Positions 1-60,811 of a DNA stretch of 60,811 nucleotides are shown in pieces. This DNA is from Candidatus Peregrinibacteria bacterium CG10_big_fil_rev_8_21_14_0_10_36_19 (GTDB lineage Bacteria > Patescibacteriota > Gracilibacteria > UBA1369 > LOWO2-01-FULL-3). The stretch spans positions 334,136 to 394,946 of the forward strand of contig PFDP01000014.1 in the NCBI GenBank assembly GCA_002772535.1, read 5' to 3'. Numbering within the stretch: position 1 is the first letter of the stretch; every line of letters begins with the position of its first letter. A program made the position numbers and the translations under genes. The notes under the pieces are model-generated. The model ran no database searches and had not been told where the DNA came from. It worked only from the letters and a program-made list of their open reading frames with translations.

Positions 1-83
1 CTCAAGAACCTATGGCTCCTCAAGAACCTATGGCTCCTCAAGAACCTATGGCTCCTCAAGAACCTATGGCTCCTCAAGAACCT
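1..83 (+). repeat. 18-bp tandem repeat coding MAPQEP
   Basis: Four perfect copies of an 18-bp unit (atggctcctcaagaacct) run from 12 to 83. The last 11 bases of another copy occupy 1-11, so the array continues upstream. A degenerate copy (MAEPEP) follows at 84. Perfect DNA identity points to recent slippage expansion in frame, and copy number may vary between strains. Confidence 0.95.
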
Positions 84-593
84 ATGGCTGAACCAGAACC
101 TGCGGAAAATTCTATTTCAATGGACAATGCTCCACACGAAATACCTCTCCAAGAGGCTGCAGAAACACAAGCTAGCCCTACTCCTCAACCAGAGCCAATA
201 ATGCCAACAATGGATGTAAACATGGAAAATGGTAATCCAGAAGCACAATCGCCACTAAAATCACATAAAATGATTATAATGGCAGGTGGAGCAATAGCTG
301 GTTTAGCAATAATTGGTGGAATAGCATATTTTATGCTTTCTGGGTCATCTGACACACCAACACAAGAACCACCAGCAGCACCACCAGGATTAATAGAATT
401 AGAAAACAGTCTTAATAACTCAGCATTAGACAATAACATAGAGCTAAATTTTGATACTGAATTTAACAATGAAATGACTGATGCAATTTCTCCACCTCCA
501 GCACCAGAAGTAAATCAATATCCACCAGATGGAGAACTTACGCCAAATCCTGATAGTGCAGAACCAACCACAGAAGATAAAGTAACAAGATAA
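1..593 (+). CDS. Proline-rich single-pass membrane protein, 5' end outside window
   Basis: I do not recognise this gene. The reading frame is open to the first base, so the N-terminus lies outside the window. It begins with tandem MAPQEP hexapeptides, then a Pro/Glu/Asn-rich stretch. One hydrophobic helix follows (around residues 86-110 counted from the first visible Met, starting MIIMAGGAIAGLAIIGGIAY), then a Pro/Asn-rich acidic tail of about 80 residues. This suggests a low-complexity N-terminal arm, one membrane span and a short tail on the other side; topology is inferred. It sits directly before pilT but is separated from it by a strong terminator and a promoter, so the two are not one operon. 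The C-terminal end (TAA at 591-593) is certain. Confidence 0.75.
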   Translation, partial: QEPMAPQEPMAPQEPMAPQEPMAPQEPMAEPEPAENSISMDNAPHEIPLQEAAETQASPTPQPEPIMPTMDVNMENGNPEAQSPLKSHKMIIMAGGAIAGLAIIGGIAYFMLSGSSDTPTQEPPAAPPGLIELENSLNNSALDNNIELNFDTEFNNEMTDAISPPPAPEVNQYPPDGELTPNPDSAEPTTEDKVTR

Positions 594-607
594 AAAACTC
601 ATTAATC

Positions 608-632
608 AGCCCGCCCCAAGGCGGGCTTTTTT
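608..632 (+). terminator. Rho-independent terminator
   Basis: GCCCGCC (609-615), loop CCAA, GGCGGGC (620-626), then six T. It lies 15 bases after the stop of the membrane protein. The stem closely matches the one at 16731-16749 and a hairpin in the RNase P RNA. Confidence 0.93.
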
Positions 633-656
633 AATACAAAAAACCTTCTAAGTTAC

Positions 657-685
657 TTGATAAAAAGGCTAAAAAATGATATAAT
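657..685 (+). promoter_or_regulatory. Promoter of pilT and the pilin-like genes
   Basis: TTGATA at 657-662 and TATAAT at 680-685 are 17 bp apart. TGA before the -10 adds an extended -10 element. Transcription should start near 692, leaving a leader of about 15 bases before the pilT ATG. Confidence 0.85.
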
Positions 686-707
686 ACAGAGATAAAATAA
701 AAACAAA

Positions 708-1751
708 ATGGCTAAATTAGACAAAATATTTCGCACCGCCTTACAATATCATGCATCTGATGTTTATATTGCAACTGGCGAAAAACCAGCGCTTCGTATA
801 AATGGTGATGTAATCAAAATAGAAGAGCACCCGGTTTTAACAAAAAAAATGGCAGAAGAGTATCTTTTAGAAATACTCACTCCAGATCAAAAAACTAAGT
901 TTGCAAAACAATTAGACTTAGATTTCTCGCTAGAGATAGAAACCATAGCGCGTTTTCGTGTAAATTTATTTGTACAAAGAAAAGGAATTTCTGCAGTATT
1001 TCGTTTAATCTCAGAAAAAGTTCTCTCACTAGACGAACTTGGAATGCCAGCACAATTAAAAACGGCATCAAATTTTAAAAATGGTTTAGTTATTATTACA
1101 GGTCCAACCGGATCAGGTAAAACCACAACCATGGCAGCAATGTTAAATGAAATTAATAAATCACAAAAAAAACACATCATCACAGTTGAAGATCCAATCG
1201 AATATGTACATAAAAATCAAACATCAATAGTACAACAAAGAGAAGTTGGTACACACACTCACAGTTTTGCAAATGCACTAAAGAGCGCACTTCGTGAAGC
1301 TCCAGATGTAATTATGCTAGGAGAAATGCGTGACATAGAAACAATGCGTCAAGCAATTACAGCAGCAGAAACTGGACATTTAGTATTCGCAACTCTTCAT
1401 ACAAGAGGATGTGCCAATTCTATAAATCGTATTATTGACTCTTTCCCTCCAGAACAACAAAACCAAATTAGAGCACAACTTTCAGAAAGTTTGCGTGCAG
1501 TAATTTGGCAAAATCTTTTAAAAACAAAAAATGGAAAAAGCCGTGTTGCTGGTCTGGAAATAATGTTCTCAAACTCAGCAATCGCAAACTTAATTCGTAA
1601 AGCTTCAACTCATCAAATTAATTCGGTAATTGAAACATCTACTCGCGAAGGAATGCAAACTATGAAAAAAGCCATACAAGATTTACTTGAATCAGGAATT
1701 ATTTCCGAAGAAGAAGCTCTACACAATTTACCTAAAGATTTTGAAGCTTAA
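708..1751 (+). CDS. pilT: Type IV pilus retraction ATPase PilT
   Basis: Hexameric cytoplasmic ATPase of the PilT/GspE family that drives pilus retraction. The 347-residue length is normal. An N-terminal PAS-like domain is followed by Walker A GPTGSGKTT (residues 132-140), the Asp box ITVEDPIEYVH (158-168), Walker B VIMLGEMRD (201-209) and the His box TGHLVFATLHTR (222-233), all in family order. The ATG at 708 has no Shine-Dalgarno sequence; a strong promoter sits just upstream. The next gene starts 4 bases after the stop, so pilT probably heads an operon with four pilin-like genes rather than with the pilus assembly genes, which lie separately at 6145-11447. Retraction supports twitching and DNA uptake; comEC is in the same window. 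Confidence 0.95.
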   Translation: MAKLDKIFRTALQYHASDVYIATGEKPALRINGDVIKIEEHPVLTKKMAEEYLLEILTPDQKTKFAKQLDLDFSLEIETIARFRVNLFVQRKGISAVFRLISEKVLSLDELGMPAQLKTASNFKNGLVIITGPTGSGKTTTMAAMLNEINKSQKKHIITVEDPIEYVHKNQTSIVQQREVGTHTHSFANALKSALREAPDVIMLGEMRDIETMRQAITAAETGHLVFATLHTRGCANSINRIIDSFPPEQQNQIRAQLSESLRAVIWQNLLKTKNGKSRVAGLEIMFSNSAIANLIRKASTHQINSVIETSTREGMQTMKKAIQDLLESGIISEEEALHNLPKDFEA

Positions 1752-1755
1752 AAAT

Positions 1756-2187
1756 ATGAAACACGCAATTAAACAATTTTTAATATCACTTGGACTAACA
1801 ATTTTAGTACTAATAGCTGCACACGGTTTTGAAACAGCAATCGCCTCAGCAGAAACTTTAAAAAATACTACTTTTGATGTTAGTGAAATTTTAAAACTAG
1901 AAGGACAAGATCAACCACAAGAATATTTTCAACCTAATAGCGAAGGTAACTCCCCTATTGTATCGCTAATTTTAAGAATCATAGAATTTGCTACAAGAAT
2001 TATCGGATCAATCGCAGTTTTGTTATTAATAGTCAGTGGATTTAGAATGATACTTTCAGGCGGTGATCAACAAAAACTGGACGATGCCAAAGAAAATCTT
2101 AAATTTGCAATCATAGGACTTGTTGTAACATTCACATCATTCGTTCTAGTACTTTTTGTTCAAGGATTATTCACTAACGCTGGATAA
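1756..2187 (+). CDS. Two-helix T4SS-pilin-like membrane protein A
   Basis: A 143-residue protein starting MKHAIKQFLISLG. An in-frame TTG at 1687 would overlap pilT and is less likely than the ATG at 1756. An N-terminal signal-like helix ends near AIASA (about residue 32). Two hydrophobic helices follow, joined by a loop with the signature SGFRMILSGGDQQKLDDAKE. This two-helix plan with a GD-x-x-x-(L/I)-x-x-A-K loop is that of the T4SS_pilin (VirB2-like) family common in CPR genomes; the family call is by pattern only. It is the shortest of four related genes and overlaps the next by one base (TAATG). Whether it forms a filament is not shown by the sequence. Confidence 0.75.
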   Translation: MKHAIKQFLISLGLTILVLIAAHGFETAIASAETLKNTTFDVSEILKLEGQDQPQEYFQPNSEGNSPIVSLILRIIEFATRIIGSIAVLLLIVSGFRMILSGGDQQKLDDAKENLKFAIIGLVVTFTSFVLVLFVQGLFTNAG

Positions 2188-3104
2188 TGAAAAAAATACT
2201 CGCAAAATTAGCACTTACAATATCAATATTAAGCAACTTAGCTTTTATAAATATTGCTTTCGCTGATACTGCAAAAATATCACCGGCAGATGAAGCCTTA
2301 ATAAACGAATTAGTTAATGATATTGAAAAACAAGAAAAAGCATGTAAAAGCTTAGGATTTTCCAGCTGTGATGAATACCAACAAGCACTAAACAATCAAT
2401 ACATTTCACCTGAAGACGAAGCCTTAATAAATGAATTAGTTGATGATATTGAAAAGCAAGAAAAAGCATGCAAAATTTTAGGATATAGTAGTTGTGACGA
2501 ATATCAACAAGCTATCCAAAAATCACTAGATTTCGAAGCAGATTTTGGAACAAATCCAATTGAAGATGCCCAAAAAGCACCATGTGTTGATGAACTAGGA
2601 ATAGACAATGGATACATAATCACAATCATTGAAGAACCATTAGTGTTTGAAGAATATGGTGAAGCAGGCAAAGATGATAAAATTAGCCGAACCTGTTTCA
2701 GAAATTCTTTCAGTTATGTTGATGCCTTAAATCAAAGACAAAGTATTACAGAACTTTCAAAAAAATGTTCACCAACAGCCCTAGCAGCATTTAACGACAA
2801 ATCACAAAGAGAAAAATATCAAATTACTTTTTCATGCCAAGAGGTACAAGTACTTTTAAATAAAGGTGGTACATCAGCATTAGAAAATTATATAATGACA
2901 TTATATAGATGGGCAGCCAGCGTCGTAGGTTTAGTTGCAGTAGTAATCATCATCGGTAGTGGAATACAAATTTCAGCTTCTGGTGGAGATCCTGAAGTAA
3001 TCACAAAAGCAAAAGATAGAATCGTAAAATCGCTATCAGGAATTGCATTGTTATTTTTGTCAGGAGTAATCCTTTACACAATCAACCCAACATTCTTTAC
3101 ATAA
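2187..3104 (+). CDS. T4SS-pilin-like protein B with duplicated Cys module
   Basis: 305 residues. A signal peptide (MKKILAKLALTISI... ending AFA, about residue 26) is followed by two tandem 42-residue modules (residues 31-72 and 73-114), each carrying KAC-x6-SC-DEY. Next comes a region with further cysteines, then the two-helix pilin-like domain at about 230-305 with loop GSGIQISASGGDPEVITKAK. The secreted Cys pairs could form disulphides (inference). The start overlaps the stop of the preceding gene and the end is 2 bases before the next, so the four genes are tightly coupled. I infer a surface-exposed decorated pilin-like subunit; function is unknown. Confidence 0.75.
   Translation: MKKILAKLALTISILSNLAFINIAFADTAKISPADEALINELVNDIEKQEKACKSLGFSSCDEYQQALNNQYISPEDEALINELVDDIEKQEKACKILGYSSCDEYQQAIQKSLDFEADFGTNPIEDAQKAPCVDELGIDNGYIITIIEEPLVFEEYGEAGKDDKISRTCFRNSFSYVDALNQRQSITELSKKCSPTALAAFNDKSQREKYQITFSCQEVQVLLNKGGTSALENYIMTLYRWAASVVGLVAVVIIIGSGIQISASGGDPEVITKAKDRIVKSLSGIALLFLSGVILYTINPTFFT
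2277..2528 (+). repeat. 126-bp (42-residue) coding tandem repeat
   Basis: Two adjacent 126-bp units encode ISPADEALINELVNDIEKQE.. and ISPEDEALINELVDDIEKQE... They differ at many silent sites but few residues, which indicates an older duplication kept under protein-level selection. Confidence 0.9.
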
Positions 3105-3105
3105 A

Positions 3106-3795
3106 ATGAAAAAAATATTCACAACAATTTTAATTGCAACAGCACTCATTACCAACATGAGTACTCTTGCATATGCAGACGAAATCGATGATTTAATGCA
3201 AAAAACTTTAGAAGAACAAGAAAAAGCAAAAATATTACAAGAAAAACAATGCCAAAATGCATATGGAATGTCTTGTGCAGAATACGAAAAAGATAATAGC
3301 ATGACAGAAAAAGAAAAAATATTACAAGAAAAACAATGCCAAAACGCATATGGAATGTCATGCGCAGAATATGCAGAAGATAACAGTATGACAGAAAAAG
3401 AGAAAAAAATATTTGCAGAATCATTATTAGAGGGACTAGATTCAGTTGCCCCAACAGATGAAGCCAACCCTTTAAGAAAATTTAAAGCCCCAACTCTGCC
3501 AAAACCAAAAACCCTACCAGGACCAGGAACAAACATTCAAAATACAGATCCGTCTGCTCAAAACACCTTACTAACAAAAATCGTACCTAGATACACAATT
3601 GGTTTCATAGGATTTATTGCAGGAGTTGCTCTACTATTTACAATAATAGGTGGTGCTAGACTTGCCATGGCCTATGGGAATGAAGAAGCAATTGAAAAAG
3701 GTAAAAAGCAAATTACATATAGTTTAATTGCTCTAGTTATTGCATTATTATCATACACAATCGTAAACATTCTAATTAACATAAGCTTCCAATAA
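3106..3795 (+). CDS. T4SS-pilin-like protein C with duplicated Cys module
   Basis: 229 residues. A signal peptide ends near AYA (residue 24). Two near-identical 29-residue modules follow (residues 42-70 and 71-99), each with KQC-x6-SC-AEY, then a Pro-rich linker (about 118-145, PTLPKPKTLPGPG) and the two-helix pilin-like domain (about 160-229) with loop GARLAMAYGNEEAIEKGKKQ. Architecture parallels protein B: variable Cys modules outside, conserved helix pair at the C-terminus. ATG at 3106 follows the previous stop by one base; the stop overlaps the next ATG. Function unknown; filament subunit or membrane channel component are both possible. Confidence 0.75.
   Translation: MKKIFTTILIATALITNMSTLAYADEIDDLMQKTLEEQEKAKILQEKQCQNAYGMSCAEYEKDNSMTEKEKILQEKQCQNAYGMSCAEYAEDNSMTEKEKKIFAESLLEGLDSVAPTDEANPLRKFKAPTLPKPKTLPGPGTNIQNTDPSAQNTLLTKIVPRYTIGFIGFIAGVALLFTIIGGARLAMAYGNEEAIEKGKKQITYSLIALVIALLSYTIVNILINISFQ
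3229..3402 (+). repeat. 87-bp (29-residue) coding tandem repeat
   Basis: Two adjacent 87-bp units both begin KILQEKQCQNAYGMSCAEY. The DNA is nearly identical over the first two thirds, indicating a more recent duplication than the one in the preceding gene. Confidence 0.9.
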
Positions 3796-4604
3796 TGAAT
3801 TTAATAAAGAAAATAGTTATAGGAATAATGTTTAGCACATTCATAATGAGCTCAACTGCTTATGCTGTTGGATTAGACTGTACAAAAGATTCAGAATGTC
3901 CAGGCAATGAACTTTGCCAATATAATAAATGTGTAAGTGCAACAGATGGATTACTACCAAAACCAAACGGTAGCGGAGAAACCTACAATGCCACAAAAAC
4001 CTTGCAAAATCTTCCAAGTGTAAGTTCATCAGAAGTCATTGCCAAAATAATAAAAAACGTTTTAGGTTTTTCAATGAGTATGACTTTAATCGCACTAGTA
4101 GTAGCAGGAATATTTTACATCACAGCTCGTGGAGATGACGAACAAATAACAAAAGCAAAAAATATCATTCTCTATCTAGTTATAGGAATGGCTGTAATGG
4201 CAGCTTCATATGGAATCGTAGCAGGAATTACACAATTCCAGTTCTTCCAAAACGGATTCATGCTACCAACAGCACATGCTTACACAATCGATCCTGATTT
4301 TAGACCACAAAATGAACCTCTAAACATTAATGAACAAATAGAACAAGATGGCGCAGCCGGAGGAGCAATTTTAATTCTCCAAATAATAACAGGAGGACTT
4401 TTATATTTTGCTGCACCACTTGCAATAGTTATGATAGCTACAACCGCATTTAACATGGCAATGGGAAGTGATGATCCAGAAAAAATGGAAACCGGAAAAA
4501 AACATCTTACTTGGTTAGCAATAGGATTATTAATAATAACCTTATCTTACAGTATAGTAAGATTTGCTATCGATCTTATACAAGGAGCTGGAAACAATTT
4601 TTAA
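3795..4604 (+). CDS. Double T4SS-pilin-like protein D
   Basis: 269 residues holding two pilin-like domains. A signal peptide (ending TAYA, about residue 24) is followed by a compact Cys-rich stretch CTKDSECPGNELCQYNKC (about 29-46). Domain one (about 78-150) has loop GIFYITARGDDEQITKAK; domain two (about 190-262) has TAFNMAMGSDDPEKMETGKK. Between them FMLPTAHAYT resembles a signal-peptidase I site (AHA|YT) after a hydrophobic helix, as if two secreted pilin genes had fused. It overlaps the preceding stop by one base, and its own stop shares TTAA with the convergent metG. Membrane or surface location is well supported; the role is not known. Confidence 0.75.
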   Translation: MNLIKKIVIGIMFSTFIMSSTAYAVGLDCTKDSECPGNELCQYNKCVSATDGLLPKPNGSGETYNATKTLQNLPSVSSSEVIAKIIKNVLGFSMSMTLIALVVAGIFYITARGDDEQITKAKNIILYLVIGMAVMAASYGIVAGITQFQFFQNGFMLPTAHAYTIDPDFRPQNEPLNINEQIEQDGAAGGAILILQIITGGLLYFAAPLAIVMIATTAFNMAMGSDDPEKMETGKKHLTWLAIGLLIITLSYSIVRFAIDLIQGAGNNF

Positions 4605-6112
4605 TCTTCAAGTCTAGGAAAAATAACACCAGCAGGGTTTACAGAAGTCCCCTCTTTGAGAACGCCCCAATTCAAATTCAAATTTAATTCCTCAAAATTA
4701 ACACCAGATTGTTCACAAATTTTTGCAACAGAATCTGGAACAAATGGCAAAAACATAGAAGCTACATATCTCAAAAGTTCATTTAAATTATATAAAACTT
4801 CAGATAATTTTTCGTCCCCTTCTTTAGCCATAGCCCAAGGTTTTTTATCATCAATATATTTATTACCAAGCATCACAACTTCCAAAGCAACTTCACAAGC
4901 CTTCTTAATATCATAAGAATCAAAATACCTAATATATGATTTAAATTTATCATTCAATTCATTTAAAAATTCAGGAGTCTCACCTGCAGCCGGTACCTTT
5001 CCATCAAAATATTTATCAGTCATCATAAGCACTCTATTCACAAAATTACCAATACCATTGGCAAGTTCACTATTAAAAACCTCCAAAAATCTTGAATGAC
5101 TAAAATCACCATCATCAGTTGTTGGAATTTCTCTCAACAAATAATACCTCAATGCATCTGTCCCATATTTCTCAATGTATTCCAAAGGATCAACAACATT
5201 CCCTAAACTCTTACTCATTTTTTGCCCCTCACTAGTAACAAAACCATGCACATAAATAGCTTTAGGAATTTCTATATCAGCGGCCATAAGCATTCCAACC
5301 CAAATCCCAGCATGAAACCTTAAAATATCTTTACCTATTATATGAGCGTTACATGGCCAATATCTATTAAATCTATCCATATCAGCATTAAAACCAACAC
5401 CAGTTGCATAATTAGATAAAGCATCACACCAAACATACATCACCTGAGAATCATCATTTGGAACATCAACACCCCAAGGTAAAACATTTTTAGGTCTAGA
5501 AAAACTTACATCTCTAAGTCCCTCATCACCAATTATATTTAAAATTTCATTCTTTCTACTTTCAGGTAAAACAACCATTTCACCACTTTTAATAGCATCT
5601 TTAATTCGATCAGAATATTTAGAAAGTTTGAAAAAATAATTATCTTCAGAAAGCATTTGTGGTGCCTTCTTATGAATTAAACAATTACCATCTTCATCTA
5701 AATCTTTATCAGCAATAAAAGACTCACAACCAACACAATATTTTCCCTCATATGTACCTTTATAAATATCACCCTTAGCAAAAATTCTTTCCCAAATCTC
5801 TTTCACACCATCCTTATGACGCGCCTGTGTTGTTCTAATAAAATCATCATTAGACAGATTTAACTTTCCACCAAGTTCAAAAAATTTCTTAGCATTCATA
5901 TCAACAAAGTCCTGCGTATCCATTTTCTCTTCTTGAGCTCTTTCATAAATTTTCACACCATGTTCATCCGTACCAGTAAGAAAAAAAGTATCAACATCAC
6001 GCAAACGATAAAAACGCGCTAAAGCATCTGCCTGAATAAACTCCAAAGCATGGCCAATATGTGGTGGCGCATTAACATAAGCTATCGCTGTCGATAAATA
6101 GAACTTTTCCAT
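4601..6112 (-). CDS. metG: Methionyl-tRNA synthetase
   Basis: Charges tRNA-Met. The class I signature PPHIGH lies near residue 20 and GQKMSKSLGN near residue 300. The zinc-knuckle region carries CVGC and a C-x2-H pair (NCLIHK), a single-knuckle form. At 503 residues it has the catalytic and anticodon-binding helical domains but no C-terminal tRNA-binding appendix. The ATG at 6110-6112 lies exactly six bases after TGCTAGATT, so the mRNA is probably leaderless. The stop overlaps that of the convergent pilin-like gene (shared TTAA). It follows the pilus operon on the same strand but has its own promoter. Confidence 0.97.
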   Translation of the reverse strand: MEKFYLSTAIAYVNAPPHIGHALEFIQADALARFYRLRDVDTFFLTGTDEHGVKIYERAQEEKMDTQDFVDMNAKKFFELGGKLNLSNDDFIRTTQARHKDGVKEIWERIFAKGDIYKGTYEGKYCVGCESFIADKDLDEDGNCLIHKKAPQMLSEDNYFFKLSKYSDRIKDAIKSGEMVVLPESRKNEILNIIGDEGLRDVSFSRPKNVLPWGVDVPNDDSQVMYVWCDALSNYATGVGFNADMDRFNRYWPCNAHIIGKDILRFHAGIWVGMLMAADIEIPKAIYVHGFVTSEGQKMSKSLGNVVDPLEYIEKYGTDALRYYLLREIPTTDDGDFSHSRFLEVFNSELANGIGNFVNRVLMMTDKYFDGKVPAAGETPEFLNELNDKFKSYIRYFDSYDIKKACEVALEVVMLGNKYIDDKKPWAMAKEGDEKLSEVLYNLNELLRYVASMFLPFVPDSVAKICEQSGVNFEELNLNLNWGVLKEGTSVNPAGVIFPRLED

Positions 6113-6118
6113 GCGGAA

Positions 6119-6148
6119 AATCTAGCAGCAAAGAGGTCTTCTCGTCAA
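6119..6148 (-). promoter_or_regulatory. metG promoter (leaderless)
   Basis: Reading the minus strand: TTGACG (6148-6143), 18 bp, TGC-TAGATT with the -10 at 6124-6119, then six bases and ATG. The -35 overlaps the TGA stop (6147-6145) of the upstream PilX-like gene. Confidence 0.75.
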
Positions 6149-7329
6149 TCTTCGTAATCCTCACTTCCGAAAGTACTATAAAGTGAGAAATTAAAAACCG
6201 GCATATATGAATCTCTTTTAATATTCACATTTATACTTTGCTTAACTCCATCACTAAATCCATCTGAAGTAATATTTGCAACTTCCCTAACCGTATTTTT
6301 ATCATAAGTTTCTACGCGGAAATAAATACGAGAAGCATCCTTTTTCTGTTGTTCATTAAAGGTATCTTTAAGCATCGCTGGATTCATTAAATTAGTCAAA
6401 CTCAAATAATTCAAACCAGTACCACCTTCCGCAGAGCCAGTTTTATGAGCTTGTAGAAAATCACTAATTGGATAACAACTTTTTTTAGTAACAAACTGCT
6501 CACCAGAATACAGATAAAAATCACGAGCTTCTAAATTAGTACAAAACTGTTTGTTATCATTACCACCAGCAATATTTACATTACTATAGAATGGACAACT
6601 AATTTCATTTGTTACCCTATCTTTAGAAGTAGAATCACAATCAAGAGTGCCAAACCACGATGGATTTTTTGCATTCGAAAGAAAATCCTCACCGGTTTTA
6701 ATATTTTTCGCGGCAGAAACTGCAGTAAAATCATGCAGAGATTCTGTCTTATAACTTCCATCAACATTTCTCATACCAAATAATTTCCATCTCAAAACAT
6801 CCCAACCAGAAACATTACTAATATCTAATTTAAGATCTGAAGAAGGATCAAAATTAGTAAAAAATTCAACAGTAAAATCTTCAACCGGCACAACTTCACC
6901 CTCTTCATCAACAGTAAACATTGGAATAGTTATGTTTTCATTAAGCTCTAAAGTTGAATAAAATTTATGAGTAGGAACAGGTAAATCAGCATTATCCAAT
7001 TCATACTCTTCTTTATCAAAACATGGAAAAGAATTACATTTATTTTTAACTTTATACTGAAAACTAGAAGCATCTCCAATTTTCACAGCAGCATTTTCTG
7101 CGCTCCATCCAGGAAGTCTACTATCCAAATAATACAACGCTTCTTCAACTCCAGATTCAGCAGCATAATAAGCTCTTCCAGAAGACATCAAATTTTTTGT
7201 TACTCTAACTTCTCTAAAAATTAAACTCGATAGTGCCAAAGAAATTGCCAACAAAACTCCCATCACAAGCAATGCCACAAGTAATGCAGTTCCTCTTTGA
7301 TCTCTAAATGTATAATTTTTCTTACCCAT
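6145..7329 (-). CDS. PilX-like pilus assembly protein
   Basis: 394 residues. The N-terminus RGTALLVALLVMGVLLAISL followed by REVRVTKNLMSSGRAYYAAE and SGVEEALYYL is the PilX/GspK-like prefix: a hydrophobic helix, then the AYYAAESG turn. The rest is a long mostly beta extracellular domain with several cysteines (for example CNSFPC and CSTSKD). It lacks the classical Phe/Glu of the prepilin site, as PilX_N proteins often do. It is last of the pilus operon and overlaps the preceding gene by 8 bases. Probably a tip-complex minor pilin. It ends in TGA. Confidence 0.8.
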   Translation of the reverse strand: MGKKNYTFRDQRGTALLVALLVMGVLLAISLALSSLIFREVRVTKNLMSSGRAYYAAESGVEEALYYLDSRLPGWSAENAAVKIGDASSFQYKVKNKCNSFPCFDKEEYELDNADLPVPTHKFYSTLELNENITIPMFTVDEEGEVVPVEDFTVEFFTNFDPSSDLKLDISNVSGWDVLRWKLFGMRNVDGSYKTESLHDFTAVSAAKNIKTGEDFLSNAKNPSWFGTLDCDSTSKDRVTNEISCPFYSNVNIAGGNDNKQFCTNLEARDFYLYSGEQFVTKKSCYPISDFLQAHKTGSAEGGTGLNYLSLTNLMNPAMLKDTFNEQQKKDASRIYFRVETYDKNTVREVANITSDGFSDGVKQSINVNIKRDSYMPVFNFSLYSTFGSEDYED

Positions 7330-7948
7330 TACAATTTACAATTAAAGAAGTATCTACAGGTTTAATAGATTGATAAATTCTTGAAGAAACTGTGGTAGTA
7401 AAATCAACTTCATATGGATCTTTCACTCCCCTATCTTTTTCCAAAATCATTCTCAAAGTTACCTTTGGTTGAAACTGCAAAGTATCAGCAAAAATATTTG
7501 CAGAATCGTAAGGATCAGAGGCCGGAGACACAAACATTTCAAAGTTTTTCACCCTTACATTTTCACTGTTTAAGGTATAACTTTTTTGTTCGGTCGATTT
7601 CCCCTCACTAAAGCGAACATTACCCTCATCATAATCAAAGCAAACACTGCTTTCACCGTCCTTAGAAATTAGAATTAAACTATAAACAGCAGTTTTGAAT
7701 TTATTATTCACAACCCCCTCTTTATTCAATTCGTAATAGACAGCTCCATCCTTAACTTCCTCGGTAAATTTATCAATAATATATCTCGCATTTGAATACA
7801 AATCTCTATATTGATTAGCTTCTTTTTGAGATTGAACAATACTCGTATAAGAACCAATTAAAATACCAGTAAATATTACAAAAATAGACATAGAAATTAA
7901 CATTTCTATCAAAGTAAAACCCTTATTATTTTTTCTAAATAGCTCCAT
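7322..7948 (-). CDS. Type IV prepilin, PilW/GspJ-like
   Basis: 208 residues. Prepilin peptidase site KG|FTLIEMLIS at residues 9-18 with the conserved Glu at mature position 5, followed by a hydrophobic helix and a beta-rich domain ending near a Cys. Size and position after a PilV-like gene suit the PilW/GspJ minor pilin, but assignment to one subfamily is by context. It overlaps its neighbours on both sides (14 and 8 bases), typical of a coupled minor-pilin cluster. Confidence 0.82.
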   Translation of the reverse strand: MELFRKNNKGFTLIEMLISMSIFVIFTGILIGSYTSIVQSQKEANQYRDLYSNARYIIDKFTEEVKDGAVYYELNKEGVVNNKFKTAVYSLILISKDGESSVCFDYDEGNVRFSEGKSTEQKSYTLNSENVRVKNFEMFVSPASDPYDSANIFADTLQFQPKVTLRMILEKDRGVKDPYEVDFTTTVSSRIYQSIKPVDTSLIVNCNG

Positions 7949-8537
7949 TTTTCCAATTACTTAATACTGTTTCAATGGAAACATTTCTATCTTCATTTCC
8001 ATCTTTAAAATTCACTACAGAACGAACTAACATAAAATTTTCACAATCATTTTCAGGAATATCCTCCCTTTCATCACAAGCATTCACTATATCAATATGT
8101 CTAAAATATTTTTCATCAATTCTAAAAGATTCATCATAAAAATTCACAAATTTACTATCAAAAGCACTAACCTCCCAAGGTAAATAAGCTTTAAGTTCAC
8201 CTTTATCTTCAAGCTCCTTCCAAGTAGAACCTTCCCACCCCCGACTCGTTAATTCAATACTATAGGTTTTTCCATAATCAAAAATCCCAAACAAATAATC
8301 ATCACCTTTAAAGTCCGCATTATGTAACCAATTCGTATCTCTAATATTTCTAACAGCTTCAACACCTTCTTGCGCCAAATAATAAGCCTGCAAAGTTTGC
8401 ACATTATTTTTATTTGTATCGATAAGTCCAATTAAAAGATTAGTAGCAGAAACAATCGCAACAGTTAAAATCATCATTCCAATCAGAACCTCTGTTAAAG
8501 TAAAACCTTGTTGATTATTTTTTATCGACATGACCAT
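7935..8537 (-). CDS. Type IV prepilin, PilV/GspI-like
   Basis: 200 residues from the first ATG; a second ATG two codons later (MSIKNNQQ) is equally possible. The prepilin site QG|FTLTEVLIGMMILTVAIV has Glu at mature position 5. The following motif LQAYYLAQEGVEAVRNIRD is characteristic of PilV/GspI proteins. It overlaps the upstream pseudopilin by 23 bases. Likely a minor pilin of the tip or initiation complex. Confidence 0.82.
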   Translation of the reverse strand: MVMSIKNNQQGFTLTEVLIGMMILTVAIVSATNLLIGLIDTNKNNVQTLQAYYLAQEGVEAVRNIRDTNWLHNADFKGDDYLFGIFDYGKTYSIELTSRGWEGSTWKELEDKGELKAYLPWEVSAFDSKFVNFYDESFRIDEKYFRHIDIVNACDEREDIPENDCENFMLVRSVVNFKDGNEDRNVSIETVLSNWKNGAI

Positions 8538-9078
8538 TTGTTACATCAATAAAAATTTCTTTTTTAAACCTTTCATTATTTTCAGAACCATATTGAATAT
8601 CTATCTTCACTTTATCATCAATTGCATTTTGTAGTGGATCATAAGAAATCACATCACCACTAGGTGGATAATATATAAGTGCAAACATATCCGCGCCGGA
8701 AAATGTCAAAAGATTGTTATCCAAATCCAAATCATAAAAATCTGCATTTGAAGAATCAAAAGTTAAGCAAGAACTAAAGACCCAATCTTTTTTAAATTCA
8801 TCCCAAATTTTCTTATTACTATATTTCAAATCAAATCCTTTCACAGAACCTTGATCAAAATAAAAACCATAACACTTTGGAGACTCTCCATTATAAACAC
8901 CATGAGCAGCTTTATCACGAGCCTCATTCATTTGTGCAATTAAAGAATCAGCAGATAAATCAACCAACGCATATTTTCTATAACTTGTATAACCATTCAC
9001 GGCTAAACTAGAAAGCACAGCCACTATCATCATCACAATCAGAATCTCCACTAATGTAAAACCTTTTTTGTTCATCAA
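8515..9078 (-). CDS. Type IV prepilin, FimT/GspH-like
   Basis: 187 residues. Prepilin site KG|FTLVEILIVMMIVAVLSS at residues 5-6 with Glu at mature position 5. The helix continues into SLIAQMNEARDKAAHG, a stretch typical of FimT/GspH pseudopilins. The C-terminal domain is beta-rich with two Cys residues. It starts 2 bases after the pilC stop and is the first of three overlapping minor pilins. Confidence 0.83.
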   Translation of the reverse strand: MMNKKGFTLVEILIVMMIVAVLSSLAVNGYTSYRKYALVDLSADSLIAQMNEARDKAAHGVYNGESPKCYGFYFDQGSVKGFDLKYSNKKIWDEFKKDWVFSSCLTFDSSNADFYDLDLDNNLLTFSGADMFALIYYPPSGDVISYDPLQNAIDDKVKIDIQYGSENNERFKKEIFIDVTNGHVDKK

Positions 9079-9080
9079 AT

Positions 9081-10319
9081 TTATCCAATGTTATTACTTA
9101 AATTAAATATCGGAGCCATAATTGCAAGGGCCAATAAAGCTACAAAAACACCTACTACTAAAATTAAAACCGGTTCAAAAACCGAAGAGATTTTCTTTAA
9201 AGAATTATCAATTTCTCTATCATATTGATCACCAATTTTATTAGAGACTTTACCTAAACTCGCAGAAGATTCACCCACCCTAAGCATTTGAACAACCTCG
9301 GGAGGAAACAAAAATGCAGTATCAGAAAGACCATCAGAAACCCTCTGACCATTTCTTACCTTATCAATAACGTCTTGAACTTTTAATTTATAAATTGTGT
9401 TAGAAATAGAACTACCAGCAATTTTTAAAGATTTAATAACTGGCAAACCAGAATCAATCAAAAGACCAACCATACTAACAAATCTCAAAACATAAACCTT
9501 TCTCAGCAAACCACCAACAATAGGAGTTCTAAGTTTAAAATAATCCCATCTCGCCTTTCCATAATCAGTACCAACATAAAATGTAAAAAGTCCATAAAGT
9601 CCAAATAAAACCACCAAAATTAACCACCAATATTCTACAAAACCAGTCTGAATTCCAATAAGTAAACGAGTAGCAAAAGGCAAATTTGCTTCCTCAATTC
9701 CACTATCCTTTAACAAATTAAGTAATGTTGGAAAAACCCAAATAAGCATTCCAACTGCAACTAAAATTAATACAGAAAACACAGCAATCGGATATACCGC
9801 AGCAGACCAAAGTTTCAAACTTAAATCATGTCTTCTATCTAATTTTTCAGAAAGTTTAAAAAGCATTAAATGAAGACGACCAGTAGCTTCACCAGATCTA
9901 ACAATTCCAACTTCCGATTCATCAAAAACATCATCAAATCTATTCATAGCTTCCGCCAAAGATGAACCACTTTCAACATTATGAGCAATAGTGTTTAGAA
10001 TTCTTCTGAATCTAGGATTATCACTTCTGGCAACCAAAGCCTTTACAGCACTCACAACAGGAATCCCTGCATCAACCATAACCGCCAACATATGAAAAAA
10101 GTAAGACCTATCTTTTAAAGTCACTTTTGATCTATCCACCAAAAAATCATTAAATCTCACAGACCAAGGTTTTCCAGCATTATTATAAACACCATAAACA
10201 ACCTCTTCTTTATAAGCATGATCAATATTTTTCATGCTGGCCAAAATATCTTTTCCAGAAATTGCACCTTCAACAATGTAATCCGCACCTTCCAAATTAT
10301 GTGTATTTCCAAGATCCAT
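9081..10319 (-). CDS. pilC: Pilus inner-membrane platform protein PilC/GspF
   Basis: 412 residues, the usual PilC length. Two T2SSF repeats are visible: the first near residues 80-200 (FFHMLAVMVDAGIPVVSAVK), the second near 285-405 (RFVSMVGLLIDSGLPVIKSL). Hydrophobic helices sit after each repeat. PilC is the membrane anchor on which the assembly and retraction ATPases work. It starts one base after the PilO-like stop and precedes the prepilins. No assembly ATPase (PilB) is in the window, so it must be encoded elsewhere. Confidence 0.95.
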   Translation of the reverse strand: MDLGNTHNLEGADYIVEGAISGKDILASMKNIDHAYKEEVVYGVYNNAGKPWSVRFNDFLVDRSKVTLKDRSYFFHMLAVMVDAGIPVVSAVKALVARSDNPRFRRILNTIAHNVESGSSLAEAMNRFDDVFDESEVGIVRSGEATGRLHLMLFKLSEKLDRRHDLSLKLWSAAVYPIAVFSVLILVAVGMLIWVFPTLLNLLKDSGIEEANLPFATRLLIGIQTGFVEYWWLILVVLFGLYGLFTFYVGTDYGKARWDYFKLRTPIVGGLLRKVYVLRFVSMVGLLIDSGLPVIKSLKIAGSSISNTIYKLKVQDVIDKVRNGQRVSDGLSDTAFLFPPEVVQMLRVGESSASLGKVSNKIGDQYDREIDNSLKKISSVFEPVLILVVGVFVALLALAIMAPIFNLSNNIG

Positions 10320-10320
10320 A

Positions 10321-10905
10321 TTAATTTTGATAATAGGCTTCTAAATTCAAAGCAAAACTAATACGTTCAAAACTTGAACTTTCAAAAGTATTCACTTGAA
10401 CATTGATTGAGTTAACTTTAAAAAGTCTTCCATTTTCCTCAATTTCTTTCAAAAATCCAACCAAATCAGAATAATTTCCTTCAAAACTAGAATTAATTCT
10501 CAAACTTCCAATACCATCTTTTCCTTCAGAACCTCTTCCAAAACTAACAGAATTTAATTCTATATCATTCAGTTTCGCAATTCTAACAAGGTCTTGAATA
10601 ACCTCATCTTGATTCAAACCAACAGGAATAGATTTCAAAACCTCAGCTCTTTGTACTTCAGTAGAAACATCCCATTTTTGTTCGGCAGCAGTAATTTCAG
10701 CAATTTTGTTTTTCATTTCCAAAATTTTCACCTGCTTATCGTTTATATCAGATGCTTTGACCTCTACCTCAGAAACAAAGCCCTTAATAAAAAACATATA
10801 TAAAGCTATAGAAACAAGAACTAAAAATACACCAGCTAAAGTGCTACTTTTTGAAGGTCCACTATTGAATTGAACATCCTGATTTTCTAAATTTTTTTCA
10901 AACAT
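10321..10905 (-). CDS. PilO-like pilus alignment protein
   Basis: 194 residues: short cytoplasmic N-terminus, one transmembrane helix (about 24-44, STLAGVFLVLVSIALYMFFI), a coiled coil (about 50-90), and an alpha/beta domain resembling the PilO ferredoxin-like fold (SIPVGLNQDEVIQDLVRIAK, then FEGNYSDLVGFLKEIEE). PilN and PilO dimerise in the periplasmic or extracytoplasmic space and align the pilus machine. The call rests on this fold plan and on lying between a PilN-like gene and pilC. Confidence 0.8.
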   Translation of the reverse strand: MFEKNLENQDVQFNSGPSKSSTLAGVFLVLVSIALYMFFIKGFVSEVEVKASDINDKQVKILEMKNKIAEITAAEQKWDVSTEVQRAEVLKSIPVGLNQDEVIQDLVRIAKLNDIELNSVSFGRGSEGKDGIGSLRINSSFEGNYSDLVGFLKEIEENGRLFKVNSINVQVNTFESSSFERISFALNLEAYYQN

Positions 10906-10907
10906 AT

Positions 10908-11447
10908 TTATCTAGTTATTCCTGTATTAATTGGTAAATCATCACTACCAACAAACTTTGTATTTAAAAGAAAAGTCAGCACATCATTCCCCTCTTGATC
11001 AACACCAGAAGAAATTGACGGAACAAAAGCATCTTCAAAATCAGAACTCTTCGCAAAAGCAGCAATAAGTTTTGCCACATCGATATAAGCATTCTCACTA
11101 TTAACTTTTGTTTTAACATTTAAAGAAATTTCATTTCCAACAGAACCCGAATAAGACAAAATCTCCACCAAATCATTTGGCAATGTTTGTCTTATAGAAC
11201 GAATTACATTAGACCATTTCACTTCATCCGAAGTTAATCTATTCAATACCTCTTTTGCACTTACTGCTTCAAGAATTTTTTTATTCTCATACTGCAAAAG
11301 TAAATTAGCTTGAGCTTTATATTCTGCATCTACATCTTTAAGTTCAGCGCTTAAAGCTGAATTTTGTAATAGTACATAAACAGTATATATAATCATCAAA
11401 CCCATCACGGCGAGTCCCAGAAAGAACATTTTGGATAAATTTTTCAT
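10908..11447 (-). CDS. PilN-like pilus alignment protein
   Basis: 179 residues: a very short N-terminus, one transmembrane helix (about 7-28), a coiled coil (about 32-75) and an alpha/beta domain with VKWSNVIRSIRQTLPNDLVE, which matches the PilN pattern where a helix precedes the ferredoxin-like strands. First gene of the pilus operon, with its own promoter at 11472-11500. PilM, the usual cytoplasmic partner, is absent here. Sequence identity to classical PilN is not visible by eye, so the call rests on topology and order. Confidence 0.72.
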   Translation of the reverse strand: MKNLSKMFFLGLAVMGLMIIYTVYVLLQNSALSAELKDVDAEYKAQANLLLQYENKKILEAVSAKEVLNRLTSDEVKWSNVIRSIRQTLPNDLVEILSYSGSVGNEISLNVKTKVNSENAYIDVAKLIAAFAKSSDFEDAFVPSISSGVDQEGNDVLTFLLNTKFVGSDDLPINTGITR

Positions 11448-11471
11448 GTTTTTGTTTTTATATTTCTCATC

Positions 11472-11500
11472 ATTATACCATTTTTTAAGACTTTTTACAA
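11472..11500 (-). promoter_or_regulatory. Promoter of the pilus assembly operon
   Basis: Minus strand: TTGTAA (11500-11495), 17-bp spacer, TATAAT (11477-11472) preceded by TGG, an extended -10. Leader of about 17 bases. The 97-bp gap also holds the divergent start of the RNHCP-tilS unit. Confidence 0.75.
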
Positions 11501-11544
11501 CACTTCCCCTTATAATATTCTCAAAAATTGCCTAGAATCTAATT

Positions 11545-11850
11545 ATGAGTAATTTTAAAGTAATCAATGAAGAATTTGTTTGCCAAAACTGCAAACACCA
11601 AAACCCTATATTGCCAGGTAGTTGCAGAAACCACTGCATAAACTGTCTGTACTCCTTGCATTTAGACAAAGACTCACCAGGAGACAGAAATAGCAACTGC
11701 AAAGCGCTAATGAAGCCTATTTCAGCCATTCAAGACGGAAAAAAGGGATGGATGATAATTCACAAATGCACAAAATGTAGTAAAAAAATCCCAAACAAGT
11801 CTGCACCAGACGATAATTTTGATGAAATTATTCAATTAACTCAAATATGA
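11545..11850 (+). CDS. RNHCP-domain zinc protein
   Basis: 101 residues. Cys pairs CQNC (residues 13-16), CRNHC and INC (28-35) and CTKC (77-80) could bind zinc, and the string RNHC followed by a Cys/His-rich stretch identifies the RNHCP family, whose role is unknown. TAGAAT at 11533-11538 lies exactly six bases before the ATG, suggesting a leaderless message. It overlaps tilS by 4 bases (ATGA), so the two are translationally coupled; a link to tRNA or RNA handling is only suggested by this. Confidence 0.82.
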   Translation: MSNFKVINEEFVCQNCKHQNPILPGSCRNHCINCLYSLHLDKDSPGDRNSNCKALMKPISAIQDGKKGWMIIHKCTKCSKKIPNKSAPDDNFDEIIQLTQI

Positions 11851-12815
11851 ACATACAAGAAATAAAAAAAATAGAAAAAAATGTAATAGAAACATTAAAA
11901 ATGTTTGTACAAGAAAATGATACAATAATAGCTGGAATCTCAGGAGGTGCAGATTCAGTTTTTCTCTTACACATACTAGAAAAGTTAAATCTGAACACAA
12001 TTGTTGCACACATAAATCATAAGAGCCGAGGGGCAGATTCCAAAAAAGATTATACCTTTGTAAAAAATCTTTCGAAAAATCACATATTTGAATCTTTAGA
12101 AGAAGATGTAAAAAAAATTGCGCAGAAAAATAAAAAGGGTTTCGAAGAAACAGCACGCAAAATTAGATACATTTTCTTCAACAAGTTACAAAAAAAACAT
12201 AAAGCAAAATATATCATCACAGCACATAATGCCAACGACAACACAGAAACTATCATTTTAAATTTAGCAAGAGGAGCTGGGCTCAAAGGTATCTCAGGCA
12301 TGGAAATACTAAATGAAAATCTATTACGCCCACTACTAAACATCACAAAAGAAGAAATATTAGAGTTTTTAAAAGCCAAAAAAATAAAACACAGAGAAGA
12401 TAAATCAAATAAAGATCTAAAATATAATCGTAATTTTGTCCGTCATAAAATAATTCCAGAATTAAAAAAGCTAAATCCAAATCTTCACAAAACTATAGCT
12501 AAAAACTCAAAAAATATTAGAGAGGTTGAAAGTCACCTCAAAGAAGAAGCACTAAAATGGATTAAGAAAAACAAATCAAAGACTAGCGAAACTTATGATG
12601 CAAAATCTTTTAAAACACTAAAAAAAGCCCTACAAAAAGCCGTAATAATCAACATATACGAAAACACTATTGGCAACACCAACAATGTAGAAAACATACA
12701 TCTTGAAGAAGTTATTCACCTAATAGAGCAAAATGTTGGCAACAAAAAAAAGAAACTAAACAAACTAACTTTTTTCATTAAAGCAAATAAGATTAAAGTT
12801 TCTGTTGAAAAATAA
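11847..12815 (+). CDS. tilS: tRNA(Ile)-lysidine synthase
   Basis: Uses ATP to attach lysine to C34 of the CAU-anticodon isoleucine tRNA, so it reads AUA. The N-type ATP pyrophosphatase loop SGGADS is at residues 32-37, followed by AHINHKSRG (about 55) and the helix with AHNANDNTETIILNLARG (about 127-144), all diagnostic. 322 residues is slightly short, with a reduced C-terminal domain. AUA codons are common in this AT-rich window, so the enzyme should be essential. The start overlaps the RNHCP stop (TGA). Confidence 0.95.
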   Translation: MNIQEIKKIEKNVIETLKMFVQENDTIIAGISGGADSVFLLHILEKLNLNTIVAHINHKSRGADSKKDYTFVKNLSKNHIFESLEEDVKKIAQKNKKGFEETARKIRYIFFNKLQKKHKAKYIITAHNANDNTETIILNLARGAGLKGISGMEILNENLLRPLLNITKEEILEFLKAKKIKHREDKSNKDLKYNRNFVRHKIIPELKKLNPNLHKTIAKNSKNIREVESHLKEEALKWIKKNKSKTSETYDAKSFKTLKKALQKAVIINIYENTIGNTNNVENIHLEEVIHLIEQNVGNKKKKLNKLTFFIKANKIKVSVEK

Positions 12816-12866
12816 GCTAAAAAAGTCCACTATTAGGACTGTTAAAATCTCTAAAAAATTACCTCA

Positions 12867-14702
12867 ATGCAACCTCAAAAGCCAAAAAATACGTTCCTTA
12901 CATTAGTCATTATTGCCCTAGTAATAGCGGCATCTTCTATGATTTTCTCAAGCGGACAAAGCAATTCAGAGCAAGTTTCATTAAATGTGCTCGCCGAAGA
13001 AAGTAAATCAGGAGTAATAAAATCAATAAGTGTATCGGGAAACCGTATCAACTTAGAACTGATAGACGGAAAAAAACAATATACATATAAGGAAGATAGT
13101 GCGAACATTTATGACTTACTCGAAAAGGCAGGAGTAGATAAACAAGTAGTAGCAAGTCTACCTATTAGTATCGAAAATACAGAATCAAACGCTTTTTGGC
13201 AGGAATTACTGGTTGGAATGATTCCATTTTTACTAATCGTAGGATTTTTTGCCTTTATGATGAGATCTGCACAATCAAGCAACAACCAAGCAATGTCTTT
13301 TGGCAAAAGCAAAGCAAAACTTTATAACAGTGAAAAACAAAAAACTACATTCGACGATGTAGCAGGTGCACATGAAGCAAAAGAAGAACTAGTAGAGATA
13401 GTAGATTTCCTAAAAAAACCAGAAAAATATGTAAAAATAGGAGCTAAAATACCTAAAGGTGTAATTTTAGTTGGTAGCCCTGGTACAGGTAAAACACTTT
13501 TAGCTAGAGCAATTGCAGGAGAAGCAGAAGTTCCATTTTTTAGCATTTCAGGTTCAGAATTCGTAGAAATGTTTGTAGGTGTGGGAGCATCTCGTGTAAG
13601 AGACCTTTTTACAAAAGCAAAAAGAAATTCACCATGTATTATTTTTATCGATGAAATAGATGCAGTAGGAAGACATCGTGGAGCAGGCATGGGTGGTGGT
13701 CATGATGAAAGAGAACAAACCTTAAACCAAATACTCACAGAGATGGATGGTTTCGAAACTGGTACAACAGTAATAGTAATCGCAGCCACAAACCGTCCGG
13801 ATATTTTAGATCCAGCACTACTAAGACCAGGGCGTTTTGATAGACGCGTAACTGTAGGAATGCCAGATTTAAAATCTCGTGAAGAAATACTACAAGTTCA
13901 CTCAAGAAACAAACCACTAGAAGAAAGTGTAGATCTAGCAAAAATAGCCAAAGGAACTATTGGGTTTAGCGGAGCAGACCTTTCAAACCTTATGAACGAA
14001 GCCGCAATTTTAGCCGCAAAAAACAACAAGAAAAAAGTTTCAATGCACGATATTGAGCAATCAATCGAAAAAGTAATACTTGGGCCAGAAAAAAAATCAA
14101 AAGTAATGAGCGAAAAAGAAAAGAAACTAACTGCCTACCACGAAGTTGGTCACGCTTTAATTGGACACTTACTTCCGGGTTGTGACCCAATCCACAAGGT
14201 TTCAATTATCTCAAGAGGAAGCGCAGGAGGTGTAACATGGTCAAGACCAGATGAAGAAAAAAACTATGTAACAAAAAGTAGTTTTGAAGATGATCTAGCA
14301 ATGGCATTAGGTGGATATGTAGCTGAAGAAGTTTTCTTTGGTGAAACATCAACAGGGCCATACTCAGACCTCCAACAAGTAGCAAAAAGAGCCAAAGCAA
14401 TGATAACAAAATTTGGAATGAGTGATCTTGGACCAATAGCCTTCGGAAGTGGAAATGACGAAGTATTCCTTGGCAAAGACTTTGGACATGTGCGCGATTA
14501 CTCTGAAGCTTCAGCAGCAGAAATAGATAAACGCGTAAGAGAAACAATCAACAATGCCTACAAGAGAGCAAAAGAAATTGTATTAAAAAATAAAAAATTA
14601 ATGATCAAAATTTCTGAAGATTTAATCAAGCAAGAAAATATGAACGGTGAAGAATTTGCCAAATATTTCAAAGAAGTAAAAATTCCTAAAAAAGATAAAT
14701 AA
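12867..14702 (+). CDS. ftsH: Membrane AAA+ metalloprotease FtsH
   Basis: Hexameric ATP-dependent zinc protease for quality control of membrane proteins. 611 residues: transmembrane helix 1 (about 10-29), extracytoplasmic domain, helix 2 (about 111-132), AAA domain with Walker A GSPGTGKT (203-210), Walker B IIFIDEID (258-265), the SRH region [20 protein letters not shown], and the protease site HEVGH (425-429). The C-terminus is intact. TGTTAAAAT at 12840-12848 is a possible extended -10, and a small inverted repeat (AGTCC/GGACT, 12824-12840) lies just ahead of it. It overlaps hsp20 by one base. Confidence 0.97.
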
Positions 14703-15103
14703 TGAGCGAAAAAGCAGTTATAAAAATTCACCCATTACCACACAGTGACTCACCTATTAAAAAGGAGGTGGGTCAACTGTCTTTGGATATCTTTCAAACA
14801 CCAAAAGAAATTGTAATCTTAGCGCCAATCGCAGGAGTTGCAAAAGAAGATATACACCTTTCGCTAACAGAAGATGTACTTGTAATAAAGGGAGAAAGAA
14901 AATTACACGAAGTCATAGATGAAGATAGCTATTATACAAAAGAATGTTTTTGGGGGCTGTTTCAGCGCTCAATAGTACTTCCACTTGAAGCGGATACAAA
15001 ACACATAAGTGCATCATTCGATCTAAATGTGCTAGAAATTCGCATTCCAAAAACAGAAAGAGAATCAACTCAGATTATAAAAATAAAATCTAATGAAGAT
15101 TAA
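14702..15103 (+). CDS. Small heat-shock protein, Hsp20 family
   Basis: 133 residues with an alpha-crystallin domain from about 25 to 125: the opening LSLDIFQTPKEIVILAPIAG, the VLVIKGERK strand, the ECFWGLFQRSIVLP loop and the closing strand LEIRIPKTE. ATP-independent holdase that keeps unfolding proteins soluble. The C-terminal IXI-like tail is short (IIKIKS). It is coupled to ftsH (TAATG overlap), so chaperone and protease are co-expressed, a sensible protein-quality pair. It overlaps galU by 11 bases. Confidence 0.92.
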   Translation: MSEKAVIKIHPLPHSDSPIKKEVGQLSLDIFQTPKEIVILAPIAGVAKEDIHLSLTEDVLVIKGERKLHEVIDEDSYYTKECFWGLFQRSIVLPLEADTKHISASFDLNVLEIRIPKTERESTQIIKIKSNED

Positions 15104-15950
15104 AAAAGCCATAATTCCTGCTGCTGGGCTTGGTACAAGATTTTTGCCAATCACAAAATCTCAACCAAAAGAGATGCTACCTATTGTAGACAAACCTTGC
15201 ATTCAATACCTAGTTGAGGAAGCCATAAATAGTGGCATAAAAGAAATAATCATAATTACAGGCGACGGAAAAAGATCTATAGAAGATTATTTCAACCCGT
15301 CCCCTATTCTAAAAACTCACCTCAAAGAAAAAGGACAAAAGGAAGCCTTAAAAGAAATCGAAAGAATAGAAAAACTAGCAAAATTTACATTTATCAGGCA
15401 ACCATCGCCAAAAGGAGATGGAGATGCAATTCTCTGCGCTGCAAAACTGGTAAAGAACGAACCCTTCGCAGTTTTATTTGGTGATGACATATACGATAGT
15501 AAAATTCCACCACTGGCACAAATGATTAAACATTACGAAAAGTTAAAAAGCCCAATTATTGCATTAACAGAAATAGATAAAAAAGAATGCCATAAATATG
15601 GAATGGTAAAAAGTTCAAAACAAACAGGATCATTGCACAACCTTTCAGATTTAATAGAAAAACCAAAAATAGCTCCATCAAATCTTGCAATCACCGGTAA
15701 ATACATTGTTACACCAGAATTATTACAAGCATTAAAGGAATCTTCACCAGAAGCAAAAAACAAAGAATTAAGACTCATAGATGGCATGAAAAAATACATA
15801 CTAAAAAAGCCAATTTATGGCTGCAAAATCAAAGGAATTCGCTTTGATACAGGAGATAAATTAGGATACTTAAAAGCAGTATTTCACTTCTCATTAAAAC
15901 ACAAAGACCTCTCACAAAGCCTTAAGGTCTACCTTAAAAACATCATTTAG
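15093..15950 (+). CDS. galU: UTP-glucose-1-phosphate uridylyltransferase
   Basis: Makes UDP-glucose from UTP and glucose-1-phosphate, feeding envelope polysaccharide synthesis. 285 residues. The nucleotide-binding signature AAGLGTRFLPITKSQPKEML and the metal/uridine-binding FGDDIY segment are present, as is the C-terminal GIRFDTGDKLGYLKA motif that separates GalU from glucose-1-phosphate thymidylyltransferases. The start lies inside hsp20, so expression is probably coupled. A sugar transferase that could use downstream products is at 18591. Confidence 0.93.
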   Translation: MKIKKAIIPAAGLGTRFLPITKSQPKEMLPIVDKPCIQYLVEEAINSGIKEIIIITGDGKRSIEDYFNPSPILKTHLKEKGQKEALKEIERIEKLAKFTFIRQPSPKGDGDAILCAAKLVKNEPFAVLFGDDIYDSKIPPLAQMIKHYEKLKSPIIALTEIDKKECHKYGMVKSSKQTGSLHNLSDLIEKPKIAPSNLAITGKYIVTPELLQALKESSPEAKNKELRLIDGMKKYILKKPIYGCKIKGIRFDTGDKLGYLKAVFHFSLKHKDLSQSLKVYLKNII

Positions 15951-15953
15951 TTC

Positions 15954-15982
15954 TTGCATTTCTCTTCTCTTTGATGTAGAAT
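15954..15982 (+). promoter_or_regulatory. Promoter of the TPR gene
   Basis: TTGCAT (15954-15959), 17 bp, TAGAAT (15977-15982). The predicted start near 15989 leaves a leader of about 50 A-rich bases before the ATG at 16040. Confidence 0.65.
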
Positions 15983-16039
15983 AATTTGATCTTGCTAAAA
16001 AAGCAGACAAAAAAATAAAAAATAAAAACAAAAATATAT

Positions 16040-16711
16040 ATGTCTGAATCTTATAATTCAACTGTGCATCCGTTAATAGAAGAAGCGGATAAAAAAAAGA
16101 ACGAAGGTAAACACCTTGAAGCAATTCGTATTTGTGAACAAATTCTCACAAGTGATTTAAAATGCGTTGAAGCTTACGAAGAAATTGGTGATAACTATTT
16201 AAGTTTAAGACAATATGATAAAGCTGAAAAAGCTTTAGAACACGCACTAAAAGTAAACAAAAAAAGTGCTAATGCAAATTACCTACTTGGATTTGTTCAT
16301 TCATGCACAGGAAAATGGAATGAATCAGTAGCTCTTTTAGAACAAGCTGATCACCTATATCCTAACCATCCAGAAATTTTAAGATGCTTGGGATGGAGCA
16401 TGTACCACCAAGGACAAAAGCACAGAGGAATCATTATCCTTGAAAGATCTCTTTTCTTAGCACCAAATGACACCCTAATCCTAAATGATCTAGGTGTATG
16501 TTATTTAAATGAAAAGAATTTTGAAAAAGCAGCACAACTTTTCAAAAAAACACTTCAAATGGAACCAGACAACCAAAAAGCAAAAGAATGTCTAAATGCT
16601 GTACGTTTCTTCCAAAGAGAATATGAAAAATTAAGCCAAAATACAAACAACAAAACTCAATCAGTAAAAAAAGCTCCAGAAATTGAATCATCAAAATCTT
16701 TTAACAAATAA
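16040..16711 (+). CDS. Tetratricopeptide-repeat protein
   Basis: 223 residues with about five TPR units, e.g. VEAYEEIGDNYLSLRQYDKA, ANYLLGFVHSCTGKWNESVA, LILNDLGVCYLNEKNFEKAA. No signal peptide or transmembrane segment, so it is probably cytoplasmic, a protein-protein scaffold. The C-terminal 30 residues are polar and likely disordered. It stands alone between a promoter and a strong terminator. The partner cannot be deduced from the sequence. Confidence 0.88.
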   Translation: MSESYNSTVHPLIEEADKKKNEGKHLEAIRICEQILTSDLKCVEAYEEIGDNYLSLRQYDKAEKALEHALKVNKKSANANYLLGFVHSCTGKWNESVALLEQADHLYPNHPEILRCLGWSMYHQGQKHRGIIILERSLFLAPNDTLILNDLGVCYLNEKNFEKAAQLFKKTLQMEPDNQKAKECLNAVRFFQREYEKLSQNTNNKTQSVKKAPEIESSKSFNK

Positions 16712-16730
16712 ATAATTTTAAAAATCTAAC

Positions 16731-16755
16731 GCCCCGCCCAAGGCGGGGCTTTTTT
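16731..16755 (+). terminator. Rho-independent terminator
   Basis: GCCCCGCC (16731-16738), loop CAA, GGCGGGGC (16742-16749), then six T. Ends the TPR transcript. Confidence 0.93.
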
Positions 16756-16784
16756 AATATTCATTTTTTCAGTAAAATAAAAAC

Positions 16785-17612
16785 ATGCAAATAGTAGAAT
16801 GTGTCCCAAATTTTAGTGAAGGAAAAGATCAAAAAGTAATCGATCAAATCGTATCAAGCATTTCTTCTGTACCAGAAGTAGAAGTATTACATAGAACTTC
16901 AGACACAGACCACAACCGCAGTGTAATAACCTTTATAGGACCAGCAAAAAATGTTTGTGAAGCTGCATTTCAAGCTACAAAAAAAGCATCAGAACTAATA
17001 GACATTACAAATCAAAAAGGCGTACATCCACGCCTAGGAGCAACAGATGTAATTCCACTAATACCATTAAAAAACATTACACAAAAAGACCTAATACCCC
17101 ACGCCGAAGCACTTGCAAAAAGAATTACATCAGAACTAAAAATTCCAACACACCTTTACGAAAAAGCTGCACAAACAGAACTTAAAAAAAACCTCGCAAA
17201 TATTAGATTACAAAAACCAAGTCCAGATTTCAATTGCAACTCCCCTCTTAAAGAAGCTGGAGAAACAACCGTTGGAGTAAGAGAAATACTCATAGCATTC
17301 AATGTAAATTTAAAAACAAATAACCTTAAAGCTGCCAAAGAAATAGCAAAAAAAATACGCCAACCTTATCTAAAGGCATTAGGGTTAGAATTACAATCTC
17401 GAAACATAGTACAAGTCTCAATGAACCTAACAAATTATAAAAAAGTATCACCACTAAAAGCATTCAATCTAATACAAGAAGAAGCCCAAAAATTAAACAC
17501 AGAAATCTTAGAAAGCGAACTTATAGGGCTCATACCAAAAGATGCCTTACCAGAAAATCCGGAAGAAAAAATAAAACTTAAAATAACAAAAAACCAAATA
17601 CTAAACTACTAA
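16785..17612 (+). CDS. Glutamate formimidoyltransferase (FTCD N-terminal type)
   Basis: 275 residues starting MQIVECVPNFSEGKD, the family opening. HNRSVITFIG, GVHPRLGATDVIPLIP and GVREILIAFNVNL are further hallmarks. The enzyme moves a formimino group between glutamate and tetrahydrofolate; members of this family can also remove 5-formyl-tetrahydrofolate. The cyclodeaminase half found in animal FTCD is absent and no histidine-degradation gene is nearby, so a folate-repair role seems more likely here (inference). TAAAAT at 16773-16778, six bases before the ATG, suggests a leaderless mRNA. Confidence 0.88.
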   Translation: MQIVECVPNFSEGKDQKVIDQIVSSISSVPEVEVLHRTSDTDHNRSVITFIGPAKNVCEAAFQATKKASELIDITNQKGVHPRLGATDVIPLIPLKNITQKDLIPHAEALAKRITSELKIPTHLYEKAAQTELKKNLANIRLQKPSPDFNCNSPLKEAGETTVGVREILIAFNVNLKTNNLKAAKEIAKKIRQPYLKALGLELQSRNIVQVSMNLTNYKKVSPLKAFNLIQEEAQKLNTEILESELIGLIPKDALPENPEEKIKLKITKNQILNY

Positions 17613-17614
17613 AA

Positions 17615-18124
17615 CTACTCCAGATCTCTAAAAAATTTATCCAACCCACTGCGTATTTTCTTCAAATTTGGCTCGCAAGCATCCATTCCGTCCACAGAGG
17701 ATAATTTTAAATCTTGATCAAAAATTCTACATTTAAAATCAGCAATACTAACAACTGAATTTCTCCTATCACGAGTATATTTTTCAGCAACCAATTCAAA
17801 TCCGCCACTATTTGAAGTACCATTACCAATCCTCAAAGTCATATCATCAACAACAGCCCCCTTTGAATCTAAAGTTGCTAAAGTACAAGCAGTACTTACA
17901 GAATCCTTAGCACATTGCAACACAGAATTGCCACTAAAAGCACTTACTCCACCTTTTTCACCAAACCTTACAAATTGAGCATCACCATCTTCAAATCTTT
18001 CAGCATTACTATAAACAGCACTCATTTCTTTCAAAGTTTCATCAAAACCAGCAAACACTTTACTATTCACATCAACCTCAGCACAACCAGCTAATAAAGC
18101 ACCAGATAAAATAATTTTTTTCAT
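17615..18124 (-). CDS. Unknown lipoprotein
   Basis: 169 residues with a lipoprotein signal: MKKIILSGALLAGCAE, lipobox LAGC with Cys at residue 14. The mature part contains four more cysteines that could form disulphides and no recognisable domain. It is convergent with the formimidoyltransferase gene, whose stop is only 2 bases away. A possible -10 (TATAAT, minus strand at 18152-18147) lies 23 bases upstream. Surface or membrane-attached location is well supported; function unknown. Confidence 0.8.
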   Translation of the reverse strand: MKKIILSGALLAGCAEVDVNSKVFAGFDETLKEMSAVYSNAERFEDGDAQFVRFGEKGGVSAFSGNSVLQCAKDSVSTACTLATLDSKGAVVDDMTLRIGNGTSNSGGFELVAEKYTRDRRNSVVSIADFKCRIFDQDLKLSSVDGMDACEPNLKKIRSGLDKFFRDLE

Positions 18125-18180
18125 AAATCAATTTAAGAGAACGGTATTATACAATATTACACAATTAACATCAAGTCTTA

Positions 18181-18208
18181 TTGCAAAAAGCTAAAGGAAG
18201 CGTATAAT
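18181..18208 (+). promoter_or_regulatory. rnpB promoter
   Basis: TTGCAA (18181-18186), 16-bp spacer, TATAAT (18203-18208); RNA starts about 9 bases later. Confidence 0.85.
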
Positions 18209-18216
18209 TACCGTAC

Positions 18217-18575
18217 TTTAGAGTGAGTTTGGAGTGATCGCTGGCTATTTTTAAATAGTTAGAGGAAAGTCCGAGCACCATGAGAAAGCATAGCCGGTAA
18301 CGCCGAGCCACAATATGTGAAAGCATATTGGAGGGACAGTGCCACAGAGACAAATACTACCCGTCACCATAAATATGATGGGGAAAGGTGAAAAGCCCGC
18401 CCAAGGCGGGACACTCCGTTTTCAATGGAGAGTGGGTAAACCCTATGCGGTGCAAGGTGAGATGGAAGATTTTAGTTTCTACTCAAATGTAACTAACATC
18501 TCTCACTGCTTAGATAGATGATCACACTCGCCAATGGCGAGAACAAAACTCGGCTTATGAAAAACTCACTCTAAA
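18217..18575 (+). ncRNA. rnpB: RNase P RNA, bacterial type A
   Basis: Catalytic RNA of RNase P, which removes 5' leaders from pre-tRNA; its protein partner is rnpA at 39415. The ends form a perfect 14-bp P1 helix (18217-18230 with 18562-18575). Conserved blocks are visible: GAGGAAAGTCCGAGC near 18262, ACAGTGCCACAGAG near 18337, ATGCGGTGCAAGG near 18444 and ACTCGGCTTATG near 18548. The P12 region is occupied by the hairpin CCCGCC-CAA-GGCGGG (18396-18410), the same stem as in two terminators. Another tight hairpin, CTCGCC-AAT-GGCGAG, is near 18528-18542. Confidence 0.95.
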
Positions 18576-18590
18576 AAATTAAAAAACAAC

Positions 18591-19979
18591 ATGAAACGAT
18601 TTGAAATCTTCTTCGGCATAATCAAAGTCCCAATAGACTTTATTATGACAATCCTCGGCTTCATAATCGCCTACAAGCTGCGTCTCCTAACAAACGCCAG
18701 AGGAATAGTAAAAGAAATTGATTTTACAACTTTTCCAACTCTAAACGAATATTTTTATCACAGCCTTTTCGCCGCAACCCTACTGGTTGGAATTTTTAGC
18801 TTAGGAAAACTTTACTCAATCAGAACAACAAATAAATTTGGAAACGAAAGCAGAAAAACCATAACCTTATGGGCAATTTGGGTTATGAGCATGATAACTT
18901 ACTACTTTTTCACAAGAACTCTACCCTTTTCAAGACTAGCAATTTTCTACACTTGGACAATCACACTTATATTTATAACAAGTGCCAGAGGGCTTATTAG
19001 AATTATTCAAACCTCACTCTTAAAAAATGGTTTTGGAAAAAGACACCTTCTCTTCGTTGGCAAAAACAACATCACCAAAGAAATAGAAAAACACCTCAAA
19101 AAAGACGAAAGTTATAAAATCGTAGGAACGCTAGATTCAGTAAGTCGGCTCGAATACACTATTAAACAAAAAAAAGTCGATGAAATTATACATACCGACA
19201 ATATTTCTTCAGAAGAAATAATAGAAATATGCGAAACAAACCACATAAATTACCGCTTTATCCCAAATCTTTTAGATGTACGTCGCAGCAACATCGAAAT
19301 CCACACAATAGGATCAATTCCAATCATCAGTCTTAAAAAAACACCATTAGACGGCTGGGGTAAAGTAGTAAAACGAATAATAGATATAATTGGAGCTCTA
19401 ACAGGAATCACAGTATTATCACCACTGCTAATACTAACAGCAATCGCAATTAAAATAGATTCAAAAGGACCAATTTTATTCACAAAATTAGACAACGGCA
19501 AACCGGCAAAACGAGTTGGACAATGTGGAAAGCTATTCCGCTTCTATAAATTCCGCTCAATGTTACCAAACACAGACAGTCTAAGATATAAAGATCTGGC
19601 AAAAAACAACACTCGCACAGATGGGCCACTTGTAAAAATAAAAAATGACCCTCGAGTTACAAAAGTAGGACGCATCATAAGAAAATATTCCATAGACGAA
19701 CTTCCACAGCTTTTTAGCGTTCTAATTGGCACAATGAGCCTAGTTGGCCCTCGCCCACACTTACCGGAAGAAGTAGCAAAATATCAAAAACATCACCATT
19801 TTGTGCTAACAATCAAGCCAGGACTAAGTGGACTAGCTCAAATCAGCGGTCGATCAAATCTCAACTTCGAAGAAGAAACTAAGCTCGACCGCTTCTACAT
19901 TGAAAACTGGTCATTATGGTTAGACATTAAAATAATACTCAAAACCATCCTCATTGTTTTTAAAGGACACCAAGAGTAA
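18591..19979 (+). CDS. Polyprenyl-phosphate sugar-1-phosphate transferase (WbaP/WcaJ type)
   Basis: Starts a surface glycan by moving a sugar phosphate from a nucleotide sugar to undecaprenyl phosphate. 462 residues: four N-terminal helices (about 10-150), a Rossmann-like linker domain (about 155-250) and a C-terminal catalytic bac_transf domain from about 262 with a membrane anchor, [29 protein letters not shown] and [14 protein letters not shown]. Substrate sugar is unknown. The start lies 15 bases after rnpB with no visible terminator between, so read-through from rnpB is possible. Confidence 0.9.
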
Positions 19980-20032
19980 GGCAAAACTTCACTCTAGCGC
20001 CCACATAAGATTAGTGATAGAATCCTGCCAAC

Positions 20033-22594
20033 ATGATTACAACAATTTTAAACAAAATTCTCGGCGATCAGAACGAAAAAGCACTCAAAAAAATCTATCC
20101 TGTTGTAGAAAAAATCAACAAAATTGAGGAAGAGTATCAAGAAACAATAAAAACCCAAGAACAGGTACAAGCCAAAACACAAGAATTCAAAGAAAGACTA
20201 AATAATGGAGAAACCCTAGAAGATCTACTTCCAGAGGCTTTTGCTTTAGTAAAAACTGCTTGCCGCCACCTTGTTGGAAAAAGCTGGCTCGTTCGAGGAA
20301 AAGAAGTTAAATGGGACATGATTCCTTACGACGTTCAACTGATTGGAGGAATGGTGCTACATCAGGGAAACATAGCAGAAATGCGTACCGGAGAAGGTAA
20401 AACTTTAGTATGTACCCTACCAATCTACCTTAATGCACTAACAGAAAAAGGAGTTTTCTTAGTAACCGTAAATGATTACCTTGCCCATCGTGACGCTGAA
20501 TGGATGAGCGGACTTTACAGCTACCTAGGAATGACAACAGGGATCATTGCCCACGACATGAATCACGCAGAAAAAAAAGAGGCTTACAACTGCGACATAA
20601 CTTACGGAACAAATAACGAATTTGGCTTCGACTACCTTAGAGACAACATGGCCACAACAAAAGAACGCATCACACAAAGAAATTTACACTATGCCATTGT
20701 CGACGAAGTAGACTCCATACTTATCGATGAAGCTCGTACCCCACTAATCATTTCAGCACCAGCAGAAGAATCCACTACAAAATACCAACAATATGCAAGA
20801 CTAGTGGGACAACTACAAGAAAACGCTCATTATAACATCGACGAAAAGGCAAAATCAGCCTCTTTAACAGAAGAAGGAATTACAAAAATGGAACAACTTT
20901 TAGGTGTAGATAATATTTACACCGAAGCAGGTTTTGCCGAAGTTCACCATATTGAGCAAGCTCTAAGAGCAAAAACTTGCTACAAATCAGATATCGACTA
21001 CATAGTTAAAGATGGAGAAATTATTATTATCGATGAATTCACTGGCCGCCTAATGCCAGGCCGTCGTTATTCTCATGGCCTACACCAATCAATCGAAGCA
21101 AAAGAAAATGTAGAAATAAAAAGAGAATCAAAAACTCTAGCTACAGTATCATTCCAAAATTATTTCAGGCTTTTCGATAAACTAGCCGGCATGACAGGTA
21201 CCGCAAAAACCGAAGCTGAAGAATTTTATCAAATATATGGACTAGACACTATCGTAATTCCAACAAATCGCCCAATTGCCAGACAAGACCGCCCAGACTC
21301 AATCTACAAAACACAAAAAGGCAAATTCTTGGCAATTACAAAAACAGTAAAAGAATTAAACCAAAAAGGACAACCTGTACTAATAGGAACAGTTTCAGTA
21401 GAAAAATCAGAAATATTATCACAACTTTTTAAATTAGAAGGCGTTCCACACAGCGTACTTAACGCCAAAAATCATGAACACGAAGCAGAAATCGTTGAAA
21501 AAGCCGGAGAAAAAAATTCAGTAACAATTGCCACCAACATGGCGGGTAGAGGTACTGACATCAAACTCTCAGAAGAAGTGAAAGAACTTGGCGGACTATA
21601 TGTAATTGGATCAGGAAGACACGAATCAAGACGTATAGACAATCAGCTTAGAGGACGTTCTGGGCGTCAAGGAGATCCAGGATGCAGTCAATTTTTTGTT
21701 TCAATGGAAGATGATTTAATGCGTCTATTTGGAGGAGACAGAATAAAAAACATGATGGATGCGTTTAATCTTCCAGAAGATCAACCAATAGAAAATAGCC
21801 TAATTACTCGCTCTATAGAAAGTGCTCAAAAAAAGGTTGAAGGTCGCAACTTCGACATCAGAAAACATTTAGTTGAATATGATGATGTAATGAACATTCA
21901 TCGTGAAATCATTTATAAAAAACGCCGGATTGCTCTTCTATCAGAAGACATTTCTGATGAAATACAAAATCTAATCAAACATTTTGGAGAAGTTGTAGTA
22001 ACAAAACACATCAGCGCTCGCCCACCAGAAGAATGGGACTATAAAGAAATTCAAGAAACATTAAATGCACTACACAAAGGAGCCCCAGATTTTAGCGCAA
22101 TAAAAGATCCACAAGAATTAACAGAAAAAGCACAAGAATACTTACTTAACGCATACAAAGAAAGAAAAGCCTCACTTCCAGAAGCACAAATGATGAACCC
22201 AATCGAAAAAGCCATACATCTAAGAGCAATAGATTCATTATGGATGGATCACATTGATGCTATGAGCAGACTAAGAGAAAATGTAGCATTTAGCGGAATG
22301 GCACAAAAGCAACCAATTGTAGAATACAAAGCCCAAGCTTACGACATGTTCCAAGAATTACTAGCAAATATCGATCACGGTACAATAAATGCCCTATTCC
22401 ACATTGATTTAGCAAAAATAGTACCTCGCGAAGTTGTGGAACAATCAGAACCAAAAAACATACAAACAAACGAAAAAGAGATCAATAAAGATCTAGAAAA
22501 CACAAGCCTAAGCGAAAACGATAAAGTAGGCAGAAACGATGTTTGCCCATGTGGATCAGGCAAAAAATACAAAAAGTGTCACGGAAAGAACTAA
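20033..22594 (+). CDS. secA: Protein translocase ATPase SecA
   Basis: Motor that pushes signal-peptide proteins through SecYEG. 853 residues. Walker A TGEGKT (119-124), the DEVDSILIDEARTPL block (about 224-238), ATNMAGRGTDIKL and GRSGRQGDPG of the second helicase domain, and the C-terminal zinc-binding SEC-C motif CPCGSGKKYKKCH (838-850), which binds SecB or ribosomes in other bacteria. TGATAGAAT at 20015-20023 ends nine bases before the ATG, so the leader is at most a few bases. No Shine-Dalgarno sequence. Confidence 0.97.
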   Translation: MITTILNKILGDQNEKALKKIYPVVEKINKIEEEYQETIKTQEQVQAKTQEFKERLNNGETLEDLLPEAFALVKTACRHLVGKSWLVRGKEVKWDMIPYDVQLIGGMVLHQGNIAEMRTGEGKTLVCTLPIYLNALTEKGVFLVTVNDYLAHRDAEWMSGLYSYLGMTTGIIAHDMNHAEKKEAYNCDITYGTNNEFGFDYLRDNMATTKERITQRNLHYAIVDEVDSILIDEARTPLIISAPAEESTTKYQQYARLVGQLQENAHYNIDEKAKSASLTEEGITKMEQLLGVDNIYTEAGFAEVHHIEQALRAKTCYKSDIDYIVKDGEIIIIDEFTGRLMPGRRYSHGLHQSIEAKENVEIKRESKTLATVSFQNYFRLFDKLAGMTGTAKTEAEEFYQIYGLDTIVIPTNRPIARQDRPDSIYKTQKGKFLAITKTVKELNQKGQPVLIGTVSVEKSEILSQLFKLEGVPHSVLNAKNHEHEAEIVEKAGEKNSVTIATNMAGRGTDIKLSEEVKELGGLYVIGSGRHESRRIDNQLRGRSGRQGDPGCSQFFVSMEDDLMRLFGGDRIKNMMDAFNLPEDQPIENSLITRSIESAQKKVEGRNFDIRKHLVEYDDVMNIHREIIYKKRRIALLSEDISDEIQNLIKHFGEVVVTKHISARPPEEWDYKEIQETLNALHKGAPDFSAIKDPQELTEKAQEYLLNAYKERKASLPEAQMMNPIEKAIHLRAIDSLWMDHIDAMSRLRENVAFSGMAQKQPIVEYKAQAYDMFQELLANIDHGTINALFHIDLAKIVPREVVEQSEPKNIQTNEKEINKDLENTSLSENDKVGRNDVCPCGSGKKYKKCHGKN

Positions 22595-22614
22595 TCTAAA
22601 TTTTTTACTTCCAA

Positions 22615-23178
22615 CTAAACACCAACTTCCACACCGCTCCAAGTGTCTATCTGAGCAAAAGTTTTTGCTTTCACACCAGAAGCAATATTTCTAATTGAAG
22701 CCCATAAACTAGTTTTTTCAACTTTCTCAGGTTTAGACTGAGCAGCCCATTGTGATTCAAAACTAGCACTATTTTTTTCAGTCAAAGAGGGAGCCAAATC
22801 TGCAAACCAACCATCAACATCATATTTATAAGCGCTTGCTTCATTTTTAAACATTGAAGTCATTGGAGTTTCGTCACGTCTACCTTTTTCACCAAAATCA
22901 GAAAAAACAGATAAGGCATCATCCAAACTCATTTCTGCTTGTGTTGGCGCTAACTGAATTCCCATACCATATTTTTTCCCAGCTCTTGTTTGAGCCGCAA
23001 AAGGATTAGGCAAATCAGGCATTTCAAGAGAAAACACTTCATTTCTAACATTATCACTCACCTCACTAGTAGCAGGAAAAAGATCTGCAACCCTCGTACT
23101 AACACTTCTAGGAGCTTTTTTTTCATTTTTAGGAGCTTCCACAAACCAATTTTTTAGAGCCGATAATCCAAACGCCAT
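22615..23178 (-). CDS. Unknown cytoplasmic protein
   Basis: 187 residues, no signal peptide or membrane helix. I do not recognise it. It begins MAFGLSALKNWF, has a middle rich in Ala, Phe, Asp and Ser with no obvious motif, and ends in a stretch with several aromatic residues. Only one gene copy is visible here. It converges on secA with 20 bases between stops. A possible -10 (TAGAAT) lies about 30 bases upstream on the minus strand. Codon use matches the neighbours, and the long open frame with biased codons supports coding. Confidence 0.7.
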   Translation of the reverse strand: MAFGLSALKNWFVEAPKNEKKAPRSVSTRVADLFPATSEVSDNVRNEVFSLEMPDLPNPFAAQTRAGKKYGMGIQLAPTQAEMSLDDALSVFSDFGEKGRRDETPMTSMFKNEASAYKYDVDGWFADLAPSLTEKNSASFESQWAAQSKPEKVEKTSLWASIRNIASGVKAKTFAQIDTWSGVEVGV

Positions 23179-23259
23179 ATTTATGTAAGTTTATTTAATT
23201 GCCAAAAAATTCTACTATAAAAAAATAGTAAAACAAGAGATATATGCTATATTCCAAAC

Positions 23260-24102
23260 ATGAACAAAACATTTAAAACAATTGTAGTAATAATTTTAAC
23301 ACTTTCTTTAAGCACAACGGCTTTTGCAGGCCATAAAAAGAAAGCAAAAGTTAAAAAAACAATTCAAAAACCACAAATAGAACAAACCATAAACACCAAT
23401 TTATATACCCCAAAACCAGGCACAAGTTGGCATTGGCAATTAGATGGTAAAATAAATACTAATTATGATGTTGAAATTTACAACATAGATTTAGAAGAGA
23501 CATCACAAAAAACAATAGATGAACTACATTCAAATGGGAAAAAGGTTATTTGTTACTTCTCAGCCGGAACATACGAAAAATTCCGTAGTGATGCAAAAAA
23601 ATTCCAAAAAAAAGTTTTAGGAAAAAAACTTGATGGATGGGCTGGAGAAAAATGGTTAGATATTGCAAATTACGAAAGTTTTTCACATATAATGGAGAGT
23701 CGCCTAGATTTAGCAGTAAAAAAACAATGTGACGGCGTAGAAGCGGACAATGTAGATGCTTACACAAATAAAAGCGGTTTTAAACTAAATTATGATCACC
23801 AGCTCAGATATAACAAATGGCTGGCAGAAGAAGCTCACAAAAGAAATCTCTCTATCGCCTTAAAAAATAACCTCGACCAAATACCAGACCTAGTAAATTA
23901 CTTCGATTTTGCCATTAACGAACAATGTTTCGAATACAATGAATGTGATAAACTCACGCCTTTTATCAAACAAAATAAAGCTGTTTTAGGAGTTGAATAT
24001 GAACTTGATAAATCAGAATTCTGCGAACAAGCAAATAGGTTTAATTTTAGTTGGCTAAAAGCTAATTACGACTTAAACAAAAACACTGATAGTTGTAAGT
24101 AG
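23260..24102 (+). CDS. Secreted GH114-like glycosidase (endo-alpha-1,4-polygalactosaminidase family)
   Basis: 280 residues. Signal peptide about 1-23 (ending AFAG), a Lys-rich linker, then a TIM-barrel-like domain with the GH114 hallmarks: SWHWQLDGKINTNYDVEIYN, VICYFSAGTYEKFRSD, WLDIANYESF, CDGVEADNVDAYTNKSGF (likely catalytic Asp/Glu) and LKNNLDQI. Family members cut galactosaminogalactan-type polysaccharides or act on other glycans; substrate here is unknown. TGCTATATT at 23245-23253 is six bases before the ATG, indicating a leaderless message. Possible roles are trimming the host's or its own surface polysaccharide. Confidence 0.85.
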   Translation: MNKTFKTIVVIILTLSLSTTAFAGHKKKAKVKKTIQKPQIEQTINTNLYTPKPGTSWHWQLDGKINTNYDVEIYNIDLEETSQKTIDELHSNGKKVICYFSAGTYEKFRSDAKKFQKKVLGKKLDGWAGEKWLDIANYESFSHIMESRLDLAVKKQCDGVEADNVDAYTNKSGFKLNYDHQLRYNKWLAEEAHKRNLSIALKNNLDQIPDLVNYFDFAINEQCFEYNECDKLTPFIKQNKAVLGVEYELDKSEFCEQANRFNFSWLKANYDLNKNTDSCK

Positions 24103-24170
24103 CTTCCTCTTGCCCACCATAGGCACAAATGATACATTCAAAATAGAACTAACACATACTAAAGATTTAA

Positions 24171-27095
24171 ATGGCACATCGCATCGAAATTTTCACAGAG
24201 GTAAATGACACCAAATCACAAACCCTCAAAAAACGCCTAGAATCATTAGGTTACAATGTAGAAAAAGTACGAGTTGTGGAAGTTTACACTATTGGCAAAG
24301 AACTCACACCAGAACAAATTAATAAGGTTGCACACATGCTTGCAAACCCTATTTCGCAAAGTTACAAAATAGACACAGCAGCAAACGAAGATTTTGACCA
24401 CGCCATAGAAATAGGTTTTCTACCAGGAGTAACGGATAATGTAGGTAGCACAGCAAAAGAAAGCACTGAAGATTTACTGAAAATAAAATTTCAAGGCCAA
24501 GAAGCAGTCCACACATCTAAACTAATATTCATTAAAGGAGATGTTGATGCCACAGAAATATCCAAAAATTTAGCCAACGACTTAATTCAGCGTATTCACA
24601 TTAAAACAAAAACAGATTTCGAAAGAGACGGCGGAATGGATACTATAATCCCTATAGTACAACTCGAATCCGAACAAAAAGTAGATGAAGTAAACTTAAA
24701 CATTTCTGAAGAAGATCTTCTAAAACTCGGGAAAGAAGGAATACCAAATGCCGATGGAACTCGTCGTGGACCACTAGCTTTAGAAAAAGATTACCTACAT
24801 GCAATAAAGAGTTATTATGAAAAAGAAGGAAGAAACCCAACAGACATTGAATTAGAATCTTTAGCTCAAACATGGTCAGAACACTGTAAACACACAATTT
24901 TCGCAGCACAAATAGACGAAAATCCCGAAGGTCTCTACAAAGGATTTATAAAGAAGGCCACTCAAGAAGTAAGAAAGGCAAAGGGTAAAGACGATTTCTG
25001 CGTTTCAGTTTTCTCAGATAACTCAGGAGGAATCGTATTTGATGAAAATTGGGTAATCACAGACAAAGCAGAAACTCACAACAGTCCATCAGCACTCGAC
25101 CCATTTGGTGGCGCAATTACAGGTATTGTTGGCGTAAATAGAGATTGTGTAGGCTTTGGAAAAGGAGCAAAACCAATCATCAATAAATATGGATTCTGTG
25201 TTGGAAACCCACAAAACGAAACTCCCCTATTCAGAGACAAAGAAAAAAACACACCAGCCCTAACACCAAAACGCATCCTAGAAGGAGTTGTAGATGGAGT
25301 AAACGCAGGTGGTAACGAAAGCGGAATCCCTACTCCTCAAGGTTTTGTATATTTTGACGATAGCTACAAAGGAAAACCCCTAGTTTTCGTAGGAACAGTA
25401 GGGCTAATTCCAAGAGAAATTAATGGTAAACCAAGTTGGGAAAAACAAGCAAAAGCAGGAGACAAAATCGTAGTAGTTGGAGGAAGAGTGGGACAAGACG
25501 GAATACATGGAGCAACCTTTTCATCAGAAGCCCTTACAACAGGTTCACCTGCAACAGCCGTACAAATTGGAGACCCAATCACCCAAAAGAAACTTTCAGA
25601 TGCCATAGTAAAAGAAGCCCGCGATCTGGAACTTTACAATTCAATAACGGATTGTGGCGCGGGTGGCATCTCCTGTTCTGTTGCCGAAATGGCAAAAGAA
25701 TGCGGAGGGTGTGATGTAGAACTAGATAAAGTCCCAACAAAATATCCAAACCTAGAACCATGGCAAATTTGGATTTCAGAATCACAAGAAAGAATGACAC
25801 TAGCAGTACCACCAGAAAAACTCACAGCCTTCATAGAACTTATGAACAAAAGAGGAGTTGAGGCTTCTGTAATTGGAGAATTTACAGACTCAGGACGCTG
25901 TGTAGTAAATTTCAACAACGAAAAAATAATGGATTTAGAAATGGATTTCCTCCACGATGGACTTCCAAAAAAAGAACTCAAAACACAATATAATAAACCA
26001 GAATTACAAGAACCAACTTTCGAAGAACCGCAAAATCTTACAGAAACTCTCCATAAAATGTTGGAGCGTCCAAATATCACAAGTTTTGAATTTATCTCGC
26101 GTCAATACGACCACATTGTTCAAGGAACAGCAGTACTTGGACCACTTCACGGAAAAGGAAGAGTAAATTCAAACGCTTCAGTTACAAAACCATTTATAGA
26201 AACAAATCGTGGGATCATCTGCTCACAAGGAATTAACGCCACATATTCACAAATCGACACTTACGATATGGCAGCCTCCGCAATCGATACGGCTATCAGA
26301 AACGCCATAGCAATTGGCGGAAATCTTGATCACCTAGCCCTAATGGACAATTTCTGTTGGTGCAGTTCAAACGATCCGCAAAGACTTGGAGAACTAAAAT
26401 CAGCAGCTCAAGCCTGCTACAACTACGCAGTAGCTTACGGAACACCGTATATTTCCGGAAAAGACTCAATGTTCAACGATTTCCAAGGTTTCGACAACGA
26501 TTCAAACCCAATAAAAATATCAGCCCTACCAACGCTGCTGGTTTCATCAATTAGCGTAACTAAAGACATCACAAAAACCATCTCAATGGACACTAAATTT
26601 GCAAACGATCTAGTGTACATACTCGGAGAAACAAAAGACGAACTAGGCGGAAGCGAATATTTTGGAATGCATAATGAAATCGGAAAACGAGTACCAAAAG
26701 TAAATGCACAAAAGGCCATATCACTTTATAGAGCCTTTATGGAAGCAGCAGATAAGAGACTTATCGCATCATCAATCTCAATAACTCACGGTGGACTTGC
26801 AGTAGCACTAGCAAAAAAAGCAATTGCCGGACAAATGGGAATGAACATAGATCTCTCAAACGCCCCGCAAGAAAACATGAGAAAAGACCACCTATTATTT
26901 TCAGAAACCCAATCTCGTTTTATCGTAACAGTAGCACCAACAAACAAATCACAATTTGAAGAAATCTTCAAAGACCAACAATTCGCACTCATTGGAACAA
27001 CAACAGAAGACCAAAAATTCATCATCAAAGACACTCTAGAAACAGATATCCCAACACTAGAAAAACGCTACAAATCAACATTTAAAAACTACTAA
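24171..27095 (+). CDS. purL: FGAM synthase subunit PurL with fused PurS-like N-terminus
   Basis: Converts FGAR to FGAM in purine synthesis using ammonia from PurQ. 974 residues. Residues 1 to about 165 hold PurS-like segments (RIEIFTEVNDTKSQTLKKRL and SKLIFIKGDVDATEISKNLA), followed by the linker helix ELESLAQTWSEHCKH and two AIRS-type ATP-binding halves (VITDKAETHNSPSALDPFGG near 300, and ITHGGLAVALAKKAIAGQMG near 870). It thus equals the large PurL without its glutaminase, which is the next gene with a TAATG overlap. No other purine gene is in the window. Confidence 0.95.
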   Translation: MAHRIEIFTEVNDTKSQTLKKRLESLGYNVEKVRVVEVYTIGKELTPEQINKVAHMLANPISQSYKIDTAANEDFDHAIEIGFLPGVTDNVGSTAKESTEDLLKIKFQGQEAVHTSKLIFIKGDVDATEISKNLANDLIQRIHIKTKTDFERDGGMDTIIPIVQLESEQKVDEVNLNISEEDLLKLGKEGIPNADGTRRGPLALEKDYLHAIKSYYEKEGRNPTDIELESLAQTWSEHCKHTIFAAQIDENPEGLYKGFIKKATQEVRKAKGKDDFCVSVFSDNSGGIVFDENWVITDKAETHNSPSALDPFGGAITGIVGVNRDCVGFGKGAKPIINKYGFCVGNPQNETPLFRDKEKNTPALTPKRILEGVVDGVNAGGNESGIPTPQGFVYFDDSYKGKPLVFVGTVGLIPREINGKPSWEKQAKAGDKIVVVGGRVGQDGIHGATFSSEALTTGSPATAVQIGDPITQKKLSDAIVKEARDLELYNSITDCGAGGISCSVAEMAKECGGCDVELDKVPTKYPNLEPWQIWISESQERMTLAVPPEKLTAFIELMNKRGVEASVIGEFTDSGRCVVNFNNEKIMDLEMDFLHDGLPKKELKTQYNKPELQEPTFEEPQNLTETLHKMLERPNITSFEFISRQYDHIVQGTAVLGPLHGKGRVNSNASVTKPFIETNRGIICSQGINATYSQIDTYDMAASAIDTAIRNAIAIGGNLDHLALMDNFCWCSSNDPQRLGELKSAAQACYNYAVAYGTPYISGKDSMFNDFQGFDNDSNPIKISALPTLLVSSISVTKDITKTISMDTKFANDLVYILGETKDELGGSEYFGMHNEIGKRVPKVNAQKAISLYRAFMEAADKRLIASSISITHGGLAVALAKKAIAGQMGMNIDLSNAPQENMRKDHLLFSETQSRFIVTVAPTNKSQFEEIFKDQQFALIGTTTEDQKFIIKDTLETDIPTLEKRYKSTFKNY

Positions 27096-27904
27096 TGAAA
27101 CCCAACGCAATCATCATCACAGGCTATGGAATCAACTGCGAAGAAGAAACAGCAAAATGTTTTGAACTCTCAGGTGCAAACTCAAAAATAGTGCACATTA
27201 ACGACCTAATCGAAAACCCAAAACAGCTCAACGAATTCCAAATTATGGCCTTCCCTGGAGGTTTTTCATATGGTGACGATATGGGTTCCGGAAACGCCTT
27301 AGCAAATAAAATACGCAACAACATTAACGATGAAATGCTCACATTCGCTAACGAAGACAAACTCATAATCGGAATTTGCAACGGCTGCCAAATAGTAGCA
27401 AATCTAGGACTTGCCCCAGCCATTAACCAAAAATACGGAGAACGCCAAGTAGCCCTTATGCACAATGCAACAGCCAGATACGAATGTAGATGGGTATACA
27501 CAAAAAACACCAGTCAAAAATGCATCTGGACCCGCAACATAGACGCGCTATACGTACCAATCGCTCATGGTGAAGGAAACTTCTACATGCCAGAGGAAAC
27601 ATTAAAACAACTCCAAGAAAACGATCAAATCGCCTTCCGTTACACAAAACCAGACGGCTCACCAGCCAATCAAGAATTCCCTCACAACCCCAACGGAGCC
27701 ATGGATGATATAGCCGGAATCTACGACGAATCTGGCCGCATCTTCGCTTTCATGCCCCACCCAGAACGCTTCAATGCTTTCACAAACATGGAAGGATGGC
27801 AGCTTGAAAAAGAAAAACTCCTCCGCGAAGGGAAAGAACTTCCAAAAGAAGGTGCAGGAATGCAAATATTCAAAAATGCGGTGAACTACTTTAGCCAAAA
27901 TTAA
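27095..27904 (+). CDS. purQ: FGAM synthase glutaminase subunit PurQ
   Basis: Class I glutamine amidotransferase that supplies ammonia to PurL. 269 residues. Nucleophile Cys95 in GICNGCQ, FPGGFSYGDDMGSG oxyanion region (53-66), AHGEGNF in the middle and the C-terminal HPERF with the catalytic His/Glu. It is somewhat longer than stand-alone PurQ (about 230) and resembles the C-terminal part of large PurL. The ATG overlaps the purL stop; its stop shares TTAA with the convergent orphan gene. Confidence 0.95.
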   Translation: MKPNAIIITGYGINCEEETAKCFELSGANSKIVHINDLIENPKQLNEFQIMAFPGGFSYGDDMGSGNALANKIRNNINDEMLTFANEDKLIIGICNGCQIVANLGLAPAINQKYGERQVALMHNATARYECRWVYTKNTSQKCIWTRNIDALYVPIAHGEGNFYMPEETLKQLQENDQIAFRYTKPDGSPANQEFPHNPNGAMDDIAGIYDESGRIFAFMPHPERFNAFTNMEGWQLEKEKLLREGKELPKEGAGMQIFKNAVNYFSQN

Positions 27905-28338
27905 AGATCAATCAAGTCGCTAAAAGAAACAATCCTTTCAGAACCTTTTCTACCACCATTTAGAATGGTAACTTTTACTTTAGAACCATAATTAACTTCA
28001 TCTATTGCCTTTCTCACAACTGCTCTATTAGCTTCAATTCTATTCTTTCTTGTAATACCTCTAGACCTATCCAAAGGAACATAACCATCAAGCCTTACAT
28101 AAAAAACATTACCATCAACATCAATCTTATGCGTAGCACCTACAGGAATCTCAGATAAACCCACATATTTTTCAATAACAGAATTTACAAAATTTTTAAC
28201 ACCATCACCACGCGTACTCTCCTGATATGCAAATCTACCCCTACTCACAGCACCACGTCCAGTAAGATCTACAGTATCCAAATCCTCCGTAAAAAAACTT
28301 TCTACAGAAACATCATTACTTATACGCCTTTTTTTCAT
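27901..28338 (-). CDS. Unknown small basic protein
   Basis: 145 residues, no membrane helix. Not recognised. The C-terminal half (KIDVDGNVFYVRLDGYVPLD, then a Lys/Arg-rich helix and VKVTILNGGRKGSERIVSF) alternates strands and a basic helix and could bind nucleic acid, but this is a guess. It starts 14 bases after the previous orphan gene on the same strand, with which it probably forms an operon. Confidence 0.65.
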   Translation of the reverse strand: MKKRRISNDVSVESFFTEDLDTVDLTGRGAVSRGRFAYQESTRGDGVKNFVNSVIEKYVGLSEIPVGATHKIDVDGNVFYVRLDGYVPLDRSRGITRKNRIEANRAVVRKAIDEVNYGSKVKVTILNGGRKGSERIVSFSDLIDL

Positions 28339-28352
28339 TGTATAATTGTTAT

Positions 28353-28706
28353 TTATTTAATCTCCTCTAAAGCAGCCATTCCAATTCTAACTTTCTTACG
28401 ATCCTCAATTACAACACCATAAACTTTAGCACTCACATCAGACCTAATCGAGCTTGCTCTCCTTCCCCAATCTTGCACAGCAAACAATTTTCCAGCATAT
28501 TCACCCCTAACTATACGATGAGTAGCCACCCCCTCCCTTCCACAGGAAACAGCATATTGAATATGTTTCATACCAGCATGCGATGCATCAAAGCTAGACG
28601 GCATAGCATCATTACGCTCAAAACGAATACCAACAATAGTATCATCTTTTCTTAGAGAAGCACCCGCTCCATAAATACGGTCAGAACTAAAATTATCAAG
28701 TGACAT
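28353..28706 (-). CDS. Unknown small protein
   Basis: 117 residues, starts MSLDNFSSDRIYGAGAS. No signal, no membrane helix and no motif I can name; beta-rich by appearance, with one Cys. It lies between ftsK and another orphan on the same strand. TATCTT (minus, 28719-28714) is seven bases before the ATG, so it may also start its own leaderless transcript. Codon use is like neighbouring genes. Confidence 0.65.
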   Translation of the reverse strand: MSLDNFSSDRIYGAGASLRKDDTIVGIRFERNDAMPSSFDASHAGMKHIQYAVSCGREGVATHRIVRGEYAGKLFAVQDWGRRASSIRSDVSAKVYGVVIEDRKKVRIGMAALEEIK

Positions 28707-28786
28707 AAAAATAAAGATAAAAAATCAAGAAAAAACTTTAACATAATTAAAAATAAAGTCAACCATCACACCCCTCAATATAAAAA

Positions 28787-31012
28787 CTAATCCACTAATA
28801 TTTGTCTTGGCTTTGCTCCATCAGCAGGTCCAACAACCCCATTTTCCTCAAGCAAATCAATCAAACGAGCCGCTCTTGCATAACCAACTTTAAGTCTTCT
28901 TTGAAGAAGAGAAGCCGAAGCCTTTCTACTTTCACAAACCAGCTGATAAGCCGCTTCATACAAATCATCTTCATCATTACCATTTGCAGCATCTGGAATA
29001 CCAACCAAGCTCTTATTTGCCACCGCACTAGAAGTAATACTCTCATCATAATCAGGCTCAATTGTAAGTTTAACCCTATTAGTAACTTTTTCAATTTCCT
29101 CAGTCGACACATAAATACCCTGCACACGCACCGGCTTATTTTTACCTGTTGGTAAATAAAGCATATCACCCCTACCAACTAAATCTTCAGCACCAACGCC
29201 ATCCAAAATCGTACGAGAATCAATAGAAGTACTAACAGCAAAGGCAATCCTCGATGGAATATTTGCCTTAATTAAACCGGTAATTACATCAACAGAAGGA
29301 CGCTGAGTTGCGATCACCAAGTGAATACCAACCGCACGAGCCATTTGCGCAATTCTACAAATAGAAGCTTCAACCTCTTTACCGGAAACCATCATCAAAT
29401 CAGCAAGCTCATCAATTACAACTACAATTTTTGCCAACTTATCAACATCAGGTAAATCATTATATTCAAAAATATTTCTTACTCTTTTTTCAGAAAGTTC
29501 GGTATATCTACGCGTCATTTCCGCAACCACCCATCTTAAAGAAATAGCTGCTTTTTCTGGGTCAGTAATCACAGGAGCAAGTAGATGAGGAATATTATTA
29601 TAAGTACTCAACTCAACACGCTTCGGATCAATCATAATAAATTTAAGCTCTTTTGGAGAATTTTGATAAAGTAAAGCCATCAAAAAAGTATTCATCGCAA
29701 CAGATTTACCACTTCCAGTAGCACCCGCAATCAATAAATGTGGCATGGCTTCAAGATTGGCCACAATTGGTCTACCTGTAACATCACGACCCAAAGGAAA
29801 AGTCAGTTTACTCTGAGCATCAGTAAATTCAGCACTTTCAAGCATCTCTCTTAAATAAACTATAGTTCTATAACCATTAGGAACCTCAATACCAACAAGT
29901 GATTTTCCTGGAATTGGTGCTTCAATACGAACTCTCTCAGCAGCCAAAGCCAAAGCCAAATCATTCTTCAAAGAAGTAATCTTAGAAAGTTTAACCCCTT
30001 CATCCGGCTTCAAAGTATATTGAACAACAGTTGGCCCAACATTAACCTCATGCATCACAACATCAATCCCAAACTGTAAAAGCTTTTGCTGAATTTTTTC
30101 AGCATTATCCATTAATAACTTTTCATCAACCTTCACATTACTATCACCGTTTTTCAAAAGATCCAGCGAAGGAAACTCCCATTCATAATCCGCTTCAGCA
30201 ACTTTACTAACATTTTCACTAAGCTCACTCGCAACATCGTCACCCATATTTACCATTAAAGGTTTTTGCGCACCTTCAGATTTACTAAGTGTATTTAAAT
30301 TATCATTTGCATCAGAAATGGATTTTTCAACACCAGTATTGATTTTTGCCTTATGAATAAAAATTTCTGGAACCTCAAAATTATCCTCACTTTTTTCTTT
30401 AGTTAATTTCCCCCTCTCTCTATCTTTAACAGCCGCATCCTTCACCATTTCAATTTTTATTTGAGGAATAATAAACCTTGCAATATCACGAACAGAAACT
30501 TCAAAAATAAGTAAAAGCGAAACCAAAAAAGCAGAAGAGAAAATAATAGAAGCCCCTACCTGACCAATTTTCAAAACCTCTAAAAATAAAAAGTTCGTAA
30601 CAAAACCAACATATCCACCATATCTTCCCAAAGCTGCATACTCATGAATTTTATCTATCGGTACAGACAAATGCAATAAACTAAGTACAGAAGCCAAAAA
30701 TATCATTAACCCCAATGTTCTCGAAGGACCAAATTGCACATTTTTAGAAAAAAACATCATCGTAGAAACCAAAACAAAAACACCAGGAACAATAAATACT
30801 CCCCAACCAACAACAGGCTTAAGCATACTTACCCAAGCATCACCAATAATTCCAAATGCACCCTGTAAACTTAAAACAGTCAAAATACCAATAGCCATAT
30901 AAATCACAGCCCATATCTCTCTCGCAACAGAAGACTTAACTTTAATATTCAAAGTTTTCCTCGTACGCTTAACCGTTGTACGTCTTCTTTTCAGCGATCT
31001 TTTTTTCACCAT
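28787..31012 (-). CDS. ftsK: DNA translocase FtsK/SpoIIIE
   Basis: Pumps chromosome DNA through the division septum and helps resolve dimers. 741 residues: four N-terminal membrane helices (about 33-175), a short acidic linker (about 185-290), alpha-beta motor domain with Walker A GATGSGKS (430-437) and Walker B VVVIDELADLM, and a C-terminal winged-helix gamma domain (about 675-741, ending GAKPRQILVD) that reads KOPS-type sequences. All parts are complete. TAAACT lies eight bases before the start on the minus strand; an alternative TATAAT is 24 bases upstream. Confidence 0.96.
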   Translation of the reverse strand: MVKKRSLKRRRTTVKRTRKTLNIKVKSSVAREIWAVIYMAIGILTVLSLQGAFGIIGDAWVSMLKPVVGWGVFIVPGVFVLVSTMMFFSKNVQFGPSRTLGLMIFLASVLSLLHLSVPIDKIHEYAALGRYGGYVGFVTNFLFLEVLKIGQVGASIIFSSAFLVSLLLIFEVSVRDIARFIIPQIKIEMVKDAAVKDRERGKLTKEKSEDNFEVPEIFIHKAKINTGVEKSISDANDNLNTLSKSEGAQKPLMVNMGDDVASELSENVSKVAEADYEWEFPSLDLLKNGDSNVKVDEKLLMDNAEKIQQKLLQFGIDVVMHEVNVGPTVVQYTLKPDEGVKLSKITSLKNDLALALAAERVRIEAPIPGKSLVGIEVPNGYRTIVYLREMLESAEFTDAQSKLTFPLGRDVTGRPIVANLEAMPHLLIAGATGSGKSVAMNTFLMALLYQNSPKELKFIMIDPKRVELSTYNNIPHLLAPVITDPEKAAISLRWVVAEMTRRYTELSEKRVRNIFEYNDLPDVDKLAKIVVVIDELADLMMVSGKEVEASICRIAQMARAVGIHLVIATQRPSVDVITGLIKANIPSRIAFAVSTSIDSRTILDGVGAEDLVGRGDMLYLPTGKNKPVRVQGIYVSTEEIEKVTNRVKLTIEPDYDESITSSAVANKSLVGIPDAANGNDEDDLYEAAYQLVCESRKASASLLQRRLKVGYARAARLIDLLEENGVVGPADGAKPRQILVD

Positions 31013-31087
31013 AAAAAATTAGTTTAGCCGCAAAAATTATACTAAAAAAGCTAGTTTATGACTAGATGAAAATGCTAAAATTGAATT

Positions 31088-31555
31088 ATGAAACTAATAA
31101 AATCAATCACCTGGGAAGAAGTTTACAAAAACTGGAAAGAGTCTGAAAAAAACTACTGGCAAAAACACTTCACCAGAGAAGGTTACAAAAACTGGGACGA
31201 ATTTCGCAAACCTCAAATAGAAAAACTTAAAAATAAAGAATGGGAACTTTATGAACTAGACTATTCAGACATAGAAACCTTAGAATGTGGCAATTTCAAG
31301 CACTGGAATGTCCTTGCAGAACAAAAAGGCACTCGCCTACTCAAAGAGCTCGCCTTTGCCGAACATTTTCAAAATCATCCAAAAATAGAAGCAATTAAAA
31401 AAAACTTTCCAAAAGAAATAACACTCATCTCAACAGAAAAGGCATTAATAGAAGGACATCACAGAATTGTGGCATTATTTCAACTCATCAAGGCTAAAGA
31501 AAGCCCAAAAGTTAAAATATTTTTGCAACTCGAAAGCCCAAAAACACTTGAATAA
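31088..31555 (+). CDS. Unknown protein with a ParB-like EGHHR motif
   Basis: 155 residues, cytoplasmic. The N-terminal half is rich in Trp, Lys and Tyr; the C-terminal half has LIEGHHRIVALFQLI, which resembles the xGHRRxxA box of ParB/sulfiredoxin-fold proteins. The remaining ParB motifs are not clear, so I do not assign that function. TGCTAAAAT at 31073-31081 is six bases before the ATG, a clear extended -10 for a leaderless start. It precedes gltX by 32 bases, with a separate gltX promoter. Confidence 0.68.
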   Translation: MKLIKSITWEEVYKNWKESEKNYWQKHFTREGYKNWDEFRKPQIEKLKNKEWELYELDYSDIETLECGNFKHWNVLAEQKGTRLLKELAFAEHFQNHPKIEAIKKNFPKEITLISTEKALIEGHHRIVALFQLIKAKESPKVKIFLQLESPKTLE

Positions 31556-31587
31556 ATAGAAATTTCCTGAGTATACTCACAATCACT

Positions 31588-33075
31588 ATGATAAGAACAA
31601 GATTTGCACCATCACCAACAGGATATCTACACGTAGGAGGACTTCGTACAGCACTTTACTGCTACCTTTTCGCAAAGAAAAATAAAGGACAATTTATACT
31701 TAGAATTGAAGACACCGATCAAGCCCGTTTTGTAGAAGGGGCAATGGAAAATCTCATAAACACTTTACACTGGGTAGGCTTAGAATATGACGAAGGACCA
31801 AATCCAGATGGCACCCAAAAAGGTAATCATGGGCCATATATTCAATCACAAAGAAACGAAATCTACACAAAATATGCACAAGAACTTATAGAAAAAGGAC
31901 ACGCTTACAGATGTTTTTGTACCAAAGAAAGACTCGACGAAATGAGAGAACTGCAAACACAAAGAAAAGAGGCCCCAATGTACGACAGAAAATGCCTAAA
32001 CTTAAGCCAAAACGAAATTCGAGAATTAATAGAAAATGGTACACCTTTTGTAGTAAGACAAAAAATGCCCTACAAACTAATAAAATTCAAAGACCAAATT
32101 AGAGGCAATGTTCAATTTGATGGGAAAATCGTAGATGACCAAGTACTTGTAAAATCAGACGGATTCCCTACCTACCACTTAGCCAATGTTGTAGACGATC
32201 ACACCATGGAAATCACCCATGTTATTCGTGGAGAAGAATGGCTACCATCAACGCCAAAACACATCGCACTGTATGAAGCCTTCGGATGGGAAACTCCAGA
32301 ATTTGCACACCTTCCACTTCTACTCAACCCCGATAAAACCAAATTATCAAAACGACAAGGCGATGTAGCTGTAGAAGATTACATCAACAAAGGGTACTCA
32401 AAAGAAGCAATTATTAACTTCGTAGCCCTTTTAGGCTGGCATCCAGGTGGAGGAGAAAATCAAGAAATTTACAGCCTACAAGAATTGGAAAATATTTTCA
32501 GTATAGAAAAAGTTCACAAAACAGGCGCAGTTTTCAACATTGAAAAACTAGATTGGTTTAATTGGCAATGGCGCAAAAAAACATACGAAGAAGAAACCGA
32601 AAACGACCCAGAAAAAAAACTCAAAGCACTCACTGAGTACACAAAAAATCATCTTAATGAGTCCTTTACTCAAGACAAAGAAGTCTTAAACAAGGCATTA
32701 TTAATAGTAGAAGAAAAAATATTGAAAGATCCCAAAGAAATAAATGAAAACATACATTTCTTTTTTGATCTACCCAACTATGACCAAGAGTTATTGACTC
32801 ATGAAAAAATGGGAGTAGACTTAAAGCAGGCACAGGCTTCATTAGAAGCGTGTAGGGCAGCACTTGAAAATCAGGAACATTGGTCTGAAGAATCAATTAA
32901 AGAAGCTCTTCTTAAAAAAGTTGAAGAATTGGGTGTCAAAAATGGACAATTACTTTGGCCATTAAGAGCCGCCCTAACAGGGGTACAATTCTCACCTGGA
33001 GCCTTCGAAGCCGCATATGTTCTTGGAAAAAAAGAAAGCCTTAATCGAATAAATTCCGCATTAGCTAAACTTTAA
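31588..33075 (+). CDS. gltX: Glutamyl-tRNA synthetase
   Basis: Class I enzyme charging tRNA-Glu (and tRNA-Gln where the amidotransferase route is used). 495 residues. The HIGH-type signature PSPTGYLHVGGLRTALY is near residue 10, the catalytic KLSKRQGD near residue 252, and the helical anticodon domain fills the C-terminus. Promoter TTGAAT (31548-31553), 18 bp, TATACT (31572-31577) ends ten bases before the ATG, so the leader is very short. The cognate tRNA-Glu(UUC) is at 42712. Followed after 3 bases by a zinc-ribbon gene. Confidence 0.97.
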   Translation: MIRTRFAPSPTGYLHVGGLRTALYCYLFAKKNKGQFILRIEDTDQARFVEGAMENLINTLHWVGLEYDEGPNPDGTQKGNHGPYIQSQRNEIYTKYAQELIEKGHAYRCFCTKERLDEMRELQTQRKEAPMYDRKCLNLSQNEIRELIENGTPFVVRQKMPYKLIKFKDQIRGNVQFDGKIVDDQVLVKSDGFPTYHLANVVDDHTMEITHVIRGEEWLPSTPKHIALYEAFGWETPEFAHLPLLLNPDKTKLSKRQGDVAVEDYINKGYSKEAIINFVALLGWHPGGGENQEIYSLQELENIFSIEKVHKTGAVFNIEKLDWFNWQWRKKTYEEETENDPEKKLKALTEYTKNHLNESFTQDKEVLNKALLIVEEKILKDPKEINENIHFFFDLPNYDQELLTHEKMGVDLKQAQASLEACRAALENQEHWSEESIKEALLKKVEELGVKNGQLLWPLRAALTGVQFSPGAFEAAYVLGKKESLNRINSALAKL

Positions 33076-33078
33076 ATT

Positions 33079-33405
33079 ATGAATTTAAACGACATAGACA
33101 GCGCAGTTAAACACATTAGGGAAACTTGCAAATGCATGCAATGTGACAGCAAATTCAAAAAATCAGATATTCACATCATTGCAGCAACAAACATAGAAGG
33201 CCTTTTTGAACTTAGATGCACAAAATGCTTTTCAACAACAATAGTTACAGTTACAAACACATCCGAACCAGAAATCACAGAACAACAATCATCAGAAGAA
33301 ATAATGCCATTCATAAGCAAAAACAGAAGCGTCACTCACGATGATATTTTAGATATTAAAAACTTTCTTTCTAAATTTGACGGTAACTTTAAAAAAATAC
33401 TTTAA
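33079..33405 (+). CDS. Unknown protein with two CxxC pairs
   Basis: 108 residues. CMQC (about residue 19) and CTKC (about 48) flank a beta segment, a zinc-ribbon arrangement. The C-terminal half is polar with a helix ending LSKFDGNFKKIL. It sits 3 bases after gltX and its stop overlaps the next ATG, so it belongs to the gltX transcript. A small RNA- or DNA-binding protein is possible; function unknown. Confidence 0.7.
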   Translation: MNLNDIDSAVKHIRETCKCMQCDSKFKKSDIHIIAATNIEGLFELRCTKCFSTTIVTVTNTSEPEITEQQSSEEIMPFISKNRSVTHDDILDIKNFLSKFDGNFKKIL

Positions 33406-33638
33406 TGAAAACTATATCAATCATTATTGCAATATCATTGTTCACCGGGTGTACCTGGCTTGATGAATTAAAAACAGATGTACTTAATTCTACAGCAAAT
33501 ATTCAAAATGAAGCAGGTGAGGTAATCAACAACGCCAAAGAAACAAAAGAAAACATAGAAAATACCGTTTCGGAAGTTAAACAAGCTGCAGATTCTATTA
33601 AAAAAGCTGCCGATACTATCTCCGAAATCACAAAGTAG
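33405..33638 (+). CDS. Small coiled-coil lipoprotein
   Basis: 77 residues. Lipobox LFTGC (Cys at residue 16) after a short signal peptide. The mature part is one long heptad-rich helix (ANIQNEAGEVINNAKETKEN and on), like outer-surface tethers or Lpp-like spacers. No catalytic domain. It overlaps the zinc-ribbon gene and abuts the PHP gene without a gap. Confidence 0.78.
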   Translation: MKTISIIIAISLFTGCTWLDELKTDVLNSTANIQNEAGEVINNAKETKENIENTVSEVKQAADSIKKAADTISEITK

Positions 33639-34316
33639 ATGCTCAAATGTCAATTTCACTGCCACACTGCAGGTGATGGAGCAGACAATATTCCTCATAC
33701 TCCAAAACAATTAATAAACGAGGCCCACAAACTAAGCTACAACGTAGTATCAATTACCTGTCATAGAAAGGTTGTTTTTTCGAAACAACTAAAACAATAT
33801 GCTTTAAAAAAAGGTATCCTCTTAATACCAGGTTGTGAATTCGAAATTAATAAAAAGCACATTTTAGGAATTAACATAACAAAAGAGATTGAAAAGGTAG
33901 ACACATTCGAAAAACTAAAAAACTACAAAAAAAAGAATAAAAAATGTTTCATTATAGCACCACACCCCTACTTCCCAGGAAAAACAACTCTCCAAGGAGA
34001 TCTCGAAAGCAATATAGACCTTTTTGATGCCATTGAAATTAGTTTTTGTTACACAAAAAGCAAAAACTACAACAAAAAAGCCATAGAAATAGCGCAAAAA
34101 TACAACAAACCACTTATAGCAACTGCCGACTGCCACGATCTAAAAGAGCTAAACAATGGCTACACCTTAATAAACAGCCCACTTAATACAGAAAACATTT
34201 TCGACGCAATAAAAAAGCAAAAAACCAAAAACATTCATACACCAAAAAGTTATCTTCACATTTCAAATTTCATCATTAGACAAGGAATAAGAAATCTCTT
34301 CAAAAGAAAGAGCTAA
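33639..34316 (+). CDS. PHP-domain metal-dependent phosphoesterase
   Basis: 225 residues. The N-terminal FHCHT metal motif (about residues 6-10), a second His in SITCHRK, the Glu in PGCEFEI, the central IIAPHPYFPG and the late ATADCHD complete the PHP metal-ligand set. Single-domain relatives hydrolyse phosphate esters (for example histidinol phosphate or nucleotide phosphates) or act in DNA metabolism; substrate not deducible. ATG directly follows the TAG of the lipoprotein gene, so it is the last gene of the gltX cluster. Confidence 0.85.
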   Translation: MLKCQFHCHTAGDGADNIPHTPKQLINEAHKLSYNVVSITCHRKVVFSKQLKQYALKKGILLIPGCEFEINKKHILGINITKEIEKVDTFEKLKNYKKKNKKCFIIAPHPYFPGKTTLQGDLESNIDLFDAIEISFCYTKSKNYNKKAIEIAQKYNKPLIATADCHDLKELNNGYTLINSPLNTENIFDAIKKQKTKNIHTPKSYLHISNFIIRQGIRNLFKRKS

Positions 34317-34327
34317 ATTGCTACAAT
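34299..34327 (+). promoter_or_regulatory. Promoter of the pta-ackA operon
   Basis: TTCAAA (34299-34304), 17 bp, TACAAT (34322-34327) preceded by TGC, an extended -10. The start near 34334 gives a leader of about 18 bases. Confidence 0.7.
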
Positions 34328-34351
34328 CAAAGCACACTCTCATTCCAAATC

Positions 34352-35341
34352 ATGCATAATTTTATCAAAAAAATACGCGCGCAAGCTCGTAAAATGAATA
34401 AACACATTGTTCTTCCAGAAGGCACAGAAGAACGCATTTTGCGTGCAACCGAAGAAATTATTCGTGAAGAAATAGCACAAATAACACTAATAGGACCAGA
34501 ATCAACTATTAAAAACAAAGCTAAAGAACTAAAACTCCACATCAATTGGAATGAAGTTAACATCATCGATCCAAAAAAATCCAAACTCACAGAAAAATAC
34601 GCAAAAGCTCTCTATGAAGCCAGAAAAGAAAAAGGGCTTACACAAAAACAAGCGCAAGAGCTAGTTCAAGATATGAACTATTTTGGAACTATGATGGTTC
34701 ACCTAAACGATGTTGACGGTATGGTAACAGGCACCACATATTCCACCGCCGACTCAATTCGTCCAGCATTACAAATAATTAAAACTAAAGAAAAATTTCA
34801 TAAAGTATCAGGAATTTTTTTCATGGTTCTAGAAAATCAATTACTACTTTTTGCCGATACAGCAATCACTGTACAGCCAAACTCACACGACTTAGTCGAC
34901 ATTGCCATAGACACAGCAGAAACCGCTCAAAAATTTGGAATTATTCCAAAAGTAGCATTGCTATCATTCTCCACAAACGGATCAGCAGATCATCCAGAGG
35001 TAGACACAATTAAAGAAGCTGTATCAATGATAAAATACAAAAGACCAGATCTATTAGTTGATGGCGAAATGCAGGTAGATGCGGCACTTGTACCAAAGGT
35101 TGCAGAAAAAAAATGTCCTAAATCTCCACTCAAAGGCAGTGCAAATGTACTCATATTTCCAGATCTTGCATCAGCCAATATCGCCTATAAATTAGTAGAA
35201 AGGTTAGGAAAAGCAAAAGCCATAGGACCTTTACTACAAGGATTAAAAAAACCGGTTAATGATCTATCGCGCGGCTGTGATTATAAAGATATAGTAAATG
35301 TAACAGCATTCACCGTATGTGAATGTGAAGATGACCAATAA
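34352..35341 (+). CDS. pta: Phosphate acetyltransferase
   Basis: Interconverts acetyl-CoA and acetyl phosphate. 329 residues, the size of the stand-alone PTA_PTB domain. Conserved VLPEGTEERILRA (near the N-terminus), VHLNDVDGMVTGTTYSTADS (about 112-131), VALLSFSTNGSADHPEV and LIFPDLASANIAYKL. With ackA two genes away it makes ATP from acetyl-CoA, probably the main fermentative ATP step visible here. Separated from ackA by a small elongation-factor-like gene. Confidence 0.95.
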   Translation: MHNFIKKIRAQARKMNKHIVLPEGTEERILRATEEIIREEIAQITLIGPESTIKNKAKELKLHINWNEVNIIDPKKSKLTEKYAKALYEARKEKGLTQKQAQELVQDMNYFGTMMVHLNDVDGMVTGTTYSTADSIRPALQIIKTKEKFHKVSGIFFMVLENQLLLFADTAITVQPNSHDLVDIAIDTAETAQKFGIIPKVALLSFSTNGSADHPEVDTIKEAVSMIKYKRPDLLVDGEMQVDAALVPKVAEKKCPKSPLKGSANVLIFPDLASANIAYKLVERLGKAKAIGPLLQGLKKPVNDLSRGCDYKDIVNVTAFTVCECEDDQ

Positions 35342-35346
35342 AACAT

Positions 35347-35811
35347 ATGTCTCAAGAATTAGACCCATATCGCATACCAGCCTATCAGAGAAAAAAGAGT
35401 TTAGCCGCTAAAAGCAGAAGTTCGAAAGTTAGCTCAATCAAAAAAACAAAATCAAAAACTATTGAAGAGTTATCCATATTAGATAGCCAAAAATCCAATC
35501 TCTTTGAAGAAGAGCTAGAAAAAATGCGAAACATCAATAAACGCGAACTTAAAAGCGTTAGAGAAATGAAAATTTGCGGACAATGTGAAGGATATTTTGA
35601 AAAAATAAATGTCGCAATAATTAAAGTAACAAGCCCAATAAGACAAGGTGACAGACTTGTTTTCGAAAAATCAGAAGGACTCTTCGAACAAACGCTCGAA
35701 TCAATGCAAAGAGATAAAAAGGATATAACCCTAGCGCGCTCAGGAGACGATATTGGCACAAAAGTAGCCATGCCTCCAAAAATAGGAACACCAGTATATA
35801 AAGTAATATAA
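35347..35811 (+). CDS. EF-Tu-domain-II-like small barrel protein with basic N-terminus
   Basis: 154 residues. The N-terminal 60 or so are Ser/Lys-rich and polar, then a coiled-coil-like helix (about 48-72). The C-terminal 80 residues (GYFEKINVAIIKVTSPIRQG, DRLVF, VAMPPKIGTPVYKVI) form a small beta barrel like domain II of translation GTPases and the C-terminus of U32 peptidases; similar barrels occur alone as 'translation elongation factor-like' proteins. Two Cys (CGQC) sit just before the barrel. It lies 5 bases after pta and overlaps ackA by one base. Role unknown. Confidence 0.75.
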   Translation: MSQELDPYRIPAYQRKKSLAAKSRSSKVSSIKKTKSKTIEELSILDSQKSNLFEEELEKMRNINKRELKSVREMKICGQCEGYFEKINVAIIKVTSPIRQGDRLVFEKSEGLFEQTLESMQRDKKDITLARSGDDIGTKVAMPPKIGTPVYKVI

Positions 35812-36908
35812 TGAAAATACTAGTAATAAATTCAGGCTCTTCTTCAGTTAAATACCAATTTTTCAATAACAAAAATGAAGTAATAAAAAAAGGGTATGTA
35901 GAAAGAATTGGTCTACCACTAGCCAAATGCAAAAACCACGCCGAAGCCATCAATCAAATAATTATGTCCTTACCAGAAACTCCTGATGCCATAGGCCATA
36001 GAGTTGTACACGGTGGAAATTTATACAACAAAGCAACAAAAATCACTACAACAGTGATAAAACATATAAAAGAGCTTTCATCATTAGCGCCTCTACACAA
36101 CCCCCACAATCTCGAAGGAATTTTAATATGCAAAAAATTATTACCAAAAACACCACAAGTAGCAGTGTTCGACACCGCTTTTCATCAAACAATTCCAGAA
36201 ATAGCGCATCGCTATGCCATACCAAAAAAATATTATGAAAAAAACAACATTCGTCGTTATGGATTTCATGGTACTAGCCACCAATATGTTGTTAACGAAG
36301 CTCTCAAACACATGAAAACCAAAAAAGCCAAAATAATTTCCTGCCATCTCGGCAATGGCTCATCAATTACAGCCACACTCAACGGAAAATCTATAGACAC
36401 AACCATGGGCTTCACTCCTCTAGAAGGCATCATGATGGGCACCAGATCAGGCTCCATAGACTCAGGTATTATTTTCCACCTTCATAACAAATTAAAATTA
36501 AAGCCTGAAAAAATCGAACAAATTCTACAAAATGAATCCGGACTACTTGGACATTCAGGCATATCTTCCGATATGCGTAAAATCTACGCCAAATACAAAA
36601 AGGGCAACAAAGCAGCCATCGCCACAATCGAAACACTAGCCTATCAAATAGCAAAACAAATAGGAGCATATGCTGCCTCCCTAAATGGCCTAGACGCCAT
36701 AATATTTACAGGAACCTTAGGTCAAAATGCTTTCTATGTACGTAAAATCGCCCTAGAACAACTCACCTATCTCGGACTTAAAATCGACCCAAATCTCAAC
36801 ACCAAAAACTCCTCAGCAATTCACCACAAAACCTCAAAAATAAAAGCCTTCGTAATTCCAACAAACGAAGAATTACAAATTGCTAAAGAAACAAGAGATA
36901 CAGTTTAA
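35811..36908 (+). CDS. ackA: Acetate kinase
   Basis: Makes acetate and ATP from acetyl phosphate and ADP. 365 residues, slightly shorter than the usual ~400. Opens ILVINSGSSSVKYQ; GHRVVHGG, FDTAFHQTIPEIAHRYAIP, YGFHGTSHQY and LGNGSSITA are all present, with catalytic and ATP-binding residues intact. Last gene of pta operon. Only 12 bases separate its stop from the large palindrome at 36921. Confidence 0.96.
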   Translation: MKILVINSGSSSVKYQFFNNKNEVIKKGYVERIGLPLAKCKNHAEAINQIIMSLPETPDAIGHRVVHGGNLYNKATKITTTVIKHIKELSSLAPLHNPHNLEGILICKKLLPKTPQVAVFDTAFHQTIPEIAHRYAIPKKYYEKNNIRRYGFHGTSHQYVVNEALKHMKTKKAKIISCHLGNGSSITATLNGKSIDTTMGFTPLEGIMMGTRSGSIDSGIIFHLHNKLKLKPEKIEQILQNESGLLGHSGISSDMRKIYAKYKKGNKAAIATIETLAYQIAKQIGAYAASLNGLDAIIFTGTLGQNAFYVRKIALEQLTYLGLKIDPNLNTKNSSAIHHKTSKIKAFVIPTNEELQIAKETRDTV

Positions 36909-36920
36909 AAGCCTATTTCA

Positions 36921-37192
36921 ATTTATAGGAACCTTTATGATTTTGTGAGTTGAGGAATTCTGACAGTAAATCCTATTGAAGAAATGCGCAAAAATCTCAA
37001 CTGTTTGAGGAAATGTTTATATAACAACATTATGCGAAGTCCGTTTTTGGTGGCAGCATTCGCTGACCAGCCAAAAAGCGGGACGAAGCCACACTTTCAA
37101 AAAACATTTCCGAGTTTTGAGATTTAGCATTTCAAAATATAGATTTACTCAAAATTCTGATCTGAACAAAAGAATAAAGAGTTCCTATAAAT
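36921..37192. repeat. 272-bp imperfect palindrome with 12-bp perfect ends
   Basis: ATTTATAGGAAC (36921-36932) is exactly inverted at 37181-37192. The arms stay recognisably complementary for about 95 bases each (for example the GTAAATC and AAATCTCAA blocks and a GGAAATGTTT block on both arms). The centre folds as GTCC-G-TTTTTGG-TGG (37039-37053) against CCAGCCAAAAAGCGGGAC (37067-37084), capped by CAGC-ATTC-GCTG. The right end runs 8 bases into the 3' end of the convergent gene and supplies its stop. No transposase. It fills the entire gap between ackA and that gene. Confidence 0.85.
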
Positions 37193-39182
37193 CTTGTTCA
37201 TAAATAGCATCTGCACTCAGCACATACATTTTTCTAACATCCGGATCAACATATACATCTCTCAATTCACCTACACCTTCAAACAAATATTGAGCTTCAT
37301 AAGTAACATTCCCCGTTCTTGAATCTTTTCTATAAACCAAAACTCTTGCTTCAGCACTATCTAAAACAAATATTTGATCCAACTTTTCATCAGTATAAAT
37401 AACCTTTGGATCTTTTAAGTTAGAATATGGAGGATTGTTAACAAAAAACTCTGCTTTCTTACCAGCATAAAATTTAGAAATATCTCCAGCACTATTCAAA
37501 AGATAAATATTAGAATCAATACAAATACTTCTAGAAGTGCTTAAATCTTCACCTTCTGGCAAATAGGCTTCACCGGAACCAAATGTGTCACTAGTACCTT
37601 TGTAAGCATATCTCCAAATTTGGCTTCCATCAGCATCTAATAAATAAATTTTATTACTCCAATCAGCAATATCAACCGCTTTGTGGAAAGAACCATCTGT
37701 TGTATCCATAAAGGAAACCGTGCCATCACGATATTCCAGCAATTTTCCAGATTTAGTTAAGAAAACGATAGAATTTCTGTCATCAAAACCGGTAGCAGCA
37801 ATCACAGTTTCTTGATCATCAAGCGTTACAGGATCTTGAACTTGATCCAAAACAACTTCATACAAACCATCAGCCTCATAAACAAACACTCTATTTCCAA
37901 CTCTAGCAAAACCTAAAGCGCTAACATTCGAACGCTTAGCTGCTAAATCAGCTAGTTTTTTAGGAGAAGATAGCCTTTGGACATTATCAAGCTTGTCTCT
38001 AGTTTCATCAATTTGGATTAAATAAACCTTAGCTCTATCACGATAATTTCCAGAATTTAAAACCTCAATCGCATCTAAATATGCTTTATCCAAAATATCT
38101 TTTGCCAATTCCTTATCGTAAGCCCCTTTTGTTTCAGCTTCTGCAATCTTTTCTTGAACATTACTCAAAATACCATCTAATCTGCCCAATTCTTCACGTG
38201 ATGCTTTTTGAGCACCAGCAATCCAAATACCAATCAAAAGAACTCCAATAACAATAACCAGCAAAGCCAAAACCTTATCCTTTCCAAAACCTGCAGAAAA
38301 TAAACCTCTATAACCACGACCAAAAAATTCTCCAACTGAATTCAAAATTCCCTTACCTCCACTTAAAACCTGTGGACTCTTAGATTTGTAGCCATTAAAC
38401 ATAGTTACAAATTTTCCTGTAAGTGTTTCCTTATTAGCAGAAAAATGACCATCATCAGATTCTAAAACACTTTTAGCAGCCATATCCACATCAGACTCTA
38501 TTCTCTTTACATCATCAAAACTAGCTTTTTCAAAAACCATTGCCGTGAAACCAATTCTTCCCAACATTTCTGTAGAAATAATATCTCTAATTTCGTTCAA
38601 AGTGCCCTCAACATCATTTTTATTTATTGCTTGAGCCAAATCAGTCTTACCAATATATCTTAATAAACGAGTAGTCGAAAAAATAATAAAATCACCCTCT
38701 TCAATTTTTCCATTTGCTATACTACTAAAAACATCTTTTGAATCATCATCCTCATCACCAAGACCCTCAGTAACTATACTCACATATCTCTTCCTTATAA
38801 GGTACGCTTCACTATCACCCGCTTTAGACAAAAATAACGTATCACCAACAATAGCAGCAACAACAACATTCAAGTTGCCAATATAGCCAGAGCTTTTTTG
38901 TGACATAAATTTACCTAAAACATCGTTTACATCTTTCAAAGCTATTTCAAAACGATCATATGGATCCATACTTACATCTTGAAAAAAGCTACCTCTTAGA
39001 GTTTCAAAAATAGCAGCTCCAATCTCATCTGCATCTACAGGATTATTTTGGACTTCCAGATTTATGAAGATCTGTCCGCCATTTTCTCCATGTTCATGAA
39101 AAAGATCATAGGCATAGTTTTCGAGGAAACTATTATCATCTTTCCCCACAAACATGAATTCATAAGCAGCTTTTAGTGGCAT
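37185..39182 (-). CDS. PP2C-like domain membrane protein with extracytoplasmic propeller-like domain
   Basis: 665 residues. Residues 1 to about 235 resemble PP2C-type phosphatases or their inactive relatives (VAAIVGDTLFLSKAGDSEAY, then GDFIIFSTTRLLRYI), although some metal Asp are not evident. One membrane helix lies at about 300-320 (VLALLVIVIGVLLIGIWIAG), followed by a coiled coil (about 325-390) and a region of repeated strands like a beta propeller (about 405-665, e.g. NRVFVYEADGLYEVV, DQIFVLDSAEARVLVYRK). This layout suggests a sensor outside and a signalling domain inside. Its stop TAG lies in the palindrome. Confidence 0.75.
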   Translation of the reverse strand: MPLKAAYEFMFVGKDDNSFLENYAYDLFHEHGENGGQIFINLEVQNNPVDADEIGAAIFETLRGSFFQDVSMDPYDRFEIALKDVNDVLGKFMSQKSSGYIGNLNVVVAAIVGDTLFLSKAGDSEAYLIRKRYVSIVTEGLGDEDDDSKDVFSSIANGKIEEGDFIIFSTTRLLRYIGKTDLAQAINKNDVEGTLNEIRDIISTEMLGRIGFTAMVFEKASFDDVKRIESDVDMAAKSVLESDDGHFSANKETLTGKFVTMFNGYKSKSPQVLSGGKGILNSVGEFFGRGYRGLFSAGFGKDKVLALLVIVIGVLLIGIWIAGAQKASREELGRLDGILSNVQEKIAEAETKGAYDKELAKDILDKAYLDAIEVLNSGNYRDRAKVYLIQIDETRDKLDNVQRLSSPKKLADLAAKRSNVSALGFARVGNRVFVYEADGLYEVVLDQVQDPVTLDDQETVIAATGFDDRNSIVFLTKSGKLLEYRDGTVSFMDTTDGSFHKAVDIADWSNKIYLLDADGSQIWRYAYKGTSDTFGSGEAYLPEGEDLSTSRSICIDSNIYLLNSAGDISKFYAGKKAEFFVNNPPYSNLKDPKVIYTDEKLDQIFVLDSAEARVLVYRKDSRTGNVTYEAQYLFEGVGELRDVYVDPDVRKMYVLSADAIYEQDL

Positions 39183-39205
39183 ATCTTTGATTTTACTTTA
39201 CAGCA

Positions 39206-39257
39206 ACTATACAAAACAAAATATCGACTTGCAAGTATAAACTAATTACTATAAAAT
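39206..39257. promoter_or_regulatory. Divergent promoters sharing a palindromic -35
   Basis: ACTTGCAAGT (39227-39236) is a perfect palindrome containing TTGCAA (39229-39234). Rightward, 17 bp lead to TAAAAT (39252-39257) for rpmH. Leftward, 17 bp lead to TATAGT (39211-39206) for the PP2C-like gene. One -35 could serve both, so polymerase would have to choose a direction. Confidence 0.65.
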
Positions 39258-39286
39258 CACCTGGCTAAATCCCTAAACCATAAGTA

Positions 39287-39415
39287 ATGTTAGGTAAACT
39301 AAAAAAACGAAAAAGACTTAGAAAACACGGATTTCTCAGCCGCGCAGCAGCTGTTTTAAACAGACGCAGATCAAAGGGGAGAAAACAACTTACCGTGAGC
39401 ATACACTCTAAATAA
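39287..39415 (+). CDS. rpmH: Ribosomal protein L34
   Basis: 42 residues, MLGKLKKRKRLRKHGFLSRA then a basic tail ending GRKQLTVSIHSK. KRKRLRKHGF and the RRRSKGRKQLTV end are the L34 pattern; the N-terminal MKRTYQP segment of other bacteria is replaced by MLGKL. Component of the large ribosomal subunit. First gene of the classical rpmH-rnpA-yidC-khpB block; its TAA overlaps the rnpA ATG. It is short enough to be missed by length-filtered gene finders. Confidence 0.95.
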   Translation: MLGKLKKRKRLRKHGFLSRAAAVLNRRRSKGRKQLTVSIHSK

Positions 39416-39735
39416 TGATTGCTCAAAAATTCCGTATACCTAAGGAACACATTCCCTACCTTATGAAAAAGGGTGAGGAAAAGGCTTCCGATTTATTTAT
39501 AATAAGGTATGCTAAAAATGACCAAATTTTTTGCAGGTATCGTACAATTGTAAGTAAAAAAATAGAAAAAGAGGCTGTAGATAGAAATAAGTTACGCAGA
39601 CAAATATACGAAGCAGCAAGAAATAGTGACTATAAATCAGAAAATGGCTACGACATCCTTCTGATTCCTAAGAAACAAATTCTTAAAAAAAGTTTCCAGG
39701 ACATACAAAAAGACCTATGCTCAATAAAATTCTAA
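39415..39735 (+). CDS. rnpA: RNase P protein component
   Basis: 106 residues, basic. Contains the RNR-like helix VDRNKLRRQIYEAAR (about residues 58-72) and the YDILLIPKK strand that define the family. Binds the RNase P RNA (rnpB at 18217) and pre-tRNA leaders. Overlaps rpmH by one base and yidC by 19 bases, as in the widespread gene order. Confidence 0.93.
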   Translation: MIAQKFRIPKEHIPYLMKKGEEKASDLFIIRYAKNDQIFCRYRTIVSKKIEKEAVDRNKLRRQIYEAARNSDYKSENGYDILLIPKKQILKKSFQDIQKDLCSIKF

Positions 39736-40919
39736 AACAGCTCGCAATATTCCTAGCAATCTTCCTTATTATGAATTTTGCTTTTAGCTTATTCAAAGGA
39801 AAAGAAAACATAATAGACAACAATGTAACGATCACCACCTCAAAAAATGAATATGCCTTACGAAAAACTGTTACTGTAGATATTTTTAATGGCACAAATC
39901 AAGAAATAAAATTCAAAGACAATTGCCCAACACAACCTCTAAGAGTTTACAAAAAAGAAAATAATAAATGGATAGAAATCTCAGCCACACAAGAAATTAA
40001 GTGTCCAAAAGTAAAAGAAATCACAATTGCCTCAGGGAAAAGCCTATCTATTCCATATAACTATTGGCAATATTCACTCTTTAAGGACTTAGGCAGATTC
40101 AGAATAGATATGGAAACTGAAATTGCAGGCGAAAAAACCACAATTTCATCAAACGAGTTCATCGTTACAAAAAATAGCCTTTTCTGGCAAAGCGTTATTA
40201 CTATTTTCTACAACCCTATATACAACGCTTTCATTTATCTTATTTCTATAATGCCAGGTCACAACCTAGGACTTGCAATAATTCTTCTCACACTAATTAT
40301 AAGAAGCATTTTGCTGATCCCTTCACAGAAAGCGATGAAATCTCAACAAAAGATGCAAGAGATTCAACCTAAACTAGATGCAATCAAAGAAAAATACAAA
40401 GGTGATCAACAAAGAATCTCAATGGAAACAATGGCTCTATGGAAAGAGGCAAAAGTAAATCCAGCAGGAAGCTGTTTACCTATGCTAATGCAATTACCAT
40501 TTTTAATAGCACTATTCTATGCAGTAAGAAATGTTTCTAATCCAGATATGTCTTACTATCTATATTCAGCGCTTGCAGACTTTAAACTTTCAGAGGTAAA
40601 CACTCTTTTCCTAAATATTCTCGACCTTACAAAACCAGAAGCATACTTTCTACCACTAATAATTGGCGGACTTCAATTCATACAAATGAAACTTTCAATG
40701 GCAAAAAATGGCAAGAAAGAAGTGAAAAATGAGTTTGCAAAAGCACAAAACATGACAATGTATTTCATGCCAATCATGATCGCAGTCTTTACAGCATCAA
40801 TGCCAGCTGGTATAGGAATATACTGGGGCACATCAACTTTGTATGGAATAGTCCAACAAATATTCGTAAATAAGAGCTCCAAAAAAACACAGTCATCTGT
40901 TAAAGTAATAAGCAATTAA
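39717..40919 (+). CDS. yidC: Membrane protein insertase YidC
   Basis: 400 residues. N-terminal helix (about 5-22), a small extracytoplasmic beta domain (about 30-155, with three Cys), then five helices of the insertase core from about 165: YNPIYNAFIYLISIMPGHNL, LAIILLTLIIRSILLIP, the basic loop KSQQKMQEIQPKLDAIKEKY, and the closing PIMIAVFTASMPAGIGIYW. The hydrophilic-groove Arg is RSILL. It inserts membrane proteins alone or with SecYEG. The extracytoplasmic domain is much smaller than in Gram-negative YidC but not absent. Confidence 0.95.
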   Translation: MLNKILKQLAIFLAIFLIMNFAFSLFKGKENIIDNNVTITTSKNEYALRKTVTVDIFNGTNQEIKFKDNCPTQPLRVYKKENNKWIEISATQEIKCPKVKEITIASGKSLSIPYNYWQYSLFKDLGRFRIDMETEIAGEKTTISSNEFIVTKNSLFWQSVITIFYNPIYNAFIYLISIMPGHNLGLAIILLTLIIRSILLIPSQKAMKSQQKMQEIQPKLDAIKEKYKGDQQRISMETMALWKEAKVNPAGSCLPMLMQLPFLIALFYAVRNVSNPDMSYYLYSALADFKLSEVNTLFLNILDLTKPEAYFLPLIIGGLQFIQMKLSMAKNGKKEVKNEFAKAQNMTMYFMPIMIAVFTASMPAGIGIYWGTSTLYGIVQQIFVNKSSKKTQSSVKVISN

Positions 40920-40929
40920 CCAAAAACCC

Positions 40930-41397
40930 ATGACAGATATCGAAGATATCATTAAAGAAACCCTAGAAGAACTACTAAAAAGATTAGAAATAGAATACTC
41001 ACGAATCACAGTAGAAAAAGACGAAGACGAAAGCTACAAAATCAATGTAGAATCAGAAAATCCTAGCATTCTTATTGGATATCATGGTTTAAATGTACAA
41101 GCAATTCAGCACATCCTAAAAGTGCTATGCTGGAAAAAAACAGAAAACAACATGTACAATATCTTTTTAGATATTGATAACTACAGAAAACGCCAAGAAG
41201 AAAATGTAATTGCCTTAGCTGAAAGAAAAATCGAATCAGTAAGACAAAACGGACGCCCACAACATTTACCACCAATGTCTGCTTACTTCCGTCGCCAAAT
41301 ACACACTCTTTGCATGAACACTGGCTACGAAGACATCGAAACACTCAGCCAAGGCGAAGACGACAGAAGACACATAATCATTAAATTAAAAAACTAA
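40930..41397 (+). CDS. khpB: RNA-binding protein KhpB/Jag (KH and R3H domains)
   Basis: 155 residues. A short N-terminus followed by a KH domain with IGYHGLNVQAIQHILKVL (GxxG-like YHGL) and an R3H domain ending DDRRHIIIKL; the QHLPPMSAYFRRQIHTL helix is typical. The long Jag_N domain is missing. Works in RNA regulation of envelope and division genes in other bacteria. Overlaps the next gene by one base. Confidence 0.92.
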   Translation: MTDIEDIIKETLEELLKRLEIEYSRITVEKDEDESYKINVESENPSILIGYHGLNVQAIQHILKVLCWKKTENNMYNIFLDIDNYRKRQEENVIALAERKIESVRQNGRPQHLPPMSAYFRRQIHTLCMNTGYEDIETLSQGEDDRRHIIIKLKN

Positions 41398-42320
41398 TGA
41401 GCTTGCTCAAAAAGTTAACAGGATGGACACTATTATCACTAGTGCTTTTTACCAATATAAAAACACCAACTTTAGCAGAATTTACAGATGTAGACATAGA
41501 AGATCCACATTATGTAGCAATAAGTTACCTTCAAGAACAAGGCATTATTAGCGGATATGAAGACGGTAGCTTCAAACCATATAAAAAAGTGAATCGCGCA
41601 GAAGCCCTAAAAATGCTAACACTGGCAAGTGGTGTAATTTCCGACTCCACAATCACAATTTTAGAAAATCCAGCAGCACCATTCACAGACACTCCCCCTT
41701 TCGCCTGGTACACAAAATATCTAATTGCAGCAAAAGAAAAAGGAATTATAAACGGCTATGAAGATGGAACTTATCAACCAGAAAGTAATGTAAAACTTAT
41801 AGAAGCACTTAAAATTTTCCTAGAATGTTTTAATGACTTAGAATACCCAGACCCAACAGAATATAGTTTCGCCGACAGCTCGCAAGAAGACTGGTATGCA
41901 AAATATGTAGCCTATAGCGCCTCAAAAGATATGCTAACAATTACAGCACAAAACGAAATTCTTCCAGAGCAAGAAATGACGCGTGGCGAACTTGCAGAAA
42001 TAATTTACAGAAAATACAGATCAAAAGAAGGTTATGGATTTGGAAAAGCAACATATTATGGAGCGGCCGCCCATGGTCGCAACACAGCCTCAGGTGAAAC
42101 TTTTGATAAAGATGCCTTAACAGCAGCCCACAAAACCCTACCATTTGGCACAATTGTAGAAGTAACAAACCTAGCAAACGGCAAAAGCATACAAGTAAAA
42201 ATCACAGATCGCGGACCATACGGCCCAGGACGCGTAATAGACCTTTCTTCAGGAGCGTTTAAAGAGTTAGCTCCACTCTCACAAGGAGTAATGTATGTTC
42301 AATACAAAGTAATAGAATGA
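41397..42320 (+). CDS. SLH-domain protein with C-terminal RlpA-like barrel
   Basis: 307 residues. Signal peptide about 1-27, then three S-layer homology units (about 30-80, 92-147, 155-205; e.g. VAISYLQEQGIISGYEDGSF, RAEALKML), then a C-terminal double-psi beta barrel of RlpA type from about 215: GKATYYGAAAHGRNTASGE, PFGTIVEVTNLANGKSIQVK and ITDRGPYGPGRVIDLS. RlpA barrels cleave naked glycan strands in septal peptidoglycan; SLH domains dock to wall polymers. It ends in TGA overlapping the next gene. Confidence 0.93.
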   Translation: MSLLKKLTGWTLLSLVLFTNIKTPTLAEFTDVDIEDPHYVAISYLQEQGIISGYEDGSFKPYKKVNRAEALKMLTLASGVISDSTITILENPAAPFTDTPPFAWYTKYLIAAKEKGIINGYEDGTYQPESNVKLIEALKIFLECFNDLEYPDPTEYSFADSSQEDWYAKYVAYSASKDMLTITAQNEILPEQEMTRGELAEIIYRKYRSKEGYGFGKATYYGAAAHGRNTASGETFDKDALTAAHKTLPFGTIVEVTNLANGKSIQVKITDRGPYGPGRVIDLSSGAFKELAPLSQGVMYVQYKVIE

Positions 42321-42646
42321 TAGACAAACCATACCCCCCAAGACCTCGCCGTAAACCAGTGCAAACACTGCATATGGAAGCAGACAGAACGATTAAAGCT
42401 CTAATAATAACATTAGGAATAATGATAGTAGCTTTATCAGTTATTTTTCTAATTAGCACAAACGAAAGCTCACAACTTGGATACACCCTACAACAAGTAA
42501 AACTAGAAAACGAAGAACTAAAAACAGAAAACAGAAACCTAACAACACAAATTACAGAATCCACAGCCGTAACCGACATGAAAATGAACATGACCCCACC
42601 AGAACAAAAAACCTACGTCACAGAGGAAGATAATAAAGTAAAGTAG
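42317..42646 (+). CDS. Bitopic coiled-coil protein, FtsL/DivIC-like
   Basis: 109 residues: a basic Pro-rich N-terminus (MIDKPYPPRPRRKP), one transmembrane helix (about 30-50), then a leucine-zipper-like coiled coil (LGYTLQQVKLENEELKTENR) and a polar tail. This is the FtsL/FtsB/DivIC architecture of divisome scaffold proteins. The family is too divergent for a firm call, but overlap with the septal-wall-type RlpA gene (ATGA) supports a division role. Last gene of the rpmH cluster. Confidence 0.65.
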   Translation: MIDKPYPPRPRRKPVQTLHMEADRTIKALIITLGIMIVALSVIFLISTNESSQLGYTLQQVKLENEELKTENRNLTTQITESTAVTDMKMNMTPPEQKTYVTEEDNKVK

Positions 42647-42661
42647 CGAAAGTAAAATAAT

Positions 42662-42689
42662 TTGACTTTACGCCGCCAATCCCTATACT
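42662..42689 (+). promoter_or_regulatory. tRNA-Glu promoter
   Basis: TTGACT (42662-42667), 16-bp spacer, TATACT (42684-42689). Start near 42696, about 16 bases before the tRNA. Confidence 0.85.
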
Positions 42690-42711
42690 AATGCTTGCAA
42701 ATTAAAAACAA

Positions 42712-42786
42712 GGTCCCATCGTCTAGTGGTTAGGACAACAGGTTTTCATCCTGTAAACAGGGGTTCAATTCCCCTTGGGACTACCA
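42712..42786 (+). tRNA. tRNA-Glu (UUC)
   Basis: 75 nt including an encoded CCA. Acceptor GGTCCCA pairs with TGGGACT (G-U at the first pair), anticodon stem ACAGG/CCTGT with loop TTTTCAT giving anticodon TTC, T-arm GGGG-TTCAATT-CCCC. D-arm contains the usual TAGTGGTTAGGA. It serves gltX at 31588. Coordinates are exact to a base. Confidence 0.97.
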
Positions 42787-42794
42787 AAAAATCT

Positions 42795-43100
42795 TCAAAA
42801 ATTAATTCTAGATAAATTCTCAGGTAAAGCTAAAACGGCATCCTTATTGAATTTAAACCTAATACCAGAGACCATCGCCTGCTCAGCATCCATTCCAACC
42901 TCATCAGGAGTAACTATCGGCTCTAAATTTGGAGGTTGCATAGCTCTCCATCTATCATAAAAAACGTCACCATTAACTGGCAAATTAACATCCGCCAAAC
43001 ACGCCACAACATAAGCCAAAATAGTAGCAGACAAAGCGTACACAGCGGGCAAAGTTAGCCTCTCAGCCAAACCATCTCCATAGTCTCTTCTATCAATCAT
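42795..43100 (-). CDS. Unknown small protein, one hydrophobic helix
   Basis: 101 residues, not recognised. A hydrophobic stretch (about 17-38, LPAVYALSATILAYVVACLA) may span the membrane. The remainder is acidic and Pro-rich (MQPPNLEPIVTPDEVGMDAE). It ends in TGA 8 bases past the tRNA on the opposite strand. No promoter is evident. It may be a real small gene of this lineage; codon choice resembles neighbours. Confidence 0.6.
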   Translation of the reverse strand: MIDRRDYGDGLAERLTLPAVYALSATILAYVVACLADVNLPVNGDVFYDRWRAMQPPNLEPIVTPDEVGMDAEQAMVSGIRFKFNKDAVLALPENLSRINF

Positions 43101-43172
43101 GTTGTTTTAATAAATTTAAGAGTGGATTATCAACCATAGAGAAGAAAAAGTCAAAATATCATTTTTTTAAAA

Positions 43173-43202
43173 TTGACCACCACCCCATAAGCCACCTATC
43201 AT
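43173..43202 (+). promoter_or_regulatory. Promoter of the Nudix gene (leaderless)
   Basis: TTGACC (43173-43178), 18 bp, TATCAT (43197-43202), then six bases and the ATG at 43209. Confidence 0.75.
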
Positions 43203-43208
43203 ACCAAC

Positions 43209-43748
43209 ATGACATGGAAAAACCTCTCAACAGAAAAAATACTAGAAACGCCATATTTCAGCATAGAAAAAAATAAGGTACAAAAATCGGACGGCAAAAT
43301 CGTTGACCCTTTCTACGTCATCAGAAGACCAAATGTAGTAACAATCGCTCCATTAACAGAAAACAATGAAGTTATTTTGATAAAACAATACAGACATGGC
43401 ATAAATTTAGAAGCCTACGAAATTCCAGCAGGACATGTAGAAAAAGATGAAAATCCTCTCGATGCCGCCCACAGGGAACTGCTTGAAGAAACCGGCTACA
43501 ACAGCAAAGAGCTTATAATGATTAACGAATCTTACTCATCTGTCGGAATTTTAGACAATAAAAACTTCTTTTACATAGCTCAAAACTGTAAAAAAACGCA
43601 TGAACAAAACCTAGATGAATCAGAAGAAATAGAAGTAGAAATTTTTAAAATCAAAGAAGCAATGCAAATGATAAAAGACGGAAAAATCAAAGATATGGCA
43701 TCAATTACAGGACTATTACTGCTCGAAAATTATCTCTCTTCAAGATAA
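43209..43748 (+). CDS. Nudix hydrolase, ADP-ribose pyrophosphatase-like
   Basis: 179 residues. A perfect Nudix box G-x5-E-x7-REL-x-EE-x-G runs from GHVEKDE through HRELLEETGY (about residues 77-98). The preceding VILIKQYRHGINLEAYEIPA resembles ADP-ribose pyrophosphatases (NudF), which split ADP-ribose into AMP and ribose-5-phosphate; other nucleotide-sugar substrates are possible. Single gene with its own promoter. Confidence 0.9.
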   Translation: MTWKNLSTEKILETPYFSIEKNKVQKSDGKIVDPFYVIRRPNVVTIAPLTENNEVILIKQYRHGINLEAYEIPAGHVEKDENPLDAAHRELLEETGYNSKELIMINESYSSVGILDNKNFFYIAQNCKKTHEQNLDESEEIEVEIFKIKEAMQMIKDGKIKDMASITGLLLLENYLSSR

Positions 43749-43816
43749 CAAATACACCCCTCTAAACTGTCAACTCCTTTCTAATAAGTTCCCTTTTAAT
43801 TGGAATATAAGTTTGG

Positions 43817-43880
43817 TATTATCTTAATTACCCACTAGATGTTGTGTGTCATCCTCAAATTAGCCTACAATATCTAGTTT
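43817..43880 (+). promoter_or_regulatory. nrdJ promoter with two probable NrdR boxes
   Basis: TATTAT (43817-43822) with TGG before it is an extended -10 with a weak -35. Two imperfect NrdR-box-like palindromes follow: 43832-43847 (CCACTAGATGTTGTGT, 13 of 16 against ACACWATATATWGTGT) and 43865-43880 (CTACAATATCTAGTTT, 12 of 16). Their starts are 33 bp apart, near the usual paired spacing. They lie just downstream of the predicted start, where bound NrdR would block transcription. Confidence 0.65.
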
Positions 43881-43936
43881 TCCCCTCATTCCTGGGAAAA
43901 ATCGTAAAAAGCACTTCCTTAACCCATCTCATTCCT

Positions 43937-46270
43937 ATGTCCCCTATCAAACAGATCAAAAAAAGGAATGGCGAATTGGCACCTTTCGATCAAGAGAAAA
44001 TTGCCGAAGCCATCTGGAAAGCCGCCCAATCAGTAGGCGGATCAAATAAAGAACTTGCAAACCAAATTGGTAATCAAGTTGCCGCTGTATTAGAAGTTTT
44101 CTTTAAAGACGAAAGCAATGTACCTAATGTGGAACAAATCCAAGATTTAGTGGAGAAAATTCTAATTGAAGGTGGTCATGCAAAAACAGCAAAAGCTTAC
44201 ATCCTATATCGTGCAAAGCATGAAGATGTAAGAGATATACAAAAAGACATCCTAAATGGAAAAACAACAAAGCTACCACTATCAGACAACGCTCTAAGAG
44301 TACTCGCAGGACGCTACCTTCAAAGAGATGAAAATGGAGAAGTATGCGAATCACCAGATGAAATGTACAGCCGCGTAGCCACAGCCTTAGCGGAAGTAGA
44401 AAGAGACTATGGAAAATCAGAAGCTGAAGTTCAAGATTATGCGACAAAATTCCGCGATATTATGTACAACTTCGAATTCACGCCAGCAGGAAGAACTCTT
44501 GCAAACGCCGGAGGAAAAACTCGTTTAGTTGCAAACTGTATCGTACTACACTTCCAAGATAGTATGGACGGTATTTTCTCAACACTTCACGATGCTGCCC
44601 TACTACAACAAGCTGGATCAGGCCTAGGATTTCCATGGCACCTACTACGCCCAGCCGGGACTAGAACAAACAAAACACAAGGAATGGCATCAGGGCCAGT
44701 TTCATTCCTAAAAGCCTACAATGAAGCCTTTGGAGTTATTAAACAACAAGGTCGTCACGGAGCAAATATGGGAGTTATGAGAATCGATCATCCGGATATT
44801 CTTGAGTTTATAGAAGCAAAATGGGAAGAAGGTACTCTAGTAAACTTTAATATTTCAGTAGGACTTACTGATGAGTTCATGGAAGCAGTTAAAAATAACT
44901 CAAAAGAACCATGGTACTGTTCATGGAACGGAGTAAAAATGAAACCTAGAAGAATCATTAGAAATCCAAGAGGAGCATTTGTTGAAGCAATAGAGGAAAA
45001 CATCACAGCTTCAGAACTTATGGATAGAATTATCAATGCCGCATGGAGAAACGGAGAGCCTGGAGTACTTTTCCCAGACGCAGCAAATGAAACAAACCCA
45101 GTACCTGGAATCGGACGCCTAGAAGCCACAAACCCTTGTGGTGAACAATGGCTACACGATGGAGATGTTTGTAATCTTGGATCAATCAATTTGGCAAAAT
45201 TCGTAAAAGACGGACAAATCGAAGAAGCAAGACTAAGAGAAGTAACATCTTTGGCAACAAGAATGCTTGATAATGTAATTGATTTATCAGACTTCCCTGT
45301 AAACAAAGTAAACCAAACATTCCGCGACAATAGACGTTTAGGACTAGGAATCATGGGCTTTTCAGACATGCTGTACCAATTAAGACTACCTTACAACTCA
45401 CCAGAAGGTAGAGAAGCAGCAGAACGCGTAATGAAAATTGTTAACGACGCCTCACACGACACTTCAGAAAAAATTGCAGAAGAAAAAGGAGTTTTCCCTA
45501 ACTGGGGTAAAAGCATATACGGCCCACAAGGATCAGGACGCAAACAAAGAAATGCTGCAAAAACAACAATTGCACCTACAGGATCAATTTCAATGATTTT
45601 CGATTGTAGCTCAGGAGTAGAACCATTCTTCGCACTAGCATATTACAAACAAGTAATGGGTGGTCAAAAACTAAGATATGTAAACTCTCTACTTGAAGCA
45701 GAATTAAAAAGACTAAATCTCTACCGTGATGACATTCTAGAATCAATTATCAACAAAGGAACAATTCAACACATCAAAGAAATACCTGAAGAAACAAGAA
45801 GGGTTTACGTAACTTCAATGGATATAAGCGCAGAAGATCACATTCTTATGCAAGCAGCATTCCAAAGACATGTAGATAACTCAATTTCAAAAACAGTAAA
45901 CTTCCCTAATGAAGCAACTCGTGATGACGTTCGCCAAGGTTATATCTTAGCATGGGAATCACGATTAAAAGGCTGCACAGTTTACAGAGACGGATCAAGA
46001 ACAGAACAAGTACTAAATCTAAACTCAGAAGAAAATAAGGAAGAAGCATCAGAAATCACAGAAACAATCGAAATTAGCGAAACTATTATTCAAGAGATCG
46101 CTCCCCCACCTATCTCAGAAGCAAATCGTAGCCATATGAGCATTGGAATGACTTTCGACAAAAAAGAAATAATCAAATCAAAAAAATGTCCTGAATGTGA
46201 AAGTAATATTCAAATCTCAGAAGGATGTATGCTTTGCTTAAGCTGTGGATTCTCAGTTTGCTCAGTGTAA
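43937..46270 (+). CDS. nrdJ: Adenosylcobalamin-type (class II) ribonucleotide reductase
   Basis: Makes deoxyribonucleotides. 777 residues from ATG 43937; an upstream GTG frame at 43844 lies in the NrdR-box region and is rejected. N-terminal ATP-cone (about 1-95), then the 10-stranded barrel with LVANCIVLHFQDSMDGIFST (first active Cys), GASGLGF-type AGSGLGFPW, TNPCGEQWLHDGDVCNLGSI (radical-bearing Cys near residue 400), and APTGSISMIF. A C-terminal CxxC zinc ribbon (CPECESN..CMLCLSCGF) carries the redox cysteines. No metal-radical class I partner seen. Cobalamin supply must come from outside or elsewhere. Confidence 0.94.
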   Translation: MSPIKQIKKRNGELAPFDQEKIAEAIWKAAQSVGGSNKELANQIGNQVAAVLEVFFKDESNVPNVEQIQDLVEKILIEGGHAKTAKAYILYRAKHEDVRDIQKDILNGKTTKLPLSDNALRVLAGRYLQRDENGEVCESPDEMYSRVATALAEVERDYGKSEAEVQDYATKFRDIMYNFEFTPAGRTLANAGGKTRLVANCIVLHFQDSMDGIFSTLHDAALLQQAGSGLGFPWHLLRPAGTRTNKTQGMASGPVSFLKAYNEAFGVIKQQGRHGANMGVMRIDHPDILEFIEAKWEEGTLVNFNISVGLTDEFMEAVKNNSKEPWYCSWNGVKMKPRRIIRNPRGAFVEAIEENITASELMDRIINAAWRNGEPGVLFPDAANETNPVPGIGRLEATNPCGEQWLHDGDVCNLGSINLAKFVKDGQIEEARLREVTSLATRMLDNVIDLSDFPVNKVNQTFRDNRRLGLGIMGFSDMLYQLRLPYNSPEGREAAERVMKIVNDASHDTSEKIAEEKGVFPNWGKSIYGPQGSGRKQRNAAKTTIAPTGSISMIFDCSSGVEPFFALAYYKQVMGGQKLRYVNSLLEAELKRLNLYRDDILESIINKGTIQHIKEIPEETRRVYVTSMDISAEDHILMQAAFQRHVDNSISKTVNFPNEATRDDVRQGYILAWESRLKGCTVYRDGSRTEQVLNLNSEENKEEASEITETIEISETIIQEIAPPPISEANRSHMSIGMTFDKKEIIKSKKCPECESNIQISEGCMLCLSCGFSVCSV

Positions 46271-46299
46271 TTGACTTAACAGAAGAAATATTGTAATTT

Positions 46300-46327
46300 A
46301 AAGGCTCCTTAATTGGGGCCTTTATTG
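46300..46327 (+). terminator. Terminator after nrdJ
   Basis: AAAGGCTCC (46300-46308), loop TTAATT, GGGGCCTTT (46315-46323), a weak T-rich tail. One G-U pair. It overlaps an in-frame TTG upstream of the next gene, so the next CDS more likely begins at 46337. Confidence 0.75.
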
Positions 46328-46336
46328 TCTACAAAC

Positions 46337-48862
46337 ATGATCAATAAAATAACATTTAAAGAAAATCGGCTAATATTTAAGAGCAATCTTGAAGCAGGAG
46401 TGCGTGAACCGGCAGTACCTCAAAAAACTCCGGAAACTGAAAATCTTAAAGACAAACTAACTCCGCAAGAATATGCAGACTTTAAGGGAGAAAAAATAAC
46501 GAGACAAGAACTTGCTAATCAAAAAAGAGAAGCAGACGAACAAACGAAAAAAATCCTAGCAAAAGCAGATAAAGAAAATATTTTTGATAAAAAAACGATT
46601 GCAAAATATCTCAACCAAATAGATGAAAACATTAGTCCAGCAAAAGCACAAAAGTTAAAGGAAGAAATTGAAGCAGCACTCAAAAATTCAAAAACAAAAG
46701 AAGATAAAGAAAATGAAGTTTTAGATATAAACTCTCCAGAGATTGAGCTTTTTCATAATAAATTTCACGGATTGCTTGATAAAAATCTCCACTTAATAGG
46801 AACAAAACAAAAGCATGAATACGATAAATGGTTTCATGAAGAACTAGAAAAACAATGCACAGTAAAAAATGCAAAAGACCTAATAAGACGTTTTGAAGGG
46901 ATAGATTCCACAGATCAAGGAGGGCTTTTCCCACGCAGACAAAACTACAATGAACTTAAAGAACTTTACACAAAGTTTGGACTACAAAGTCCAGAAATTG
47001 AATCCGAATATGTTAGAACAGAAGGCTTATCAGAAAGAAAAGCATTCTTAAAAAACGCGAAAGAACAAGAATATCAACTCCGTACTTCAAACCCCATCTT
47101 TTATTCTAAAAAATCCAAAGAAGGAATAATGAAGGATATTTTAAAATCTAAGAACCCAACAGAGCAACAAGAACAAATTCAAATTCAAAAAAGAGCTGCA
47201 ATCAATGAATCAGCAGGATTTATAGCATTTAACTCTCAAACAAAAATTGCGGGCATGAGTTTCCAAACCGTGAGTGATGCTTCACAAAGAGTAATTCTTG
47301 GCTTTTATCAAGACACAACAAGCCTAAAAGATCGTGAAATGTTTTCCTCACATTGGCCAAAAGCAGCAGAAGCAGAAGGCAATTTATACCATGAACTTGC
47401 AAAAATATACAAAAATGATAGTGAAGGATTAAAAAAAGCACTAACCACATTTTCAATATTAGACTTCCAAGAAAAACAAAAATCCCTCAAAGAAAATGAA
47501 AAAGATCTTCACACAAAAGAGGGACAAGAGAAATTAGAAAAAAGTTTATTAATCAAAGCTGCTCACACAAAAATTGACGAAGCAGCTCACAAAAAAATAC
47601 TTTCAAAAAGCTCACAAGAAAAATATAAAGTATGGTTTTCAGATCCCTCAAACCACAGAGACCCAGCAACAAGAAAACCAGGATCCACAGAACAGCTCGA
47701 AGTACACTTCAAAAAATTAACAAGCAACACTCCAGATGAAAAAGCAAAAAACCTTAAAGCCTATGAAGAAAAAAGAAATAACTTTAAAGACTTAGTAAGT
47801 AAATTAAAAGAAGCCAATCCAAACATTAGTGATCACGAATTACAACAATGGCAAGATAAGTTTGACCAAGCTGGTTGGCACGAAAGAGGAAATTTAGAAG
47901 AAGAAATTAAACAAGAAATTAAGGCTTCAAAAAAAGTTCAAAGTGAAACAAAAGAAGCAAAAAATGCATTAAATATAACAAAACCAGAATCATCAGAATC
48001 AAGAGAAATTTCACCGGAAATGAAAGATTTACTGGTTCTATTAGCACAATGCGAAGCAGAAGACACCTACGAAAGTATTCACGAAGGATATTTAGCCATA
48101 TTTAATTTCAAACTTCAAATGATACAAGAAAACGGACCATCGTATCAATTCAGCACAGTTTTTTTACATAATGAAGCTAAATTTGCAACCCTACTAAAAA
48201 ATAAACAAACCAATGCAACTACACCAAAAGAAACAACCATAGAAGATTCTGTAGATAGAAAACTTGATGATGAAAAAACAAACAAAGAACTAGAACAAGT
48301 TGCGATTGAAGAAATAAACGAAGAACAAACAAGAGTAAACGCAAACTCAAATGGAGAGAAAAGTGCACACGAAAGAAGCGAAGAAGAAGCAAAATCAGAA
48401 ACTGTACAAGGAAGTGAAGAAAGAGAAATTACAGAAGCTTTTTATCAAATGGATAGAGAAAATCACGACAACCAAAGTAATCATATCGAAGATGGCAAAG
48501 CTACAAAAATGGATGAAATAATTTTAAACAACAGTGAAATGAACGCCAACAACCTTTTCAAACAAAAGCATGCAATCAAAGAACACAGTACAGACATAAA
48601 CAAAAATGAAGGATTCAATCACATAATTATCAAAGATGAAAAAGGAAAAGAAATAAATTCAAATTCAGAAAGAAAAGCAAAAATAGAAAACAGGTCAGAG
48701 GAAAAATTAAACAAAATTGCCGAAGAAGCTATGAAAGAACAAAGCGTTAGAGAAGCAGCAAAAGGAAATAGTTTCAATGAAACTGCAAATTTAATAGCAG
48801 CAAAAAGAGCATTAGAACAACAAAAAGAAGAGGCAAAAAGAAAAATACCCCAAGCAAGTTAA
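46337..48862 (+). CDS. Large charged, helix-rich protein of unknown function
   Basis: 841 residues from ATG 46337. Rich in Lys, Glu, Gln and Asn, with no signal peptide, membrane helix or motif I can name. The N-terminal 600 residues look helical (e.g. LTPQEYADFKGEKITRQELA, repeated helical blocks), and the last 240 are low-complexity Glu/Lys/Asn/Ser. Only five Cys or so. Probably a cytoplasmic or structural scaffold; function unknown. TATTGT at 46323-46328 lies eight bases before the ATG, compatible with a short leader. Confidence 0.78.
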   Translation: MINKITFKENRLIFKSNLEAGVREPAVPQKTPETENLKDKLTPQEYADFKGEKITRQELANQKREADEQTKKILAKADKENIFDKKTIAKYLNQIDENISPAKAQKLKEEIEAALKNSKTKEDKENEVLDINSPEIELFHNKFHGLLDKNLHLIGTKQKHEYDKWFHEELEKQCTVKNAKDLIRRFEGIDSTDQGGLFPRRQNYNELKELYTKFGLQSPEIESEYVRTEGLSERKAFLKNAKEQEYQLRTSNPIFYSKKSKEGIMKDILKSKNPTEQQEQIQIQKRAAINESAGFIAFNSQTKIAGMSFQTVSDASQRVILGFYQDTTSLKDREMFSSHWPKAAEAEGNLYHELAKIYKNDSEGLKKALTTFSILDFQEKQKSLKENEKDLHTKEGQEKLEKSLLIKAAHTKIDEAAHKKILSKSSQEKYKVWFSDPSNHRDPATRKPGSTEQLEVHFKKLTSNTPDEKAKNLKAYEEKRNNFKDLVSKLKEANPNISDHELQQWQDKFDQAGWHERGNLEEEIKQEIKASKKVQSETKEAKNALNITKPESSESREISPEMKDLLVLLAQCEAEDTYESIHEGYLAIFNFKLQMIQENGPSYQFSTVFLHNEAKFATLLKNKQTNATTPKETTIEDSVDRKLDDEKTNKELEQVAIEEINEEQTRVNANSNGEKSAHERSEEEAKSETVQGSEEREITEAFYQMDRENHDNQSNHIEDGKATKMDEIILNNSEMNANNLFKQKHAIKEHSTDINKNEGFNHIIIKDEKGKEINSNSERKAKIENRSEEKLNKIAEEAMKEQSVREAAKGNSFNETANLIAAKRALEQQKEEAKRKIPQAS

Positions 48863-48880
48863 AAGTGCTAAAATAAAAGC

Positions 48881-49408
48881 ATGATTCTAGGTTTAACAAT
48901 AATCATTCTAGTTTTTGGAGTAATAATTTTTCTATCAATATCATTTTTTATAGGCATATTTGGTGGTGGCCCTTTTGTACCAACGCCATTCCCAGCAGTA
49001 CACAAAGTATTAAAAGCTGCAAAGATCAAAAAAAATAACAAGCTATATGATATAGGAGCTGGAGATGGTCGCTTCATACATTTTGCCTCAAAAGATTATC
49101 AAGCAAATGCAGAAGGTTTCGAAATGGATCCATTTGTTTTCTTTCTAGCAAAAATGCGACAAAAAATATTTGGTTGGCAAGGAAAAATGACCTATGGAAA
49201 TTTTACAAAAAAATCACTTAAAGATGCTGATATTTTAATTTGTTACATGATGCCTGAAACGCTTGCAAAATTTCAAAAAAAATTCGATAAAGAATTAAAA
49301 AAAGGCACAAAAATAGTTTCATACGCTTTTCACATAGGAAATTGGAAACCAAAAAAAATAATCCCGAAAGAAGGCAAAATAAGCCAAATATTTATTTACG
49401 AAGTCTAG
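48881..49408 (+). CDS. Membrane-anchored methyltransferase, FAM173/ANTKMT-like
   Basis: 175 residues: N-terminal hydrophobic helix (about 1-27), then GPFVPTPFPAVHKVLKAAKI, a pre-methyltransferase segment, followed by motif I LYDIGAGDGRFIHFA (SAM site), EGFEMDPFVFFLAK and a GTKIVSYAFHIGNWKP end. This resembles eukaryotic FAM173 proteins (ANTKMT, ATPSCKMT), which methylate lysines of ADP/ATP carrier and ATP synthase subunit c. Substrate here is unknown, though a membrane protein is likely. TGCTAAAAT (48866-48874) is six bases before the ATG. Overlaps the convergent gene by 17 bases. Confidence 0.8.
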   Translation: MILGLTIIILVFGVIIFLSISFFIGIFGGGPFVPTPFPAVHKVLKAAKIKKNNKLYDIGAGDGRFIHFASKDYQANAEGFEMDPFVFFLAKMRQKIFGWQGKMTYGNFTKKSLKDADILICYMMPETLAKFQKKFDKELKKGTKIVSYAFHIGNWKPKKIIPKEGKISQIFIYEV

Positions 49409-50228
49409 TGGATAGCATAGCCAAATCTCCAATTTCAAAACCACAGCACCCACCTACAGCCGCAACCTGAGGAAAATTATCTATCAAATATTCAATTTGA
49501 GAAATTCTTCCCCTTACATCTTCTTTCACAACTTCACAAGAACCTTCTAAAGTTGCAGGATCTTGATCACTTCCATTCATGTAAAAAACATTCAATCTTC
49601 CAGTTTGATCATTCTCAAATGCTTTTCTAGCGCCTTCATAAGAACAACAATTAACTCCATAATAACGCACAAATCCACCAGCAAAAGATTCACAAGCACG
49701 AATTGCGGCAGTAACACTTTCCCCACTTTTCAAATTACCATCATTTCCAACTACGAAATTAATTGCAACATCTCTAGCATGTTTTCTTGCAGCCATAGCA
49801 GCACCAACAGCATCATTAATAGTTGGAAAAGTTTCAAACCATGGTAAACAATCAAAATCTTGCAAAGCAATAAGTTGCTCACCATGAAAATCTTTTGCAT
49901 CAGCACTATTAATCAAAGAACCGTCATAGCAATTTTTTGCATAAGGCCCAAGAAAAAAACCATGCACCTTTTCAAAGCCAACAGCGTTTAAAAGAAAATC
50001 GGCCTGCAAATTAATCTGCCTTCTAAAAGCATCTACACCACCCTCCTCTCTTAAAAGGTTTCTAGCTCCAAAAGTAGCAGCCATCACTATATCAGCATAT
50101 TTAGCATTAGCAGCCATTACTCTTCTAATCGCAGTGTTTTCATTATAATCATCACCTAACCTATGCTTTTCTTGCGCCAAAGCGGATCCATAAGGAGCAG
50201 ACAATAACTGAACTTTTTTACCTCTCAT
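49392..50228 (-). CDS. Homocysteine S-methyltransferase-family protein
   Basis: 278 residues. The zinc-ligand pattern of the family is visible: YYGVNCCSYEGARKAF near residue 190 and VGGCCGFEIGDLAML near 260, three Cys in the expected spacing (Cys in GVNC, Cys-Cys in GGCCG). Family members transfer methyl groups to homocysteine or act on related thiols and selenols; the present substrate is not clear, and the N-terminal part is divergent. Nine bases follow its upstream neighbour comEC on the same strand, so they may be cotranscribed. Confidence 0.8.
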   Translation of the reverse strand: MRGKKVQLLSAPYGSALAQEKHRLGDDYNENTAIRRVMAANAKYADIVMAATFGARNLLREEGGVDAFRRQINLQADFLLNAVGFEKVHGFFLGPYAKNCYDGSLINSADAKDFHGEQLIALQDFDCLPWFETFPTINDAVGAAMAARKHARDVAINFVVGNDGNLKSGESVTAAIRACESFAGGFVRYYGVNCCSYEGARKAFENDQTGRLNVFYMNGSDQDPATLEGSCEVVKEDVRGRISQIEYLIDNFPQVAAVGGCCGFEIGDLAMLSTRLRK

Positions 50229-50237
50229 AACATCAAA

Positions 50238-51581
50238 TTAATTCGCCAGCGATCTTAACTTAGCTCTAAAAACAAAGCAAACAAAAATATAATAAAAAAC
50301 AAAAATAAAATCAGGCAAACCAGGAATATCGATTGAGGCAAAAGGAAAAGAGGCAAAAAAATTAACAAAAATAATTATTATTTCTAAAAAAAGAAACCCA
50401 AAGAAACCAAAAAAAGAACCTAAAAAAACAGATGCCAAACCAAAAAGCATAGCCAAAGGTACAAAAGGCAAAACAAACAAATTAGCCAAAATTGAAACCA
50501 AACTAAACCGTCCAAAATTTATAATCACAACAGGAAGCGTAAAAATCTGAGAAGCAAGCGTCATCGCAAAAGTTTCTTTAATTAAAAATCTATTCGGCAA
50601 AACTCTCAAACTCTCTTTTAAATGATCCCCTGCCAATACAAGCCCTAAAGTAGATAAAAAGGAAAGATGAAACCCAACATCATAAGCAATTACATTAGGA
50701 TTAAAAATAGCCATAAAGAATGCAGATATGAACAAAGACCTTAAAACAAAATATTCACGACCAAAGTAAATTGCTAACAAACTTAAAGACCCCATAATAC
50801 CAGCCCTAACAACAGATGCAGAAGCCCCAACCAAAAACACAAAACAAAAAATCAAAAAAACAGAAATCCAAAATCTTTTTTTAATAGGAACAAAAGCAAA
50901 TAAAAAATTAACAGCCAAAATAACCAAGGTTATATTATAACCAGATATAGCAATAATATGAGTTAAACCCGTCTCATTAAAATTTTGCATTAAATCATTT
51001 GCAATCCCTCGTCGACTACCCAAAATTAAACCTGCCATAAAAGAGCCATAAGGTTCTGAATATATTTTATTCAATCGTTGTTCAAACTTTCCCTTAATAT
51101 TAAACAACACCCTCAAAAAACTTACATTTTCTTCAACACTAAGAACCTCTACCCCATCAAGTATTTCGTAAACTTTAAAAATAGATAAATAGTTTTTGTA
51201 ATTAAAATCTTCAAAATTTTCTATTTTTTTCATTACCCCTTTAATCATTAAACAATCACCATACTTATAATTAGGATATTTAGGTAACTTTAATAGAACT
51301 TTCAAATCATCGATTTCAAAAATATACCGCGCATCAAATTCTCTAATATCGGGCTCTGCCACAATACATCCTCGCATTTGCACATCACCATATGGCAACT
51401 CATTAATAAATAAATATGGAAAAGAAAAATAAAATACTCCACAAACAAGCCAAATAAAATACCATCTAGGTTTTAGAAAAAACATAATTACGAAGCAGCA
51501 CAAAAATAAAACAAAAAACTTTTTCGCAAAAATAAGTGCTCCAAAAAGTATGCCAAATAGAAATAAAATCATAATTTTCAT
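50238..51581 (-). CDS. comEC: DNA uptake channel ComEC/Rec2, membrane part only
   Basis: 447 residues from ATG 51581 (a TTG two codons earlier is possible). N-terminal helices, an OB-fold-like DUF4131 segment, then the competence domain with LTHIIAISGYNITLVI, VGASASVVRAGIMGSLSLLA and YDVGFHLSFLSTLGLVL. The C-terminal metallo-beta-lactamase nuclease domain of long ComEC is absent, as is common in some lineages. Passes single-stranded DNA across the membrane; the pilus genes here would bring DNA to the surface. TAATTT is six bases before the ATG. Confidence 0.9.
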   Translation of the reverse strand: MKIMILFLFGILFGALIFAKKFFVLFLCCFVIMFFLKPRWYFIWLVCGVFYFSFPYLFINELPYGDVQMRGCIVAEPDIREFDARYIFEIDDLKVLLKLPKYPNYKYGDCLMIKGVMKKIENFEDFNYKNYLSIFKVYEILDGVEVLSVEENVSFLRVLFNIKGKFEQRLNKIYSEPYGSFMAGLILGSRRGIANDLMQNFNETGLTHIIAISGYNITLVILAVNFLFAFVPIKKRFWISVFLIFCFVFLVGASASVVRAGIMGSLSLLAIYFGREYFVLRSLFISAFFMAIFNPNVIAYDVGFHLSFLSTLGLVLAGDHLKESLRVLPNRFLIKETFAMTLASQIFTLPVVIINFGRFSLVSILANLFVLPFVPLAMLFGLASVFLGSFFGFFGFLFLEIIIIFVNFFASFPFASIDIPGLPDFIFVFYYIFVCFVFRAKLRSLAN

Positions 51582-51664
51582 ACACAAAAATTAGAATGAA
51601 AACATTAAGTTTTTCTAAATTCTTTAAATTGATAAAAGACAGGAAACAAAGTACTATAATCCAG

Positions 51665-54118
51665 ATGAAAAAACTGTTTTTAATAACTACATTATTTGCT
51701 CTAATTGTTAGCAACAATACTGCATTTGCAGCATTTTTAGACGTTCCAGAAAATCACAAAAATGCTACAGCAATCGAATACCTTCAAGAAAATGGAGTAA
51801 TTCAAGGCTATTCAGACGGAACTTTTAAACCAAACAACACTATAAATCGTGCTGAGTTTTTAAAAATAATCATTGAAGGATCAGATATTCCAACAGATAT
51901 TACAAATAATGCTCCATTTCCAGACGTACAAAATGATGCTTGGTACGGAAAATATGTAAAAAAGGCATACCACGAAGGATGGATAATTGGTTATACAGAT
52001 GGAAAATTCAAACCAGAAAGAGAAATAAGCAAAGTTGAAGCATTAAAAATAATTGCAAAGGCCCAAAAATGGTCTGTTAAAAACACTGTTTTAAATAGCC
52101 CTTTTGAAGATGTAATAGCGTCAGAATGGTACGCACCATATGTAGAATATGCCAAAGAACATCAATACCTAGAAGAAACTGGATCATTATACGGACCTCA
52201 CATTCAAGCAAACCGCGGAGGTATAAGCGAGGTTATATATAGAACAAATGTAGATTTTGAAAACCAACCACCAAACAACGAAAACACAACGCCAACTAAT
52301 AACACCACGGAAACAAACCAAGGAAGTTTAAATTTTCAACCTTATACAGTCGGCAAAATACCAGCAGATTTTTTCAATAACATAACATTGTCAGAAGATC
52401 TCCCAAACACCTTCTACCAAGGGGAAGTTTACATACTATCAGGAACCATAACACAAAGTGGCTATAATTCTGCCACAGCAGCCCTCTATGAATTATCATC
52501 TACAACGCCAAAAACATTTATAGAAAATACTAATGGCAACAGTTTTAGCATACCAATTTATTTCGCAACTCCAGGAAATCATCGTATAGGACTTCTACCA
52601 GGAGAAAGTGGAAGTACAAAAACAGCAAACATATCCGTATTACCAAATCTGCCAAAAAACACAGAAACAGAAATAGCAAATAGTGCTACTAATATTCAAA
52701 TTCAGTTCCAAAACAACAAAACCAACATAAAATTAAACAGCGAAAATTCTACTTTCAAAAAAATAATACTCACTCAAAATGATCAAAAAGTAACTTATCT
52801 AAACAGACAAAACATTAACAGTTTGCCAATTCAATTCAAAGATTTCCAAAACTTTAAAAATGGAAATGTTCAATTAACAATTGAAACAGCAAAGATTGGT
52901 AGTACAGTTCCATTATCTCTCACTTCAAATTTTGCTTCTAGTTCAACAGTGAATTTTACAGCAACGGAACATTCATTTTCAATCATCGAAGATAAATATA
53001 TTGATTCAGTAATTCCAGAAACACTCAGTTTTGGATCAACAATAAATTTTTCTGGCACTGTAAAAAGAAATACAAAAACAAAAGCTTATGTAATTAAACC
53101 AGACGGATTTACAGAAACTTTAACACTAAAAACAACAAGCCAAATAGGAACATATTTTGATTCAAATATAATTCTTAATGGTGGCAACTTCACATTTACC
53201 TACGTTCCACAATCTAGTGGTACATATATAATCGAAATAAATGACCAAGATGGATTAGCAACTGTAAACCATCCAATTTACATAGGCAACACCGTACCAC
53301 TTATTCCAGATTACTTTGACATAAATAAACGCACCACCCTATTCAATGGAGATTTAGACCTAAACAATGAACAACAAAACCTTTTAACTCTAATAAACCA
53401 AAGTAGACAAGCTCAAGGTTTAGCACCCATAATTTTAGACAATCAATTAAACAACCTTGCTCAAAATCACTCAAACGACATGCATCAAAATAACTATTTC
53501 GGACACTACAATCTGCAAAATCAAACACCAGATGACAGAAGAATAGCGGCAGGAATAACAACAAGTGTAGGAGAAAATGTAGCAAAAGATGTTGGCATAA
53601 AATTTGCTCACTATGGGCTTATGCGAAGCGCTGCACACCGTGAAAATATTTTAGATGAAAACTGGACAAGAGTAGGAATAGGAATCACTTTATCTAATGG
53701 TTACCTTTTGATTGCCGAAGAATTTTCAAGTACACCAATAACATCAGAAGATCTCACTAAATATAAAAACGAACTACTTACAAAAATTGGCGACTTAAGA
53801 ACAGCAGCTTCAGTAAGTGGATTAGTTATAAAAGATGATTTAAACCTCGCAAGCAAATACTTAACCGATAAAGTAATTATAGAAAAAGCAACAATTAACA
53901 ACGCTCTGTTTAATGAAGCATTAGATACTTATGGCGTAACTGGATTATCACAAGCAATAGGCAGAAATCACAGCCAATGGAAAGTTATCTTAGACTCAAT
54001 ACTTAATGATGAAAAAGCACTATTAACAGACCCTAGTAACATCAACATCGGAGTAGATATTCAAGTCGATGAAGTCGGCACAATTCATGCTCTGATTATT
54101 CTTAACAAAAATAACTAA
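51665..54118 (+). CDS. SLH-domain protein with C-terminal CAP/SCP domain
   Basis: 817 residues from ATG 51665; an upstream ATG (51596) would leave the signal peptide internal. Signal peptide MKKLFLITTLFALIV ending AFA, three SLH units (about 22-190), a Thr/Asn-rich linker, several Ig-like beta domains (about 220-560), then a CAP domain (about 570-690) with LNNLAQNHSNDMHQNNYFGH and GENVA..AAHRENILDENWTRVGIGI, and a helical tail. A wall-docked surface protein, perhaps for adhesion or wall remodelling. Coupled to the following LCP gene by a 3-base gap. Confidence 0.85.
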   Translation: MKKLFLITTLFALIVSNNTAFAAFLDVPENHKNATAIEYLQENGVIQGYSDGTFKPNNTINRAEFLKIIIEGSDIPTDITNNAPFPDVQNDAWYGKYVKKAYHEGWIIGYTDGKFKPEREISKVEALKIIAKAQKWSVKNTVLNSPFEDVIASEWYAPYVEYAKEHQYLEETGSLYGPHIQANRGGISEVIYRTNVDFENQPPNNENTTPTNNTTETNQGSLNFQPYTVGKIPADFFNNITLSEDLPNTFYQGEVYILSGTITQSGYNSATAALYELSSTTPKTFIENTNGNSFSIPIYFATPGNHRIGLLPGESGSTKTANISVLPNLPKNTETEIANSATNIQIQFQNNKTNIKLNSENSTFKKIILTQNDQKVTYLNRQNINSLPIQFKDFQNFKNGNVQLTIETAKIGSTVPLSLTSNFASSSTVNFTATEHSFSIIEDKYIDSVIPETLSFGSTINFSGTVKRNTKTKAYVIKPDGFTETLTLKTTSQIGTYFDSNIILNGGNFTFTYVPQSSGTYIIEINDQDGLATVNHPIYIGNTVPLIPDYFDINKRTTLFNGDLDLNNEQQNLLTLINQSRQAQGLAPIILDNQLNNLAQNHSNDMHQNNYFGHYNLQNQTPDDRRIAAGITTSVGENVAKDVGIKFAHYGLMRSAAHRENILDENWTRVGIGITLSNGYLLIAEEFSSTPITSEDLTKYKNELLTKIGDLRTAASVSGLVIKDDLNLASKYLTDKVIIEKATINNALFNEALDTYGVTGLSQAIGRNHSQWKVILDSILNDEKALLTDPSNINIGVDIQVDEVGTIHALIILNKNN

Positions 54119-54121
54119 TAT

Positions 54122-55603
54122 ATGGATTTCAAAACAAAAAAAATCCGCAAACACAGGAAGGAACACAAACCACCCCAAATTTTTTTAGAAAAAAAACACA
54201 ATAAAAAAATTACTTTTGCACTTATCACAACAACAATAATCATAGCTCTAGTTGCAACTGGAATCGTAAAAGCTGTCAGTTCAATTAGTCTATCTTTTGT
54301 TTTAAAAGCTGCAGGCGATGAACTACAAGCAGACACATATGGACATACCAATTTCCTACTGCTTGGAACCGGTGGAGAAAATCATGAAGGTGGAGATCTT
54401 ACCGACACAATAATGATAGCAAGTTTAGATCAAGAAACTAATCAAGTGAGTATGATCTCAATACCACGCGATTATTATGTAAAAGATGATGTTCTAATAG
54501 ATTCAAGAATTAATGAAGTATACCTAAATGCAAAAACTAAATTCGGTAGTACATCTGAAGGTTTAGAATATGCAAAAAATAAAATAGAAAATATTGCGGG
54601 AGTACCAATTCACTATTGGTTAAAAGCTGACTTTAAAGGATTCAAAGAACTAGTAGATGCAATTGGAGGAATAGATGTAAATGTTGAAGAGGCAATTTAT
54701 GATCCTTACTACCCTAAAGATGAAACATTTCTATATGAAACTTTTTCAATATCTCCAGGACCGCAACATTTAGATGGAGCAACAGCACTTAAATATGCCC
54801 GCAGTAGAAAAACCACCTCAGATTTTAGTCGTGCACAAAGACAACAACAAATAATCTATGCAATTAAAGAAAAAGCCCTCTCAAGTAACATAATCTTTAG
54901 CAAAGCAAAAATAACAAATATTTTAGACACTCTAAAGGCAAACATAGAAACAAACATAACAATCAAAGAAATTCTTACACTAGGATCACTCGCAAAAGAC
55001 ATAGATAGAAATAGCATATCCCACTTCTTAATTCATGATGATCCAAGCCAATGTGGAGGATTTGTATATACTCCATTGAGACAAAATTATTATGGAATGT
55101 TTGTACTAATTGAAGCCGGAAGTAAATACAATTACATTCACAAATATTTCGATCTACACCTCAACACACCTTATCTAAATCAAGACACAACACGCATACA
55201 AATACTTAATGGTACAAAAAGAGGTGGCGCAGCAGCAGAAACTAAACAAGTTCTTAAAAGATTTTGTTTGGATATCACTAGATTCGGCAACGGACGCAAT
55301 AAAGAAGTTACAGAAACAACATACTATTACAAAAAGAAATATGACGAAGATGGAGAAGAAATAGATTCTAAACCAGCAATTTTAGAATTTTTACAAAAAA
55401 TAATACCAGGTAAAGAAAGTAATCAATTACCAACTGAATACGAAGAATTAGGATATTGGGCTGACGCAGATCTTATCATAGAGCTCGGAAGCGATTATAC
55501 AAATTCACCAAACTATTTAGAAGATCCATATTATTATTTACCGGATGCGGAACTCTATCAAAGTCCTACAACCGAAACAACCACAACTACAAATGAGAAT
55601 TAA
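54122..55603 (+). CDS. LytR-CpsA-Psr (LCP) family glycopolymer transferase
   Basis: 493 residues: cytoplasmic Lys-rich N-terminus, one membrane helix (about 31-50), LCP domain (about 75-260) with FLLLGTGGENHEGGDLTDTI, ISIPRDYYVK, INEVYLNAKTKFG and DGATALKYARSRKTTSDFSR (Arg/Asp residues binding polyprenyl pyrophosphate), then a C-terminal LytR_C-like domain (about 350-405, IQILNGTKRGGAAAETKQVL) and a Thr-rich tail. It attaches wall glycopolymers to peptidoglycan, possibly the polymer that SLH domains bind. Confidence 0.92.
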   Translation: MDFKTKKIRKHRKEHKPPQIFLEKKHNKKITFALITTTIIIALVATGIVKAVSSISLSFVLKAAGDELQADTYGHTNFLLLGTGGENHEGGDLTDTIMIASLDQETNQVSMISIPRDYYVKDDVLIDSRINEVYLNAKTKFGSTSEGLEYAKNKIENIAGVPIHYWLKADFKGFKELVDAIGGIDVNVEEAIYDPYYPKDETFLYETFSISPGPQHLDGATALKYARSRKTTSDFSRAQRQQQIIYAIKEKALSSNIIFSKAKITNILDTLKANIETNITIKEILTLGSLAKDIDRNSISHFLIHDDPSQCGGFVYTPLRQNYYGMFVLIEAGSKYNYIHKYFDLHLNTPYLNQDTTRIQILNGTKRGGAAAETKQVLKRFCLDITRFGNGRNKEVTETTYYYKKKYDEDGEEIDSKPAILEFLQKIIPGKESNQLPTEYEELGYWADADLIIELGSDYTNSPNYLEDPYYYLPDAELYQSPTTETTTTTNEN

Positions 55604-56297
55604 TAAATACATTGCAGCTAACAGCAAATACTCTCGCAGAAAAGCCGATGAATTAATTGAACAACAAAAAGTAAGAGTTAATGGTAAATTAGTTAAAGAT
55701 TTAGGCACAACAATAGATCCGGAGAAAGATGAAGTAATGGTAAACGGCCATAAAATTCATAAGTCCAATGATTTAATATACCTCGCACTTAACAAACCAG
55801 CAGGATACGTAACCACTAGAAAGGACGAAAAAGGAAGGCCAACAGTAATGGATTTAGTTCCAAAAATTGCCAACCTAAAACCTGTAGGAAGACTAGATTT
55901 CGAAACAGAAGGCCTAATACTAATTAGTAACGACGGTGATTTTATTAACAAAATTACACATCCAAAATTTGAATGTGAAAAAGAATACTTTGTAATTGTA
56001 AAAGGCTTAGTTACTACAGCAGAAAAAGCAAAACTTGAAAGAGGAGTAAAAGTAGAAGGCAAATACACTTCCCCATCAAAAGTAAACATCATAACAGCAG
56101 ATGAAACTAAAACTACCCTTACAATAAAAATTCACGAAGGACGCAACAGACAAATAAGAAAAATGTTTGCAGTGCTAAAACATTATGTGAAATACTTGAA
56201 AAGAATATCAATTGGCGAAACCCAACTTGGTACTTTAAAGAAAGGTGGATACCGCAAATTAACAAAAGAAGAAATAGATGCTTACAAGTTTGATTAG
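55593..56297 (+). CDS. Pseudouridine synthase, RluB/RsuA family
   Basis: 234 residues from ATG 55593; earlier starts lie in the LCP tail. S4 RNA-binding domain (about 1-60, MRINKYIAANSKYSRRKADE) followed by the synthase domain with the catalytic GRLDFETEGLILISNDGDF (Asp near residue 95) and a C-terminal IHEGRNRQIRKMFA motif. It isomerises uridine in rRNA; which site is not deducible, with RluB, RluE or RsuA all possible. Overlaps the LCP gene by 11 bases and the peptidase by 20. Confidence 0.92.
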   Translation: MRINKYIAANSKYSRRKADELIEQQKVRVNGKLVKDLGTTIDPEKDEVMVNGHKIHKSNDLIYLALNKPAGYVTTRKDEKGRPTVMDLVPKIANLKPVGRLDFETEGLILISNDGDFINKITHPKFECEKEYFVIVKGLVTTAEKAKLERGVKVEGKYTSPSKVNIITADETKTTLTIKIHEGRNRQIRKMFAVLKHYVKYLKRISIGETQLGTLKKGGYRKLTKEEIDAYKFD

Positions 56298-57192
56298 TTT
56301 ATATATAGCAAAATCTCTTAACTCAAGCTTTGATTTCAATATCACAGCAAGTCCATCAAACATTGAGCCACAAGCGGTTAAAACTGCCAGTTTCGATTTT
56401 TCAAATCTAATTACTACGAAAAAAATACCAATCAAAAAAACTCAATTTGTTTCACCAATCATAAATGCTGAAAGTTCTATCGCAATCGATATGGAAACTG
56501 GAACAATTTTATATGAAAAAAATGCACACAGAAAAAGAGAAATAGCTTCAATCACCAAGTTAATGACATCTCTTATAATTATGGAAGAAAACGAACCAAC
56601 TGAAATTGCTACAGTAACTCACAATGCAGCAACTACTGAAGGGTCAACTATGTACCTCAAACCAGGTGAACAAATAACAGTTGAAAATTTACTATTCGGA
56701 GCAATTATCAATTCCGCAAACGATGCAGCAGTCACACTTGCAGAGCACAATGCGGGATCAACACAAGAATTTGTAAAAAAAATGAATGAAAAAGCTAAAT
56801 CTTTGGGACTAATAAATTCCCATTTTTCCAACCCTATAGGATTAGACAGTTCACAAAACTACTCAACATCATTCGATCTAGCAAAATTAGCACAACACAT
56901 TTATAACTACGATTTCATTAAAAAGGCAGCAGAAGTAAAAGAAATGAAAGTTACATCAGTAGATGGCGCTTTCACACACCAACTAGAAACAACCAACGAA
57001 CTATTAGAAGATAGCTATTTAAACATCAAGGGCCTAAAAACGGGGCATACCCAAGCCGCTGGTCTTTGCTTAGTATCAATTGCTGCCAATGATGATAATA
57101 AAGAAATACTCACAATAGTACTAAACAGCCCCGCTCGCTTCAAAGAAACCAAAATACTCACCGATTGGGTCTTTAGAGCATACAATTGGTAA
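56278..57192 (+). CDS. D-alanyl-D-alanine carboxypeptidase (S11 family)
   Basis: 304 residues. The three penicillin-binding motifs are intact: SITK (91-94), SAN (145-147) and LKTGHT (about 247-252). It trims the terminal D-Ala from peptidoglycan pentapeptides and controls cross-linking. The N-terminus (MLTSLISLYIAKSLNSSF) is a weak export signal, and no C-terminal membrane anchor is visible. Starts inside the pseudouridine synthase gene; mraY follows after 16 bases. Confidence 0.92.
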   Translation: MLTSLISLYIAKSLNSSFDFNITASPSNIEPQAVKTASFDFSNLITTKKIPIKKTQFVSPIINAESSIAIDMETGTILYEKNAHRKREIASITKLMTSLIIMEENEPTEIATVTHNAATTEGSTMYLKPGEQITVENLLFGAIINSANDAAVTLAEHNAGSTQEFVKKMNEKAKSLGLINSHFSNPIGLDSSQNYSTSFDLAKLAQHIYNYDFIKKAAEVKEMKVTSVDGAFTHQLETTNELLEDSYLNIKGLKTGHTQAAGLCLVSIAANDDNKEILTIVLNSPARFKETKILTDWVFRAYNW

Positions 57193-57208
57193 AAATTAAT
57201 AAATCCAA

Positions 57209-58270
57209 ATGAATATTTTACACCAAACAATTTCAAACCTTACTTTAATAACAGGCTCAAGCACCATAGCCTTCATTATAGCACTATCTATAACCCCTTG
57301 GTTTACTAAGCAATTAATAAAATTCAAAATTGGAAAGCAAATTAGAGAAAATACTATGAGTGGAGAAAAATCCACACTATTTTCAGCATTACACGCAAAA
57401 AAAAGTGGAACTCCTACTATGGGAGGATTACTAATATGGGGAACCGTAATTTTAGTTGCAGCAATATCACGAATACTTTCCGCAACAGGCGTATTCGACA
57501 GATCACTTTTAAACAGAAAAGAAACCTGGATTCCCCTTTTCACTCTAATCACTTGTGGAATTTTGGGAGCTGTAGATGATTATTTAAATGTCAAAGGTAT
57601 TGGAAATACAAAAGGATTAAGCGCAAAATTAAAACTTCTATGGCTAACAATATTTAGTGGAATTGGAGCATATTGGTTCCACTTTAAACTTGGATTTAAT
57701 TCAATCAATCTACCAATACCCGGAGCAGATAATTTTGAAGTTGGCATTTGGTACATACCAATTTTTATCTTTGTAATTATTGGAACAGCCAATGCAGTAA
57801 ATTTCACAGACGGATTAGATGGATTAGCCAGTGGGCTTCTAATAATGTCTTTTGGAGCATTTGGAGTTATTGCCTACATCAAAGGTCTACTAATACTTGC
57901 AGCACTATGTGGCGTAATTTGTGGAGCCCTATTTGCATTCTTGTGGTTCAACGTTCCTCCAGCAAGATTTTACATGGGCGATACAGGATCACTTGCACTT
58001 GGAGCAACGCTCGGAGTAATAGCCATGCTAACTCAACAAACACTCATTCTCCCAATAATTGGTTTCATATTTGTAATAGAAACTCTATCTGTAATCATAC
58101 AACTTTTTTCAAAAAAATTCTTTAAGCGAAAAGTATTTAAAATAGCTCCAATCCACCATCACTTTGAACAATGTGGATATTCGGAATTCACAGTCGTAAT
58201 GCGTTTCTGGATAGTTGGTGCAATAATGGCAATTGCAGGAACAATACTTGGACTAATAAATTTAACTTAG
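57209..58270 (+). CDS. mraY: Phospho-MurNAc-pentapeptide transferase MraY
   Basis: Makes lipid I from UDP-MurNAc-pentapeptide and undecaprenyl phosphate. 353 residues, ten helices. Catalytic and Mg-binding segments are present: KSGTPTMGGLLIWG, DDYLNVKG, NFTDGLDGLASGL, PPARFYMGDTGSLALGA and PIHHHFEQCGY. Standing apart from other mur genes is unusual for this family, but a wall gene cluster surrounds it. Its TAG overlaps the stop of the convergent FecR gene (TTAG). Confidence 0.96.
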   Translation: MNILHQTISNLTLITGSSTIAFIIALSITPWFTKQLIKFKIGKQIRENTMSGEKSTLFSALHAKKSGTPTMGGLLIWGTVILVAAISRILSATGVFDRSLLNRKETWIPLFTLITCGILGAVDDYLNVKGIGNTKGLSAKLKLLWLTIFSGIGAYWFHFKLGFNSINLPIPGADNFEVGIWYIPIFIFVIIGTANAVNFTDGLDGLASGLLIMSFGAFGVIAYIKGLLILAALCGVICGALFAFLWFNVPPARFYMGDTGSLALGATLGVIAMLTQQTLILPIIGFIFVIETLSVIIQLFSKKFFKRKVFKIAPIHHHFEQCGYSEFTVVMRFWIVGAIMAIAGTILGLINLT

Positions 58271-59886
58271 TTGCCAAGTAAAGGATCAAGAGGTTTATCG
58301 TCCTCTAATCGCACACCAAATTCTTTGGCAGCTTGTTGTGTTTCTCTTTCCTCTAAGTTAATAACTGGCAACACAGTCCTTACTGGAACAGCAATCGCCG
58401 GAGTTATAATTTCATCTACAACAGTCTCATCTTTTTTATCAGCAATTACTGTAGGTTTTTCTTCTTCAACAGGTTTTTCCTCATCCAAAATTTTATCATC
58501 TTTTTTAATTTCCTCCTTAGGTTTTACTTTTTTAGCCAACCTTTCAACAACATTTTTAGCTTCAAATTTAGGATCAGATTCCTTTACCAAATTTAAATCC
58601 TTCTTCTGTGCTAAAACCTTGTCCTGAACATATTCCTCTAATTCTTTAGCATAATCATTATCTGTAATAGAAACCTCATTAACCAATCTCACAAAATCTT
58701 GAACCTTATTCTCAAAATTATTAATCACTTCACCAACCTTCACACGTTCTGATTCGGTAATTCTCGGATCAGACAATTTCAATTGAGCTGCTACAAATTT
58801 TTTCTCTGCAACATCAAGCTCCATTTTATTTCTTTTTACATCATCGAATGTAAGCCACATTTTCGCCTCCTCTCTCAAAGATGAATCAAAAGAAACATCC
58901 TCAATATCTGTTACACCCAAACTAACCATACGAGCAGAAACCAACCTTTCTTCAACAGCAATCAAATATTTTTGATCATCATCTAAATTGTTTGCAATCC
59001 ATTTATCACTTTTTTCACTGTCATCAATTTCTTGAATTTCAACTTCTTCACCAACTTTAGAAACCACTTTTTTTCCACTAAGTAATCTAGATACATTAGC
59101 TGCACCATCTCTCAACTCCACATCATTGTTAAAAACACCAACTTCAACACCACTTTCATCCACTTCAACATTAAAGGCAGCTTTTTTCGTTGTTAAATAA
59201 AGATCTCCCGCCTCTACAGAAAAAGACGAATCATCTTCATCCAACAAATTAACAACATTAGACCACACATTTCCACCTTTAACAGTAACTTCAACATGAC
59301 TACTAACAACACTTTGAGTAGGCTTAGAAAGCTTTTTAACCACAACCTCAGTTAAAGAATCTAATCTACTAACACTATCATCAAAAAATTTAACAGTCGC
59401 ATAAGAACGCTCACCTGTCATTAAAGAATCATCTTCATAAATTCTCATTCCTTTCTCAACATTTACAAAATCTCCACCTCTATAAACAGCAACATCACCA
59501 TCATAATCATCCAAAGTGGTAAAACTAGCCGCTCTCACAACATTTGTATTTATATTAACAAACGAAAACAGTCCAAAAACCATTAAAAACATCAGAAAAG
59601 CACTCAAAACTTTCTTGTTAAACTCAAAAAAAGCTGCCCAATTAAATTGTATTTGCACAGTATCAGCAATCTTAGACATAAGCCTTTCTTTCATCAAAAT
59701 CCTTTTATATAAAGGTAATTCAAAAGATTTTTGAGTATTTTTTACATAATCAACAACAGGCAAATCAATACCATTCAAAACTCTCATTTTTAAATGCATT
59801 TTATTTTCCTCTGCTAACAGTGGTTTTTCAACACTCTTTAACAATGAGGCTAATTGATCTAATTGTTGATTATTTTGATTATTCAT
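58267..59886 (-). CDS. FecR-domain membrane protein, probable sigma regulator
   Basis: 539 residues from ATG 59886 (a GTG two codons upstream is possible). N-terminal cytoplasmic part (about 1-88), one membrane helix (about 91-112, KVLSAFLMFLMVFGLFSFVN), an extracytoplasmic FecR domain (about 120-255, e.g. YDGDVAVYRGGDFVNVEKGM and GGNVWSNVVNLL), helical regions (about 270-420), and a Lys/Glu/Pro-rich tail. It is the next gene after an ECF sigma factor, the arrangement of sigma/anti-sigma pairs, so the cytoplasmic part may hold the sigma factor (inference). Confidence 0.8.
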   Translation of the reverse strand: MNNQNNQQLDQLASLLKSVEKPLLAEENKMHLKMRVLNGIDLPVVDYVKNTQKSFELPLYKRILMKERLMSKIADTVQIQFNWAAFFEFNKKVLSAFLMFLMVFGLFSFVNINTNVVRAASFTTLDDYDGDVAVYRGGDFVNVEKGMRIYEDDSLMTGERSYATVKFFDDSVSRLDSLTEVVVKKLSKPTQSVVSSHVEVTVKGGNVWSNVVNLLDEDDSSFSVEAGDLYLTTKKAAFNVEVDESGVEVGVFNNDVELRDGAANVSRLLSGKKVVSKVGEEVEIQEIDDSEKSDKWIANNLDDDQKYLIAVEERLVSARMVSLGVTDIEDVSFDSSLREEAKMWLTFDDVKRNKMELDVAEKKFVAAQLKLSDPRITESERVKVGEVINNFENKVQDFVRLVNEVSITDNDYAKELEEYVQDKVLAQKKDLNLVKESDPKFEAKNVVERLAKKVKPKEEIKKDDKILDEEKPVEEEKPTVIADKKDETVVDEIITPAIAVPVRTVLPVINLEERETQQAAKEFGVRLEDDKPLDPLLGN

Positions 59887-59920
59887 AGTCACTTTATAAA
59901 ACGCAAAAATATGTTATATG

Positions 59921-60508
59921 TTACAGAAATTCATTCTTAATCCCCATGTGTTTCAATTCAGCTTTCAAAGCACTCAAAGCCCTAAATTGAATTATCCTAA
60001 TGCTGCCCTCACTTTTACCTATAATTTGAGCAATTTCAGCATTTGATAACTCGTTGATAAACTTATAAACCAATACATCTTGAAAAGGTTTTTTCAATTT
60101 TTTCAAAGCCTTCTTCAAATTCACACTATTCAACGCAGATTCAGCAGAATATACAGGATCATTATTATTTGTATGATCAGGTAATGACTCATTTAATTCT
60201 TCATACTGCTTATCTTTTGTTGCTCTATAATAATCAACTATTAAATTATGGGCGATTCTAAAAACCCAAGCCTTAAAATACTTACCTTGTTTTTGTTTAT
60301 ATTTACCTAAATACTGCCAAACTTTCAAAAAAACTTGCTCAACAATATCTTCGGCATCTACATCATTTACTCTATAAAACACATAACGATAAATTGGATC
60401 TACCAAATAATCATACAACTTCGCAAAGGCTTGATGATCCCCATCTTTTGCCATGCGTACTAAAGCCTCTATTTCGTCCCTATTATCATTCAATTTTTCT
60501 GGGTTCAT
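59921..60508 (-). CDS. ECF-type sigma-70 factor
   Basis: 195 residues. Region 2 (about 12-95) with QAFAKLYDYLVDPIYRYVFY and DAEDIVEQVFLKVWQ; region 4 (about 130-190) with VLVYKFINELSNAEIAQIIG and SEGSIRIIQFRALSALKAEL, a helix-turn-helix that reads the -35. Region 1 and 3 are absent, as expected. Its promoter (TTGCAA, 17 bp, TATGAT) is of housekeeping type rather than autoregulatory in appearance. Targets unknown. Confidence 0.93.
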   Translation of the reverse strand: MNPEKLNDNRDEIEALVRMAKDGDHQAFAKLYDYLVDPIYRYVFYRVNDVDAEDIVEQVFLKVWQYLGKYKQKQGKYFKAWVFRIAHNLIVDYYRATKDKQYEELNESLPDHTNNNDPVYSAESALNSVNLKKALKKLKKPFQDVLVYKFINELSNAEIAQIIGKSEGSIRIIQFRALSALKAELKHMGIKNEFL

Positions 60509-60519
60509 AACAAGTGCAG

Positions 60520-60548
60520 ATCATACTACAAAAATCTATTTTTTGCAA
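60520..60548 (-). promoter_or_regulatory. Promoter of the sigma-FecR operon
   Basis: Minus strand: TTGCAA (60548-60543), 17 bp, TATGAT (60525-60520), then 11 bases to the ATG at 60508. Confidence 0.7.
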
Positions 60549-60662
60549 CGATAGAAATGAAATTTATGCACATCTCATAAAATTGATCTTTTGCTTCACT
60601 TCCCCAAAAAATTACAGGTAAATTGATAAATTTTTATGCGGGATTTTTTAATGACTCAGAGA

Positions 60663-60811
60663 CTACTTTTGCCGCGCCCTTCTATACTTCACATCAAAGC
60701 CATTTTTCGGAACTCCCAGTTTTATCTGCCACTTTTTCGGCCCATTTTCAACCACCACCCCATTATGCATAAATTCATGGTGGATTTTGCAGAGAGGGAC
60801 GAGATTTTGAT
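60663..60811 (-). CDS. HNH endonuclease, C-terminal end only
   Basis: The minus strand is open from the window edge to TAG at 60665-60663, encoding 48 residues. NLVPLCKIHHEFMHNG is the C-terminal half of an HNH motif (the second Cys and the HH/H ligands). The upstream part with the first Cys pair lies outside the window. The stretch is somewhat richer in G+C than its surroundings. Such genes are often mobile, or nuclease parts of phage or restriction systems. The gap from 60549 to 60662 holds no gene I can see. Confidence 0.75.
   Translation of the reverse strand, partial: QNLVPLCKIHHEFMHNGVVVENGPKKWQIKLGVPKNGFDVKYRRARQK

Follow-up and report, generated by a model that had tools for sequence, protein, structure and literature searches.

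MITEs, ERIC, NEMIS/Correia and REP/BIME sequences each occur in limited taxa only, and it is by conserved ends or by short REP hairpins that they are recognised. The attC site of integrons is recognised as folded single-stranded DNA in which some bases are unpaired and the terminal structure varies, and the skipping-rope RNA (RF02924) is a hairpin with conserved internal loops that occurs in several phyla. The element considered here lies at positions 36921-37192 of a 60,811-nucleotide stretch of DNA (the window) from the 1.07-Mb genome of Candidatus Peregrinibacteria bacterium CG10_big_fil_rev_8_21_14_0_10_36_19. With a probability of roughly 0.6, it represents an insertion of a dispersed, non-autonomous palindromic element that is mobilised in trans and recognised as a folded single strand.

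The element is 272 bp long and ends in exact inverted repeats of 12 nt, ATTTATAGGAAC (36921-36932) and GTTCCTATAAAT (37181-37192), as an earlier, sequence-only reading of the window had described. That reading was also right about two complementary arms of about 95 bases (about 100 nt pair in each arm, with internal loops between), a central cap CAGC-ATTC-GCTG (at 37054-37065, centred on 37059.5, with the ends centred on 37056.5), and the lack of a T tract and of any open reading frame of the element's own. The whole length folds into one long hairpin with internal loops at a minimum free energy of -88.9 kcal/mol, against a mean of -54.2 (sd 4.6) for shuffled versions (z -7.5; 0 of 200 shuffles as good). 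When palindromes were scored by arm alignment, stretch by stretch, over 1,071,475 of the 1,074,598 bases of the genome (99.7%), the element ranked first with a score of 92, the runner-up reaching 75, and it is a clear outlier inside the window. Its junctions read ATT[TATA]GGAACC ... GAGTTCC[TATA]AAT, and the target itself is palindromic; the earlier statement that no obvious target duplication is seen has to be softened, because TATA or TA stands directly at both ends and a short duplication is possible.

On the plus strand, which carries the CTGTTTGAG tip motif, the whole element is delimited by its inverted ends, fold z, palindrome rank and homology to a second copy at C6:43918-44216. The left outer arm (36921-36942, ATTTATAGGAACC...) pairs with 37172-37192, as judged from the exact 12-nt end and the fold, and is little conserved in the alignment with the C6 copy. 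It is followed by the left inner arm (36943-36999), whose blocks TTGTGAGTTGAGG, TAAATC and TTGAAGAAATG comprise helices and internal loops and were placed by the C6 alignment and by helices 1-5 of the 15-member alignment described below. The left half of the tip motif, ACTGTTTGAG (37000-37009), was located from members found by covariance models and from the cross-phylum core, and the right half, CGAGTTT (37111-37117), from these and the C6 alignment. Between the halves (37010-37110), comparison with other members reveals an expanded variable terminal structure, with an extra stem that carries the CAGC-ATTC-GCTG cap, in place of the GCGNAGC tip; the tip is opened in this way in both the window copy and the C6 copy, and its halves are only 3-13 nt apart in other members. 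The right inner arm (37118-37171), with blocks GAGATTTAGC, AGATTTA and GAACAAAA, was defined by alignment with the C6 copy and the 15-member family. The right outer arm (37172-37192), set by the ends and the ORF positions, includes the TAG stop (37185-37187, minus strand) of the convergent gene.

The element begins 12 nt after the stop of ackA (acetate kinase; 35811-36908, plus strand; Pfam PF00871, E 5e-127) and overlaps the end of a convergent gene (37185-39182, minus strand) for a conserved protein of 665 aa, which is present in 29 of the 30 genomes of the host's family. This protein has no Pfam match; by eye, a GDSEAYL motif in its N-terminal half suggests a PP2C-like domain. The element had been said to supply the stop codon of this gene, and the TAG does lie inside its right end, but the gene was not rewritten, since the same final residues (..DL, stop) are found in relatives without the element. 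The ackA/665-aa convergent pair is old in the host's family. Its gap, 276 nt here, is at most 26 nt, often with overlapping gene ends, in 13 of the 22 relatives in which both ends of the pair could be placed. Because the orthologous gap is mostly this short, the element is taken to have been inserted; the host lineage therefore gained the extra DNA, multiple losses being the less likely alternative.

Other palindromes were observed around the 665-aa gene. In one relative (L014, genome G025) the same ackA gap, beside that gene, is occupied by two palindromes that are unrelated, and comparison with L013, L017 and L019 of the same genus, where the gene ends overlap, suggests a CTAA duplication. 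Palindromes of 240-330 bp lie near the gene at L025 (G024) and L026 (G015), with shared ends ACGGCTGTGCTATGTGGTTTCC and different interiors. At L027, L032, L035 and L036, further unrelated palindromes stand immediately 3' of its stop, which marks the ackA/665-aa gap as one where palindromic DNA has landed repeatedly within the family. Elsewhere in this genome a second palindromic family has five copies (C3:181481, C3:308956, C8:92109, C8:97239 and C10:48685; L047, L053, L080, L084), with a tip GGTCTCGTGGTTTCC, internal loops AGCGTAGTA and TACGAAGCT, and arms that differ yet pair. For four of these copies, the 3' end of a tRNA gene (Lys, Gln, Thr, Trp) is no more than about 110 nt away.

The search for further copies proposed earlier depended on its settings: default blastn against the host's own genome and 98 relatives returned only the element itself, and the C6 copy was detected solely with word size 7 and match/mismatch scores of +1/-1. 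This copy lies between a gene for 212 aa and rpoB, upstream of rpoB, and is colinear with the window copy through both arms and the tip at 77% mean column identity. RNAalifold finds 59 pairs shared by the two; in 15 of them both bases differ, and in 1 a single base does. These counts are suggestive, because the structure was picked from the same two copies. Both follow a stop codon in sense direction, and having diverged, they do not demonstrate recent movement in this genome.

A covariance model built from these two copies (R1) recovered four further members, spread over three genomes of the host's family, with E values down to 2e-16 per genome, and these members have a specific loop sequence in common, beyond a mere stem. 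A second model (R2), built from the six and searched against the host's family and then 353 genomes of the class, brought the aligned set to 15 members (13 besides the window and C6 copies), drawn from 12 genomes that carry one to three each; three of these genomes belong to other families. In this alignment, which was fitted to the structure and so favours its own pairing and covariation figures, 93.1% of cells pair, two-sided changes occur at 35 of 39 helix pairs, and the covariation score is 0.555, compared with 0.16 for shuffles and 0.046-0.096 with slid partners; the covariance analysis that had been called for thus yielded compensatory changes far above its controls. What is conserved is unpaired or belongs to the tip, namely TTTTGT..TCATCAAAA, GAAGAAA..AGCTTTC, GCGTTAAAAA..TTTTTAGC and the tip ACTGTYTGAGCG-NAG-CGAGTTT. 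Helix sequences vary, and the outer arms are the most variable yet often pair exactly.

Copies in relatives are patchy, low in number and variable in site. One copy between the HU and topA genes of genome G002 (L127) is absent from the same gap of its congener G025; the flanks align, and G025 has unrelated sequence where the copy sits, so that the position of the junction is ambiguous. No unambiguous target-site duplication was found for the window copy or in this presence/absence pair. Furthermore, a stop codon is touched or closely precedes the element in at least 8 of the 14 intact small-genome copies, and since several copies abut stop codons, insertion appears to be often tolerated right at gene 3' ends.

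The tip extends well beyond these small genomes. Searched as the pattern CTGTYTGAGCGNAGCGAGTTT in GTDB species genomes, it was found in at least 119 stretches from Bacteroidota, Bacillota, Pseudomonadota, Nitrospirota, Patescibacteria and others, where about one was expected by chance by estimate, and in the cross-phylum loci it is again flanked by long arms. R2, which contains small-genome copies only, matches loci of Flavobacterium and Peptococcaceae end to end at E of about 1e-8 in 0.6 Mb, although these loci were chosen for the tip and its share of the score is not independent. With up to two mismatches allowed, the tip occurs 91 times in Flammeovirga OC4, 70 times in Noviherbaspirillum suwonense, 34 times in a gammaproteobacterial MAG and 21 times in Alkalibaculum, with no match for the reversed-pattern control in any of the four; other genomes in the count had nonzero controls and were given less weight. 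Within one genome the inner layer is common to the copies, and the arms differ but stay complementary. In viral contigs the tip pattern had two matches, two blocks of the window copy searched as exact patterns had none, and a plasmid search with two cross-phylum copies as queries gave four weak matches or none. Scans of the window, the members and seven cross-phylum loci gave no Rfam 15 family that covers the element with a match above the gathering score. No paper printing the tip was found in a literature search that covered mainly papers available without subscription, and shorter 12-mers led to papers that, among the matches listed, look unrelated by title. A second conserved hairpin, CTTGATTTTTTGGTTACTTTTTG-ATCAAG-CAAAAAGTAAC, often follows the element in Bacteroidota and Pseudomonadota; at L144, L150, L167, L188 and L189 it lies 3' of the tip and could form a pseudoknot.

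The arm mismatches bear on the form in which the element is maintained. Among 76 non-redundant cross-phylum copies, isolated mismatches outside the tip comprise 57 G·T and 22 A·C (p 1e-4), and the same count in the small-genome set shows no G·T excess (6 G·T, 7 A·C). The excess suggests that one single strand, folded in the orientation of the tip, is the selected form, because a duplex or cruciform gives no such preference; strand mutation bias could mimic part of it. GCGNAGC is known from the literature as a very stable DNA mini-hairpin; that it acts as one in the tip is not supported by DNA folding, in which the bare tip formed no stable hairpin.

The flanks of tip-bearing loci are convergent in 14, divergent in 11 and codirectional in 45 cases, like background gaps (p 0.86 and 0.40), and sense and antisense placements are both common. 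The occurrence of copies in all three kinds of gap alike disfavours a terminator role. A bidirectional terminator, or a hairpin separating the convergent ackA and 665-aa genes, would suit the gap in the window and a palindrome that can fold on both strands; given the missing T tract, and relatives that do without the element and often have overlapping gene ends, such a role is very improbable. Still harder to credit is a dif site for chromosome dimer resolution, or an integrated element exploiting Xer, on the minus strand at 37013-37041. There TTCGCATAATGTTGTTATATAAACAT looks dif-like by eye and is the one exact pattern match in the genome, but the reading requires a 5-nt centre, and the resemblance falls within the variable terminal structure, where the C6 copy does not share it. 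Over contig C3 the GC skew is negative before and after the site, with no change of sign, and as the position is not at the GC-skew switch, it is not the chromosomal dif.

A structured non-coding RNA that serves the host (as a small RNA or a 3' UTR element), repetitive by chance, spread by duplication or transfer and kept for its RNA, would account for the conserved loops and covarying stems; the one-strand G·T excess is what is expected of an RNA under selection, and both copies in this genome are sense-oriented after a stop codon. It sits poorly with the patchy, low-copy and site-variable distribution in relatives, with up to about 90 copies in some genomes, with background-like flanking orientation and both placements, and with the lack of any Rfam match among the scanned members and tip-bearing loci, and is regarded as unlikely. 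Less probable again is a classical MITE, which would have arisen from a DDE transposon by deletion and would move by means of that transposon's transposase, acting through the terminal inverted repeats. The short, non-coding form, the exact 12-bp inverted ends on a 272-bp body, and the insertion at new sites agree with it, and a possible TATA/TA duplication would be compatible. Conservation, however, is lowest at the ends, which differ between copies, and is seen instead in the tip and internal loops, the opposite of what a MITE shows, and no partner transposon was found when Y1 transposases were searched.

No partner transposase for the element emerged from that search. The Y1 transposase (PF01797) is absent from the element carriers G000 (this genome, with two copies), G017 (three copies), G008, G020 and G028, and present in G001 and G002; two IS200-like enzymes have no relative in 121 tip-bearing loci. 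RAYT/IS200-type enzymes were accordingly rejected as mobiliser, as their presence does not track the element.

The sequence-only reading had offered a miniature inverted-repeat transposon, a structured RNA or a protein-binding palindrome. Insertion (13 of 22 gaps, together with copies at other loci) and covarying structure both stand, so that the MITE and structured-strand readings are not exclusive, whereas a classical MITE is not shown, no partner transposase having been found; the earlier MITE and structured-RNA ideas are each half right. Not visible from the sequence alone were the conserved tip and loops and how far they extend over the phyla. That reading had also named the outcome that would count against it, a single copy lacking compensatory changes and any trace of insertion, and the opposite was found on all three points. 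Mobility is supported by copies at unrelated loci and by absence from the same gap in relatives, and we infer the single-strand mechanism and its enzyme. The family is a gene-less, long imperfect hairpin whose helices covary but differ in sequence and whose internal loops are conserved, as is its tip, ACTGTYTGAGCG-NAG-CGAGTTT. In the favoured reading an enzyme acting in trans would mobilise it and recognise the folded single strand (ssDNA or RNA) with its CTGTYTGAG motif, presumably reading the loops and tip while the stems merely hold them in place.

A wider proposal is tentative and rather less probable than its converse: one gene-less mobile family would span many phyla, be recognised as a folded single strand via a universal tip and loops on freely evolving stems, and owe its movement to some widespread enzyme with which it has yet to be connected. 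If correct, a hairpin with one conserved tip would be among the most widely distributed small bacterial repeats, one not in Rfam and for which no description was found. Conserved loops on free stems would imply a recognition rule of structure first and sequence in the loops. A covariance model would let annotators label gaps that are now unexplained, and the search for the mobiliser has a defined substrate.

Among known systems, the skipping-rope RNA resembles the element as a hairpin with conserved internal loops in several phyla; the RF02924 model has no match in the window, the whole genome or the members tested, and one match above cut-off in a relative, at a different locus. The attC site resembles it in being a folded strand that has unpaired bases and a terminal structure that varies, but no R'/R'' motifs are seen here by eye, and the element is dispersed whereas attC stands in an array. 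REPIN/RAYT systems use a folded ssDNA substrate, the kind of mechanism proposed for the element; it differs in not being two short REPs in inverted order, and the Y1 transposase is absent from five carriers. With MITEs, ERIC, NEMIS/Correia and REP/BIME sequences it shares a short, gene-less, palindromic, dispersed and intergenic form that sometimes gives a neighbouring gene its stop codon, but what is conserved across phyla in this element is the tip together with the internal loops, and it is the ends that vary.
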